From positions 1 to 53,756 of the forward strand of contig CALDYR010000050.1 of the NCBI GenBank assembly GCA_937944405.1: a stretch of 53,756 nt of DNA, read 5' to 3'. The notes beneath the pieces are model-generated. The model saw nothing but the letters and a program-made list of their open reading frames with translations, was not told the DNA's origin and ran no database searches. Source of the DNA: an uncultured Pirellulaceae bacterium. GTDB taxonomy: Bacteria > Planctomycetota > Planctomycetia > Pirellulales > Pirellulaceae. Within the stretch, counting starts at the first letter, position 1. Every line of letters starts with the position of its first letter. Below, piece by piece: positions 1-53,756 of this stretch. The position numbers and the translations under genes were made by a program.

Positions 1-211
1 AATAATATTGGTAAAAAAAATACCTGGCTTTATTGGCTTAATTGGCTGTATCAAATTTAAGAGGTACAGGGGCCGAGACTCATTTTTCCATGGTTGAGGA
101 AAGTTTAGCACTTGAGATCTGAAAATAAATCATAACTGTACTATACCGATGCATAAAAATTCTCATGATCCAGACTAATGTTGGGCGAAATTAAAGCCCT
201 CATAATCTACG

Positions 212-760
212 GGCGGCGGGTTCTGCCGCTGGAAGTTGTTGCGTTGGTGCGAGAAAAACAACGTTTCTTACTGCATTGGAGCTTGCTGCAACAAAGTTCT
301 GGAGCGTCATGCCGCTGCATTGATGGAGCAGGCTGAAGCGCAGTTCAAAGAGACCGGCGAGAAATCGCGCTTGTTTGGCGAAACGAATTATTCAGCCAAG
401 ACATGGGACAAAGAGCGTCGGGTGATCATCAAGTCTGAGCGTTTGGATCAAGGGCTCAACACGCGTTTGGTGGTCACCAATTTACCGCATCGGCCGCAAG
501 AGCTTTATGACGACGTTTACGCGATGCGAGGCGACATGGAAAACCGAATCAAAGAGCAGCAGTTGATGTTATTCGCTGACCAAACGAGCTGCCATGGCTT
601 TCAGGCCAATCAGTTTCGGTTGCTGTTTTCTACTTTCGCTTACGTGCTGATGGACGCTTTGCGGCGGGACTATCTTGTCGGCACCGAACTTGAGCGCGCT
701 CAGTGCAGCACGATTCGATTGAAGCTGTTCAAGATCGCGGCGCGCGTTAAAGTCTTATAG
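212..760 (+). pseudogene. IS1380-family transposase, C-terminal fragment
   Basis: The reading frame from about 212 encodes the C-terminal half of an IS1380-type DDE transposase. Visible family features are the GFCRW...RWCEKN block, then the LVVTNL segment, the MENRIKEQQLMLFADQTSCH block with its conserved Glu, and the NQFRLL..FAYVLMDALR helix. The first TTG in frame is at 236, but homology runs upstream to about 212 and an in-frame TAA at 203 cuts it off, so the N-terminal catalytic part is missing or frameshifted. Family transposases are about 430-460 residues; about 180 remain. I infer a dead relic. A separate N-terminal fragment of the same family lies at 8159-8932, but neither fragment contains the middle of the protein, so they cannot complement each other. 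Confidence 0.8.
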
Positions 761-856
761 GTTCACTTATTGAGAAGCTCTGGCGTTACCAAGATCGCCC
801 TCGCGAGTCGGATTCTCTTCCCCGTGAACGGGGCGCGGTCGGTGACAAAACACCGA

Positions 857-918
857 CTGGGTTTGCCAGCTTCGCTGGGCAAACAAAAAAACCGGGCAGA
901 TTAAGCTGCCCGGTTTTT
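857..918. terminator. Double hairpin terminator downstream of sulfatase 1
   Basis: Two stem-loops lie side by side. The first pairs GTTTGC-CAGC with GCTG-GCAAAC around a TTC loop (about 861-885). The second pairs CCGGGCAG (892-899) with CTGCCCGG (905-912), flanked by A7 on the left and T5 on the right, so it can act as an intrinsic terminator in both directions. It lies about 70 bases past the stop codon of the minus-strand sulfatase at 985, which is its likely user. Confidence 0.75.
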
Positions 919-984
919 AGTTATTAGATCCAATCCTTTGCTGTAACGCCCCAGTCGCGTTAGCAAAAGACTTTTAGTACACGA

Positions 985-2814
985 CTACTGTGCAGTCGTG
1001 GCGTCAGAACGCAGGAAGTACTCATCTGCATCGGTAAGCCCGTCGCCGTCAAAGTCGGTGTTCGACGTGAAGATGCTTTCATCAAACGTAGTCAAATCAC
1101 CGGAGCCTCTTCTTTCCCAGTAATCAAACAAACCGTCTCCATCGAGATCTTGAGGACGCGTTGATCTGCCCAAGGGATTTGGCCCCCGAGGCAGGAGACG
1201 TCTGCCAAGAACCGTTAGTAGCCTTTCTTGCTGTTCTGCAGGAATGGACCCTACAAGGTCATCGGTTTCTGAAACGTCATTGTCGAGGTCGAAGATTGAT
1301 TCGATCTCATCGGGTATAACCAGATTCGCGAGCGGTCCACCGTTAATGCTGTCACTGACCGTGGGTGGGTCGATCCGACCGATGATTTTCAAACCATTTG
1401 AGACAACTCTTAGACCATATGCGTTGCGCGTGCCGACGATCAAATTACGACGCAGGGTTGAATCGAAGTCTCCGAACAGGTAGGGCAGGATGCTGGTTGA
1501 GTCCAACCCTTGGCTTCGATCTTGCGGAGCGTCCAACAGATCAGCGAACGTAGCAAATAGATCCATCTGCGATACCGCTTCATCGCATCGCGATCCGGCC
1601 GGTGTCACAGCTCGGCCTCGGGGACCGGTCCAACGCACGATAAACGGAACGCGGTGGCCACCTTCAAGCACGTTACCCTTGCGACCATTGTAAATTCCAG
1701 AGGTTTCGTGCCCCGTTTGCTCGCTGAAGCGCAAACCACCGTTGTCGCTGGTAAAAATAAAGATCGTATTGTTCATCAGGTCACGACTTCTTAATTCGTC
1801 GATGATGGCTTTGACCTGAAGATCCATCTCTCGAATCATATCTAGGTGAGGAGTCTCTTCGACCCCAGCAACAGGTTGACCGAAAAATTCGTCATCGGGT
1901 GTGTGTGGGATATGAACCGCTTGAGAAGCAAACTGAAGGAAAAAAGGTTGGCCCGCATTTTTCCTCTGATGACGTCGGATAAAGTTAAGCGCCGCTTGGG
2001 TGTAGACCTCACCAGTTTTTGTAGAATTCCAATAAGGCCATCCGACGATTCGATTGCGGCCACGATCAACATCCATGACTTCACCGCCTAAAAGCCGGTT
2101 ATCAATAAAGTCTTGGTTAAATGGCACAGCTCGATTGCGCGTGGCTAGCCCCCAGCGCCAACGCCCACGCTCAAACCTCAAGCGACCAATCGGACGGTTG
2201 TTCTCAAAGTAGATATACGGAGACGCTTGAATTCCGCTGTGTGTGATGAAAGAGTAATCAAAACCTACGTCGTTGATGCTGGTGCGAAACCCTCTCATCC
2301 AGTCCACAAATTGGAAGCCCGGATTACGACCGCCGGGCGTGACGAAATTAGCAGCATCATAGGGGTTTCCGTCGCTATCCTGAAAGCCACCACCCAAGTG
2401 AAGTTTGCCAACGTAGCCGGTGTTGTAACCCATGTCTTTGAGAATGTTGGCCGTTGTCCGCTGACCTGGCAACACTTGAAAGTCGCCGCTAGCTGAGAAT
2501 TGACCGTTGTAAAAACGACCTCGTGCCGGCAGGTTGCCTGTTAAAAGACTATATCGAGATGGAGCACATAGCCCCGCCGCACTGTGAGCATCGGTGAACA
2601 ACATTCCCCGGTTAGCCAAAGCATCAATATTGGGCGTATTACTACGGGTTACTGTCCCGCCCGCATTTCGATATGCAGTAATGTCACCAATCCCAACATC
2701 ATCTGCGTAAAATATCACGATATTCGGAGGGGCGTCCGCAATCGCTAAATTGTTGATCAACACTACCGCGAAAAAGGCGGACGTGAATACGCCCAGAATC
2801 CTAAGGTAACTCAT
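985..2814 (-). CDS. Secreted arylsulfatase-type sulfatase with C-terminal Ca-binding repeats
   Basis: This encodes a 609-residue formylglycine-dependent sulfatase that would hydrolyse sulfate esters outside the cytoplasm. A signal peptide covers residues 1-26. The metal-binding Asp pair (YADDVG) sits at 38-39 and the Cys-type modification motif C83-A-P-S-R87 follows, where Cys is oxidised to formylglycine in this family. TSDNGG, a late metal-site motif, lies in the middle. The last 60 residues contain two DxDGDGL-type repeats (DLDGDGLFDYWE and DFDGDGLTDADE), resembling thrombospondin-3/dockerin-like calcium loops, an unusual tail that may attach the enzyme to the surface or stabilise it. The ATG at 2814 gives a clean signal peptide; the Shine-Dalgarno is weak. 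Substrate is not readable from sequence, but the gene lies 6.6 kb from a carrageenase-like gene. Confidence 0.93.
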   Translation of the reverse strand: MSYLRILGVFTSAFFAVVLINNLAIADAPPNIVIFYADDVGIGDITAYRNAGGTVTRSNTPNIDALANRGMLFTDAHSAAGLCAPSRYSLLTGNLPARGRFYNGQFSASGDFQVLPGQRTTANILKDMGYNTGYVGKLHLGGGFQDSDGNPYDAANFVTPGGRNPGFQFVDWMRGFRTSINDVGFDYSFITHSGIQASPYIYFENNRPIGRLRFERGRWRWGLATRNRAVPFNQDFIDNRLLGGEVMDVDRGRNRIVGWPYWNSTKTGEVYTQAALNFIRRHQRKNAGQPFFLQFASQAVHIPHTPDDEFFGQPVAGVEETPHLDMIREMDLQVKAIIDELRSRDLMNNTIFIFTSDNGGLRFSEQTGHETSGIYNGRKGNVLEGGHRVPFIVRWTGPRGRAVTPAGSRCDEAVSQMDLFATFADLLDAPQDRSQGLDSTSILPYLFGDFDSTLRRNLIVGTRNAYGLRVVSNGLKIIGRIDPPTVSDSINGGPLANLVIPDEIESIFDLDNDVSETDDLVGSIPAEQQERLLTVLGRRLLPRGPNPLGRSTRPQDLDGDGLFDYWERRGSGDLTTFDESIFTSNTDFDGDGLTDADEYFLRSDATTAQ

Positions 2815-3315
2815 GTTTTGCTACTCGGGGTTTAAGAAAAGAACTAGATGTTTTACAAGGATTTTTAACGTGACACACACATTTAAGTCGACGTTGCGAC
2901 GATCGAGAAAAATTCTCCCCAAAGGGCGTCCCGTGTGAAAGTGTTTCCCTCGCCGACTCCCAAATTGTAGTCGCCGAGCTACGGAATTTAAGAGGACTAG
3001 CGCGAAAAACTAGCCCTTAACCAAACGCTGTTCCCCTCAGTTTAGGAATAAAAGTCCCAAAACTTCCTTTCATGACTGGGCGTTTTAGAGTTTATATGAA
3101 TTCTTGACGACCTAACACGGAAAATTCCGTTATTGAAAAAACCGCGCGGAACTTACCCCGAAACTTCGCCCGCCATCGGGGCACAAAACCCCAAGCCTTC
3201 GGTGCTTCCGAACGCTTGGAGGATTTTTGTTTTGAAACTGCCCCGGTGTTTACTTGGTCGCAGGACTTTCCACCGAATTCGCGATTCGCCCGAAGTCCGG
3301 CCTTTAACTCGTCGC
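2815..3315. other. Gene-free stretch with a solo IS1380-type end
   Basis: About 500 bases without a convincing gene lie between the divergent upstream side of sulfatase 1 and the 3' end of the DUF1587 gene. The only recognisable content is the 112-bp repeat at 3011-3122, annotated separately. The rest is AT-rich and shows no hairpin with a T-run. Confidence 0.6.
3011..3122 (+). repeat. Solo copy of IS1380-type left end (repeat A)
   Basis: This 112-bp stretch matches 8070-8181 without any gap (constant offset 5059) and with scattered substitutions. Both begin at TAGCCCTTAACCA and end near CTAACACGGA. The 8070 copy leads directly into an IS1380 transposase reading frame, so this sequence is best read as the left end and leader of such an element. 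Here no transposase follows, leaving an isolated end in the same orientation. Confidence 0.75.
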
Positions 3316-5775
3316 TTACTCCAAAAATATCGGGCTGGTGCAAATTTTCTCGATCAGCTCCAACACCTTGTTTCCGCCCTTGCTGTTTTGCTCAACAATT
3401 TCATCAAGGGCTAACTTTGCACTGACCGAGGTCGGTTGACCGGTTGCGTGGGTCAACAACTTTGCCGCCAACGCATGGGTCAGTTTGGGTTCGCGTTTTA
3501 GCAAACCTTTTCGTAAATCCGCAACACCGTCGAAAGGTTCTCCGTCGGGCATTTTACCGCTGGCATCAACGGGTTTACTTTTGCGTCGGTTGCCATAACG
3601 CGTTCTCCATTGGCCAACAGGATCAAAATTTTCCAAGCCAAATCCCCAAGGATCAATGCGGCGATGGCACTGATTGCAGGTTTCCACATTTCGATGTTTT
3701 GCAAGCAGTTCCCGTATCGTGGTCGCGCCCCGCACGTCCGGTTCGATCGCCGGTGTGTCTGGCGGCGGCGGCGATGGAGGCGAATCCAATAGATTTTCCA
3801 AGACCCAAACGCCACGAACCACTGGCGATGTTGACGTTCCATTGGACGTGATCGTTAGTACACTCGCATGCCCCAAGAGCCCGCCCCGCGGGTGTCGTTT
3901 GGAGAGTTTCACCTTCCGAATTTCACCACCTTTGACACCCGGGATTCCGTAATGGTCCGCCAGCCTTTCATTGATCATCGCGTACCCCGGAGCAATGAGT
4001 TCTTTCACCGGTCGATTCTCGCGGACGATGTATCCAAAGAAGGATTCGGTCTCTTGCCGCATCGAAGTTTCCAACGAAGATTCATAGTTGGGAAATAGTT
4101 TTGGATCGGGGATCATCGCACCAACTTTCCTAAGTCCCAACCACTGACCGGTGAAGTCTTTTATAAAATGTTCACTGCGCCGATCGGCGATCATACGCCG
4201 GACCTGTTCGACCATCGTTTGAGGATCTTTCAATAGTCCCTTGTCGGCGATTTTCAGCAGTGTGTCATCCGGCAGAGAATTCCAAAGAAAGAAGCTCAAT
4301 CGCGAGGCGATCGCGAAACCATCGTCGCTGTCTTGCGGAGAACGAGCGTACAAAAAACGAGGCGAACACAACGTCGCTTCGACCAGTTGGTAACTGGCCT
4401 CCAGTGACGACTTGGTCCGTTTGAGCACCGAGTCATACAAATCTGAATATAATTTTACGATCTGAGCATCGACTCGGCCTCGGAATGCTCTGGCCAAAAA
4501 GAACCCTAACCGTTTGTGAGAAAGCGCGGTGTCAAGGCCTTTGGGAAAAAGCCTTTCGGTAGCTTTGGGGGGCCATTGTTCGACCAGCGGACCTTCAATT
4601 TCGATCTGGTGAATGTGCAGTTGTTCGCCCAGCACCAATTTACCGTCAAACACCAAGTCACGCCCCGAAAATGACCGAGACTTCAAAGCCGATGCTCCCT
4701 GCTTCACCTCCGCCAGAGGAATTCCCTGGACACGCGGGCAGTCACTGGCGAACACGTAAAAACTTTCGCCCTCTTTTAAGTCGATGATAACTTCCGTCTT
4801 TCCCAGTTCCGGATTAACGTCGAACTTGCCCAACAACCGACCGGTGACACTCTTACCATTTTCTGCTTCTTCAGCAGATTCGGTGGCAAACAAGCTGCCT
4901 TGCCGCCGACGTTCCTCCGGCAGACGCACTTTGAGAACTCGTTTCAGTTGAGCAAGATACTTGGCCCGTTTCTGTTCGGTGATGTCGTACTTGATCTTGC
5001 TGCGATCCAAATCGTACAAGCTATTGCGTCCAAAACCCTTCACCTTGACGCGATAGCGCCCCGGAAAAGGGGCTTCAAACTTCTTAGGCCACACGGTGTA
5101 GTCACGAAACCTGCTGCCGTATAGCACGAAGCCATTTTGGGATCGCAAAACATTCTCTCCACCGACCAAACGTTTGCCCGAGTACGACAACTTCTTCCTT
5201 GGATCTTTGCGGTTGGTCATGACCGTTTCTGCGATCGACCGGGCGTTGCGTTGCAAGACTTCGATAAATTCTTTGGAGTGCACGACTGTTGCACTAAGAT
5301 TGTCGAAGCCCGCAACTTCAGGATCGGCTGGTAAACCTTCGCTCAGTTTCAAATCACTACCGAGCAAATCATAAACCGCGCGGTCAAGGGCAGTGTGGCT
5401 CAACCGTCGCAGACGAGGCCCGTTGGCCGCTGATTTCTGAGAACTGGCTCTGAGCGCTTTATCGATCGCTTCGGTAAATTGTTTTAACTCGCTGGCACTG
5501 GGGCGGTCCTGTTCTGGCGGCGGCATCTCGCCAAGCTGCACTAAGTCAAGCGCATCCCGCCAAGCGACCGCCGTCTCGGCCGAACTGAAATCGCGCGAAA
5601 GATTATCGATCTGAAAATCGCCCTCATCAGCCCCATCACCATGGCACTCAAAACAGTGCTTTTTAATGAAACGTTCGGCCCCGTTACCCAATTTGATTTC
5701 TTGTGCACCGCTCTGAGACGCGGCCGCAAATAGCATTAATAGTATGTACACACCGTGCGAAAAAATATGCTTCAT
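3316..5775 (-). CDS. Planctomycete cytochrome c / DUF1587-DUF1592-DUF1588-DUF1585 protein
   Basis: This is a large exported protein (819 residues from the ATG at 5775) of the PSD family found in multiple copies in Planctomycetota; the biochemical role is not established. A signal peptide covers residues 1-24, followed by a planctomycete cytochrome-c domain with the haem motif C41-F-E-C44-H45. DUF1587 begins at LRRLSHTALDRAVYDLLG, DUF1592 at the RLSFFLWNSLPDD block, DUF1588 at the LTITSNGTSTSPVVRG block; a second CNQCH motif with IDPWGFGLENFD precedes the C-terminal DUF1585. An in-frame start at 5790 exists but would overlap the upstream gene and lacks a signal peptide at its beginning, so 5775 is preferred. 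It follows the DUF1552 gene by two bases and is clearly co-transcribed with it. Confidence 0.9.
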   Translation of the reverse strand: MKHIFSHGVYILLMLFAAASQSGAQEIKLGNGAERFIKKHCFECHGDGADEGDFQIDNLSRDFSSAETAVAWRDALDLVQLGEMPPPEQDRPSASELKQFTEAIDKALRASSQKSAANGPRLRRLSHTALDRAVYDLLGSDLKLSEGLPADPEVAGFDNLSATVVHSKEFIEVLQRNARSIAETVMTNRKDPRKKLSYSGKRLVGGENVLRSQNGFVLYGSRFRDYTVWPKKFEAPFPGRYRVKVKGFGRNSLYDLDRSKIKYDITEQKRAKYLAQLKRVLKVRLPEERRRQGSLFATESAEEAENGKSVTGRLLGKFDVNPELGKTEVIIDLKEGESFYVFASDCPRVQGIPLAEVKQGASALKSRSFSGRDLVFDGKLVLGEQLHIHQIEIEGPLVEQWPPKATERLFPKGLDTALSHKRLGFFLARAFRGRVDAQIVKLYSDLYDSVLKRTKSSLEASYQLVEATLCSPRFLYARSPQDSDDGFAIASRLSFFLWNSLPDDTLLKIADKGLLKDPQTMVEQVRRMIADRRSEHFIKDFTGQWLGLRKVGAMIPDPKLFPNYESSLETSMRQETESFFGYIVRENRPVKELIAPGYAMINERLADHYGIPGVKGGEIRKVKLSKRHPRGGLLGHASVLTITSNGTSTSPVVRGVWVLENLLDSPPSPPPPDTPAIEPDVRGATTIRELLAKHRNVETCNQCHRRIDPWGFGLENFDPVGQWRTRYGNRRKSKPVDASGKMPDGEPFDGVADLRKGLLKREPKLTHALAAKLLTHATGQPTSVSAKLALDEIVEQNSKGGNKVLELIEKICTSPIFLE

Positions 5776-5777
5776 GT

Positions 5778-7085
5778 CTATGCCAACCAATGGTCAAAAT
5801 CTCCGTTACTATCAGCGAACGAATCCACTTGGATCTCCATCTTTCGCAGCATCGAAACAAACATGTTCGTCAACCGAGTCCCATCTTTAACGCTCACGTG
5901 CCCTTGGTGCTTGTGACCACCACCGGCAAGAAGCACCGGCAAATCTCGATTGGAATGTGAACTGGCGTTGCCCAAGCCACTACCGAACAACACCTGAGTG
6001 CAGTCAAGCAGGTTTCCTTTATCAGTTTTGACATCTTTCAAACGCTTTAAAAACTTGCTCAACGCCGTCGTGTGCAGCGTTTCGATATCGATCAACTGAG
6101 CCAACACCGTCGGGTCTTTGCCATGATGCGATTGGCTGTGGTAGTCACCGATCCGCTTGTTGTTGGCCATGATCGGTAAACCGCCGCTGGGCATCATGAT
6201 CGAAGCCACGCGTGTACTGTCGGTCTGGAGCGCCAAAGCGGTCAGTTCGTACATCAAATCGAGGTTCTCGTGGTAACTTGTGGGACGCCGATTCACTGGA
6301 GGAACCCTCGGTTTGGGCGTCGACAACCATTCCAACTGCCGCGCGATGCCGCGTTCGACGCCCCGCACAGAAGTCATATACTGATCCATTACTGCCCGAT
6401 CAGATTTCGAAAGCTTTTTCGTCAGCGCTTTTGCATCTTCGTTGACGACGTCTAAAACGCTGCGTCCGTCGTTCATCGCGCGAGCGACTTTTTTGGGGTT
6501 TTTCTCTTTGGCAAACAATTGCTGGTAAACGGTCAATGGATCGTGGGTGCTGGGCAGGGCGACTCCCCTCTGGCTCCAAGAAAGCAAATCGTTCGCCTTA
6601 GTCGGGGCCGAACTCAGCTGGATCGACGCATACCGCGTCCTATCCCCGATTCGATCCGCCGCGAATTGATCGACCGTGATCTGATTACGAATCACGATCG
6701 ATTGCCCCACCTGTTCCGGTTGATAAACGCCCGACAGAAACGCTGGCACGCCTTTATGACCGCCGGTGACGTTGGGGTGATCGACGTTGGAGAACAACGT
6801 GAACTGGCCACGTAAATCTTCTAAAGGCGCGATCAGTTTGGGCGCGGTGAACTTCGGCCCCGTCGAACTGGGCGTCCACTCACCAGCATACATTCCTAAC
6901 GCAACCGCGATGCACACCAGACGCGGTTGAGCAGACGTTTTCTCTGCTGCGGCGGGCGACGCCGACCAAACCGCCCCGCTATTGAGCGACGGAAGTAACG
7001 GTAACGCAATACATGCCCCTGCTGCCCTTAAATAATGACGCCGGTCAACCTTCGACAGACCGGTGTAGAATTGCTCCGCTTCCAT
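5778..7085 (-). CDS. DUF1552 family exported protein
   Basis: This 435-residue protein belongs to the DUF1552 family, which in planctomycetes is almost always encoded beside a DUF1587/DUF1592 cytochrome protein, as here. The N-terminus carries a twin-arginine-like signal (R15-R16-H-Y-L-R-A-A-G followed by a hydrophobic stretch to about residue 47), so Tat export of a folded protein is likely. Family-typical blocks are LFSNVDHPN..GGHKG, SIQLSS, the RRPTSYHENLDLMYELTALALQTDSTRV segment and SHSNRDLPVLLAGGG. The start is fixed by a strong AAGGAG six bases before ATG at 7085. It is the first gene of a two-gene operon. Function is unknown; a role with the partner cytochrome in periplasmic or compartment redox chemistry is inference only. 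Confidence 0.9.
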   Translation of the reverse strand: MEAEQFYTGLSKVDRRHYLRAAGACIALPLLPSLNSGAVWSASPAAAEKTSAQPRLVCIAVALGMYAGEWTPSSTGPKFTAPKLIAPLEDLRGQFTLFSNVDHPNVTGGHKGVPAFLSGVYQPEQVGQSIVIRNQITVDQFAADRIGDRTRYASIQLSSAPTKANDLLSWSQRGVALPSTHDPLTVYQQLFAKEKNPKKVARAMNDGRSVLDVVNEDAKALTKKLSKSDRAVMDQYMTSVRGVERGIARQLEWLSTPKPRVPPVNRRPTSYHENLDLMYELTALALQTDSTRVASIMMPSGGLPIMANNKRIGDYHSQSHHGKDPTVLAQLIDIETLHTTALSKFLKRLKDVKTDKGNLLDCTQVLFGSGLGNASSHSNRDLPVLLAGGGHKHQGHVSVKDGTRLTNMFVSMLRKMEIQVDSFADSNGDFDHWLA

Positions 7086-7167
7086 TGAATTCTCCTTAAT
7101 TGTCGTTTATTCAGATTGTAACTTATTACCACGTCACAAGCCTCTCCGCCGCCTGTCTTTTACCCCA

Positions 7168-7225
7168 AACTGTATACCATCGTTCAACTGTATACCGTCG
7201 TTAAACTGTTTTCTCCATACAGTTT
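7168..7225. promoter_or_regulatory. Direct and inverted AACTGTAT repeats upstream of the DUF1552 operon
   Basis: The sequence AACTGTATACC.TCGTT occurs twice with a 19-base period (from about 7169 and 7188), a third partial AACTGT follows at about 7204, and an inverted ATACAGTTT lies at 7217-7225, able to pair with AAACTGTAT at 7168-7176. The cluster begins 83 bases upstream of the DUF1552 ATG on the side where a promoter would be. It may be an operator array or a leader hairpin; no regulator is identifiable. Confidence 0.4.
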
Positions 7226-7639
7226 CGGGTTACCGCTTTTACCGGACTCACCCGCGGTTTGGCTGCACTGATAGACACGTTGAGCGTACGCTTTCTCCAC
7301 CGAACCCGCGAAAGTTGACATAAAATCCCAAGGCTCACGCTCACCATCTCACGTCGTTAAAGGACGTTGTCTTACCAACGCACCGGTGGTCCGGACGTTG
7401 TTTAACTGATCAAAACCTTCGCGGTGTTGGTGATAATGATCAAGAGGCCGCTTTCGGATAATTGGTTACAGAAATTGAGTCACTTTGACTTTTGAGATGT
7501 CAAGTTGATGTCAGGCCGGCTTAGGAAATTCACAAAAACCCATGTTTTTTGAACATTTAAGGTTTGGCCCACCGTTTGCTCTCTGATGCTGTCAATTACC
7601 TTTTCACCACTCTCCGTTTCAAGAAAACAGGACAACACA

Positions 7640-8062
7640 ATGAGCAACATCAAATTCTTAGTCGCAGCTTTGGCCTTGATCGCAGTATCAGCCCCAAACA
7701 TGGTTCAAGCCCAATCCTTTTCTCAAATTGCTGGTCGTCGGGGGGCGGTCGCCGGGGCGGTGATCGGAGCGGTCATAGGTGATCAAAACAATCGAGCCTT
7801 GGCCGGCGCAGCGATCGGCGGACTTGTAGGCAACGTTGCCGGTCGTGCCATCGGAAGTTCAAGAGATATCGGCGGTTACGGAGGATACTCAAACCCTGTG
7901 TACCGCAACAACAACAACTACCGTGGCAACAATTTCGTCGGAGGGTACGGCGGCGGAAGTTACGGCCGGGGGTACGGCGGAAGCTATGGTGGCGGTTTCA
8001 ACGCGGGATACCGAGGCGGCAGTTACGGCGGAGCGGCGTGTCCTTTGGGCGGCCGTTATTAA
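7640..8062 (+). CDS. Exported glycine-zipper / glycine-rich protein
   Basis: This encodes a small secreted or outer-envelope protein of 140 residues. A signal peptide ends near VQAQS (about residue 24). Next comes a YMGG-like glycine-zipper segment (GAVAGAVIGAVIGD...GAAIGGLVGNVAG), two hairpin-forming hydrophobic glycine-zipper helices of the type found in outer-membrane lipoproteins. The remainder is a low-complexity Gly/Tyr/Ser/Arg tail built on GGYGGGSYGRG-like units. The ATG at 7640 is chosen because it starts the signal peptide and has AGGA seven bases upstream; an earlier in-frame start at 7586 would put 18 polar residues before it. The gene is followed immediately by the IS1380 relic. 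Confidence 0.75.
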   Translation: MSNIKFLVAALALIAVSAPNMVQAQSFSQIAGRRGAVAGAVIGAVIGDQNNRALAGAAIGGLVGNVAGRAIGSSRDIGGYGGYSNPVYRNNNNYRGNNFVGGYGGGSYGRGYGGSYGGGFNAGYRGGSYGGAACPLGGRY

Positions 8063-8069
8063 CCCCAAT

Positions 8070-8181
8070 TAGCCCTTAACCAGGCGCTGTTCTTCTCAGC
8101 TTGGGAATAAAAGTCCCGAAACTTCCGTGCATGACTGGGCGTTTGAGAGTTAATATGAATTCTTGACGACCTAACACGGAA
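8070..8181 (+). repeat. IS1380-type left end and leader (repeat B)
   Basis: This is the second copy of the 112-bp repeat described at 3011-3122. It runs directly into the transposase fragment that follows, which identifies the repeat as an insertion-sequence end. Confidence 0.75.
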
Positions 8182-8932
8182 GGTTTCGGGGGAAGAAAAA
8201 CATCTCAAAAAACTCAGTCGACGCAAGCGGCGGATTAAAAAGCGGTTGGCCAAAGCCAGTCGAACCGAATATCGCAAAGCGGCCGCCGGGGCCGGTCCAG
8301 AGCTTGCTCAAGGCGGGCTGAAATACGAACTGTCTGACAAAGTTCAAGGGACTACCCATGGCGGGGCTTCCTTGATGGTCGCGCTGGCCCAAAAACTTGG
8401 GCTCACCGAAGCCATTGATCGCAGACTTAACCTGCTCAAGTTTCATCTGCCGTATCACGAATCCGATCACTTGATGAACCTTGCGATCAACGCATTGTGT
8501 GGCGGGACCTGCCTAGAAGACATGAAAATTCGCCGAAACGACGAAAACTTCCTCAACGCTGTTGGGGCCGATGCGATTCCCGCCCCGACGATGGCCGGTG
8601 ATTTCTGTCGGCGTTTTGGCGTAGAAGATATTGACGACTTGCACCGCGCGATCGACGATGCGCGAATCAAACCCGGGCAACCGATGGACGAATCGTTCTT
8701 CAAAGAATCAATCATCAAGATCGATGGAACGCAGGTCGGCACGACAGGGCAAACCAAAGGTGGCGTGAATACTTCTTACAAAGGCATCTGGTGCTACCAT
8801 CCGCTGCTGGTACGCGGAGCACACAAGGGCAGAGGAGCATACAAGGACAGGCGTTTTACTCCTAAGTTTCAGGATGGAGGAACGCAAAAGGTACTGCCAG
8901 CCATTTCTGATTCGACGATATGCAGTCGGTGA
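8159..8932 (+). pseudogene. IS1380-family transposase, N-terminal fragment
   Basis: This is the N-terminal half of an IS1380-type transposase. After a basic stretch (SRRKRRIKKRLAK) it shows the LAQKLGLTEAIDRRL, LPYHESDHLMNLAINALCGGTCLEDM, RRNDENFLNAVGA and PTMAGDFCRRF blocks and the first catalytic-Asp region (IIKIDGTQVGTTGQTKGG). Family similarity stops abruptly after GIWCYHPLLV (about 8812), and the last 40 codons are unrelated, so the gene is truncated by deletion. The frame is open from 8159 but the first conventional start is TTG at 8246. The ATG at 8155 runs into TGA at once; a one-base change in the TTCTTGACG stretch would join it to the main frame, so a 5' frameshift is also possible. 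Confidence 0.8.
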
Positions 8933-9408
8933 GAGAATCTGTTCGAACGAGTCAAACAGTTCGTTTTGTCCAAGGTCTTCCATATAGCGCGTTCAAATTC
9001 TCCTTACGAGAATCTTAGCGCCACCTCGTAATTACGCCAGTTGAAAATGGCCTTCAGCGGTGAAAATCCAATCGACTTTTGTCACGCGCGTCGCAAGTGA
9101 CTCAGATTGGGGGCATGGGGGGCTTAGCGCACAAGCTGCCAGCAAAATGGAGATTTGGGCTTCAGTTTCGGCGCCTGCGAAAATTTCAGCCGTACCAGCA
9201 GGCTGGTGAAATATTCGGCTTAGCTTGTTGATTTAGGGTTCGTTATCCGTCCATTGCTGTCGTTTTGTGTGCTTTAGGCTCACAGTGTTGGATTGCTAAC
9301 AGTTTTTGTGTATGGTTGTAATGCTCGTTAGGCGGCTTTAAGGGTGGTTTGTTTCACTTGCCGTTTTTGGCTTTTTACAACTCGTTACAACATTAAGAGG
9401 AATTCGCA
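8933..9408. other. Gene-free stretch before the GH82-like gene
   Basis: About 475 bases without a supported gene. Small palindromes are visible (ACCAGC-AG-GCTGGT near 9195; GTCAC...GTGAC near 9080). The sequence looks like insertion-element debris, but I cannot assign a family. The last 50 bases hold the leader of the next gene. Confidence 0.4.
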
Positions 9409-10686
9409 ATGCAATCTTGGAGTCGTATTTCATCGTTTGTTTTCGTTTTTGTGGTGTCAGTTAGCCAGTGCCTTTCAGTTCATGGCCAAGCGTTAAGCAC
9501 GAAGGAAGTGGATTATTACACTAATAGAATCGGTCCCCTACGGAGGGTGGTGTCGCTTACCGGAGCTAACAGTGGGGCCGATTCGGATACGCTTAATCGA
9601 ATTATTCGCAACGTGTACCACGGCGGTGGTGGGATCATCACTGTAGGTGTTAGTACTAGTCAGAATATTGCTTACCTCCGCGAGGTGGACATGCGGAATA
9701 AAGTTCAACTGCGATTTAGGTCTAACGTGCGGCTGCGCCCCTATACCAATGGCCGTGGCGCGACTGCGAATATCACCATGATCAGGATGGGTACGATTGG
9801 GGGCCGTGTTCGAGACGTTGCCATTACCAGTGTGAACGAAAATAGCACAAGACGCAGTGATTGGTTTACCGTTCAGTTAAACGGTGGTAGCCGCGCTAGG
9901 CAGAAGTTCATCGATGTACAACGTGCGCGCAACTTCAAAATTTCCGGTATCAGGATTACCGACTCTAATACTGTCTTCTCCAATATCGAACTCAACCCGT
10001 CACCAAGTGTCAGACTTAGCCGCGCAGACGGCGACATTCCAACCGATGGAGTTATTAAAAATATCGTCTCAACCGATAATTACGTTGGATATGGAATAGT
10101 TCAAGCTCGTGCCGGTCGAAGGGTTTTGTTTCGAAACCTAGACGGCGAGGGCGGTGTCACGCTTCGTTTGGAGTCAGGAATATCAGGTCTTAGGAGCAAG
10201 GCGGCGACGATTGAGAATCTTGTCGGGCGTGACATCGTCATCCGTAATGGAGATGCGGCGGTCAACCTATCTCCTCACAGGATTGATCAAGGTCGAGTCG
10301 ACGTGAGAGCTATTTCTGCCTACAACTCGGGGTTTGCTGTCCAAATAGCTCCTGGTTTCCTCGACAGTAAGCCCAGCACGGTTAACAACATTGGCGTCTT
10401 TGACAGTAGATCAGTGATTGATAACATTCGCATTGTCAAAGGTGGTACAGGCGCGCAAATAAAAGAGAAGGATTTTGTTTTGTATCCATGCCAAGCCCAG
10501 AGAGCGATAAGGAACCGCTTCCGGACATCCACTGGCACTAGCGCACCTGGGCGGTCAATCGCGACTGTTCGAGGCGATGCAAATTATGCCATTGAATTAA
10601 CGCTTCCTCCAAACCGGCTTGTAACCGGCACGGTGCACGGAAATGAAGAAGTGTCAGTACTTAATGACTCATTCACGTGCCGCTAA
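9409..10686 (+). CDS. Iota-carrageenase-like (GH82) secreted parallel beta-helix protein
   Basis: This 425-residue exported protein resembles family GH82 iota-carrageenases, which cut beta-1,4 bonds of the sulfated red-algal galactan iota-carrageenan. A signal peptide ends near residue 26 (SVHGQA). From memory of the Alteromonas enzyme CgiA, the segments NFKISG..ITD..TVF, GYGIVQ, VLFRNL..EGG..LR.E and AV...PH..Q.G.V.V align in order. The residues I recall as Gln222, Glu245 and His281 there correspond to Q232, E255 and H290 here, with identical Q-to-E spacing (23). The catalytic base Asp247 corresponds to G257. The protein is shorter than CgiA, lacking much of the C-terminal part. The start has AGAGG eight bases upstream. 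Flanking insertion-sequence relics suggest acquisition by transfer. It could be a divergent GH82 with another substrate or an inactive binding protein. Confidence 0.72.
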   Translation: MQSWSRISSFVFVFVVSVSQCLSVHGQALSTKEVDYYTNRIGPLRRVVSLTGANSGADSDTLNRIIRNVYHGGGGIITVGVSTSQNIAYLREVDMRNKVQLRFRSNVRLRPYTNGRGATANITMIRMGTIGGRVRDVAITSVNENSTRRSDWFTVQLNGGSRARQKFIDVQRARNFKISGIRITDSNTVFSNIELNPSPSVRLSRADGDIPTDGVIKNIVSTDNYVGYGIVQARAGRRVLFRNLDGEGGVTLRLESGISGLRSKAATIENLVGRDIVIRNGDAAVNLSPHRIDQGRVDVRAISAYNSGFAVQIAPGFLDSKPSTVNNIGVFDSRSVIDNIRIVKGGTGAQIKEKDFVLYPCQAQRAIRNRFRTSTGTSAPGRSIATVRGDANYAIELTLPPNRLVTGTVHGNEEVSVLNDSFTCR

Positions 10687-11176
10687 TTGCCTAAATGTTA
10701 CTTGATCCGGCATGTCTTGGTTCACTGGTAATTGGGATTTTGGCAAGACCTGTCTCTGATTGAAGTGCCAACGAATTTTTAGTTTTCTCGTTTGGCGACG
10801 GAAGGTTTTTCGCATTACGGAATGTGTCAACGATAGTGAGACAACTTTTTTTGTAGCTTAGCCTCTTGCCGCTTCCATAACGATGGCCAATACCGGTGCG
10901 CTCGGGATGTTGTCTGGCATGACTCGGGGGTTCAAAGGTGTTTGATCCGGTAGTTTACTCCCGTCTGGTGAAACAGAAGTTGGTTCTGCGGGGACGCAAC
11001 CATCCGAGGGAGGCCAGATCAAGGGTGCGTCAAAGGCGTGTCATGAGCAGCCCCGGGGCAATTGTCCTTCGGGGCTGCTCTTTTATCTTCCTTCACGCGC
11101 TGCGGAGGATAAATCGACTTACCCCAAGAGGTCTGGCGTGTGTTTGAGCACTGCTTCTTGAAACGACTTAAACTGA
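10687..11176. other. Gene-free stretch between GH82-like gene and IS21 relic
   Basis: Almost 500 bases with no supported gene. The one clear structure is the terminator-like hairpin at 11045-11084, listed separately. Confidence 0.5.
11045..11084 (+). terminator. Intrinsic-terminator-like hairpin
   Basis: GAGCAGCCCC (11045-11054) pairs perfectly with GGGGCTGCTC (11071-11080) and TTTT follows. It is a strong 10-bp stem with a T-run, but it lies 360 bases past the GH82-like stop codon and no gene ends close to it, so it may have come in with mobile DNA. Confidence 0.55.
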
Positions 11177-11276
11177 TGTCATTTTGCGCCTGAAACAGTA
11201 CCACCTGTTTGCGCCCCAAACGGTACCACTTCCTTCAATCTTCACGTGTTTTAGGGAACTGGTACTGTTTGAATTT
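11177..11276. mobile_element. IS21-type terminus with multiple end repeats
   Basis: The stretch starts with TGTCATTTTGCGCC and carries two direct repeats of the form TGCGCC..AAAC.GTACCAC (11186-11205 and 11210-11229) plus an inverted GGTACTGTTT at 11264-11273. Such repeated subterminal motifs are typical of IS21-family ends. The adjoining istA fragment supports the assignment. Confidence 0.65.
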
Positions 11277-11285
11277 TTCTTGGAT

Positions 11286-11700
11286 TTATCCTTGAATAAT
11301 TTGGTGAACAAACTCTTCATACTCACTGACCGGTCGGATGATCGGATGCGAGTCCATGAACTCCATGGTTTCCTAACGCGCTTCCTTGTCGGACTCAAGG
11401 AACTTTTTGAGAACGCGGTAATTGAGCGTGTTGCTGCGTTATGCTTTGTCGCAAGCGGACTCGAACGCAGCGGCCTCGTATTTTTTGCAAAGGCTCAACA
11501 AGCCTTGCAGAACACGGCAAAATTCAATGCCGCGACTGGCCACAACGGCTTCCGCCCCGCGCGTCGCCGCTGGCCCGATTCGCCTTGTTTTTTCGAGGGA
11601 AATACTCGATTCCTTTCTCGACCGAGCTGATCTTGTGGGAATGAATATGAGCCCCGGCGGTGCTGAACTTTCCGGGGTCTTGAATACGGCCAACTCGCAC
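11286..11700 (-). pseudogene. istA (IS21-family transposase) C-terminal remnant
   Basis: On the minus strand the frame ending at 11286 reads RGIEFCRVLQGLLSLCKKYE...ACDKA, a stop, NTLNYRVLKKFLESDKEAR, a stop, then ETMEFMDSHPIIRPVSEYEEFVHQIIQG. This is the C-terminal region of an IstA transposase with two in-frame nonsense codons (at 11439-11441 and 11373-11375). Upstream similarity is weaker and probably frameshifted. The istB ATPase gene that normally follows istA is absent: the element's end begins only about ten bases after the istA stop. The gene is dead. Confidence 0.7.
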
Positions 11701-11808
11701 TTTGGGCTGTCTGGACTGACTGTGTGGTGTTGCGCATGATCGGGTTTGGAGGGGATGATTGGTGACTTGTGCGACTTGCAGCCCGTCACCCCCGGCAACG
11801 TAATTACC

Positions 11809-12985
11809 ATGGCAGAAATTCAATTCGATAACGTCGATTCTATCCTTTCGCAGTTCAGTGAACTCACCGATCCACGGTCCCATGTCGACCGGATTCATGT
11901 CTTTGGTGACCGTGATTGTCATCTGCATCATGGCGGTCATTGCTGGGGCCGATGGACCGCAAGCAATTGGTAACTGGGCAGCGCACAACGAGGCATGGTT
12001 GAGGAAGCATTTGAAGTTGCCGGGCGGCATCCCTTCGCACGACACGCTGGGGCGTTTGCTTGTGGCTTTCAGGCCGGTCGCTTTTCAGAAGTGCTTTGAA
12101 GCGTGGGTTGCGTCTATCACCTTATCGGATGAGGGCACCGACTTGAATCAAATTGCGATTAACGGAAAAGTGCTACGGCGCAAACTGACACAGCCATGAT
12201 CGGCGTCTCGGGCGCGGTCCGCTGTGGTTGGTGAGTGCTTGGGAAGTGGATCGCTCGGTCAGCTTGGGGCAACTGGCCACGGATGAACAGTCTAACGAAG
12301 TTACCGCGCTCCCCAAGCTTTAGATAATCTCGAACTCAAAGGAACAGTCGTCAAGATCGACGCCGCGGGATGCCAACGCGCGATTGCCAAAAAGATTGTT
12401 GGCGGCAAAGGTCAGTATGTTTTGTCGCTCAAAGGAAACCAGGGCAAGCTGCATGAGGGCGTGTCCAATTACATCCCCTCCAATTACATCACCGAGCAGA
12501 TGGAAAACGACTTTGCGGATATCCCGGCGCGGTGCCATGTCGAGCCACTTAAAGGTCACCGGCGAGAGGACAAAATCACCTACTATCAGATGCCAGTTCC
12601 AAAGGATCTTGTCAACTTAGAAAAATGGGCAGGCTTGCGGACGATCGGTGTCGCGATCGGTCAAAGGTCAAGCAGCTCAAAATCGTCCACCGAAGTTCGA
12701 TTCTATATCGCTTCGATTCCCATGGGTATGAAACGTTGCGCTCGTTACGTCCGTGGTCATTGGGCGATAGAAAATACGCTTCATTGGTGTTTGGCTATTA
12801 CGTTTCACGAAGACGAGAATCGGGTGCGTGACCGAACGACCGCGAGCAACTTAGCGTGGCTCAAACGCTTCGCGCTGATCATGCTGGAGCAGCAGCATGA
12901 TCAGCACAGCATCGCCATGCGACGTCGAGTCGTTGGGTGGAACACAGACTACCTAGCAAAAGCACTAGGCGTTGCAACGATATAG
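11809..12985 (+). pseudogene. ISAs1-family transposase, frameshifted
   Basis: A nearly full-length ISAs1 (H-repeat-associated) transposase is spread over three frames. It begins with the ATG at 11809 (FSELTDPRSH), shifts frame near 11910, continues with GADGPQAIGNWAAHNEAWLRKHLKLPGGIPSHDTLGR and INGKVLRR to about 12195, passes LVSAWEVDRSVSLGQLATDEQSNEVTALP in another frame, then VVKIDAAGCQRAIAKKIV...YVLSLKGNQ and finally RYVRGHWAIENTLHW..ITFHEDENRVRDRTTASNLAWLKRFAL. All DDE landmarks are present but at least two frameshifts make it non-functional in this form. Confidence 0.85.
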
Positions 12986-13002
12986 CATGCGTTTGCCGTG
13001 GC

Positions 13003-13178
13003 TGCTTTCGCCACCGCGTAACCAACGAAACTGCCGAGGGATTCAACAGCAGAATTCAAACGATCAATTCTGCTGCACGAGGATTCAGGAGCTTCAAAAA
13101 CTACAGGCTGCGAATTCTCTTTTACTGCGGGAAGCTCGATCTCATGCCAAAACGCCCCACTAAATTCCCGGAAGAACC
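13003..13178 (+). mobile_element. ISL3-family transposase C-terminal remnant with right end
   Basis: The frame HRVTNETAEGFNSRIQ.. NSAARGFRSFKNYRLRILFYCGKLDL is the conserved C-terminal block of ISL3 (IS204/IS1001-like) transposases. It abuts the ISAs1 relic within 20 bases. At 13154-13178 the sequence CCCACTAAATTCCCGGAAGAACC follows, which matches, inverted, the end sequence seen at 31301-31323, so it is probably the right terminal repeat of the element. Only about 55 codons of the transposase survive. Confidence 0.75.
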
Positions 13179-13432
13179 CAAAATAAAGCAAAGTTTTGAC
13201 GGTAAACCCTGAAAAGACAACGTAGGTTTCCGTAATCGCGTGAAGGCAACTTCGCGAGTTTTACCCTTTCCAAGTCGTTTTACGAAAGATGATTGAACTG
13301 CAGGGCCAGTAGTTCAGCAGCTTCTTGCAGACGTGTAAGTCGTAATACCTCTTGGTATGGAAAGTTCATTTAAGGAAAAAAACAAATTCAAAAACACAAC
13401 ATTCCCTTACTAATATCTTAAGGATTATTCGA

Positions 13433-16400
13433 GTGACTCCCTCCAAAACAACACATTTACACCGCGACAGCAGCATAGGCTGTCATCAAGGTGCCCGCCA
13501 CATCAATAACAATTCGTTTAATCGAACCCTGCGTTCATCAGTTTGGATGACTGTAACCTTGCTCGCTGTTTGCGCTTCTTCGCTGTTACAGCGCGTTGAC
13601 GCGGCGACCGTGCCGGTCACTGGTTTGACATCATCGACTGCCGATGGAGACTGGAATGACCCCTCGATTTGGGACAACGGCGTTCCCGACTCAAACCTGC
13701 GAGTCATTGTCAGCGAAGGCACGACCGTCAATCTAGGCGGGATTGACCACGTTGCCGGAGAACTGATCGTTCACGGCACGCTAAACGTGCCTGAAGGGGT
13801 TGCCGATACCGCATTGGTTCGAACCCATAGAGTTCGGGCCCGCCGCAGCGGCGTTGCAATTAGTGATTCGGCCTCCGGGGCCGGTTACCTAATGCACTCT
13901 AAACAAAACGTGCAAAGGCGCTTTGGAATCGCCCGCAACACCAACTCAAACGTAGTCGCAGTAAGGTACAGCGGGCTTAGTTGGCAATTCAATAACAATT
14001 CTGATTGGGTCGATTTCACTGCAAGGAAAACTGATCGTTTGATTGCCACCGTTGACTTTGACTCTGGTACGGTAAGCTCGATGTCGGGGCAGTTTGGTAT
14101 AACGCAGGGAATTCCTCGCGGATACTTGTTTGGAAATTTGAGTTTTGAGGCTAATAAATTTGGCAACAGGGTTAGTGCGGGAGATGTATGGGTTGACGGA
14201 GATATGTTCGTCTCAGCAACCCGACGAGCGTTGGAAAAGCGTGTCATTGAAAATCTGGGTGATGGGGTAAGACTCGAAGGCGGGAAATCTGGCGTTGGGT
14301 TCTTACTGCACTCGATCGAAACGTTGCAAAGCCGATTGGGTATGTCCGATGAAGTAAACTCCAACGTGGTAGCAGTCCGTTTCGTTGAAGGTCGGTGGCA
14401 GCACTGCGGTAACGGCGGATGGCAAAGCTTCAAAAGAACCGCCACTGATCGACTGGTTGCGGCGGTTGATTTTTCCAATTCCAGAATCACGTCTTTGTGT
14501 GGCAGCACCGGCGTAGTCAATGATATTCAGGCGGGATTTGTAGGCGGCGGCCTCAGTTTCAGATCCGAACCTGGCAGCATAAACGTGCAAGTCTTTGGCG
14601 ATACATTTGTGGCCGGGCGTCACTTGCGCCGTGCTGAATTCGGGTGGGCGGTCGACAAAACGCTGACAGCGCGATTTATTCATGTCAACGGAGAGGGAAT
14701 TTTCAGCATCGGTTCCGATCAACATCGATACGATGACGGAACCTTTACCCTTACGCTAACTGGAGTAGAGTCCGAAGCGAACCACACCATTCCGATGGCC
14801 AATGGAAAGACATTTGAGATTGAACATTACGATGGTTTCATCGTCGCTGAAAAAGGTGGACGATTACAGTTTTTCGGGGAACATCGTTTAAGCTTCACAA
14901 AGTTGGCGGCAACAGCACCTGCAGGCAGTTCGTCGATCCGAGTGGCTAATGTGATCGAACGAAACTTTGACGGCGTCACCTCAGCGTTCTCAGACGGCCA
15001 AATGGTATTTAAAGTCGGTGACGAAATCGTCATCGCCAGTAGCAGCCGTGACTACCACGAAGAGGACGTGCGAACAGTCGTTGCAGTTACAGAAAATGAC
15101 GGAACGACCGAGCTGGAACTGGACTTTCCACTTTCAAACTTTCACTACGGAGAAATCGAGTCCTATGGCAATGCTGCGGCCCCCGGCACTCGCCCACGGG
15201 AAGAACCGATTGAAATCGATCTTCGTGCCGAAGTCGCCCTGTTAAGCCGCAACGTGGTCATCAAAGGATTAGATTCGCAAGATACTGACATCGAATTCGG
15301 TGACCGACGCTTGCTCGAAACAGCGACTGAAGGTAATCGCGAAGTCACCACCAATGGCATCGGTGGCCACATCATTATTTTCGGAAGTGCCAGACAAACA
15401 GGGATCGATGGCGTTCAGTTTGACCTGATGGGACAGGCTGGACGATCGGGGCGGTACCCGGTCCACTGGTACCACGGTGGTGATAAAGAAGGCGACTTCC
15501 TTATTAACTGCAGTGTCACCAATTCGCACAACCGTGGCGTTGTTGTACACGGAACCGACAATCTCCTCATTCAAGGCGTCGCGCTCCACGACATCCATGG
15601 TCACGGATTTTTCACTCAAAGTGGCGTCGAGGTAGGGAATCGTTTCTACAACAATATCGCTTTAGGGATTCACCGCGTCGGTACATCTCGAGATCGGGAC
15701 GATCCATTCATCGTTGACGTGCACGACTGGACCGTGAATCAAAATCGTCAATTTGGTTCTTCTTCAGCATTCTGGATTACCAGTGCAGACAACATCTATG
15801 TTGGTAACGTCGCCGCGGGTGCCGAGGGTTCAGGGTACTGGTTTGCTCCCGTGGCCGAAGCCGAACGCGCTCCGAGCCCCGAAGAATTCGCCAAGGGGCC
15901 ACCCGAGTTGCACGAAATCTACGGGCGGGACCCACTGGCCCTTACCATCGATCTTTTCGAGTACAACACAGTACATTCGGCTGAGACCGGATTGGTGTTT
16001 AGGGAAATCGTACAGACTGGATTCCGAGGTCCCAACGATATTGCCGATCGCCTCTTTAGCGGTGATGAATCAGTGCTTGGGGATGTCGGTGAGATCAAAG
16101 ATTTGACGATATACAAAACCGATACTGGTGTCTATTCACGAATTGATGAAGCAATTTTTAACTACACAAACATTCGTGCTGCCGACAACCAAGTTTCATT
16201 CTGGGATACTTGCCCCACAAACATTACCAATGGTCTGTTTGTAGGTCATTCTTTGGGAAATAGCCAATTTCTACACCGTCAAAATCCCGTCGCGTTTTTT
16301 AGGTACTTCGACCAGATGGACCTTAGAGGCCTTCACTTCGCCAACTTTGGTGTACCTCAATACGGGGTGATTCCACAGATCTTCCGAAACGGCGGCTTCC

Positions 16401-17167
16401 AAAATCAAATGGGAAGCACCATTACGGGAACTTCATTTGAAGATGAAGCGTCAGCAGAGAGTGTTCGATTTATTGAAGGCGGACCGGTTGCTGTTCCTTC
16501 GACCCGTCCCCTGCTTGATCTTGACGGCAGCTTGACAGAACACGTCGGTGGTGGAGCGGGATACAGTCTGCTGCGAAAACACGATTTTTGGTTCGACGGT
16601 CTAAACGGCGATAGAGTGATTGCTCCGCAAGGCGATGCCAATCAAGCGTCATTAACCCGGAAACAGTTCGCCAGCTTCCACTTGACGACACGGGGGGAAG
16701 GCGGCGGCGGTCCCAATGTTCGATTACGAATCACCTCACCTGCGGGGAATGCTTATGAGTTCGGCGGAGTTCGAGGCGATGAAGCGACGAATTCTGTAGG
16801 GAGATCACCATTTGTTGATGATCCACGATCCATCACGATCATTGGCGACGAATACACGATTGAACCCGTGCGTCCTTACGACCTGGGGACAAACACTTTT
16901 CGATTCGCGTACTTTGACTGGAGTTCGCCTGAAAACTCAGTTTCTAACGTCTTCCGTCTTGTTGACGCGGCGAATGAAATGACGCCAACTTACAGCCAAA
17001 CCGGCCAAGAATTGCCAAGCGTAAACAGTCTTCCCAGACTCAGAGCTGCCACGGAAAATACATTTTTCCGCGATAGCAACGGAGATTTATATTTGAAACT
17101 GTTTAATGCAACGGCAAACACTCCGGGCGCGATCGATCGCGATATCTTCAAGATGGTTCCTTTTTAA
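13433..17167 (+). CDS. Giant secreted G8-domain / parallel beta-helix (CEMIP-like) protein
   Basis: This 1,244-residue exported protein has a G8 domain followed by a long right-handed beta-helix, the architecture of CEMIP/TMEM2 hyaluronan-degrading proteins; a polysaccharide role is inferred. I choose GTG 13433 because AAGGA precedes it by eight bases; TTG 13352 would add 27 residues. A signal peptide lies at about residues 34-58 after a polar lead. The first half of G8 (W.DPSIWDNGVPDS...VSEGTTVNL) is at about 70-121 and its second half (LTARFIHVNGEGIFSIG) at about 402-443. Between them sits an insert with two copies of a ~120-residue module, each with HS...QSRLG/QRRFG, SNVVAVR, W, TDRL.A.VDF and a GDVWVDGDMFV-type end. 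The helix contains GI.GHIIIFGSA, VHWYHGGD and H.RGVVVHGTDNLLIQ..A..IHGHGFF. IS relics flank it on both sides. Confidence 0.8.
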   Translation: MTPSKTTHLHRDSSIGCHQGARHINNNSFNRTLRSSVWMTVTLLAVCASSLLQRVDAATVPVTGLTSSTADGDWNDPSIWDNGVPDSNLRVIVSEGTTVNLGGIDHVAGELIVHGTLNVPEGVADTALVRTHRVRARRSGVAISDSASGAGYLMHSKQNVQRRFGIARNTNSNVVAVRYSGLSWQFNNNSDWVDFTARKTDRLIATVDFDSGTVSSMSGQFGITQGIPRGYLFGNLSFEANKFGNRVSAGDVWVDGDMFVSATRRALEKRVIENLGDGVRLEGGKSGVGFLLHSIETLQSRLGMSDEVNSNVVAVRFVEGRWQHCGNGGWQSFKRTATDRLVAAVDFSNSRITSLCGSTGVVNDIQAGFVGGGLSFRSEPGSINVQVFGDTFVAGRHLRRAEFGWAVDKTLTARFIHVNGEGIFSIGSDQHRYDDGTFTLTLTGVESEANHTIPMANGKTFEIEHYDGFIVAEKGGRLQFFGEHRLSFTKLAATAPAGSSSIRVANVIERNFDGVTSAFSDGQMVFKVGDEIVIASSSRDYHEEDVRTVVAVTENDGTTELELDFPLSNFHYGEIESYGNAAAPGTRPREEPIEIDLRAEVALLSRNVVIKGLDSQDTDIEFGDRRLLETATEGNREVTTNGIGGHIIIFGSARQTGIDGVQFDLMGQAGRSGRYPVHWYHGGDKEGDFLINCSVTNSHNRGVVVHGTDNLLIQGVALHDIHGHGFFTQSGVEVGNRFYNNIALGIHRVGTSRDRDDPFIVDVHDWTVNQNRQFGSSSAFWITSADNIYVGNVAAGAEGSGYWFAPVAEAERAPSPEEFAKGPPELHEIYGRDPLALTIDLFEYNTVHSAETGLVFREIVQTGFRGPNDIADRLFSGDESVLGDVGEIKDLTIYKTDTGVYSRIDEAIFNYTNIRAADNQVSFWDTCPTNITNGLFVGHSLGNSQFLHRQNPVAFFRYFDQMDLRGLHFANFGVPQYGVIPQIFRNGGFQNQMGSTITGTSFEDEASAESVRFIEGGPVAVPSTRPLLDLDGSLTEHVGGGAGYSLLRKHDFWFDGLNGDRVIAPQGDANQASLTRKQFASFHLTTRGEGGGGPNVRLRITSPAGNAYEFGGVRGDEATNSVGRSPFVDDPRSITIIGDEYTIEPVRPYDLGTNTFRFAYFDWSSPENSVSNVFRLVDAANEMTPTYSQTGQELPSVNSLPRLRAATENTFFRDSNGDLYLKLFNATANTPGAIDRDIFKMVPF

Positions 17168-17514
17168 TCGTGAACCGATAAGAGATGCGAAGCCGTCGGG
17201 GCTTCCGTTGTCAGCCTGTCAAACGCAGGCAGACGGCACTGCACCGGCGGCGTTTTATTCGTTTCTGAAATACCAAATCGAACCTAAGTTTGTCATTCGC
17301 AGTTATGCAGCGAGAGTAATCAGGTATTGCCAGAGGTTTGAGTATTTTATGAAACGCCCTTGAAATGGCGGGTGTTGATAAATGTTTTGTCCGGAAATCC
17401 GTTAAAGAGTCGGTCCTCAACGCGGCCGCTATCTCGGCGAAAGAAGCATGCTCTTTCCCGCGCCATTTGCGAAGTGAGGGCGCGGGTTTTTTGCGAATGC
17501 ATTCGTGCCGCAAG
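17168..17514. other. Gene-free stretch after the G8 gene
   Basis: About 350 bases with no supported gene. GAAGCC-GTCGG-GGCTTC near 17187-17203 forms a small hairpin about 20 bases past the G8 stop codon but lacks a T-run, so it is at best a weak terminator. Confidence 0.4.
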
Positions 17515-18300
17515 ACGATCAGCGCGTGAATTGGAAGCTCCGTTGGAACTGTGCGACGAACTGCTTTCGTTTTTCGATTCTCTGCTTGTGCGGTGGAGCC
17601 GGAGCATGGATTGGCGCGTTGGTTCCGATCCTGCCAGTGATTGCAATCTCTGGCGGTATCTTGCTGAGCATCGAAGCCGATGTGAACGCGGAATCGCCAA
17701 GAAAATACAAGGCTTGCTCGCGATCATGGGCCTGAACAAGCTTAAGCATTTCGAGCATCAATTCGGGCTTGGTACGACTGACACGATTCCATTTCTGGCA
17801 GGCTTTCTTGTTGCGATACAACCGCGCCAGAATTGGCAAGGCAAAATATCGTCCCGGATTTCGCGCGCTTTCAATGACCACGCAAAGCACAACCCAACAA
17901 TGCCCCCAGCGAACGACCGCGAATCCGCGACTCGATGGCTCGATAGAAGTGGGGCGCGATGCATACCGGCTCCGAACATTTCCAAGCCGTGCCGACTCAG
18001 CAGCGTGTCATCTCCAGCCCAAAAAAAACGTCTCTTGTGGCAGCAGCTTCCGAATCAGATCGTAAGCCGACAGTAAACGGCCAGTCCAATAACGTCGATT
18101 GACCAAACGGCTGTCGCGAAGATTCGATGAAACGCCGAGTGATGGCGCTCAACACTGCCAACACGTAGCATGCCCATGATGGTTCGCCGCGGAACGCATA
18201 CCCAACCGGTCATCAGTTCCATCAAGCTTGCATAAGTCGGCGCCGTCATCGCCGCTGAAAAGGCATGAAGCATTGGCAAAAATGGCTACAGATTTTTCAT
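17515..18300 (-). pseudogene. DDE_5 / IS701-like transposase, multiply broken
   Basis: The minus strand reads MKNL, a TAG stop, then FLPMLHAFSAAMTAPTYASLMELMTGW...RRTIMGMLRVGS.ERHHSAFHRIFATAVWS, a stop at 18055, then in other frames WAGDDTLL and GMHRAPLLSSHR, and finally NPGRYFALPILARLYRNKKACQKW and the LHFLGDSAFT-type block (ALYFLGDSAFTSASML). These are the landmarks of DDE-superfamily endonuclease transposases of the IS701/DDE_5 type, including the GDDT catalytic Asp region. At least two frameshifts and one or more nonsense codons make it a pseudogene, and its C-terminus is lost. Confidence 0.75.
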
Positions 18301-18470
18301 GGTCGTCGCCTTTCTGGTGAAGCGTTTTATTATCATTAACCTTTGTCGAAGAGACGCGGCCATCTTCTTTGATAGCAAACCGACGCTAACCGGTGAACGT
18401 TTCTGCGAAAGACGAACTAAGTACCGGGATGAACCATCGATGTTGAGTCTGTTGGCGCCGTCGATCGAAT

Positions 18471-19001
18471 TCAGCGCAACAGAGACTTCGTCTTGATCGG
18501 TCCGCCGGTGACGTGACCATGCTGGAGTGGATTTGTTTTAGCGCTCGTTACCAATGGTGTTTTCATTTTGGCCGGGATACAGTTTTGGCAACCGTTGACG
18601 GATTGGCATTGTTGGCAAATTTGGCTTGTGATGGCGGTCGAATGCTCCATACAAGCTCCGTCGGCGATGCGTTGTTTGATCGCGCTGGCGGTCTGGCTGA
18701 TATGCTGCCACCAACCGGTCCGTTGCGGGAGATCGTTTTCGTGATGCGTTTTCCAGTAAATGTACGGAGAGTTCCGTTTGCATTCTTCGCCGTCGCAGTT
18801 GTACGTTAGCCCGTAGTGCTTGGTGTGGCGATGAAACAGGTTGCTGCGCGTCCACGGATCGTTGGGTGCGTATTGAAAAGGCCGGTCGTGTTTGTAGTCC
18901 TTGAAAACTTGGGTGAGTTGGCCGTGGGCGGACGGGAGTTGGTGAAGGCAGCAGGCGACCACCGAAATCCAAGCCGCCAAACAGATGGGTAACGTGGGCA
19001 T
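18471..19001 (-). CDS. Exported Cys/His-rich protein of unknown function
   Basis: I do not recognise a named family. From the ATG at 19001 the product has 176 residues with a signal peptide to about residue 27 (LPSAHGQ). The mature part has a polar, His/Asn/Trp-rich segment (DPWTRSNLFHRHTKHYGL) followed by CDGEEC, a lone Cys, and a CQQC...CQNC cluster near the C-terminus. Pairs of CxxC motifs suggest metal binding or disulfides. The frame is open 67 codons further upstream, but that extension is Pro/Arg-rich with no signal at its start. The gene stands alone between a transposase relic and mqnA. Confidence 0.6.
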   Translation of the reverse strand: MPTLPICLAAWISVVACCLHQLPSAHGQLTQVFKDYKHDRPFQYAPNDPWTRSNLFHRHTKHYGLTYNCDGEECKRNSPYIYWKTHHENDLPQRTGWWQHISQTASAIKQRIADGACMEHSTAITSQICQQCQSVNGCQNCIPAKMKTPLVTSAKTNPLQHGHVTGGPIKTKSLLR

Positions 19002-19358
19002 AAACTTTGTCCCGAGATTCCGAAAAATTGACGTCAGGCCGAACACGGATGGTTTCTGAATCCCCAGAACAAAGGGAAAAAACCCGATCCCGTGTTCAAT
19101 CGGCGCGTGCCGGTCGGCAGGGACAGGCCATGGATCAGCCGGTATGAGGAGAATTCGGCGTTTCAAAATCCGTCTTTTCACTATTTTTCCTACAGCCCAC
19201 ACTGAGCACCCTGCCGCTACATTTTGACATCGTTAAAATAGTGACCGATTGACGGAGCCTGCGGTTATTCACAGAGAAGACTATATTTATAGGTGACGCA
19301 CCGGCGACGTTTGGGAAAGTGAGCCTGTAATACAATCCACCGCAACCGGAGCGGTTCC
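19002..19358. other. Intergenic region upstream of mqnA and the Cys/His-rich gene
   Basis: Roughly 360 bases between divergent genes that must hold promoters for both. I see no clear -35/-10 pair, operator or RNA element. Confidence 0.4.
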
Positions 19359-19403
19359 GGTCAGTGGATTGCTGGTCAGTAGATTGCCGGTCAGTAGATT
19401 GCC
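19359..19403 (+). repeat. Three tandem 15-bp units in the mqnA leader
   Basis: The unit GGTCAGTAGATTGCC is repeated three times head to tail (19359-19373 with two changes, 19374-19388, 19389-19403). The array ends 32 bases before the mqnA start. It may simply be slippage, but the position in the 5' leader is notable. Confidence 0.75.
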
Positions 19404-19435
19404 GGTTAAATAATCAAGAAAAAGAAACAACGAAT

Positions 19436-20242
19436 ATGGATCGATTGCGCATCGGAGCGGTTTCTTACCTGAACACCAAACCTTTGGTGTACGGTTTGGA
19501 GTTGTGCGCCGATGAGATCGATTTGGTGTTCGATTTGCCGAGTCGATTGGCCGATCGCTTGGCGGCGGGCGATTTGGATGTGGCGCTTATTCCGTCCATC
19601 GAAGCGATTATGGATCCGTCTTACACCGTTGTATCGGACGCGTGTATTGGTTGCCGAGGCCCCGTGTGGAGCGTGAAATTGCTCAGCCGGGTCTCACCAG
19701 AAAAGATCAGCACACTGGCCCTTGATGAGGGCAGTCGGACCAGTCGAGTGCTTTCGCGGATTATCTTGCAAAAACAGTCTAGCGTTTCGCCGACGCTAGA
19801 GCCGTTGATGATGAACGCCAATTGGCAGCAGGCTGCGACCGACGCGGTGTTGATCATCGGGGATCGGGCGATGGCCCCCGATCCGCCACAGTTCCCGTTT
19901 GTCTGGGATTTGGGGCAGGCGTGGCATCAGTGGACGGGGCTGCCGTTTGTCTTTGCCGTTTGGGCGGCACGAACGGGTGAATGTCTTGATCGATTGGACG
20001 GTGTGCTTTCTCGTGCGCGCGATCAGGGGGTGGCTAACATTGCTGAAATCGCCGGCGCACAAGCTCAGAAGTACGGTTTAACCGTTTCCCAGTGCCGGCA
20101 GTATCTCGAACACAATTTACATTTTCATCTGGGACGCGCTGAAAAACAGGGGCTGGATCTCTATTTTAAATATGCGGCGGACCTCAAACTTATTGAACCC
20201 AACCTCGAGCTCCAATTTCATGATTGCCAAACTACTGGATAA
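19436..20242 (+). CDS. mqnA: Chorismate dehydratase MqnA (futalosine pathway)
   Basis: MqnA removes water from chorismate to give 3-[(1-carboxyvinyl)oxy]benzoate, the first step of the futalosine route to menaquinone. The 268-residue product starts with the family signature LRIGAVSYLNTKPLVYGLE, then DLPSRLADRLAAGDLDVALIPSIE, and a DEGSRTSRVL block that lines the ligand pocket of this periplasmic-binding-protein-like fold. GDRAM and the WDLGQAWHQWTGLPFVFAVW segment are also typical. The ATG at 19436 is chosen because it starts the conserved MDRLRIG; in-frame codons from 19364 encode the tandem repeat in the leader. Its last 23 bases overlap the start of mqnC, giving translational coupling. Cytoplasmic. 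Confidence 0.93.
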   Translation: MDRLRIGAVSYLNTKPLVYGLELCADEIDLVFDLPSRLADRLAAGDLDVALIPSIEAIMDPSYTVVSDACIGCRGPVWSVKLLSRVSPEKISTLALDEGSRTSRVLSRIILQKQSSVSPTLEPLMMNANWQQAATDAVLIIGDRAMAPDPPQFPFVWDLGQAWHQWTGLPFVFAVWAARTGECLDRLDGVLSRARDQGVANIAEIAGAQAQKYGLTVSQCRQYLEHNLHFHLGRAEKQGLDLYFKYAADLKLIEPNLELQFHDCQTTG

Positions 20243-21374
20243 AGCCGTCGCCGGACAACGGCTAACGTTTGACGAAGCGCTGCAACTGACCCAATGTGAT
20301 GATTTGGCGGCTCTTGGCGCGGCGGCCAACGCCGTCACCGAGCGTCTGCACCCGGAGCGTTATCGGACTTATAACATTGATCGAAATATCAATTACACTA
20401 ATGTTTGTACCGCCGTTTGCGATTTCTGTGCGTTCTATCGAGGCCCGAAACACGAAGAAGGTTACGTCCTAGACCGTGCTCAACTGCTTGATAAGATCGG
20501 TGAAACGGTAGAACTAGGCGGCGAACAAATCCTGCTTCAGGGCGGCCTGCACCCGAAATTTAAGCTCGACTGGTACGAGCAAATGTTGCGTGAGATCAAG
20601 GAAAAGTATCCGATGGTCAACGTGCATGGTTTTAGCCCCCCCGAGATTCATCACTTCACCAAGGTCAACAATCTGCCGTTGGAGGAAGTTTTGACGCGAT
20701 TGAAAGCGGCCGGATTAGGCAGCCTTCCAGGCGGCGGTGCCGAAATTCTGGTCGATCGGGTGCGCGATGAGATCACCCGTGGCAAAGTGATGACCGACGA
20801 TTGGCTTAACGTGATGCGCGTCTGGCACAAGCTTGGTGGACGGAGTAGCGCCACGATGATGTTTGGCCACGTGGAGACACCGGCTGAACGGATCGAGCAT
20901 CTGCAGCGGCTGCGAGATCTTCAAGACGAAACGGGCGGGTTCACGGCTTTTATTTGCTGGACGTTTCAGCCCGACAACACGCAAATGTCGGACATCAAAC
21001 CGTTGGGGGCGTTTGCGTACTTGAAAATGCAGGCCATTGCGAGACTGTTTTTGGACAACATTGCCAACATTCAATCTAGCTGGGTGACGCAAGGTTTGAA
21101 GGTCGGGCAGTTGTCGTTGGTTTACGGAGCCAACGACATGGGCAGTTTGATGATCGAAGAGAACGTCGTCGCCGAAGCTGGCACTGTTCACTATCTTACG
21201 CTTGATCAGATTCGTGACGCGATTTCAGAGATCGGGTTTGAGCCTCGGCAGCGCGATGTGCATTACCGGTTGTTGGATGAAACGCACTGTAACAATGCCG
21301 TTGAAGCCAACCGACAGTGGATCGAAAAACAAAAAGCGCGAGACGCTGCCGGCGGAGTCTATCAACTGGCGTAG
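20220..21374 (+). CDS. mqnC: Cyclic dehypoxanthine futalosine synthase MqnC
   Basis: MqnC is a radical-SAM enzyme that cyclises dehypoxanthinyl futalosine in menaquinone synthesis. The 384-residue protein has the cluster motif C63-x3-C67-x2-C70 (NVCTAVCDFCAFYR), preceded by YRTYNIDRNINYTN. GGEQILLQGGLHP, VHGFSPPEI, GLGSLPGGGAEIL and SATMMFGHVET are the conserved radical-SAM barrel strands of the MqnC/MqnE group. The ATG at 20220 lies inside the end of mqnA (23-base overlap); an upstream in-frame ATG at 20172 would give 16 extra residues without family support. Genes for MqnB, MqnD and MqnE are not in the window. Confidence 0.93.
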   Translation: MIAKLLDKAVAGQRLTFDEALQLTQCDDLAALGAAANAVTERLHPERYRTYNIDRNINYTNVCTAVCDFCAFYRGPKHEEGYVLDRAQLLDKIGETVELGGEQILLQGGLHPKFKLDWYEQMLREIKEKYPMVNVHGFSPPEIHHFTKVNNLPLEEVLTRLKAAGLGSLPGGGAEILVDRVRDEITRGKVMTDDWLNVMRVWHKLGGRSSATMMFGHVETPAERIEHLQRLRDLQDETGGFTAFICWTFQPDNTQMSDIKPLGAFAYLKMQAIARLFLDNIANIQSSWVTQGLKVGQLSLVYGANDMGSLMIEENVVAEAGTVHYLTLDQIRDAISEIGFEPRQRDVHYRLLDETHCNNAVEANRQWIEKQKARDAAGGVYQLA

Positions 21375-21390
21375 TGAAATTTCATCGTAG

Positions 21391-21403
21391 CTGGCTTCGC
21401 CAG
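21391..21403 (+). terminator. Small hairpin after mqnC
   Basis: CTGGC-TTC-GCCAG forms a tight stem-loop 17 bases after the mqnC stop. The downstream T-run is poor, so termination would be weak. Confidence 0.3.
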
Positions 21404-21621
21404 AATTCAGGCCGTGGCATGTTGAAGACCGGTTGCGGAGAGCGCTTGTTTTGAATCGACGCTTTCGGGCTCGGGCGGTTGCGCGTTGCAGATTTCGCGC
21501 GGGTGATTGGGCAGCCCTATTCTCACCGCCGCTGGGACTACCGCTGAAGTGGCTGGCACAGCGACTTGACTGTCGTGGTCGGCGTTGGTGCGTTGGGTGT
21601 TTCGTTTCAGAAGCGGCGCAG

Positions 21622-21657
21622 AAAAAAACGCGGCGCCGTGGGAATTTCGGCGCCACG
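21622..21657 (-). terminator. Intrinsic terminator of ndk
   Basis: On the minus strand GTGGCGCCG pairs with CGGCGCCGC across a nine-base loop and is followed by T7. It lies about 35 bases past the ndk stop codon, a typical rho-independent terminator. Confidence 0.8.
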
Positions 21658-21690
21658 TTGCTGCGTTGTCGATAGCGGTTGAAAGACGGC

Positions 21691-22149
21691 TTATTCGTCG
21701 CCCGCACGGCACCAAGAAACCATGCAGGAGTCAAAGTCGCAGATTTCTGCGCCCGTGAAGTAGAGTTCGATTTCACGTTTGGCGGCTTCGGCACCGTCCG
21801 AAGCGTGGACCAAGTTCATCTGGCGGCTGCTGCTGAAGTCGCCTCGAATGGTGCCCGGGGCAGCGTTGAGCCCGTTGGTTGCGCCCAGCATTTCGCGAAT
21901 CACGCGAATCACGTCGAGCCCTTGGGCCACAATCGCAACGACCGGTGCGGCGGTAATAAATTCCTCCAATCCCGGGTAAAAAGGTTTTTCAACGTGTTCG
22001 GCGTAGTGCTGTTTGGCCAAATCGGGCGTGACCCGAATCATTTTCATCGCGATGATTTCGATGGCTTTGTCTTCGAAACGGGTAATGATTTTCCCCATCA
22101 AGCGGCGTTGAACGCAATCGGGCTTCAGCAGAACTAGAGACCTTTCCAT
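21691..22149 (-). CDS. ndk: Nucleoside diphosphate kinase
   Basis: Ndk transfers the gamma phosphate of ATP to NDPs and dNDPs through a phosphohistidine. The 152-residue length is normal. The start MERSLVLLKPDCVQRRLMGKII is canonical, and the active-site block N112-L-V-H115-A-S-D-G contains the phosphorylated His. RVIREMLGATN and PGTIRGDF are conserved nucleotide-binding segments. The ATG at 22149 follows AAGGA seven bases upstream; the open frame extends 19 codons further but has no family similarity there. The gene is monocistronic, convergent with mqnC, and has its own terminator. Cytoplasmic housekeeping enzyme. Confidence 0.96.
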   Translation of the reverse strand: MERSLVLLKPDCVQRRLMGKIITRFEDKAIEIIAMKMIRVTPDLAKQHYAEHVEKPFYPGLEEFITAAPVVAIVAQGLDVIRVIREMLGATNGLNAAPGTIRGDFSSSRQMNLVHASDGAEAAKREIELYFTGAEICDFDSCMVSWCRAGDE

Positions 22150-22473
22150 TACAGGAAATCCTTTATTAACAAATTGTGGCGTTATCGTCTTAAAATCACG
22201 TGGCAAACGTAGTCTAACAAAGGATTCCCCCTTTCGAAATTGGGGGCGATGAGTGAAAATGGCCCACTTTTATCGGGCTATGTTTTATTGCGACAAACAC
22301 CGAACCAGAAAATGGCTGGTTGAGGTTGGACTGGCGTTGTTGAACCCATAAGTTTTCAGTATTTAAACAGCCCCATAGGTTGCTCTTTGCCCCAACGACC
22401 CCTTGGCCCTATCGCAAGCACCGGCATTTTTTTCGGCGTTTTCGGCACGACCTTTTTACCTGATGAGACAAGC
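22150..22473. other. Intergenic region between ndk and korA
   Basis: About 320 bases between divergent genes. It must contain both promoters; I see no distinct motif, hairpin or small gene. The frame of korA is open from 22387, but that part encodes no conserved sequence. Confidence 0.4.
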
Positions 22474-24336
22474 ATGAGTAGTTCGACGGTCTTTCCGCCA
22501 ACATCTAAACCTTCCGAATCTGTTTCCGGCGTCACGGTGCGTCTGTGCGGAGACTCCGGCGACGGCATGCAGTTGCTGGGCACTCAGTTGACCAATACGT
22601 CGGCCCTTTCGGGTAACGACGTGGCGACCTTCCCTGACTTCCCGGCTGAGATCCGTGCGCCGCGCGGGACACGGGCCGGGGTCAGCGGTTTCCAGGTCCA
22701 GTTTTCGGCCGAAGAAATTTTCACTCCCGGTGACGGCGTCGATGCGTTGGTTTGCATGAACCCTGCGGCACTGGTCACCAATCTGGTTGATTTGAAAAAG
22801 ACAGGGATCTTGATCGTCAATTCAGACGGTTTTGAAGCCAAGGATCTTAAGTTGGCGAAGTTGGATTCTAATCCGCTGACCGACGGTATGTTGGAGCATT
22901 ACCGCACGATCGAAGTTCCGATGACTTCGATGACTCGGACTGCGGTTGAACCGACGGGGCTGTCAACAAAATTCGCTGATCGGTGTAAGAACTTTTTTGC
23001 GATGGGGTTGGTGTTTTGGCTGTATGGGCGCGACGTCGAACCGACGCTGCGTTTCATCGACGATAAATTCTCAAAGAAACCAGACGTCGCCGAAGCTAAC
23101 CGACTTGCCCTAAAAGCCGGTTGGAATTACGGCGAAACAACGGAGCACTTCGCATCCACATTTTCCGTTCCCGCAGCAGAATTACAGCCCGGCACCTATC
23201 GCAACGTGATGGGGAATCAAGCGCTGGCTTGGGGGTTGATCGCTGCGGCGAAACTCAGTGGAAAAGAGTTGTTCCTAGGGTCGTATCCCATTACCCCTGC
23301 CAGTGATATCTTGCACGAGTTAAGCAAGCACAAGAACTTTGGTGTGCGGACGTTTCAGGCCGAAGATGAAATTGCGGCGGTGTGTTCGGCGGTCGGCGCG
23401 GCCTTCGGCGGCAGTATGGCGATCACCACCAGCAGCGGACCCGGCATCGCCCTCAAGGGCGAAGGGATCGGGTTGGGGTTAATTCTTGAACTGCCGTTTT
23501 TGGTCATCGATGTGCAACGCGGTGGTCCTAGCACTGGGCTTCCCACTAAAACCGAGCAATCGGATTTGCTGATGGTGATGCACGGGAGAAACGGCGAATC
23601 ACCGTTGCCCGTCATTGCGGCACAAAGCCCGGGGGACTGTTTTGACACGGCGATTGAGGCGTGGCGGATTGCGACCAAATACATGACGCCGGTAATCATT
23701 CTTTCTGACGGTTATATCGCCAACGGTGCTGAACCTTGGAGGGTGCCAGAAGTCAGCAGTTTGGAAAAAATCGAAGTCACTCATCCGCCTGCGCGGGCGG
23801 ATAACGATGAACCCTTCATGCCTTACAGTCGCAATGAAAACTTAGCACGGCCGTGGGCAGTTCCCGGCACGCCGGGATTGATGCACCGTGTCGGCGGTTT
23901 GGAAAAACAGGACGGCAGCGGCAACGTCAGCTACGATCCCGATAACCACCAGTACATGGTTCAAACGCGTGCCAAAAAAGTCGACATGGTCGCCGATTCA
24001 ATCGCAGAGGTGGAAGTGTATGGAAAATCAAAAGGCACCTTGGTGCTCAGTTGGGGCGGGACTTACGGTTCGTGTCGCACTGCGGTAAAGGAATCAGTCG
24101 ACGCCGGACTGGATGTTGGCCACGTGCACTTGCGTTGGATCAGCCCGTTTCCCAAGAATCTTGAGGCGGTTATGCGAGGGTTTGACAGAGTGCTAATTCC
24201 GGAACTCAACACCGGACAACTGAGGTTGCTGATTAAAAGTAAGTATCTGATAGACGCGATCGGATTCAATAAAATCAAAGGTAAACCTTTCAAGGTCTCT
24301 GAATTGGTAGCCAAAATTAAAGAAGTCACCGTTTAA
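22474..24336 (+). CDS. korA: 2-oxoacid:ferredoxin oxidoreductase, fused gamma-alpha subunit
   Basis: This is the alpha subunit of a 2-oxoacid (probably 2-oxoglutarate) ferredoxin oxidoreductase, which oxidatively decarboxylates the oxoacid to an acyl-CoA and reduces ferredoxin. The 620-residue product carries the gamma domain at its N-terminus (CGDSGDGMQLLGTQL, PAEIRAPRGT..GVSGFQV, residues ~20-210), then the alpha pyrimidine-binding domain (GNQALAWGLIAAAK, YPITPASDILHEL, EDEIAA, TTSSGPGIALKGE, RGGPSTGLPTKTEQSDL). A fused gamma-alpha chain is the usual KorA form. The ATG at 22474 starts just before the conserved gamma domain. korB follows after 49 bases, so the pair forms an operon. Substrate choice between 2-oxoglutarate and others is inferred from fusion type. 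Confidence 0.9.
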   Translation: MSSSTVFPPTSKPSESVSGVTVRLCGDSGDGMQLLGTQLTNTSALSGNDVATFPDFPAEIRAPRGTRAGVSGFQVQFSAEEIFTPGDGVDALVCMNPAALVTNLVDLKKTGILIVNSDGFEAKDLKLAKLDSNPLTDGMLEHYRTIEVPMTSMTRTAVEPTGLSTKFADRCKNFFAMGLVFWLYGRDVEPTLRFIDDKFSKKPDVAEANRLALKAGWNYGETTEHFASTFSVPAAELQPGTYRNVMGNQALAWGLIAAAKLSGKELFLGSYPITPASDILHELSKHKNFGVRTFQAEDEIAAVCSAVGAAFGGSMAITTSSGPGIALKGEGIGLGLILELPFLVIDVQRGGPSTGLPTKTEQSDLLMVMHGRNGESPLPVIAAQSPGDCFDTAIEAWRIATKYMTPVIILSDGYIANGAEPWRVPEVSSLEKIEVTHPPARADNDEPFMPYSRNENLARPWAVPGTPGLMHRVGGLEKQDGSGNVSYDPDNHQYMVQTRAKKVDMVADSIAEVEVYGKSKGTLVLSWGGTYGSCRTAVKESVDAGLDVGHVHLRWISPFPKNLEAVMRGFDRVLIPELNTGQLRLLIKSKYLIDAIGFNKIKGKPFKVSELVAKIKEVTV

Positions 24337-24385
24337 TCATCACGGTTTTCCCCACACCTTTTTTTCCTTCGACGAATCGCTTGCC

Positions 24386-25402
24386 ATGAGCACTGAATTA
24401 CCCGTACTAAAAGACAAAGATTTCGCATCCGATCAAGACATCCGTTGGTGTCCCGGTTGTGGCGACTATTCCATTCTCGCGCAGATGAAAAAAGTCTTGG
24501 CGTCGTTAGGGAAAAACAAGGAAGAGACGGTTTTCATTTCGGGAATCGGGTGCTCGAGTCGTTTTCCGTACTACATGGATACCTACGGGATGCACTCGAT
24601 CCATGGCCGCGCTCCGGCGTTCGCGACGGGGCTGAAATCGACTCGACCGGAGCTGGATATTTGGGTGATCACCGGGGACGGCGACGCGCTGAGCATCGGC
24701 GGTAATCACTTTATGCACATGGTTCGCCGCAATGTAGATCTCAACGTGATTCTGTTCAACAACAGCATCTACGGTTTAACCAAAGGTCAGTATTCGCCAA
24801 CGTCGAAGGTGGGAACGGTCACCAAGAGTACTCCCGTGGGATCGATCGATCAACCGATCAATCCGATTTCGTTGGCGCTGGCGGCGGAGGCTACCTTTGT
24901 GGCCCGGTCGGTGGACACGAATATCAAACATCTTCGCGCGATGATGCAACGGGCTTCTGAACATCGTGGCACGTCGTTCCTTGAGGTGTATCAGAACTGC
25001 AATGTCTTCAACGACGGTATCTGGGATTATGCCAAAGACAAAGCGACCAAAGATGACACGACGGTGGAGCTAGAGCACAATAAACCTTTGATATTCGCTG
25101 GTGGCGACAAAGGCATCCGGTTGAACGGTTTCGCACCTGAGGTGGTCGATTTAAGCGGTGGAAAAGTTGCTCAGGATGATCTGTTGTTTCATGACGAAAA
25201 AGCTGTCAGTTCACAGTTGGCGTTTCTTCTCAGTCGCATGCGTCATCCAGAATTCCCAGAACCTATCGGCGTATTTCGTGCCGTCGAACGTCCGACTTAC
25301 GACTCGATGATCAACCAGCAGGTCGAACAGGCGAAATCTAAGCATGGTGTTGGTGAATTGGAGAAATTATTCGCCGGTGGTGACACTTGGACGGTTGAAT
25401 AG
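24386..25402 (+). CDS. korB: 2-oxoacid:ferredoxin oxidoreductase, beta subunit
   Basis: This 338-residue subunit binds thiamine diphosphate and the catalytic iron-sulfur cluster of the KorAB enzyme. Visible landmarks are W-C22-P-G-C25-GDYS (cluster ligands), GIGCSSRFPYYMDTYGMHSIHGRAPAFATGLK, and the ThDP/Mg motif GDGD (97-100) followed by ALSIGGNHFMHM..RN and NNSIYGLTKGQYSPTS. A further Cys lies in EVYQNCNVFND. Length is normal for KorB. It sits 49 bases after korA and 15 bases before a glycosyltransferase gene, so transcription may continue into that gene. Confidence 0.93.
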   Translation: MSTELPVLKDKDFASDQDIRWCPGCGDYSILAQMKKVLASLGKNKEETVFISGIGCSSRFPYYMDTYGMHSIHGRAPAFATGLKSTRPELDIWVITGDGDALSIGGNHFMHMVRRNVDLNVILFNNSIYGLTKGQYSPTSKVGTVTKSTPVGSIDQPINPISLALAAEATFVARSVDTNIKHLRAMMQRASEHRGTSFLEVYQNCNVFNDGIWDYAKDKATKDDTTVELEHNKPLIFAGGDKGIRLNGFAPEVVDLSGGKVAQDDLLFHDEKAVSSQLAFLLSRMRHPEFPEPIGVFRAVERPTYDSMINQQVEQAKSKHGVGELEKLFAGGDTWTVE

Positions 25403-25417
25403 ATCGCGGACTATCCC

Positions 25418-26638
25418 GTGCAAAACCATCCACCCCACCCTGCCCCGAAACTGCTGATAGTTGCCGAGTTTGATTCGTTGAACGGAGGCGAAAATTCCAT
25501 GCTGGCGGTGCTGCCGTTGTTGGTTGAAACTGGCTGGCGGATAAAAATAGCGTTTCCTCATCAGGCCGTTGCTGGCGATCATGAGTTGCTGGCGGATCGG
25601 ATCGTGGGGTTGGATGTGCGGGGCATCGAACTGGCGACGCACCACGAAGACGGGACCAAAAAATCCCAAGCCCAGTATCGCCAAGGGCTAGCGGAAGTCA
25701 TCGACGCACATCAACCCGACCTCGTGTGGGCCAATAGCCTTTCCATGAGTCGTTTGTGCGGACCGGTGACCGCGAAGCTTGGCGTGGCATCGGTTGGGTA
25801 TCTGCGCGACATCGTTAAACTGAGCAACAAAGCTGTTGCCGATGTCAATCAATTGGATCAAATGGTCGCGGTGTCGCAAGCGACAAAAGACTTCCACGCG
25901 GCCCAAGGGGTGATCGAATCAAAGATGCACGTGATTCATAACGGCGTCGATTTAGATTTGTTTAAACCGGTTGCTGGAAGTGGGGTGGTTAATGTGAAGA
26001 TGGAGTTAGGAATTCCCAACGACTCCCCTGCCCTGTTGTTCGTTGGGCAAATAGGGATGCGAAAAGGCGTCGACGTATTGTTGGACGTTTTTGAAAAAGT
26101 GATTTTGGATTTGCCGGATTGCCATCTTTTAATTGTCGGTCAGCGGCATTCCGCCAAACAAGAGTCGATTGACTATGAATCGGAATTGGTAATGCGGAGT
26201 CAAAGGGTTCCTTTGCAAAATAAGGTTCACTGGTTGCACCGGCGCGACGACATGCCTGAGGTTTATAACGGTGCGGACTTGCTTTTGCACCCGGCTCGGC
26301 AAGAGCCGTTGGGGCGGGTGATATTAGAATCCATCGCCTGTGGTTTGCCGGTGTTGACGACATTGGTCGGGGGTAGCCCCGAGATTTTAGGCTGCAACGA
26401 TTCCTGCGATTTGCTGTGCCCTGTGGACGATGCCTCAACCATGGCTCAGCGGGCGGTCGCGATCCTTCAAAACGTAGAATTAAGGGGGGCGATTTCCGAA
26501 GAATTGCGGGCCTTGGCGTTGCACCGCTTTGATCGGAAACGTTGCCACGCTCAAACCGAATGTTTACTTGCAAATTTAACTTGCAAATTTAAAGGGAAAG
26601 AGATTCGTCGGGAGGAATCGTGGGATGTTAACGGGTAA
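25418..26638 (+). CDS. GT4-type glycosyltransferase
   Basis: This is a 406-residue retaining glycosyltransferase of the GT-B fold (family GT4). The N-terminal domain opens with LLIVAEFDSLNGGENSMLAVLPLL, and the C-terminal donor-binding domain begins near VIHNGVDLDLFKP, continues with LLFVGQIGMRKGVDVLLDVFEKV, and holds the E-x7-E signature (E-PLGRVIL-E within HPARQEPLGRVILESIACGLPVL). It would transfer a sugar from a nucleotide donor, perhaps for a cell-surface glycan, given the UDP-xylose synthase homologue downstream. The start is GTG at 25418, 15 bases after korB. Acceptor and donor cannot be told from sequence. Confidence 0.87.
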   Translation: MQNHPPHPAPKLLIVAEFDSLNGGENSMLAVLPLLVETGWRIKIAFPHQAVAGDHELLADRIVGLDVRGIELATHHEDGTKKSQAQYRQGLAEVIDAHQPDLVWANSLSMSRLCGPVTAKLGVASVGYLRDIVKLSNKAVADVNQLDQMVAVSQATKDFHAAQGVIESKMHVIHNGVDLDLFKPVAGSGVVNVKMELGIPNDSPALLFVGQIGMRKGVDVLLDVFEKVILDLPDCHLLIVGQRHSAKQESIDYESELVMRSQRVPLQNKVHWLHRRDDMPEVYNGADLLLHPARQEPLGRVILESIACGLPVLTTLVGGSPEILGCNDSCDLLCPVDDASTMAQRAVAILQNVELRGAISEELRALALHRFDRKRCHAQTECLLANLTCKFKGKEIRREESWDVNG

Positions 26639-26810
26639 AACGATGTTGTTTCAAGGCGCGAAAAATCCCGCCAATCGCGGAGTTGCGTTAAAGTGCTCCT
26701 AAATTCGCTGAAATGCGGCCCACACGGAACCTATTTATAGCCGCTGACAAATTCGAGAGCGCAGGCTAAGATAAGGGGTCTTACTGCAACCGGAGCGAAT
26801 TGGATTATCT

Positions 26811-27785
26811 ATGTCGATTGTTAAGCGTATTGTTGTTGCCGGTGGAGCCGGTTTTTTAGGTTCGCATCTTTGCGAGCGATTGGTCGAACAGGAACATGAT
26901 GTAATCTGTTTGGATAACTTTTACACCAGTCAGAAAACCAACGTAACTCATTTGTTGGGCAAACCAAATTTTGAATTGATCCGGCACGATGTCGTTGATC
27001 CCATTCTTTTGGAGGTGGACGAGATTTACAATCTGGCATGTCCGGCGTCTCCGGGGCACTACCAGTATAATCCGATCAAGACGATGAAGATCTCGATCTT
27101 GGGTTCGGTGAACTTATTGGGTATGGCCAAACGCTGTAACGCCAAAATTTTCCAAGCCTCCACCAGTGAAGTCTATGGTGATCCCGAAGTCCATCCGCAG
27201 CCTGAAAGCTATAAGGGTTCGGTCAATCCGATAGGTATTCGTGCTTGCTACGATGAAGGGAAGCGCGCCGCGGAGACGTTGTTTTTTGACTACCATCGTT
27301 ACAATAAAACAAACATTCGTGTGTGCCGAATTTTCAACACCTACGGACCGCGTATGCACCCCTTCGACGGGCGCGTGGTCAGTAACTTCATCCGGCAAGC
27401 GCTTGCCGGGGACGACATCACGATTTTCGGTGATGGTTCACAGACGCGCTCGTTTTGTTACCGTGACGATTTGGTGGAAGGTTTTCTGCGTTTGATGGCC
27501 GCTCCAGACGAAGTCACCGGTCCGGTGAATCTTGGCAATCCTGGTGAATACACCATCAAGGAGCTCGCCGAATTGATCATTGAAATAGTCGGCAGTAAAT
27601 CCAAATTGTCCTTTCAGCCGCTTCCGCCAGACGATCCGACTCGCCGTCAGCCCGACATTGCCTTGGCCCGCAAGCAGTTGGATTGGGAACCGCACGTCGC
27701 GTTGCGAGATGGTTTGGAAAAAACGATTGAATGGTTTAAAACGATTGATGTTGAACGTTATCGACCACCGACGCCAAATTATTGA
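26811..27785 (+). CDS. uxs: UDP-glucuronate decarboxylase (UDP-xylose synthase)
   Basis: UXS converts UDP-glucuronate to UDP-xylose with bound NAD. The 324-residue extended SDR protein has the Rossmann motif G11-G-A-G-F-L-G17, LDNFYTSQK..., the family-specific [28 protein letters not shown], and the catalytic Y147-x3-K151 in [24 protein letters not shown] and [12 protein letters not shown] are further UXS signatures. Length matches soluble bacterial UXS without a membrane anchor. GGAG lies 14 bases upstream. It probably feeds xylose into a surface polysaccharide with the adjacent glycosyltransferase, though 172 bases separate them. Confidence 0.93.
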
Positions 27786-27929
27786 TCGCGGTGGTGAAGG
27801 CTTGGGTTGGTATGAAAGTCGCACCGGGGCACACGATAGTTCCTTCAAGTTTTGGTGGTTGAATCACCGACCAAAGGGTGGGGAACTTTCCTTCAACTTG
27901 TAACTACATCATACTTGAGAGCAGCTTTC

Positions 27930-29114
27930 ATGGGATTTTTGTCCGGCGGCGTCACCGTTGTTCGTTATCGAATCACCAGCGATCCTTCGGGAGACTTCGG
28001 AGAGAGCCATATTGAATCTCTTTCGGGCAACGCGATTGGGTCGAAAACGACGAACATCTACGAAGAGCCCGATGTTGGATTTTTGGGCGGGGCTCATTTG
28101 TTGGATACCGATTTTTCGGAGGAAAAAAATATCCTTGGAGACGCGATGCACTTCGGTGTTCGGATCGACAGTTGCCAGATTCCATCACCCATCAAGCGGG
28201 CGTGGATGCATCAAGAGTTGGCCGGGATGATGAAGGACAAAGAACCCGGAAGTCGCCCCACGAAGGCTCAGAAGACCGAAGCAAAAGAAGCTGTTGAAGC
28301 GCGTTGCGCCGCCCAAGCCGACAAAGGCAACTTCAAGAAGATGGCCGAAACATCGCTGCTTTGGGATGCGAAAACCGATACCCTGATGATCAGCACCGCA
28401 AGTGAGAAGACGAGTGACTATTGCTTGGGGTTGATTGAATCGGCCTTTGGGCTTGAACTTCAAAAAGTTACATCCGGCACTTTAGCCCTTGAGTGGGCTG
28501 ATGAATCCGATCGCAACAGTGACATGTTTGCCACGACGCCGACATCGTTTCATGAACACGCCAACGGCGGCGTGGTCTGGTGGAACGGGATGACAGACAA
28601 CTACGATTTTTTAGGCAACGAATTTTTATTGTGGTTGTGGTGGAATTGGGAAACCAACTCCAACGTAATCCAGCTAAGTGATGGATCAGAAGTCTCGGGA
28701 ATGTTTGCGCGGTCACTGAGTTTGGATTGCCCTGACGGTGAACACGGGAAGGAATCTATTTCATCTGAGTCACCCGTTGCGTTGCCGGAGGCGGCGTTGG
28801 CGGTGCGGATGGGAAAACTTCCTCGTAAGGCAGGTTTGACGTTGGTGCGAAACGGCGAAAAATACGATTTCACATTGCAGGCCGAAACCTTTACCCTTGG
28901 CAGTGCTCGTATCGCGCCGGCAGATGAAAGTGCCTCTGGTTCGCGCGATGTTGTTGACCGCATCGAATCGGTGCGGCAGCTATGTGAGACCGTCGATTTG
29001 CTGTACGGTGTTTTCTGTGAAAAAAGAATCGGAAAAAATTGGACCGCAGAGTTGAAAGAGTTGTCTCAATGGCTGGCATTGGAAACCGCGCTCAAACGCC
29101 AAAGCGCTGCTTAA
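27930..29114 (+). CDS. RdgC-like protein (recombination-associated)
   Basis: This 394-residue protein looks like a divergent RdgC. In gamma-proteobacteria RdgC forms a ring around double-stranded DNA and restrains RecA. The similarity I see is spread: GFLSGGVTVVRYRIT at the start, RIDSCQIPSPIKRAW, a KAQKTEAKEAVEAR helix matching the KTEKD.LKDEV region, LLWDAKTDTLMISTASEKTSDYCLGLIESAFGL, and a C-terminal FLLWLWWNWE segment. E. coli RdgC is about 300 residues, so this one is longer. The ATG at 27930 is chosen because conserved-looking sequence begins there; the frame is open from 27852. It stands alone. Identification is by pattern memory and should be treated as probable. Confidence 0.6.
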   Translation: MGFLSGGVTVVRYRITSDPSGDFGESHIESLSGNAIGSKTTNIYEEPDVGFLGGAHLLDTDFSEEKNILGDAMHFGVRIDSCQIPSPIKRAWMHQELAGMMKDKEPGSRPTKAQKTEAKEAVEARCAAQADKGNFKKMAETSLLWDAKTDTLMISTASEKTSDYCLGLIESAFGLELQKVTSGTLALEWADESDRNSDMFATTPTSFHEHANGGVVWWNGMTDNYDFLGNEFLLWLWWNWETNSNVIQLSDGSEVSGMFARSLSLDCPDGEHGKESISSESPVALPEAALAVRMGKLPRKAGLTLVRNGEKYDFTLQAETFTLGSARIAPADESASGSRDVVDRIESVRQLCETVDLLYGVFCEKRIGKNWTAELKELSQWLALETALKRQSAA

Positions 29115-29277
29115 TAAATCCATTGGGAGGGGATTGTCGTTATAACATCCGGTAGAGTGTGGTCGATTTGGCCACACCGTGCTGCCCACTTTCAGAGGGC
29201 TAACGAAAATAACGCCTGGTAGGGTAGGTTTGCATACAGATATGCCGCAGGTCGATGGTAAAAGAAGAAGCGTTTGG

Positions 29278-29306
29278 TTGATCAAAGTCCTTCACCGATC
29301 TAAAAT
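29278..29306 (+). promoter_or_regulatory. Candidate sigma-70-type promoter of the HMA selenoprotein gene
   Basis: TTGATC (29278-29283) and TAAAAT (29301-29306) are separated by 17 bases and lie about 50 bases upstream of the ATG at 29357. The match to -35/-10 consensus is fair, so this is only a candidate. Confidence 0.35.
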
Positions 29307-29356
29307 TTCGTTGCCGGTTGTGGCCAGTAAGAAGAACCTTTCCCCTCAGAAAACAA

Positions 29357-29875
29357 ATGAATAAATTGCTAACGATGTTCGGGCTTGCGGCAGTCGCTGC
29401 GACCCTGACGCTCGGTTGCGATTCGGCCCCGTCGGTATCCGACGCGGGTGCCAACGGTACGACGTTGGCTTCGATTTCGCCCGAAAACAAAGGGACCGTC
29501 GTGTATGGGGTAACCGGAATGACGTGACCGGGCTGAGACAAAGCGGTTGAAAAACTGCTCAAAGAGCTACCGGGTGTAGCTTCCGCCGAGGCCGATATGG
29601 CGACACGAACCGCCGCTGTGATCTACGACAAATCAATCTTTGATGTCGCCTCAATTGGCGATGAAGGCCGTTACACTTTCGAAGTCCGACAGGATTCAGC
29701 GACTGCTGACGGGAAAACCGCCGATGGTTCGGACGGAAAAGGTATGGCAACCGCTGATGGAGATGAGAAAGACAAACCTTCGATGATTAAGATCGAGGAC
29801 GCGGCGATCGAAAGTGGTTCTGGAAAAAAGCAGGAATCCAACATCGTGCCATCCTTGGATGGGCCGGCCAGTTAG
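29357..29875 (+). CDS. HMA-domain (MerP/CopZ-like) exported protein with UxxU: predicted double selenocysteine selenoprotein
   Basis: Read with both in-frame TGA codons as selenocysteine, the product has 172 residues. A signal sequence ends at TLTLGC (possible but non-ideal lipobox, Cys at residue 21). A heavy-metal-associated domain spans about 46-112: VVYGVTGMT-U57-P-G-U60-DKAVEKLLKELPGVASA...TRTAAVIYD. In the family this motif is GMTCxxC and both Cys bind a soft metal ion; here both are TGA (29525-29527 and 29534-29536) while the rest is a normal HMA domain. The frame is open on both sides. The tail is charged and low in complexity (Asp/Gly/Lys). Hairpins suited to act as SECIS elements follow the TGAs. 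Automatic gene calling would split it into two fragments or drop it. A pseudogene is possible, but two independent hits at exactly the two functional Cys make that unlikely. Confidence 0.82.
29542..29559 (+). promoter_or_regulatory. Candidate bacterial SECIS hairpin 1 (serves UGA at 29525)
   Basis: AGCGGTT (29542-29548) pairs with AACTGCT (29553-29559) around a GAAA tetraloop; one of seven pairs is G-T. The loop begins with G at 29549, 21 bases after the first UGA, and the stem starts 14 bases after it. The published bacterial consensus, as I recall it, needs a G among the first two loop bases 16-37 bases after UGA; this fits. It lies within the coding sequence, as bacterial SECIS elements do. 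Confidence 0.6.
29564..29582 (+). promoter_or_regulatory. Candidate bacterial SECIS hairpin 2 (serves UGA at 29534)
   Basis: GAGCTAC (29564-29570) pairs with GTAGCTT (29576-29582), including one G-T pair, around a CGGGT loop. G is the second loop base at 29572, 35 bases after the second UGA, inside the 16-37 base window. It begins four bases after hairpin 1, so the two can form together. Confidence 0.55.
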
Positions 29876-29981
29876 CGACCACCAGCGCGTGCGACGAGTG
29901 ATAGTTTCCAGCTGATCATCTTGGATGAATTGATGGAAATGTTCCATCGAAGCAATATTTTTGAAAACTGAATTTTTCCAC

Positions 29982-30022
29982 CAGCGGCATTTCGTGATTT
30001 CGAAGTGCCGCTGTTTTTTTTT
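29982..30022 (+). terminator. Intrinsic terminator of the HMA selenoprotein gene
   Basis: CAGCGGCA (29982-29989) pairs with TGCCGCTG (30006-30013) and a run of nine T follows. It closes a monocistronic transcript between the HMA gene and the oxidase gene whose ATG is at 30034. Confidence 0.9.
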
Positions 30023-30033
30023 GAGCGAGTGTT

Positions 30034-31200
30034 ATGCCTGAAAACCAAAACCAAAATCATTTTGATTGTATCGTCATTGGATTCGGTGGCGTAGGCAGCG
30101 CGGCGATGCGATATGCCGCAATGTCGGGGCGCTCTGTGCTTGGGATCGACTCCCATGGGCCGGCTCATACCCACGGAAGTTCGCACGGTCAAACGCGCGT
30201 GATCCGAAAGGCCTATTTCGAGCATCCCAACTACGTACCGATGTTGCAAGAGTCGTACGATTTGTGGGACGAACTTAACCGCCGCCACCGGACCAGACCC
30301 GAAACCAAGGAATTGTTGACCCGGTGCGGTATCTTGCAGATCGGGCCGCCGGAGGGGCAGGTCATTACCGGAGTTTTAAAGAGTGCTGAAACGCATAGTC
30401 TGTCAGTAGAACGTTTTACGCGCGAACAGATAATGCGACGGTTGCCAATTCTTAAAGTGCCAGAAAATCACGAAGGCGTTTTCGAGCCAGATGGAGGATT
30501 CTTACGGGTCGAACTCTGCATTGCCGCATTTCTTAAACAAGCGATTCATCACGGTGCTGAATTACTTTCTAACACGACGGTCAGTCAAATAAGCTCTGAC
30601 GATAACGCTCTGATGAACGTTCATACGTCTGCTGGTGAATTTACAGCTGACCAGATTATTGTCAGCGCCGGGGCCTGGGCGAATCAAGTGCTACCTGATT
30701 TAGAACTGCCACTGACGGTGTTGGCGAAGCAGCAGCACTGGTATCAAATCGATCGGGTTGACAATAAATTAGTCAACGAATTCCCTTGCACTTTCTTTGA
30801 ACGCGCCGATGGTAGCAGTTTCTACGTTACGCCGGAGTTGGATACGATAGGCATGAAAGTTTGCGAGCATTCTGGCGGGGACGAGGTACATGACCTGGAG
30901 CAGTTTTCCAACGAACTCAACGACGGTCAGAAAGAACGTATCGACCAGTTTCTGGCTGAGAGTTTTCTGTTCACCAAATCGCGTTTGGTTCATCATAGTA
31001 TGTGCAAGTACACGATGACGCCCGATTCCCACTTCATCGTTGATCGTCATCCGGTTTACCAGCAGGTTGTTTTTGCTGCGGGATTTTCGGGGCATGGTTT
31101 CAAGTTTGCTCCGGTAATTGGAAAGCGTTTGGTGGGGATGTTGGACGGCGAGCAAGACGATCGGTTCGATTTTTTAACGCTTCGTCGATTTGATGATTAA
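30034..31200 (+). CDS. SolA-type FAD-dependent N-methyl amino acid / sarcosine oxidase
   Basis: This 388-residue flavoprotein belongs to the monomeric sarcosine oxidase / N-methyltryptophan oxidase family, which oxidises N-methyl amines to formaldehyde, amine and H2O2. The FAD-binding motif (VIGFGGVGSAAMRYAA) starts near residue 13, and GIDSHGPAHTHGSSHGQTRVIRKAY is family-typical. FEPDGGFLRVELC and ISAGAW-like VSAGAWANQVLP follow. C324 in SMCKYTMTPDSHFIVD aligns with the Cys that holds FAD covalently. Near the end AAGFSGHGFKFAPVIGK is the second FAD-contact motif. The ATG at 30034 follows GAGCG. It starts just after the terminator of the HMA gene and so is transcribed separately. Substrate is not resolved. 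Confidence 0.88.
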   Translation: MPENQNQNHFDCIVIGFGGVGSAAMRYAAMSGRSVLGIDSHGPAHTHGSSHGQTRVIRKAYFEHPNYVPMLQESYDLWDELNRRHRTRPETKELLTRCGILQIGPPEGQVITGVLKSAETHSLSVERFTREQIMRRLPILKVPENHEGVFEPDGGFLRVELCIAAFLKQAIHHGAELLSNTTVSQISSDDNALMNVHTSAGEFTADQIIVSAGAWANQVLPDLELPLTVLAKQQHWYQIDRVDNKLVNEFPCTFFERADGSSFYVTPELDTIGMKVCEHSGGDEVHDLEQFSNELNDGQKERIDQFLAESFLFTKSRLVHHSMCKYTMTPDSHFIVDRHPVYQQVVFAAGFSGHGFKFAPVIGKRLVGMLDGEQDDRFDFLTLRRFDD

Positions 31201-31300
31201 GTTGGATCGTTGCATCAAAAGACGGTATGTCGATGGAGGTGCTGGGGGCGTTTCGAACTCCAATGTCGATTTGCCGGATCGCTGGCCTTTGACTGGAGGG

Positions 31301-31366
31301 GGTTCTTCCCGGATTTTAGTGGCAGGCTTTTAGCGCATTGCCCGCCAAAAAGTTCCCGGAAGAACC
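31301..31366. mobile_element. 66-bp near-palindromic MITE-like element with ISL3-type ends
   Basis: The left arm 31301-31327 (GGTTCTTCCCGGATTTTAGT...) and right arm 31340-31366 (...AGTTCCCGGAAGAACC) are imperfect inverted repeats of 27 bases with a 12-base centre. The arm sequence matches, inverted, the end next to the ISL3 transposase relic at 13154-13178. This suggests a minimal non-autonomous derivative of that element, or a head-to-head fusion of two ends. Confidence 0.6.
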
Positions 31367-31446
31367 TCAGAGAAAATCCAAGTCCTGTTTGCCACGTTGG
31401 TTTGTGAAAAATTTGATAGTTATCCTCTGCCTTGATGGCAGAGGCA

Positions 31447-33099
31447 CTATTTTGCCATTGCCGCAATAGGCCTCGTTCGTCCGTCTGCGATGATTTTTTT
31501 CAACTGTTGCTTCAAGCGTTCGGCGACTTCGGGGTGATCGGCAATCACATCGACTTGCTCGGCCGGGTCCTCTTTCACGTTGAACAGTTGATATTCAGGT
31601 TTTTTGACATTGGCCAGTTTATGTTCGACGGTAACGTTTCGCGCCCGTCTGCGGCCGTAGTTATGCAGCTTCCAATCGCCTACTCGAAGCCCGAACGTTT
31701 TGGTGTTGCCGTTGTCCTGTTGCACAATGTGATCCCTGCCGATTGCAGTCGGTTCGCCTGTCAAAGCGTCAAACATGTTGAGGCTGTCGACGCAAGCACC
31801 GTCGTCTAAGTGTTGTTGGGTCATCGCGGCCAAGCTGGCGGGGAAATCAATGGTGCAGACAATCTTGTCGCTGACCGTTGGTTTGATCTTTCCGATCCAA
31901 CGCGTTATCAGCGGTGTGCGGGTGCCGCCCTCGTAGACGCTGTATTTGCCACCGGTGAATGGGCCACCGGCGCGATGATCCCCCAATTGTTCGAGGGCAC
32001 CATCTTTGTATCCGTCGTCCATCACCGGGCCATTGTCTGAACAGAAAATGACCAATGTCTTTTCGGCCAACTTTAAACGGTCCAGCGTCTTCATCAGTTC
32101 GCCTACGCACCAATCCATTTGAACGATGCTGTCACCGCGGAAGCCCAACGACGTGGCGCCCTGGAATCGTTCGTGAGGAATACGTGGCACGTGAATGTCG
32201 TGCCCCGAGAAGAATAAAAAGAACGGTTTGCCGACGTTTTGTTCTAAGAACGCGTTCGATTTTTCGACCCATTTATCAGCCAGGTCTTCGTCGCGAAATC
32301 GAGCCTTATGTCCGCCGGTGTAATACCCGATACGGCTGATGCCGTTGTGGATCGTCATGTTGTGCCCGCGCGACCAGTCCATCTTTAGGGTCTCCCGGTG
32401 GGTCACGCCATCAGGATGATCCTCCGAAGGCTTTTCCATGCCGACCCATAAAGGATCGGCGGGGTCAAGGTTCAATACGTGATGGTCTTCCACGTAAACT
32501 TGGGGGACGCGGTCGTTGGTGGTGGGCAGCAAGAAACATGAATCAAAACCGATTTCCAGCGGACCGGGGTTGAGTTCTCCGTTCCAGTCGGGCCCGCCTT
32601 CTCCGCCCAAACCAAGATGCCATTTGCCGATGACGGCCGTTTGATAGCCCGCGCGGTTGAGAATCGACGCCATCGTTTCGGTGCCCGGTTTGATCACAGC
32701 CGGTGAATTCGGTGGCGCGATGCCAGTACCTTTGGTGCGAAAGGCATAGTTCCCCGTCAGCATGGAATAGCGCGTCGGCGTGCAGGTCGATGCCGAACAA
32801 TAACCGCTGGTGAAACGGATGCCTTGAGAGGCTAGTTTGTCGATGTTGGGTGTTTGCAGCGACGTGGCACCGTAGCACGACAGGTCGCCATACCCCAAGT
32901 CGTCGGCCATGATCACAATCACGTTGGGGGGATCGGCGTTAGGGGAAGACGCAGAGGAGTCTGCCCCGTAAGTTGTAGACATCAGTAGGCCCAGCAATTG
33001 GGCCATCGCAAAGAAAGTGACGGTCGAGAGATTAACGGTCGCGTGGGAAACGGTCGCGTGGGAAACGGTCGAAAAAGTTTTTGCTTGCGCTACTGACAT
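31447..33099 (-). CDS. Secreted arylsulfatase-type sulfatase 2
   Basis: This 550-residue sulfatase removes sulfate esters outside the cytoplasm after its Cys is converted to formylglycine. Metal-site D66-D67 (IMADDLGYGDLSCYG) and the modification motif C106-T-P-T-R110 are intact; GKWHLGLGG, HDIHVPRIPHERF and FCSDNGPV are further active-site blocks. A hydrophobic signal (FFAMAQLLGLLMSTTYGA) lies at about 29-46, preceded by a repeat-encoded polar stretch (TVSHATVSHATV). The ATG at 33099 is chosen because GGAG lies nine bases upstream; an earlier ATG at 33120 would add seven residues. It is divergent from sthA. It differs clearly from sulfatase 1 (CTPTR against CAPSR, no Ca-binding tail), so the two probably act on different substrates. 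Confidence 0.93.
   Translation of the reverse strand: MSVAQAKTFSTVSHATVSHATVNLSTVTFFAMAQLLGLLMSTTYGADSSASSPNADPPNVIVIMADDLGYGDLSCYGATSLQTPNIDKLASQGIRFTSGYCSASTCTPTRYSMLTGNYAFRTKGTGIAPPNSPAVIKPGTETMASILNRAGYQTAVIGKWHLGLGGEGGPDWNGELNPGPLEIGFDSCFLLPTTNDRVPQVYVEDHHVLNLDPADPLWVGMEKPSEDHPDGVTHRETLKMDWSRGHNMTIHNGISRIGYYTGGHKARFRDEDLADKWVEKSNAFLEQNVGKPFFLFFSGHDIHVPRIPHERFQGATSLGFRGDSIVQMDWCVGELMKTLDRLKLAEKTLVIFCSDNGPVMDDGYKDGALEQLGDHRAGGPFTGGKYSVYEGGTRTPLITRWIGKIKPTVSDKIVCTIDFPASLAAMTQQHLDDGACVDSLNMFDALTGEPTAIGRDHIVQQDNGNTKTFGLRVGDWKLHNYGRRRARNVTVEHKLANVKKPEYQLFNVKEDPAEQVDVIADHPEVAERLKQQLKKIIADGRTRPIAAMAK
33034..33070. repeat. 15-bp tandem repeat in the 5' end of sulfatase 2
   Basis: AACGGTCGCGTGGGA is repeated twice plus a partial third unit. 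The 15-base period keeps the frame and encodes the repeated VSHAT in the N-terminal region ahead of the signal peptide. Confidence 0.7.
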
Positions 33100-33347
33100 A
33101 AAAAAGCACTCCGGTGACATGATTTATTCGTAGATCGTTTCGAAGCGGCGGGTCAACCGCTTCGAAGCGAAGAATCGAGTATACACAAGTCGCGTTGGGA
33201 GTGGATGGTTGGTTGAGGAATGACCGTTGGCATTAACGAAATATCTTTGACGGAGGCATAGAGGGCGTCGCCGAGATTGCGAAAAAGCGCTATTGCCGTT
33301 AAAAATGACGTCATTAGAAACATGAACTTACAACGAAGCACGAAACG

Positions 33348-34730
33348 ATGGATCAAAAAGTAGACGTAGTTGTTATCGGTACCGGCCCCGGAGGTGAAGG
33401 CGCCGCGATGCAGCTGGCTAAGGCGGGGAAGAAAGTCATCGTCGTCGAACGTTATGCAAGGATAGGCGGAGGGTGTACACACTGGGGAACCATCCCCTCT
33501 AAAGCGTTAAGATTTGCGATTTCTCAATTGACCGAAGCCCTTACCAATCCGATTCTGATTGAAAGCGGTTTAAAGGCCAAACCAACCATCGCGCAGTTAA
33601 CCGGGACGGCGCAAAAGGTAATCTCACAACAGGAGTCCATGCGGCGGACGTTCTACTCTCGCAACAACGTCGAAGTTGTCGGCGGCCATGCACGGTTTGT
33701 TGATGCGAATACGATTTCGATTGACAATGGTAAAACAATTTCGACCGATCATGTTGTCGTCGCGGTGGGGTCGCGACCGTACCGTCCGCCGAATGTCGAT
33801 TTTGATCACGAACGTATCTTTGACAGCGACACCATTTTAGGGCTGGAGCACAAACCGAAAACCTTGACTATTTTTGGTGCGGGGGTCATTGGTTGTGAGT
33901 ACGCGTCGATGTTCAGAAACCTGTCGATTAAAATTAACTTAATCAATGGGCGCGGGGAATTATTAGATTTTTTGGACAATGAAATCAGCGATGCACTTTC
34001 GTACCACATGCGCGAACGCGGCGTTGTGATTCGCCACAACGAAAGTATGGAACGTATCGAAGCGGTCGACGATGGCGTGATCACCCATCTTAAAAGCGGG
34101 AAGATGCTGAAGTCCGATGCGTTTCTCTGGGCCGCAGGAAGAACGGGCAATACGGCTGACTTGGGTGTCGACACCGTCGGGCTGGAACCCGATAAACGTG
34201 GATACTTGGAGGTCAACGCGTGCTATCAGACAAAAATCGAAAACATTTTCGCCGTTGGCGATGTCGTTGGATTCCCGTCTCTGGCCAGCGCCGCTTACAC
34301 CCAAGGACGTGCCGCGGGGAAACGGATTTTAGGCGAACCTGAAGAACAATGTCTGTTGGGGAGTGAAATTCCTGCCGGCATCTACACGACGCCTGAAATT
34401 TCGTGCATCGGAAAAACGGAAGAGCAGTTGACTGAGGAAAAAATTCCTTATGAAGTCGGGATCTCCAATTTCAAACATCTTGCTCGGGCTCAGATTCTCC
34501 GCCAAGACGTCGGGATGTTGAAGATTCTGTTTCATCGAGAAACACTTGAAGTGTTAGGAGTGCATTGTTTCGGCGCTAACGCATCAGAAATTATCCATAT
34601 TGGACAAGCCGTTATGTCCAATCCGGCGATCAATTCACTGGAGTACTTCATTCAAACGACCTTTAATTATCCGACAATGGCCGAAGCCTATCGCGTGGCA
34701 GCGCTCAATGGATACAACCGATTGTTTTAA
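33348..34730 (+). CDS. sthA: Si-specific NAD(P)+ transhydrogenase
   Basis: SthA is a soluble FAD enzyme that moves hydride between NADPH and NAD+. The 460-residue product has the FAD motif [19 protein letters not shown] and the diagnostic GGGC43-T-H-W-G-T48-IPSKALR; dihydrolipoamide dehydrogenases have a second Cys where Thr48 stands, so absence of that Cys marks the transhydrogenase branch. The NAD domain shows [14 protein letters not shown], the second FAD motif is [22 protein letters not shown], and the dimer domain ends in [19 protein letters not shown]. The ATG is at 33348. It is divergent from sulfatase 2. Cytoplasmic redox balance. Confidence 0.93.
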
Positions 34731-34844
34731 GCACAATCTCAGACTGATCATTTTTGAGCCGCACTGGTTTACATAAGTTTCTTTTGACAACTGGAGATGA
34801 TCGCGGCTAAAAAATGCTGGGATGAAATGGTAGGGGAAAAGATA

Positions 34845-34955
34845 GCCCCCGATTATCGTGGGGGCGATTGGCTTGGGAGGCGGGCGTTTATGGGTGGGCC
34901 GCGAGAAATTGGGTGGCCCGCGAAAAATGGTGTGGTGGTTGGGCGGTAAATCAGT
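34845..34955. repeat. Hairpin and short G-rich repeats downstream of sthA
   Basis: GCCCCC-GATTATCGT-GGGGGC forms a hairpin at about 34845-34865, roughly 115 bases past the sthA stop. Then GGGTGGGCCGCGAGAAAT and GGGTGGCCCGCGAAAAAT occur in tandem, and GGGCGGTAAATC occurs twice. The region is G-rich on the + strand and holds no gene I can support. Confidence 0.45.
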
Positions 34956-35240
34956 GTGGGCGGTAAATCGGTGGCTCAATGGAGGCAAACATCAGTCGCT
35001 CTCATCGCCATTGAACGTCTACATCAATCGGGAATACCGATGGAACAGGCCATTGAGTTGGCTTGCGATCTTGTTGCCGCTGGAAAAGATGTTCGCGATA
35101 AAATCAGTGAGGCACTATCGAAGGTGGAAGACCCGAAGGGTATCAGTGCTTGGGCAGATTCGATCACGACAACCGCAGTTGATAGTATGACTAAAATCGA
35201 GTTCTGGCTGCCCATGGCCACGACTCCAAAGCTGTCCTGA
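34956..35240 (+). CDS. Possible small protein, truncated by IS5 sequence
   Basis: A frame of 94 codons encodes a helical, mixed-charge segment (ALIAIERLHQSGIPMEQAIELACDLVAAGKDVRDKISEALSKVED). I do not recognise it. The composition looks like real protein, but the last dozen codons overlap, in another frame, the start of the IS5 transposase fragment at 35213. The original C-terminus was therefore probably replaced. The start is uncertain: one option is the first codon of the frame, another the ATG at 35041. Confidence 0.3.
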   Translation: MGGKSVAQWRQTSVALIAIERLHQSGIPMEQAIELACDLVAAGKDVRDKISEALSKVEDPKGISAWADSITTTAVDSMTKIEFWLPMATTPKLS

Positions 35241-35485
35241 GATTTCTTAAGCGTCGACATTATAACCCCCACGCGGAATCCCGTGGTGCAGAAGAAGTCC
35301 AACGTAGGAAGAATCCGTGCTTCAAAGCACGCCGCTGGGTCGTCGAACGAACGCATTCATAGATCAACAGGTTTCGGAGACTCCGAGTCCGCTGGGAAAA
35401 GAAATCCGAAAACTATCCCGCCATGCTACCATTCTCCTTCGCCAACACCACTCTCTGGCTGCTGGAGTTCTGGGATAGGCTCTTA
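35213..35485 (+). pseudogene. IS5-family transposase C-terminal fragment
   Basis: The frame HGHDSKAVLRFLKRRHYNPHAESRG..E, then ARRWVVERTHS, a TAG stop where family members have Trp, then INRFRRLRVRWEKKSENYPAML is the C-terminal block of IS5-type transposases, with the conserved catalytic Glu region RRWVVERTHSW..RFR. It keeps only about 90 codons and has one nonsense change. Confidence 0.8.
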
Positions 35486-35637
35486 GTGTCGATCTCGACA
35501 CGACTGTGCTGGAGACGCTCGGGGACCGGGCCGATGGTGCAATGATCGGCGTGTTTGATTGATCTTTTGCAGTGAGGTGGTTGAGTGCTGGTCCCGGTGA
35601 GTGCAGCACGACGCGATCGCCGAAGAAACGCAGGAAA

Positions 35638-35672
35638 GAAAAACGCCGACGTCCTCACGGAAGTCGGCGTGT
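35638..35672 (-). terminator. Intrinsic terminator of the Cys-rich gene
   Basis: On the minus strand ACGCCGAC pairs with GTCGGCGT across a 12-base loop and is followed by T5. It lies about 30 bases after the stop of the gene ending at 35702. Confidence 0.75.
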
Positions 35673-35701
35673 CTAGCCTCGATAGATGAAGCGGTTGAGG
35701 T

Positions 35702-36415
35702 TTAGTTTTCCAAAGGCGGACGTGGAACGGCCTCAAACGCCTCGTTTGGGTCAGGAAACTTTGAATCCGACCCGCCCACTGAATTTGGTGCGGTGGCTTC
35801 TGCTGTCGCGGTTGGCATCGGTTGGGCTTCGGTGGGTTGGTCGAAGTCTGCCGGTTCTTTGACTTTCCACTTGTATTCGCATTTCGGCGTTTTGTACTTG
35901 TGTTTTTTTAACACGTTTACGGTGCGGACTTTGGACCGTTTGGGAGGGCAATTCTTTTTCCAAGGTAAACGCACTGCGGGGATGCACACTTCTTTCTGTT
36001 CGGTCTTAAAGGATGTTTTTTCAACTTCGCCCTTTTTTACCTCCAGTTCGCAAAACTGACAGTCGCACTGCGGCGAGGCGACGGGTTTCTGACATGTGTT
36101 GCATCCGCTATTGCAACCACAAGAGACGTCGGTTGTGGCATGAGCGGGTGCCGGTTGAGCATAAGATGGTTGAGCGTATATAACTTCCGCCGGTGCATTG
36201 CAACCGCATCCAGCGGGTGGCGCTGTTTCAGAGACACCGCCGGGCAAGAGGCGCCCCTTGAGACATCCACGACACTCAGGCCGACCGCAATTGCACATTG
36301 CAACCACCGCAGCGCGAAGCCCCCCTGGGGTGCTCATGTCAACGATCATGCCTGCGGTTAGTAGGCTGACAAGCGCCGCGGCAACTTTTAACCCTCTGAG
36401 AATTTTATTCATCAT
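35702..36415 (-). CDS. Exported Cys-rich protein of unknown function
   Basis: I do not recognise a named family. From ATG 36415 the product has 237 residues; ATG 36412 is an equal choice. A signal sequence (KVAAALVSLLTAGMIVDMSTPGGLRAA) covers about 7-36. The next part holds many Cys in tight motifs: CNCGRPECRGC, CGCNAP, CGCNSGCNTC and CDCQFC. This is followed by a basic stretch (PWKKNCPPKRSKVRTVNVLKKHKYKTPKCEYKWK) and a Pro/Ala/Thr-rich acidic tail. Clustered CxC and CxxC pairs suggest metal binding or a cross-linked surface layer; planctomycetes have Cys-rich envelope proteins. It follows the porin gene by 77 bases on the same strand. Confidence 0.65.
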   Translation of the reverse strand: MMNKILRGLKVAAALVSLLTAGMIVDMSTPGGLRAAVVAMCNCGRPECRGCLKGRLLPGGVSETAPPAGCGCNAPAEVIYAQPSYAQPAPAHATTDVSCGCNSGCNTCQKPVASPQCDCQFCELEVKKGEVEKTSFKTEQKEVCIPAVRLPWKKNCPPKRSKVRTVNVLKKHKYKTPKCEYKWKVKEPADFDQPTEAQPMPTATAEATAPNSVGGSDSKFPDPNEAFEAVPRPPLEN

Positions 36416-36492
36416 CGTTCTTCTTATCGTTACGTTTTGGTTGCTGTTTTTACATTTTTGTTCTTTCGAAGGGGCGCGATCGCCAGCGTCGA

Positions 36493-38052
36493 TTAAAAAT
36501 CGACCATCCAACGTAGTCCAATAATCTGGTAATCGCCTGATGCGATAGGTTCGCGTTCGATTTCGCCCACCAAGTAATTTAGCTGCATTCTGGCGTTAGG
36601 ATTCCACCACCAGTTTAAGCCTAAGGTCAGCGATTCGCCTTTTCCGCCGATGATGTCTTGGTCTTGTAGGTCGGCGTAAGAGTATCTGGCGGCGACCTGC
36701 CAAGCACCAAGCCCGAAGGCTCGTTCGCCATCGTTGTTACGAACGGAGAAAAAGTTTTCGAACGGTTTGACACGTCCAAGGGTACCTGTTTTTCGTTCCC
36801 AAGGCGTATGTTCTCCGGTCAGAAAGTAGGCGACTTGGACGTATCCGCCGCCCAGGCCAACGTCGTTGCCGACTCCAGGATCGCGTTCGACGTTGGCTTG
36901 GAGATATTCGGCGGTCATCTGGAAGGCACCTACGTTGACGACGGTCTCTAAACCGAAGCGAAAAGTTTCTTCAGCGCCATCGATACGACCGGTGTCTAAC
37001 CAGCGGTTGGTGGAACGGGCTTCGGGACGGGTGCGGAATTGAGCCGCATTATCTGGGGCTCCGCCATCGACTTGCCCCCAAGAGCCGGAAACGGCCCAGT
37101 GGAAGTAACCACGCCCGCCTGAGCTTTCGTCGTACCACGCGGTATTGGCGATACGAGCTGCAAATTCGGCTTGGTAGTGGTCGCTGACGAAGCCGTCGGT
37201 GGTTTGGGTGATGTTCTGGTGGAAGACACCGTAACGCCAGTTCCAAGCTTGGTCAGCAGACAATCCGTTGCTGGAGATACCCAATCGACGTGCGTCTTCG
37301 TTGATCGCTTCGACGATGAAAGGCCGTTCGGCGAACACGTTGTAGCGGCTACTGTTGAGATGGTCGAGACCATAAGGACGCTTCTGGTTTCCAACAATGA
37401 CGGTGTTGAATAACGGAAGGTCTTTAACACCGATGAAGGCGTCACGGTAACTTGAGGCAACGCCGCCGGCGAATTCTCCTTCGTACTTATAAAATACGTT
37501 GTCATTGAGATCGCCTTTGACTCCGATCCGTAAACGCCGGAACGTTACACGATCTTGCGGGTCTTCTCCTTCGAGAGTTTCGATGCCTTCATCGGCATCT
37601 GGAAACGCCCAGTAATCTAAGTGGACGCGACCGAACAATGTCAGTTTGGGACTCTTGTGACCGGCGTGAACCAAACCAGGAATCGTCGAATCGATTTTGT
37701 CGAGCGACTTGGCCTGCGTTTCAAAGCCTTGTTCTAACTCCTTTAACCGCTTGTCGACGTCCTTGGACGCGGCGGTGGTCGTCTGGCTGGCAGACTTTGT
37801 TTCGACGACTTTCTTTTCGACATCGTTTTCTAATTCTTGGAGTCGAAGTTCCATTCGCTTCAACTGCTCACGCAGCAATTCGATGGTCTCTGCTTCGTCT
37901 GTGTCAGTGTCCCCGACTTGTGCTCTGACGAAACCTGCGTTGTGAAACATTCCGCTGGAAGAGGTACGGTCGGCAGAATAGTACTCTTGACCCAAAGTAG
38001 GTGCGGCAATGACCCCCAAGATCGCAAGCGATAAGCACGTTTTGATTAGCAT
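36493..38052 (-). CDS. OprO/OprP-type (phosphate-selective) outer-membrane porin
   Basis: This 519-residue protein is an outer-membrane beta-barrel of the OprO/OprP porin family. A signal peptide ends near LGQE (residue 22). Residues about 50-115 form a heptad-rich coiled coil (ELLREQLKRMELRLQELENDVEKK...VDKRLKELEQGFETQ), which in planctomycete porins may contact the cell wall or another envelope layer. The barrel begins with LTLFGRVHLDYWAF and shows alternating strands to the C-terminal aromatic residue (LRWMVDF), the usual signal for barrel insertion. Family members carry phosphate or other anions, but the basic eyelet residues cannot be confirmed here. Upstream 365 AT-rich bases probably contain the promoter. 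Confidence 0.87.
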   Translation of the reverse strand: MLIKTCLSLAILGVIAAPTLGQEYYSADRTSSSGMFHNAGFVRAQVGDTDTDEAETIELLREQLKRMELRLQELENDVEKKVVETKSASQTTTAASKDVDKRLKELEQGFETQAKSLDKIDSTIPGLVHAGHKSPKLTLFGRVHLDYWAFPDADEGIETLEGEDPQDRVTFRRLRIGVKGDLNDNVFYKYEGEFAGGVASSYRDAFIGVKDLPLFNTVIVGNQKRPYGLDHLNSSRYNVFAERPFIVEAINEDARRLGISSNGLSADQAWNWRYGVFHQNITQTTDGFVSDHYQAEFAARIANTAWYDESSGGRGYFHWAVSGSWGQVDGGAPDNAAQFRTRPEARSTNRWLDTGRIDGAEETFRFGLETVVNVGAFQMTAEYLQANVERDPGVGNDVGLGGGYVQVAYFLTGEHTPWERKTGTLGRVKPFENFFSVRNNDGERAFGLGAWQVAARYSYADLQDQDIIGGKGESLTLGLNWWWNPNARMQLNYLVGEIEREPIASGDYQIIGLRWMVDF

Positions 38053-38417
38053 ATCCCAAACCCAATTGTATGAACTGTTTTGATCTACTGGTTTAGTTCG
38101 GATGGGATAGGTGAGTATGAATAATTACATTGGTTCAATTGTTTCAAATTAAGGAGTCTTAAAATTATATTTAGATCAATCAATACACTTTAACGATTTG
38201 GTCCCGTTCCACTGCGACGATTGATAAACTTTAGCCTCGATTCCGAAATAATAGGCAAAATTAAGAGCACCCGCAGTGACCACACAATCCCTTGGGGCGC
38301 TAAAAACAATAATCGCGTTAACAATTTCGGTCTGAATTTTGTTTTTTTAAAACGGTAAAATTCCACGTGATCCGCATAGATTGAACCGTGGCCGACCGTT
38401 TTTGAAGGCGAATCGTC
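38053..38417. other. AT-rich intergenic region between porin and cysteine desulfurase genes
   Basis: About 365 bases upstream of the porin and downstream of the desulfurase, both on the minus strand. It is more AT-rich than its surroundings, consistent with a regulated porin promoter. I see no clear -35/-10 pair or small gene. Confidence 0.45.
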
Positions 38418-39575
38418 TTAGACGCTTCCCGCGATTTCGCTCACGGCGTTGACGGCGAATTCGATATCGACCGACGTGTTAAACGGTCCAGGACTGAATC
38501 GCACCAGACCGTGTTCCGCAGTGCCCAGACATTGGTGCAACATCGGGGCGCAGTGAAAACCTGATCTTATTTGAATTTCAAACTCAACGTCTAAAATCCC
38601 GGCGACGGTTTGAGAATCAAGTCCTTCGATCGAGATGCTGGTGACGCTGGTTCGTAATGACCTTTCAGTCGGGCCATATATCCTGATCCCCTTCACATTG
38701 CTCAGGCCGTCTCTGAGTTCTTCGGTTAAATCATCGGTGTGTTCTTGCATTGCTTCACCGACTTCGCTGTTGGCGAACTTGACACCGGCTCCCAACCCAG
38801 CGATTGCCGGCACGTTGAGGCTTCCGGACTCAAATTTCTGTGGGATTTCCAGCGGTTGTGAGGCGTCGACGTTTTGGCTGCCGGTGCCGCCAAAACGTAG
38901 CGGCGAAATGTCGTCGGCGATGGCTGTGGAGACAAACAAAAAACCTGTTCCCAGCGGCCCCATCAAGCCCTTGTGTCCTGGTGCGGCGAGCATCTGACAT
39001 TCCCATTGCTGCACGTCGATCCGCAAATGTCCGATCGTTTGGGCCGCATCGACCAACAAAGGCACGCCGTGTTTTTTACAAACAGCGCTGATCGCGAAAA
39101 TAGGCTGAATTGCGCCGGTTACATTGCCGGCGTGGGGCATGGCAACCAAGCGCGTCTGGTTGGTGATTGCTTTGGCGACAGCTTCAGGTGCAACAATTCC
39201 AGCATCATCGCATGGAACAATGGTCAGTTCGATGGTGCCGTTTTGCTGCAAATGAAGCAACGGACGGAGAACTGAATTATGGTCGACCGCAGTGGCAATC
39301 GCATGGTCGCCGGGTTTGAGGATTCCCAAAATCGCCGTCGATAGCGCGTCTGTTCCGCTGCAGGTAAAAGCGATTTGTTCTGCCGTTGGCGCGTTGATCA
39401 ATGCCGCGATCGATTGGCGTGTGTCCTTCACGATTTTGCTTGCTGTGTTCGCCGCGTCATAGATCGCGCGGCCCGAAGATACCCCGACCTGCCGCATCGT
39501 TTGTTCAACGGCGCAATAGACGGACTCGGGTTTAGGCCAACTGGTGGCAGCGTTATCAAGGTAAATTTGAGACAT
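38418..39575 (-). CDS. Cysteine desulfurase, EF2568-type (class V aminotransferase fold)
   Basis: This 385-residue PLP enzyme takes sulfur (or selenium) from cysteine (or selenocysteine). It starts with IYLDNAATSWPKPESV, the signature of the EF2568-type subfamily, then FTCSGTDAL, HNSVLRPL, LLVDAAQTIGHL and the PLP-lysine block AAPGHKGLMGPLGTG. The active-site loop SGFHCAPMLHQCLGT supplies the persulfide Cys. I recall members of this subfamily in gene sets with selD, for selenium-dependent molybdenum hydroxylases, so a selenium role is plausible given the HMA selenoprotein 8.5 kb away, but this is inference. The gene follows purN by 11 bases in an ileS-purN-desulfurase arrangement. Confidence 0.85.
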   Translation of the reverse strand: MSQIYLDNAATSWPKPESVYCAVEQTMRQVGVSSGRAIYDAANTASKIVKDTRQSIAALINAPTAEQIAFTCSGTDALSTAILGILKPGDHAIATAVDHNSVLRPLLHLQQNGTIELTIVPCDDAGIVAPEAVAKAITNQTRLVAMPHAGNVTGAIQPIFAISAVCKKHGVPLLVDAAQTIGHLRIDVQQWECQMLAAPGHKGLMGPLGTGFLFVSTAIADDISPLRFGGTGSQNVDASQPLEIPQKFESGSLNVPAIAGLGAGVKFANSEVGEAMQEHTDDLTEELRDGLSNVKGIRIYGPTERSLRTSVTSISIEGLDSQTVAGILDVEFEIQIRSGFHCAPMLHQCLGTAEHGLVRFSPGPFNTSVDIEFAVNAVSEIAGSV

Positions 39576-39586
39576 ATTTGCTTCTG

Positions 39587-40213
39587 CTAATGGTCGGCGC
39601 CCATTTGCACGGTGCGACCGTTGAGCGAAACACCGCCTGCGGCGATTCTGGAAATCACCTCAGGAAATAATTCGCATTCTGCCGCGAAAACGCGCGACGC
39701 CAAGATTGCTGGGGTGTCGTCGCTGTTCACTGGGACACTACGTTGGGCAATGATGGGACCATGGTCGTATTGGTCGTCGACAAAGTGAACCGTACAACCG
39801 GTCAGCTTACACCCGTAATCAATCACCGCTTGGTGGACTCGCGCGCCATAATTGCCTTTGCCGCAAAACGACGGAATGAGGCTGGGGTGAATGTTGATGA
39901 TTTTGTTTTTGTATTTCGGTGGAATCGTTAAACGGCGAAGAAACCCACCCATAACAATCAAATCCGGTTGTTGTTGGAAGCCTTCAATCGCATCATACGT
40001 CGCAGCGCTAAAATCTTCTTCGTGGGCGTAGTCGCGATGATTGACGATACGCTGGGCGATTCCCTGTTCGGCGGCGAAGGCTAATCCTGGGGCGTCAGGA
40101 TTGTTGGAGACCACCCCGTTAATGCTCCAGTTCACCGTGGACGAGTTTTGGACGTCGATAAGGTTTTTTAGCGTCGTGCCGCCGCCAGAAATAAGCACTG
40201 TGATAGAGAACAT
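39587..40213 (-). CDS. purN: Phosphoribosylglycinamide formyltransferase
   Basis: PurN transfers formyl from 10-formyl-tetrahydrofolate to GAR in purine synthesis. The 208-residue product begins TVLISGGGTTLKNLID and carries the catalytic triad region IINIHPSLIPSF (Asn and His) followed by G.GNYGARVHQAVIDYG, TGCTVHFVDDQYDHGPII (Asp), all typical of the family. DLIVMGGFLRRL is the folate-loop segment. The ATG is at 40213, 78 bases after ileS on the same strand, and the desulfurase gene follows after 11 bases, so the three genes are probably co-transcribed. Confidence 0.93.
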   Translation of the reverse strand: MFSITVLISGGGTTLKNLIDVQNSSTVNWSINGVVSNNPDAPGLAFAAEQGIAQRIVNHRDYAHEEDFSAATYDAIEGFQQQPDLIVMGGFLRRLTIPPKYKNKIINIHPSLIPSFCGKGNYGARVHQAVIDYGCKLTGCTVHFVDDQYDHGPIIAQRSVPVNSDDTPAILASRVFAAECELFPEVISRIAAGGVSLNGRTVQMGADH

Positions 40214-40291
40214 GGTATTGTGCGGAACGCAAAACGCGATTTTGTATTTGTGAAATTGCCTTTGGAACGCGCTGTTCCAAAGATAAAAGAT

Positions 40292-43200
40292 CTATTCTTG
40301 GGCAACGGTGATGGAAATTTTCAACGTGTGTTCGCCAATCGCGCGTTCGACCGTATCGCCTTGAGCAACGTTCAGATTCACTTCTTTGGCCAGCACTTCT
40401 CCGGCCAGAAAATCGGTATTCTCTTGAATTGCCTGATTGAGTTCATCGGATTGCGTTTCCACCGTCAGCTTGATCCGATCGGTGCGTTGCAGGTCTAATT
40501 CCTTGCGGTAGTCCTGCACCAAACGGACGACGTCGCGCGTTAAACCTGATCGAATTAGTTCTGGCGTAAGTTCGGTCGATAGCACTACGACCGCTTGAAC
40601 TCCTTGGGCGGCCGCCCAACCTTCATTAGCTTGCAATCGCACTTCGACATCTTGTTCGGACAGTTCGACTTTTTGCCCGTCAACTTCGATTGTGGCTTTT
40701 CCTGTTTGAGAGAGTGATTGGAGAATTGTTTTTCCGTCCGCCGCGGCGAATGCCGATTTAACTTTGGGCATCAATTTGCCTACACGCGGCCCAAGTAACT
40801 TGAAATTCGGTACAACTTGGTAGGTGACATAGTCGCCCGCGTCAGTCGTATAAGTCACCGCGCGCACGTTTAATTCGGTTTTTAAAAGGTCGTCGTGCGT
40901 CTCAAGCCACGCCTGATCGGTCGGGTTGTTAAGCACGACGGTTACCCCTGAGAGCGGTTGACGGACTTTTAATTTTGCATTCATCCGCGCCGACAGCCCT
41001 AACGAGGCGATCTCGCGCAGTAGACTCATGCGCCGCGACAATGTTTCATCAATCAGGGTTTCGTTGGCCATCGGGTAATCGCACAGATGGACGCTTAGGG
41101 TTGACGCCCCCCCCATGGATTTAGTCAGGTTCTGCCAAACCGCTTCTGAAAGAAATGGTGTGAAGGGCGCGATGGCTTTACAGACCGTTGCCAAAGTTTC
41201 AAACAGTGTCCAGTAGGCATCTAATTTATTAGCGTCCTGTTTGTCTTCGGCCCAAAAACGATCGCGACTGCGCCGAACATACCAGTTGCTCAAGCTGTCG
41301 ACGAAAGAAGTCAGTTTGGTACACGCGGCATAGTTGTCATAGTTGTCCATCCGTTCGGTAACGACTTTAAGGGTTTGATTCAATTCGCTGATCAACCAGC
41401 GATCCAGTTCACCGCGCTGTTGGATCGGTCGGTAGCCATTTCCTGTGGCTAAAGCGGCGGCGTCCAATTGACCGGGGACGCTGATAGAACTGGGATCAAA
41501 TCCATCGATGTTGGCGTACAGCACAAAGAAGCTGTACACATTCCACAGGCGGAGTAAGAATTCGGGGATGCTTTCTTTGATGGCCCGTTCGCTGTAGATG
41601 ATCGACGTCCAAGGCGGTTGGTTGGCGAAGAAATACCAGCGCAGCGCGTCGGCTCCGTGTTGGTCGAAGATCTCATTGGGGGCCCGGTAATTGCGTAGGC
41701 GTTTGGACATCTTTTCGGTTTTGCGCGAAACCTTGCCGCCGCACTGGGTGCATTTTTTGACTTGGTCGGCAAACCGGTGTTTGCACTTTGCACAGACATA
41801 GCCTTCGGCCATCATCAAACCCAGCACAATGCAGTTTTCAAACGGATGAGGGAATTTGATGTCCGGATCGTCGCCAAACAACAGGGTGCTGATCGCCAGT
41901 TGGCTGTAAAACCAACCGCGCGTCTGGTCGAGGGCTTCGCTGATGAAGTTGGCGGGGAATTGTTCTTTGAATTCCTGTTGGCCTTGATGGGGATAGCCCC
42001 ATTGCGCGAACGGCATCGACCCGCTGTCATACCAACAGTCGATCACTTCGGGCACACGATTCATCGTGCCGTTGTCGTCGAAGGGGGAATCGTAGGTGAT
42101 CGCGTCGATGTAGGGTTTGTGAACCTTGAGGTCTTCGACCAAATCGGGGTTTGATTTTTTGGCTTCTGCCCAAACCTCCATCCCTGTTGCCCCGGGTTTG
42201 GCAATCAGTTCGTCATACGAATCCAGCGCTTCCATTTTTCCGGTTTTTGAACACACCCAGATCGGCAGCGGCGTACCCCAGTAGCGCTCGCGCGACAGCG
42301 ACCAATCGACGTTGCTTTCAAGGAAGTTACCAAATCGACCGTTTTTAATATGTTCGGGCAACCAATTGATTTCTTGGTTGTTGGCCAGCATTTTATCTTT
42401 GAAGTCAGTCGTTTTCACGAACCAGCTTTCGCGCGGATACTGAATCAGCGGATCATCGTCGGCTCGCCAGCAGAACGGGTATTCGTGTTCGTACTGATCC
42501 AGCAAATACAACGCGCCGCTGTCTTTGAGTTTTTGTGTGATCGCTTTGTCGGCATCCTTAACCCATTGGCCTTCGAAATCGGGGACTGCATTGGTGAATT
42601 TTCCGTTAGGGCTGACCGGGCAGATTAGTTCAGGCCCTTGGCCGTCGACGAATCGTTCTTTTTCGCTGACCAACAATTCATAGTCGACTTCACCGAAGGC
42701 GGGAGCTTCGTGAACGGCGCCTGTTCCGCTGTCGGTGGTCACAAAATTGGCCGACGTGATACGCCAGGCGACGTTTTCGCGGCCGCCGGATTTGAGGGTG
42801 CCGGTTTTGTTGCCGTTCGTTTTGTAAAAGTAGTCAAATGGTGGTTGGTAATTGAGCCCCACCAGTTCGGAGCCCTTGCATGTGGATTTGACTTCGAGTG
42901 TGCGTTTCATTTTCGCGGCGATTTTTTCGACCAGATCCGCGGCGAAGATCAAATAGTGGTCTTCTTCGGGGTCGTAAACGGTTGCATATTGGATGTTTTC
43001 GTTGACCGCCGCGAACTGGTTGCTCGGTAGGGTCCACGGCGTCGTCGTCCAAACCAGCAGGCTGGTGTTTTCTTTGTCGGGCAATGGGAATTTAACGTAG
43101 ACGCTGGGGTCTTTGACCGTTTTGTAGCCCTGGCCAACTTCACCACTACTGAGCGCGGTGCCTCCTTGAGCCCACCACCAGATGATTTTGTGGCCCTTAT

Positions 43201-43741
43201 ACAATAGGCCCCGGTCAAAGAATGTTTTCAGCGACCACCACACCGATTCGACGTAGCTTTGGTGATAGGTGACGTAAGCGCTGTCCAGTTTTACCCAAAA
43301 TCCTAAACGCTCGGTCAGTTGTTCCCACTGTTGCATGTACTGCCAGACGGAGGATTGGCATTTTTGGATGAACGGTTCAACGCCGTATTCCTCGATTTCC
43401 TCCTTGGCGTGGATGCCCAACTCCTTGCAGACCTCGACCTCGACCGGCAGACCGTGGGTGTCCCAGCCAGCTTTGCGTTCGCAAAAATAGCCACGCATCG
43501 TTTTGTAACGCGGAAACAAGTCCTTGATCGCGCGAGTCAAACAGTGGCCGGGGTGAGGCTTCCCGTTTGCCGTTGGCGGTCCTTCGTAGAAAACATAACG
43601 CTCTCGTCCGACGCGCTGGTCGAGCGATTGCTGATAGACATCGTTACGTTTCCAAAACTCAAGAATGGATTCCTCGATTTTGGGGAAGCTGACGTTCGTG
43701 TCGCAGGGGTCAAATGAAGATTTTTGGTTCTTCGAAGCCAT
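40292..43741 (-). CDS. ileS: Isoleucyl-tRNA synthetase
   Basis: IleS charges tRNA-Ile and edits Val. The 1,149-residue protein has the HIGH variant HPGH at 63-66 ([19 protein letters not shown]), the conserved [10 protein letters not shown], a large CP1 editing domain, [17 protein letters not shown] and [10 protein letters not shown], a zinc-type Cys set (CAKCKHRF...CTQCGGKV) and KMSKR near residue 677. An in-frame TTG at 43765 would add eight residues; the ATG at 43741 is preferred. Length and motif spelling resemble the long, eukaryote-like (type 2) IleS class used by several bacterial phyla, which tends to be mupirocin-insensitive; that class assignment is inferred. Essential, cytoplasmic. 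Confidence 0.95.
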
Positions 43742-44173
43742 GTATTCGCTCAACAGTTTTTTCAAGAAGTCAGGGATATCGTACCCGCATAATATCCTCG
43801 AAAAAGGCAGTTCTGTGTAGGTCCGATCCGATCAGTTCGGGCACCGCCGGGGGCTAACTGTGTTGAGCACCACCTTCCAGCGTTGGCCGTGGTAGCGAGA
43901 ATCCGATTGATCGCCGGTTGATCAGGGCTGATCATTAAAGAAAATCAGGCTCGAGAATGGCGGCGTATTGAGAGAAAGTCAATTGTCGTAGTGGGATTGG
44001 CCTTTGTTTCCAGTTCAAAGAAAAGCTGTTTAATCCCACCACGAAACAAATGAGCCACTGGTTTTTTCACCTTGTGGTTGACGTTCTGGGGCAACGGTTT
44101 GCTTGGGCGTGTTTTGGTAAACAGGTGTCGATTGTTACCACGCCCGAGAACGCGTTTTCTGGCCGTTGGAAAA
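43742..44173. other. Intergenic region with two large inverted repeats
   Basis: About 430 bases upstream of ileS and downstream of the acidic/basic gene. GTGGGATT (43991-43998) pairs with AATCCCAC (44032-44039) with an inner CTTTG/CAAAG pair (44002-44006, 44016-44020). A second structure pairs GGGCGT (44105-44110) and GGTAA (44116-44120) with TTACC (44135-44139) and ACGCCC (44140-44145). Neither has a T-run; they could be structured leader RNA of ileS or 3' ends of the gene upstream. Confidence 0.4.
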
Positions 44174-44596
44174 CTACTTCTTTCGGGCCGGAGGTTTTTT
44201 GGCTGCTTGGGTTGTCTTCGCAGCTTTGGCCGGTAGTTTTGCTGCAGGTTTTTTGGACGCTTTTTTATCCACCGCAGTTTTTGCCGTGGCCTCTTTAGAA
44301 TCTTTTGGGGTACCGCTTTCGGCCTTTGGCTTCGTTTCTTCGGGACGCGTTAAATGGCCGAAAGTACTGTCGAATTCCTTGCCGTATTGATCGTCCGCAA
44401 GATCGTACTCGCCGACAATTTCCTCTTCGAAATCGTCATCGAAATCTTCGTCGAAATCGTCCTCATTGAATTCTTCGACGGCGTCAATGTCTAAACCGTC
44501 ATCCAAAACTTCAGGGTCCAAATCGACGTCGTCGTCCTCGATCAGTTCTGTCGTGTCTACGATACCGTCATCGTCTTCGATTTTATTATCAACCAT
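44174..44596 (-). CDS. Bipolar acidic / Lys-Ala-Pro-rich small protein
   Basis: I do not recognise a named family. The 140-residue product has a highly acidic first half (DDDGIVDTTELIEDDDVDLDPEVL and DDFDEDFDDDFEEEIVGEYD) and a basic last third of Lys/Ala/Pro repeats (KKASKKPAAKLPAKAAKTTQAAKKPPARKK) that looks like the tail of histone H1-like or HU-like bacterial proteins. The basic tail could bind DNA or RNA while the acidic half masks it or binds a partner. AGGA lies seven bases before the ATG at 44596, which favours it over an in-frame codon nine codons upstream. Solitary gene. Confidence 0.65.
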   Translation of the reverse strand: MVDNKIEDDDGIVDTTELIEDDDVDLDPEVLDDGLDIDAVEEFNEDDFDEDFDDDFEEEIVGEYDLADDQYGKEFDSTFGHLTRPEETKPKAESGTPKDSKEATAKTAVDKKASKKPAAKLPAKAAKTTQAAKKPPARKK

Positions 44597-44727
44597 ATTG
44601 AAATCCTGTTTTCCCGTGATCACTCATGAACCCGGGATTTTACTCACAATAGCCCGCAAGACGATAGCCGTAGCCATGGGGTAGCAACGAAAGACAGAAA
44701 TAAATCCAGATAAAATTTACCATGAAA

Positions 44728-44788
44728 AAAGCGGAACCGACAGACAAGCCATCGATCCCGCTACACACACAGAGTCCGCTTTAATAAG
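44728..44788 (-). terminator. Large-loop stem after argJ
   Basis: On the minus strand AAAGCGGA (44782-44775) pairs with TCCGCTTT (44735-44728), followed by a T-run of six. The 39-base loop is long for a simple terminator, so an additional inner fold or a small structured RNA is possible. Confidence 0.4.
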
Positions 44789-44864
44789 TTGATGTCGTCT
44801 CGCGTTCCTTGGAACAACAGAAACTTAGGTCGACTTTGAGGACGTCGCAGACGTTTTTCTTTGA

Positions 44865-44898
44865 GAAACCGAAAATCATGAAAATCATTCGGTTTTTA
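44865..44898. terminator. Hairpin with T-run after argJ
   Basis: AACCGA and TCGGTT pair around an ATCATGAAAATCAT core that can itself pair partly, with TTTTTA following on the + strand. It lies about 65 bases past the argJ stop and could stop transcription from either side. Confidence 0.45.
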
Positions 44899-44960
44899 CC
44901 AAGATTTGGGCGCCTTTTTTTTATGCTGTCGGTGTTAGTTAGAGAGAATTCGACGGCTTT

Positions 44961-46145
44961 CTAGGTCGTATACTCAGAATTGAACCTCACATAGTCAACG
45001 GTAAGATCGCTGGTCCAGTGATTGGACTGCCCTGCCCCGCCTCCGACTGTCAATTCGATTTTCGTTTCGAAATTCTCCGCAATCGCGATGCTAACCTGTC
45101 TGGGGTTAAAGCTAACCGGCTGTCCTTGCTCGAACAGCAGATGGCCGTTGATTTTCAAGCTGATTGCGTCGGCGTCGATGTCGGCACCGGCGTATCCGGC
45201 GGCAGAAACAATGCGGCCCCAATTAGGATCTCCACCGGTGATCGCGGTTTTCACCAGGGCGCTGTTGGCGATCGTACGCGCGATTCGGTCAGCATCACCA
45301 TCGTGCTTGGCACCATTGACGACGATTTCGATCAAGTGAGTCGCTCCTTCGCCGTCGGCGGGAATTTGTTTGGCTAGGTCAATGCAAGTGTTGGTGATAA
45401 AACTGGTTAATTGCAATATCAAAGCCGCTGAATCAAGTTTGGCTTTCGATTTTCCCGACGCGATCAGCATCACGGCATCGTTGGTGCTCATGTGTCCTTC
45501 GACGCTGATACGATTGAAAGATTTGTCGTTCGCAGTTTTTAAAATGGACTGTGCAACGGTCGGCGTCAGCGCTGCGTCGGTCATCACAACAGCCAACATG
45601 GTGGCCATTTTGGGGCCGATCATTCCGGCGCCCTTGGCCATCGCGGAGATTCGGACTTGATCCCCATCAATGTTGTAGGTGAGGTGGTTTGTTTTCGGTG
45701 ATTTGTCGGTGGTGGTGATTGCGACTGAGGCAGCGGTAAAATTTTCTTCCTCAGCGCTGAGCGCGGTTGTGGCCGCATCGATCCCTGCGATAACTTCTTT
45801 CATCGGAAGTTGGACCCCGATAATGCCGGTGGACAAAACGCCTACGTTGGCCGGTTCGGTGTCGAGGTGATTGGCAACTTCGCAGGCCATGGTTTGGTTG
45901 TTTTTGATTCCGTCAAATCCAGTACAGGCGTTTGCGTTTCCCGAATTGACGACCAGAGCACGGAAACTGTCGCAGGGCGTCATCCGCCGGTTCCAGTCAA
46001 TACTGGTGGCGCGAACGATGTTCTGAGTATAGACCCCGGCACAAATCGCAGGGGTGTCGGTGCTGATGATGGCGAGGTCTTTTTTGCCTGATGCTTTGAT
46101 GCCGCAAGCGACACCTGCGTAACGAAATCCTAGTGGTAGTTGCAT
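44961..46145 (-). CDS. argJ: Bifunctional ornithine/glutamate N-acetyltransferase ArgJ
   Basis: ArgJ recycles acetyl from N-acetylornithine to glutamate and in many bacteria also acetylates glutamate from acetyl-CoA. The 394-residue precursor is self-cleaved before a Thr nucleophile; here the motif KGAGMIGPKMA-T182-MLAVVMTDA is intact, giving alpha and beta chains. FRALVVNSGNANACTG and VLSTGIIGVQLPM are family blocks, as are GDPNWGRI..AAGYAG near the end. The ATG at 46145 is 43 bases after the argC stop, so argC-argJ form an operon. The final residues (FNSEYTT) match the usual C-terminus. Cytoplasmic. Confidence 0.95.
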   Translation of the reverse strand: MQLPLGFRYAGVACGIKASGKKDLAIISTDTPAICAGVYTQNIVRATSIDWNRRMTPCDSFRALVVNSGNANACTGFDGIKNNQTMACEVANHLDTEPANVGVLSTGIIGVQLPMKEVIAGIDAATTALSAEEENFTAASVAITTTDKSPKTNHLTYNIDGDQVRISAMAKGAGMIGPKMATMLAVVMTDAALTPTVAQSILKTANDKSFNRISVEGHMSTNDAVMLIASGKSKAKLDSAALILQLTSFITNTCIDLAKQIPADGEGATHLIEIVVNGAKHDGDADRIARTIANSALVKTAITGGDPNWGRIVSAAGYAGADIDADAISLKINGHLLFEQGQPVSFNPRQVSIAIAENFETKIELTVGGGAGQSNHWTSDLTVDYVRFNSEYTT

Positions 46146-46188
46146 CTATTCTTTCTTTTCCATGTAAAAACGCGTTTGATGTTGGGCT

Positions 46189-47199
46189 CTACAGCATCCC
46201 TACAGTATCGTCCAACCCGTGCATCACGTTGAAGTTTTGGACCGCTGCGCCGGAGGCTCCTTTAATAAGGTTGTCCAGAGCGCTGACGATCACAATCGTG
46301 CCTCGACAGTGCCGCGCGGTGATGTCGCAAAAGTTTGTTCCTGAAACGTTCTTGGTGGCGACTAAGTCGGGTGACACACGAATGAATTTTTCGTCTTCGT
46401 AGAAATCCGCCCAACAATCCATGATGTCAGAAGCGGATGCTTTACCTTTCGATTGCACGTAGATGGTGGAAAGAATTCCCCGGTCCATCGGCGTCAAGTG
46501 TGGCGTGAAGACCGTTTGGATATCAACATTGCAAAAACGTTTTATGATCTGGTCAATCTCGGGCATGTGGCGGTGGGTGCCAATACCGTAGGCCGAAATG
46601 GATTCGTTACATTCGGGGTAGTGGAACTTCAAATTTGTTTTTCGGCCGGCTCCTGAAATGCCCGTTTTTGAATCGACAATGATCGGCGCAGTCTGGATCA
46701 AATCGGCCTTCAACAGCGGTGCCAACGGTATTAAAGCCGAACTGGGGAAACAGCCCGGATTGGCGACAACGTCGGACGACCTGATTGCGGATCTGAACAG
46801 TTCGGGAATTCCATAGGCCACATTGCCAACCCGTTGGCTATCGGGATGTTCAACGCCGTACCATTGTTGAAAGGTTTCGACGTCATTGAGTCGGTAATCT
46901 GCGCTGAAATCGATGACTTTTACACCCGCGTCCACCAGTTGCCCTACGATCGCAGCCGAAGCCGCGTGAGGCAAACAGCAAAACGCCACATCCACCTGCT
47001 GGCAGAACTTGGGAATGTCAAGCAAGCTGAAGTTGAGATTCAATTGATCGCGCAGGATCGGGTGAACCTCAGAAAGGTGAGGGCTTTCTGGATCACGCGA
47101 GGTGATTGCGGTCACCGTGACTTCGGGGTGCCGGAGAAGAATTTTCAGCAGTTCGACCGCGGTGTAACCGGTTGCTCCGACGATACCAACACGAATCAT
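46189..47199 (-). CDS. argC: N-acetyl-gamma-glutamyl-phosphate reductase ArgC
   Basis: ArgC reduces N-acetylglutamyl phosphate to the semialdehyde with NADPH in arginine synthesis. The 336-residue protein starts with MIRVGIVGATGYTAVELLKILLRHP, has the catalytic C150 in ANPGCFPSSALIPLAPLL, and continues with SKTGISGAGRK and HRHMPEI. The ATG at 47199 is chosen because the Rossmann motif begins two residues later; 26 in-frame codons upstream lack similarity. argJ follows after 43 bases. No regulatory site such as an ARG box could be recognised upstream. Confidence 0.95.
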   Translation of the reverse strand: MIRVGIVGATGYTAVELLKILLRHPEVTVTAITSRDPESPHLSEVHPILRDQLNLNFSLLDIPKFCQQVDVAFCCLPHAASAAIVGQLVDAGVKVIDFSADYRLNDVETFQQWYGVEHPDSQRVGNVAYGIPELFRSAIRSSDVVANPGCFPSSALIPLAPLLKADLIQTAPIIVDSKTGISGAGRKTNLKFHYPECNESISAYGIGTHRHMPEIDQIIKRFCNVDIQTVFTPHLTPMDRGILSTIYVQSKGKASASDIMDCWADFYEDEKFIRVSPDLVATKNVSGTNFCDITARHCRGTIVIVSALDNLIKGASGAAVQNFNVMHGLDDTVGML

Positions 47200-47606
47200 A
47201 ATGGGGGGCTCAAGAAAGAATGGTTTTGGAAAATAATCGCTGCAAAAATCGCAGGAGACCATTCCCAAGTCTGCCAAGATGCCGTCCGATGGTCAATAAG
47301 GCGCAGCACATGTTTCCTCACTTTTCAACGCCGGGTTGATTTGAACGCGGTTCGTTTTGACGAAACCGCCCAATGCCCCTGCCAACTTAAAGTGTTTGTG
47401 GTTGCGATGAAGCGCGTAAATAATGAGGGCTTTCCGTCAGAATTTTTGGATTACGGCGATTGGGAAAGAAATCCGAACCGCTCAATAGAATCTTTGCTCG
47501 CATCGATTGATCGAGCGCTTTGATCGAACCGCGCCAATCGCTGGCACGATTAAACCGCGATCGCGGGCGGTCAGAAGAACGGTTTAGAAGAACGGGGTGG
47601 CAGCGG
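47200..47606. other. Intergenic region upstream of argC
   Basis: About 400 bases upstream of argC and downstream of the pseudokinase gene (both minus strand). I see no gene, terminator with a clear T-run, or RNA element. Long opposite-strand frames here are shadows of argC. Confidence 0.45.
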
Positions 47607-50276
47607 CTACTTTTTCGCGATGGATTCGGCGATGACGATTCGGTGACCGTTCATGTCGAAATAGATCACCAATGGAATGATTTGCTTAGATAGCAGTTTG
47701 CCTAGATCAAAATAATTTTTCGAAAGTTCGAACATTTTCCCTAGGCGTTTGGCGTTGCTTTCTGCTTCATCTTTCAGCCGATTGAACTCTTGGGTTTCCA
47801 TGTTTTTGGGCTTTTTGGCGATTTTAGATTGTTCGTACTGGTAATCGGCTTCCGTTTTTTTCATGCCGATTGCGTTTGCAAATTCAGCTAAATCGTTTGT
47901 TGAACGGAGGGGCTGTGGAGCTCCATTGGGAAGCAATACCATCATCTGGGCCTGCAATCGCGTTTTTTTGCGAATGTCGGCGGTAACATTGATGAAGAAG
48001 AATCGTTCGCTTTCGTTGTCCCGAAAAAAGATTCGACCCGGGCCGCGTCTGGTGATTTCGCGCGGAGTAAAACTGACTTTGTCGTCGCGTCCACCAATGC
48101 TAAAGGTCTGCAATTCGATTTTTATCTCCGTTGGATTGGGCAGCCAATTCAGCTCAGTTTCTACCTTGATCGTCGCTTTGTCTCCTGAAAAACTGAAGTC
48201 GTCGATCAGTATTGGCGATCTAAGTCCCAGCCAAGCCGAATCTTTGGGGACTGATAGTTTCAGTTTGCAGTTGCGTAGGTAGTTGGCGTTGTCGTTCTTT
48301 ACCGCCGACGGCAACCAACGGAACTTGAATTCCGTGGGCGTCTTTTGGAATTGAGCCACCGCAATCGGGGCGCCGCGTTTTTGAGATAGTTCGACATCCC
48401 AAAGCTGTTTGTCGGAAGCCGACCGGTTTAGTTGGAATCCGATTTTGTTCCGCGCGATGGCCGGTTCGGCCAACAGGTCTAACCCCAATAGTTGGTGGCT
48501 GGCGATGGTGAGGTCGGCGATTTTGAAGTCGCTGATGTCTGCAGTTTCAGGCAGATCGGTTTGCTGGACGAGGGTTTTAAACGGTTTGCTGATCGTGGAA
48601 GGGGGCGATGGTTTTGTCTTCGATTTCGATTTTGCCGATTTTTTCGTCTCGGGACGCTGTGTGTTCTTCCCTGGGTTTACTGTTTGGGAGGAAACCGCAG
48701 CGGCACCGGAAGGAGTTGGTTTGGTGCGATTGGTTTGCAAGTCGGCTGAATTTGAAGTGGATCGGTTGCTGCGGGCGATTTTGGGTGGTTTAGCTTGGGT
48801 TGATTTAGCTTGGGTTGATTTAGTATCTCTGGGGCGAGGGAGCACCGGCGGCGTTGGCGCAGCGCTGTCCGGTTTTTTAGATTTTGATTTCTTCCATTTC
48901 TTGCGGCCAGTTTTTTTGCCGGTTTCCACCACGTCACGGCCGGCGAAGAATTCGGCTATCTTCTTTCGATTGGCTTCTGGGTCTAAGGCGTCGTCGCCCG
49001 GTTTCAGGTCTCGTTTGCCTGCCAGAACGCCTTGGGCGGTGTTGCCCACTGCCAGCGGCGCGTTGAGTGTGTTCTTCGGTCGATTCGTTTTTTTCCGCGA
49101 GTTGTCCTTAGAAACAACGACCTGATTGTCGGGGGCCGTACCAACGGAGAACGCGTATCCTAAGGCTCCGATGGTTCCCGCGGCGACCAGAAAAATCCCA
49201 GCCAAAGCCGCAAGAAACGTGACCCGTTTGTCATGCCACATCGTTTCGAGAAAACCGTTTGGTGCGGCGTCAGTTGAATCGCCGATGGGCTGATTTTTCT
49301 CAAATTCATTCATTGTGGGGGAGGCTGTCGTGGGATCGAAAACGCTGTCGCCCGCCGATGTCTCTGGACCGATGGTAGAGTATTCGCTTGACTGGATTAG
49401 GGTCGCCGATGCGGCGGCGTCGGCGAACGAACGCGCCGCAATCCAATCGTCTAACATTTGTAGGCTGGCATCGCGTTGGGCTTGGTCCTTGAGCCCGATG
49501 ATCATTGATTTGAAGGATTCGAATTCCTCCGATCGCAATGATTCAGGGAGTTCTTTGAGTAGCGTTTCGCCGATTGCCCCTAATTGTTGCATGTCGTGAC
49601 CGGCGGTGAAGTTTGCCGCGTCTACGGTGCCGTTTACCGTCCCAGATGGAAATCCTTGCAGTTCGGCTTTGCCGTCGGGAGTGACGATGATGTTTTCGGT
49701 GGTGACGCTGCCGTGTATGATTCCGGCAGTATGAGCGTGCGCCAGCCCCGACGCGATGCCTTGGATGATTACCGCGATCGCGCTGTCTGAAAGGTCTTTG
49801 GGAGAAATTAGATCCAGTGTTGTACCGTCAACAAACTCGGTGACCAAGAAGTAACGGGTGCTTTCTTGATCGACGTCGTAGACGTGGACGAGGTTAGGAT
49901 GATCAAGCTCCGTGATCTGCCGGAGCTTGGTCAGTAGTCGCGGAAGCAGGGCTTGCTTCTCAGAGAGCTCCGATGGGAAGACTTGAATAATGACTTTTCG
50001 ATTAAGCTGCGAATGGATAGCTTCGAACTTGTCGCCCAGTTCGTCTCTTGCAACCCTTGTCTGCAAAAGATAATTGCCCACACTCAGCCGCGACCTCCCG
50101 GAGAGCAAAAATTTGGCTTGCCACGGCGTCAAGAGTTGATCACGAACGAGTTTCGCGGCAACTTTCTTCGGATCTTCATCGTCAACAACGCTTAACCAAG
50201 CCTTTAACTTATCGGTTGGGACGACATTGCTTTTAGCGACACAGGCGACGAATTCTTTTCGAGAGGCGACTGCCAT
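47607..50276 (-). CDS. One-pass membrane Ser/Thr kinase-like protein, predicted pseudokinase
   Basis: This 889-residue protein has an N-terminal planctomycete-type segment (LVRDQLLTPWQAKFLLSGR), a protein-kinase-like domain (about 66-285), a transmembrane helix (about 352-376), a long Lys/Pro/Ser/Thr linker with an STQAK repeat, and a C-terminal beta-rich domain outside the membrane. The kinase fold is visible (LDHPNLVHVYDVDQE, YFLVTEFVDGTTLDL, GLAHAHTAGIIHG) but catalytic residues are changed: the VAIK lysine is Q98 (VIIQ), HRD is H188-G-S190, and DFG is replaced around LQGFPSG; only N195 of the HRDxxxxN loop remains. It therefore probably binds rather than phosphorylates. ATG 50276 is the natural start. 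No partner kinase gene is adjacent. Confidence 0.8.
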   Translation of the reverse strand: MAVASRKEFVACVAKSNVVPTDKLKAWLSVVDDEDPKKVAAKLVRDQLLTPWQAKFLLSGRSRLSVGNYLLQTRVARDELGDKFEAIHSQLNRKVIIQVFPSELSEKQALLPRLLTKLRQITELDHPNLVHVYDVDQESTRYFLVTEFVDGTTLDLISPKDLSDSAIAVIIQGIASGLAHAHTAGIIHGSVTTENIIVTPDGKAELQGFPSGTVNGTVDAANFTAGHDMQQLGAIGETLLKELPESLRSEEFESFKSMIIGLKDQAQRDASLQMLDDWIAARSFADAAASATLIQSSEYSTIGPETSAGDSVFDPTTASPTMNEFEKNQPIGDSTDAAPNGFLETMWHDKRVTFLAALAGIFLVAAGTIGALGYAFSVGTAPDNQVVVSKDNSRKKTNRPKNTLNAPLAVGNTAQGVLAGKRDLKPGDDALDPEANRKKIAEFFAGRDVVETGKKTGRKKWKKSKSKKPDSAAPTPPVLPRPRDTKSTQAKSTQAKPPKIARSNRSTSNSADLQTNRTKPTPSGAAAVSSQTVNPGKNTQRPETKKSAKSKSKTKPSPPSTISKPFKTLVQQTDLPETADISDFKIADLTIASHQLLGLDLLAEPAIARNKIGFQLNRSASDKQLWDVELSQKRGAPIAVAQFQKTPTEFKFRWLPSAVKNDNANYLRNCKLKLSVPKDSAWLGLRSPILIDDFSFSGDKATIKVETELNWLPNPTEIKIELQTFSIGGRDDKVSFTPREITRRGPGRIFFRDNESERFFFINVTADIRKKTRLQAQMMVLLPNGAPQPLRSTNDLAEFANAIGMKKTEADYQYEQSKIAKKPKNMETQEFNRLKDEAESNAKRLGKMFELSKNYFDLGKLLSKQIIPLVIYFDMNGHRIVIAESIAKK

Positions 50277-50671
50277 TTATTTTTGCCGTGGGTCAAATGG
50301 GCCTTTAATAGGCAGGTTCTTGCGGGACTTTGTGGCAACCAATGCGCCCAAAGATCGCTTTTTTGATGAATGTAGTGGGATTGGCCCGAACTCGCGTAAA
50401 GCCCGAACTCGCGTAAACATAGCCAACGGGAATGCTGGCTAATCCTGATACGATTTCGAAGCTTGTCACTATAGAACTGGGGAGAGCCAATAAGTATTAC
50501 GCGCATTTTCGCACCCGCGCCAAAATCCTGCAAGGATTGTGATATGATAAACTGGTCTGGCGGAGAAAAGTTGTGTGCTCGGAGAGAAGATTCCGATGAA
50601 TGTTGATATCAAAGCGGCATTTTGCGCGTTAGAGCGTGAGTCTTAAAAAAGACGCAGGCAAGGTTGAGGCG
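50277..50671. other. Intergenic region between divergent pseudokinase and membrane-protein genes
   Basis: Almost 400 bases that must hold two promoters. A short repeat GCCCGAACTCGCGTAAA occurs twice (about 50392-50417). No gene is supported. Confidence 0.45.
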
Positions 50672-51193
50672 ATGAATAGAGGGGTAAAGTTTTTAACGGC
50701 CAGCGTTCAGCAGCGCGACGTTCTGGGATTGGGCCTGATGGGGCTGTTGGTCGCCACAGCCGTCGCAGCCGTTTCGATTTTGTTTTCACAGTCCATGAAA
50801 GAAGCGGCGCTAAAACGATTTCATTTAGCGTCGGACTCTTTTCCGCAATGGGCCGTCCATCAGATGGTGCCGTCGATGTATAACTTTGAAAACAGAATCA
50901 AGTTTTCCAATGTGATCGATGCCGAAGGGAAATTTGATGCCACCGAAGATTCATATTTTGAAGACACGCTAAATCATTTTCCCGCTCGGTTTATTACCTT
51001 CGGGGATCAAAGGCACGTGTTTTCCCAGGACCGTGAAGGTATGTTCGAAATGGTGTCTGCTTTTGGCGATACCGTCCTGGTCAGTCGGTGGAATCTAAAG
51101 CGCCGTCAACCCAACCAGTTGACCGTCGAACGCGTCGAACAAAAATTTCATCGACGCGATAGCAAAGATGGTGTTCGGAGTAGCGATGAATAA
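50672..51193 (+). CDS. Small single-pass membrane protein of unknown function
   Basis: The product has 173 residues with one transmembrane helix (VLGLGLMGLLVATAVAAVSILF, about 18-40) and an extracytoplasmic part without Cys motifs. I do not recognise a family. Next to the following gene, which has a multi-pass membrane topology, it may be an accessory subunit. The ATG at 50672 follows AAGG eight bases upstream and starts shortly before the helix; GTG at 50636 is a less likely alternative. The stop overlaps the next gene's start by eight bases, so the two are translationally coupled. Confidence 0.6.
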   Translation: MNRGVKFLTASVQQRDVLGLGLMGLLVATAVAAVSILFSQSMKEAALKRFHLASDSFPQWAVHQMVPSMYNFENRIKFSNVIDAEGKFDATEDSYFEDTLNHFPARFITFGDQRHVFSQDREGMFEMVSAFGDTVLVSRWNLKRRQPNQLTVERVEQKFHRRDSKDGVRSSDE

Positions 51194-52034
51194 TTCAAAC
51201 GATGTGCGTGTCGAAGAACCGATGACGACATTGCCCGACCACGGGCAGCGCCAAGATGCGCTGGCACTGCTGAAGGTCGTGCTGGTGGGGATCTTGGTTT
51301 CGTTGGCCTTGAAGATCTTTGCCTTCATTTTGTTTGACCGATTGAACGAAGCTCTGCCGATCGTCGATTCGTTTTTCCCGATTTTCTTTCGCAGCCAGCG
51401 CGTTGCGCGGGTGGCGTATCTAGTGGCGTGCTGTGGTTGTCTGTTCGCAATCTTCACGTCTGAGCAAAGGCACTTGATCGCGGCGACGGTGTTGTTGTTG
51501 GGCAGTCTTATGGTTTTGAGTGTTCATCAGTCAGGATTCAACGACGTGACTTTTATGTCCTGTGCCTGGACGGCAGGCTGGTGTGTTTGGATATCGACAC
51601 GGCTTCACGAGCCTTTCGAAACCCTGTTCCCGCGCGCGGTCTGGTTATCACATCTAATTCTGTCGTTGATTTTTTTAGGCGGTGCGGTCGGGAAAGTCAC
51701 GCAAGGATATTGGTCAGGGCAGGTGCTGTTTGACATTTACTTTGAGAAACGTGATTTCTGGTTTTACAACATTTTCCGTTGGGCCTTGCCTGCAGAACAA
51801 CTGCGGCAAGCCGCGACGGTGCATTCTAGGATGGTCATCGCTTTCGAATTTTTCTGTTGTTTCCTGTGGTTGATGCCAGCACGGATGGGATCGTGGATTG
51901 CGGTGGTTATGTTGTGCGGTATTGCGTTGACGAATAACTTTCTGTTGTTTTCGGTTGTTACATGTTTGACCGGTTTGGCATTGGTCGGACTGCACCAATC
52001 GAAGTCTGCCCGCGAGGTGTTAAAATCAACCTAA
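51186..52034 (+). CDS. Multi-pass membrane protein, possibly HTTM/DoxX-like
   Basis: The 282-residue product has about seven hydrophobic segments (for example LLKVVLVGILVSLALKIFAFILF, VAYLVACCGCLFAIF, LIAATVLLLGSLMVLSV, LSHLILSLIFLGGAVGK, MVIAFEFFCCFLWLM, NNFLLFSVVTCLTGLALVGL). The GGAVGKVTQGYWSGQVLFDIYF segment resembles the K..Q..W..G pattern of HTTM (vitamin-K carboxylase-like) and DoxX-type membrane proteins, but this is weak. The ATG at 51186 overlaps the stop of the upstream gene. Coupled translation points to a two-protein membrane complex. Function unknown. Confidence 0.6.
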   Translation: MNNSNDVRVEEPMTTLPDHGQRQDALALLKVVLVGILVSLALKIFAFILFDRLNEALPIVDSFFPIFFRSQRVARVAYLVACCGCLFAIFTSEQRHLIAATVLLLGSLMVLSVHQSGFNDVTFMSCAWTAGWCVWISTRLHEPFETLFPRAVWLSHLILSLIFLGGAVGKVTQGYWSGQVLFDIYFEKRDFWFYNIFRWALPAEQLRQAATVHSRMVIAFEFFCCFLWLMPARMGSWIAVVMLCGIALTNNFLLFSVVTCLTGLALVGLHQSKSAREVLKST

Positions 52035-52242
52035 GGTTGATCGAAATCGAAGCTCAATGGATAAGCTTCGTCTTAATTTTTACTGCCCAAGGATGATCGT
52101 TGGAGGCCTTGCCGAACCCTAATTACCGTAAGGGTCTCCAGTTACCGTTGGGCCTGAACCGTGTTGACACGGGCGCGGCAATAGCTAGCAACCGTTGATG
52201 ATTACCCAACGTTGATTGTCTCAGTGTGGGGCTTCGGAGGCA
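52035..52242. other. Intergenic region between convergent genes
   Basis: About 200 bases where two genes end. CCGTGTTGACACGG near 52159 is a small palindrome. No T-run follows it, so it is not a clear terminator. Confidence 0.4.
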
Positions 52243-53756
52243 TTATTTGCCATCTGATGTTTGTTCGAGCAGTTGCCTCATTTGGTTCAGAATATCGCCA
52301 CCGGCGTCAGGGGATTCTGGTTGTGATGTCTCGGGCGAAGCTTGCGGGTTTGCCGTTTCAAACACAGATTCTAATTTTGCAAATTCGGCGTCTTGGTGGA
52401 TTTTGGGGTCCGCGAGGGCCGTTTGGAAATACGGTTGCGCGGCGTCGAGCTTCTGCATCTTGATCAGCGCGATCGCGGCGCCTTGGTTGGCAGGTCCGCT
52501 GGCGGGGTTGGTTTCGATCGCATTCAAAAAATGGGGCAGCGCGGATTCGGCATCCTGTAGTTCGATCAGCCGTTTGCCGATCTTTAATTGCATTCCATAA
52601 TCGGCAGAAGATAGCCGGCCGGCCAATACAAGCATTGCAATTTCAGTTTGCCGATCCAAACGGTGCGCGGCCATTTCCGCCGCGACCAAGTAACTATTGG
52701 ATAACAGCGCGCCGCGGTGAAGCTGTGGCCACGTTTTGAGCGCCGGTGCGAGTTGTACCGATGCTCGGTCGAGCCAGCTTTTTTCCCGTTCAAGAACGAT
52801 TGAGAAGGTTTCGGTCATGGCGTCGATCGCTTGGATGGATTTCCGTTTGGAAAGCGTGTCATCGGAAAACAAACCGATGCTGGAGCGGTTAGACCGGGGC
52901 AGCGATTTTAGCCATTGTAGGTTTTGAATTTTGTTCTTGGTCAGTGTTTCGGGGCGCACGTCAAATGAAAATCGCTCAAGAACCGGACGATCGAGCGTGT
53001 TGATGGGGTGGAATGCCAGATTTTCGTCGTACCGGTTCAGGTGAATCCACCCCATTGAACGCACGTCATCAGCCGAACACCAGTGGTAAATCTTCAGCGA
53101 TTGGGCAGATGCGGAATTGAAATAGTGAATCGCATGCTGTGATTTCATTTTGATTCGTTGGCGCGACCCGATCAAGTAAATTGAATCTGGTGCGGCCAGC
53201 GCTATGGCGGCATGAGGAAACGCATTGGCGAAGGTGTGAAGCACAACTTTGGTTTCTTCAACTGCTGCGTCTAAGGAGAACCATTGGACGAATTTCCCAT
53301 GCGCGGTCAGGCAGTCGTACGCTGAATGGTAGTAGTCGGATGAGAAGAACGCCGCGTTGCCAAGATGCCCGGGGCGCGACTTTCCGTCGCTGATGATGGC
53401 ATCGAAGCGCGTTTTCGACCGCGCGTGTTGGCTCAACCAGTGGATGCCATCGGCCTGGACGGTGTTTATTTCGGTGGCCACCGCGGAGGGGAAAAGGTCC
53501 GAAAATTGTGCGTTGGCTTCGATCACCGCGGGTGAGAGTTCGACCGAGGTAACCGATTGGACGCCCGGCAAGGCTGCGACTTCGCTCGATAGCAATCCCG
53601 ACCCTAACCCAATCACGGCCACGCGTTTGATCGGGTGAGTTTGGTGATTTAAAAGCAGCGGTAGATGAGCCAGCATCAACTGTTTTTCTTCGGCGTTGTT
53701 CCCACTCTGTCCGATGATAATTCCGTCGACTGCCATCCGGCGGTAGTTCGGTTGGG
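52243..53756 (-). CDS. Spermidine-synthase-like methyltransferase-fold protein with TPR tail, 5' end outside window
   Basis: At least 503 residues are visible; coding sequence (QPNYRR before MAVDG) continues past the window edge, so the N-terminus is missing. The SAM-type fold shows VAVIGLGSGLLSSEVAAL, VTSVELSPAVIEANAQF, DGIHWL and DAIISDGKSRPG, with a late YDCLTAHGKFVQWF: this is the spermidine-synthase family, whose planctomycete members are often membrane-fused and of unknown substrate. The acidic motif expected for putrescine binding is changed (DGKS where DxxDP is typical), so a polyamine role is doubtful. The last 130 residues form tetratricopeptide-like helices (ESALPHFLNAIETNPASGPANQGAAIALIKMQKLDAAQPYFQTAL). 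Convergent with the membrane-protein pair. Confidence 0.75.
   Translation of the reverse strand, partial: QPNYRRMAVDGIIIGQSGNNAEEKQLMLAHLPLLLNHQTHPIKRVAVIGLGSGLLSSEVAALPGVQSVTSVELSPAVIEANAQFSDLFPSAVATEINTVQADGIHWLSQHARSKTRFDAIISDGKSRPGHLGNAAFFSSDYYHSAYDCLTAHGKFVQWFSLDAAVEETKVVLHTFANAFPHAAIALAAPDSIYLIGSRQRIKMKSQHAIHYFNSASAQSLKIYHWCSADDVRSMGWIHLNRYDENLAFHPINTLDRPVLERFSFDVRPETLTKNKIQNLQWLKSLPRSNRSSIGLFSDDTLSKRKSIQAIDAMTETFSIVLEREKSWLDRASVQLAPALKTWPQLHRGALLSNSYLVAAEMAAHRLDRQTEIAMLVLAGRLSSADYGMQLKIGKRLIELQDAESALPHFLNAIETNPASGPANQGAAIALIKMQKLDAAQPYFQTALADPKIHQDAEFAKLESVFETANPQASPETSQPESPDAGGDILNQMRQLLEQTSDGK

Follow-up and report, generated by a model that had tools for sequence, protein, structure and literature searches.

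A predicted double-selenocysteine HMA lipoprotein of the Pirellulaceae and the hairpins downstream of its UGA codons

A gene for a small heavy-metal-associated (HMA) lipoprotein in the contig of an uncultured Pirellulaceae bacterium (the window; 53,756 nucleotides) carries in-frame TGA codons at both metal-ligand positions of its HMA motif, and the reading of this frame with selenocysteine (Sec), not as decay, is confirmed at the level of sequence comparison. Comparison with its relatives lends good support to the coding of Sec, to where the Sec residues stand, to the HMA fold and to a covarying hairpin linked to Sec. As a whole, we consider it very likely that this is a Sec gene with one in-frame SECIS, and that its product would be an exported, lipidated HMA protein binding soft metal through selenolates. 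The initial annotation had described a single frame from ATG to TAG broken only by two TGAs, and this is exactly what is found: the only internal stops stand at residues 57 and 60, in the context GVTGMT-U-PG-U-DKAVEKLLKELPGV (Table 1).

Table 1. Positions of the gene, its protein features and the RNA hairpins in the window
Feature	Position	Strand	Basis
CDS, double-selenocysteine HMA lipoprotein, 172 aa, TAG stop (29873-29875)	29357..29875	+	start Met common to two closest orthologues
Signal peptide with lipobox LTLG-C; Cys21 is the predicted lipidated N-terminus	29357..29419	+	sequence
HMA (heavy-metal-associated) domain, residues 52-94	29510..29638	+	Pfam PF00403, AF2, Foldseek
UGA read as Sec57, first metal ligand	29525..29527	+	frame and TGA placement among relatives
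UGA read as Sec60, second metal ligand	29534..29536	+	frame and TGA placement among relatives
Near hairpin with loop GAAA and 7 bp; possible spacer stem separating UGAs from SECIS	29542..29559	+	hairpins here stronger in Sec than Cys copies
Far hairpin with 6-bp stem and loop CGGGU, 34 nt after second UGA; candidate apical stem-loop of the SECIS	29565..29581	+	covariation, loop rule, held-out copy

TGA placement among relatives and the selenocysteine machinery

With its stops read through, the protein has matches in 94 of the 296 genomes searched for the order. A profile built from eight Sec copies recovered matches in 27 of the 28 genomes of the genus and, at an E-value of 1e-8, in 210 of 397 genomes of the class; many of the class-level matches lie inside long open frames and are thus HMA domains of larger proteins. 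The window's own genome encodes one such Cys HMA domain within a frame of about 418 codons (L114, G000:C16:12421-12603), and many genomes of the genus likewise have matches of this kind in frames of 405-421 codons. Within the genus, a TGA-bearing match is listed for 23 of 28 genomes and a match with two TGAs for 19. For a finer comparison of the ligand positions we drew on loci L001-L136 together with the window, which gave 136 domain matches, 127 of them at an E-value of 1e-3 or better. Leaving out six matches that lacked the motif pattern (five TGA copies and one truncated Cys copy) and removing duplicates produced a filtered set of 109 copies; it is not a census, as TGA-bearing loci were deliberately fetched. 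It comprises 57 TGA copies from 49 genomes, with the forms U-x-x-x-U (27), U-x-x-C (13), U-x-x-x-C (12) and U-x-x-U (5), and 52 Cys-only copies from 46 genomes, with C-x-x-C (40) and C-x-x-x-C (12).

The domain cores of these 109 filtered, non-redundant copies contain 6840 codons; 89 of these are in-frame TGAs, and every one of the 89 is a ligand codon. Over the whole aligned stretches there are 91 TGAs, of which 83 are ligand codons, six more are the ligand codons of L102, L112 and L126, and two lie upstream of the domain, in the reads of the Cys copies L107 and L028. Homologues with C-x-x-C, U-x-x-C and U-x-x-U, which the initial annotation had named as the forms that would support its reading, all occur in the same place. 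It had also named TGAs at unrelated positions as a sign of decay: the 109 domain cores contain none, and an odd U-x7-U spacing is seen in one of the copies that failed the filter. These failed TGA copies are a U-x-x-x-U (L124), two U-x-x-U with altered motifs (L119 and L132), a U-x-x-C (L077) and the U-x7-U (L119). At L119 (minus strand, G305:C34) the two TGA-bearing HMA-like copies, one with UMAU (a UxxU with altered motif) and the other with U-x7-U, adjoin each other, and neither has a far hairpin.

The five filtered U-x-x-U copies, namely those of the window and of the genus genomes G310, G313, G314 and G318, all keep GMT-U-PG-U. In a tree of 101 rows and 74 columns they group together as a starred clade, next to 11 U-x-x-x-U copies from the genus; the tree has many weak forks, was built with the ligand residues masked and displays L102, L112 and L126 as C-C although they are U-x-x-x-U. 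Two contigs of uncultured Pirellulaceae MAGs (L137 and L138) encode proteins that agree with two of the five U-x-x-U genomes, and there the gene has the same neighbours as in the window, as judged by ORF translations. Since both TGAs are kept in independent assemblies, a single sequencing error is ruled out. When the gene is split at the TGAs, dN/dS is 0.15-0.25 before and 0.11-0.30 after them (dS approaches saturation in the pairs with the window; it is moderate in the pair L066 and L067, which gives 0.30 after the TGAs); the stretch behind both TGAs is therefore under protein-level constraint. A pseudogene or sequencing error, in which the two TGAs would be damage to a normal C-x-x-C HMA gene, is rejected as exceedingly improbable on several grounds: 1) five genomes of the genus keep the TGAs, with synteny and with purifying selection downstream of them; 2) 89 of 89 core TGAs are placed at ligand positions; and 3) a covarying hairpin goes with Sec.

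The source assembly of the window (3.95 Mb in 161 contigs, 93% complete) contains the whole set of genes whose presence the initial annotation had proposed as a check: 1) selC, a tRNA-Sec scoring 66 bits (gathering score 47) and called by ARAGORN as tRNA-SeC with anticodon tca; 2) SelB, at 343.5 bits against a cut-off of 242.25; 3) SelA, at 579.8 against 267.9; and 4) SelD, at 254.4 against 125. A genome-wide reassignment of TGA was considered and rejected, because TGA serves as the ordinary stop of the neighbouring CDS at 26811-27785. Across 80 of 83 genomes that had been picked by hand from among the matches listed, SelA exceeds its cut-off in 43 of 50 genomes with a Sec-HMA copy versus 6 of 30 in which only Cys copies had turned up (Fisher p 6e-9); a SelA-like match under the cut-off occurs in six more of these 30, and the seven Sec-HMA genomes in which SelA was not found are all incomplete (62-92%). 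The proposal of a UxxU double-selenocysteine protein is thus borne out by TGA placement, machinery, homologue forms and independent assemblies, with the amendment that the commonest double form in the family is not U-x-x-U, as in the window, but U-x-x-x-U.

Hairpins downstream of the UGA codons

Two hairpins follow the UGAs of the window. In the far one, positions 29565-29570 pair with 29576-29581, and the stem is built by the Leu-CTA and Val-GTA codons of the LPGV region, both rare in seven CDSs of the window (CTA is 3.3% of Leu codons and GTA 9.5% of Val codons). An initial tally found GTA as the Val codon of 40 of 47 Sec copies versus 2 of 36 Cys copies; the five informative pairs of the far hairpin were complete in 42 of 47 and 1 of 36, respectively. 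Over 45 distinct Sec rows, five of them from copies without the hairpin, 92.6% of the cells are paired versus 70.1% (sd 1.8) after shuffling, and covariation stands at 0.542 versus 0.169; slid registers of the Sec rows reach at most 53.3% paired with covariation of 0.155. The 38 Cys rows hold no far-hairpin signal (45.2% paired versus 47.0% shuffled; covariation 0.063). Since the far hairpin was first seen in the very sequences used here, and many of the rows are related, the Cys controls and the held-out copies described below matter most. Copies with LPWV, where Trp replaces Gly, still keep the far stem (CUUACCGUGGGUAAG). In a synonymous-recoding test, with codon weights taken from the pooled copies including the Sec ones, the near hairpin beats the recoded sequences (p < 0.05) in 26 of 45 Sec versus 0 of 38 Cys copies and the far hairpin does so in 30 of 45 versus 1 of 38. 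The overall stability of the window RNA is unremarkable against shuffled sequences (z -0.71 and -0.91); centroid folds hold both hairpins, and minimum-energy folds add or substitute other pairs. An Rfam scan of 29300-29900 returned five matches at E-values up to 10, none near the gathering score, and the Rfam SECIS_1 model found nothing in the window's own genome and equally nothing in control genomes, hence it is uninformative here.

The family displays two hairpin architectures. The far hairpin forms all six pairs in 45 of the 57 Sec copies, with a loop of the form C-G-[G/U]-G-N in every one of them. The remaining 12 are single-Sec throughout and fold a hairpin closer to the UGA; in 12 of 12 its first loop bases are G[G/U] or NG[G/U], a rule that the near loops of the far-type copies fit in just 6 of 45. 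All 32 double-Sec copies of the filtered set (31 genomes) are of the far type; among the copies dropped by the filter, the two double-Sec U-x-x-U copies (L119 and L132) and the U-x7-U copy of L119 lack the far hairpin, and L124 pairs at five of six positions. Two U-x-x-C loci of the genus (L115 and L116; G285:C3 and C10) belong to a separate HMA class with NMTUGGC or GMTUGGC and a near-type hairpin, and at L115 a 198-aa ORF ends about at its TGA.

Held-out copies came from a search of the phylum, in which 10 of 392 genomes, the window's own included, gave a match at 1e-16; this added seven Sec copies at nine new loci. Only one of these copies (L225, from outside the class) is double-Sec, and it forms the far hairpin with six of six pairs and the loop CGUGG. 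None of the six single-Sec copies completes the far hairpin; the best near hairpin has a G[G/U] loop in six of six, two of these hairpins being weak. At L229 (G779:C29) two single-Sec copies have the near-hairpin loop GGUCU between GUGC and GCAC, which we take to resemble the E. coli fdhF SECIS loop. When a model of the far hairpin was run on the window's own genome (150 of 752 candidates scored), the window gene, itself in the training set, scored 28.7 bits, and an HMA Sec gene on C135, outside the training set, scored 28.0; for the next three matches (20.3, 18.8 and 14.5 bits) no suitably spaced TGA was seen in an open frame. The gene on C135 (L113:5022-5276; G000:C135:13521-13775) is a second Sec-HMA lipoprotein gene of the same genome, with GMT-U-KTG-C, one TGA and the far-hairpin loop CGGGG.

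As outlined in PMC13188914, a bacterial SECIS has a G in the apical loop, often followed by G or U, and in most elements the loop lies 16-37 nt from the UGA. The window family resembles this consensus in having a stem-loop downstream of the UGA, with G[G/U] early in the apical loop, and differs from it in distance and in the second hairpin that stands between. In all far-type copies but one the far loop starts 34 nt from the second ligand codon, so that the first UGA is 43 nt away in U-x-x-U and 46 nt away in U-x-x-x-U copies, and the UGA of the 13 single-Sec far-type copies 43-49 nt away; in the window the second UGA (34 nt) thus falls inside the 16-37 nt range and the first (43 nt) outside it. 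These distances speak for an alternative in which the near hairpin recruits SelB, as it might in the 12 single-Sec copies without the far one, and the far hairpin has some other role. The loop rule lowers the standing of the near hairpin as the main SECIS of far-type copies, since its G[G/U] start is kept in so few of their near loops and the far loops fit CG[G/U]GN throughout, and we regard this alternative as distinctly unlikely. On the preferred reading, SelB with Sec-tRNA(Sec) would decode both UGAs, directed at both by one in-frame SECIS, the far hairpin downstream of the second UGA, and the near hairpin of far-type copies would be a spacer stem that probably shortens the path from UGA to SECIS.

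Protein layout, known relatives and function

The label 'lipoprotein-like' given in the initial annotation holds, because residues 17-21 (LTLGC), spotted by eye in the window protein, form a lipobox. G20 and C21 are invariant across two alignments (A1 and A2), and a loose lipobox-like pattern is matched by 47 of 57 Sec and 22 of 52 Cys copies. We infer that the protein is processed as a lipoprotein and lipidated at Cys21. Placement of the TGAs at both HMA metal-ligand positions, likewise claimed at the outset, is upheld by the Pfam HMA model PF00403, which matches the window protein with an E-value of 1.7e-12 and 47.9 bits (cut-off 24.8) when Cys is put in place of Sec. An AF2 model from a 14-row alignment has a mean pLDDT of 67.4, with blocks at 85-94 over residues 41-110, and the tail C-terminal to the HMA domain is hydrophilic and of low confidence. 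By Foldseek, the window domain resembles HMA domains of copper ATPases as well as MerP, with E 5e-4, TMt 0.84 and rmsd 1.5 to 1osd. In a search of the PDB with a profile of eight family members, 55 distinct sequences were matched at E 0.001, copper-ATPase domains on top, and MerP was among them as 1osd (2.4e-15) and 1afi.

Proteins of this general kind have been recorded before. The closest is the NCBIfam family NF041115 (UxxU_metal_bind), a small domain for metal binding in which Sec occupies the two CxxC positions; it aligns to residues 47-92 of the window protein, albeit at 34.8 bits against a curated cut-off of 95. Judged against the model itself and not its members, the window family adds to it a lipobox, an N-terminal linker and, in the window protein, the C-terminal tail, and its double-Sec form is mostly U-x-x-x-U. 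MerP is an exported, periplasmic mercury-binding protein. The window protein is akin to it (TIGR02052) as a single exported HMA domain, although it scores 32.9 bits against a cut-off of 92.55 and is a predicted lipoprotein with Sec ligands. NF045683, a MerT/CopZ fusion-like heavy metal transport selenoprotein, also links Sec to an HMA-type domain in a metal-handling protein; unlike the stand-alone lipoprotein of the window (23.5 versus 375 bits), that model is a fusion of 235 positions. In the literature, NF041115 is listed in PMC13188914 as a metal-binding protein or putative mercuric reductase with UxxU and two Sec, and an entry of PMC9312934 names a UxxU putative mercuric reductase. The GOS survey predicted Sec in MerP and mercuric-transport proteins, with two MerP sequences in a table that gives no motif (PMC2398784). 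Given these two NCBIfam models, two reviews and the survey entries, double-Sec HMA-type proteins are a known kind, and the gene is less new than the initial annotation supposed when it knew of no characterised UxxU HMA lipoprotein-like protein. What is apparently new is the lipoprotein family, the U-x-x-x-U spacing and the displaced SECIS: none of the three is mentioned among the literature matches listed. A planctomycete HMA selenoprotein is likewise unnamed in the titles and abstract openings of those matches, and an earlier report is possible.

The window gene stands alone. Its six neighbours (25418-34727) match, by Pfam, a glycosyltransferase, an epimerase, nothing, a DAO oxidoreductase, a sulfatase and a disulphide oxidoreductase, with no heavy-metal family among them; the last is a Si-specific transhydrogenase (683.7 bits against a cut-off of 465), and its candidacy as MerA (mercuric reductase) was rejected at 269.2 bits against 454.45. 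Neither are there heavy-metal families by Pfam among ten flanking ORFs of six related loci, four of these ORFs matching nothing; altogether 5 of these 16 neighbours have no Pfam match at 1e-5. No mer genes, and thus no mer operon, were found among the neighbours tested. In consequence, a role in metal binding rests on the fold, the ligand position and export.

The main rival on function accepts the Sec protein and makes it redox-active: the U-x-x-U pair would cycle between diselenide and diselenol, in a periplasmic thiol-disulfide reductase or a sacrificial antioxidant. The absence of heavy-metal families among the neighbours tested is in keeping with this, as is the spacing, in that C-x-x-C is usual at HMA metal sites and many relatives have U-x-x-x-U instead. 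Furthermore, UxxU pairs are described for Prx-like selenoproteins in PMC13188914 and PMC2398784. We hold a redox function to be unlikely nonetheless: Pfam, NCBIfam and Foldseek all identify the domain as HMA, the Pfam Redoxin match stays below its cut-off (17.4 versus 26.6 bits), and the GM-x-ligand motif and LPGV stretch are kept in most aligned Sec copies. Hence the window protein is most likely a MerP-like exported HMA lipoprotein that would bind a soft metal via two selenolates. Once exported, lipidated at Cys21 and anchored to the membrane, it would display an HMA domain of the MerP/CopZ type, in which the selenolates of U-x-x-U supply both metal ligands. The ion bound in the periplasm would most likely be a soft, thiophilic one, Hg(II), Cu(I) or Ag(I), and the protein might act as a scavenger or hand it over to a partner.

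Extended to the family, this reading gives a group of envelope metallochaperones of the Planctomycetota with a two-selenolate site, in the form U-x-x-U or the commoner U-x-x-x-U, and a two-hairpin SECIS in which a spacer hairpin next to the UGAs would bring a distant SelB hairpin (CG[G/U]GN) nearer, so that a single SECIS could serve two UGAs 9-12 nt apart; we see the chances of this wider proposal as evenly balanced. Genes of this type would be missed by annotation that halts at TGA. Most known selenoproteins are regarded, as stated in PMC9312934, as redox proteins. A two-selenolate metal site lying outside the cytoplasm and found in many planctomycete genomes would offer material on what selenium adds to metal binding. 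The combination, within one family, of single-Sec copies with a near or a far hairpin and double-Sec copies that nearly always have the far one amounts to a natural experiment on the decoding of two UGAs with one SECIS, and the same contrast bears on the stated 16-37 nt spacing rule.
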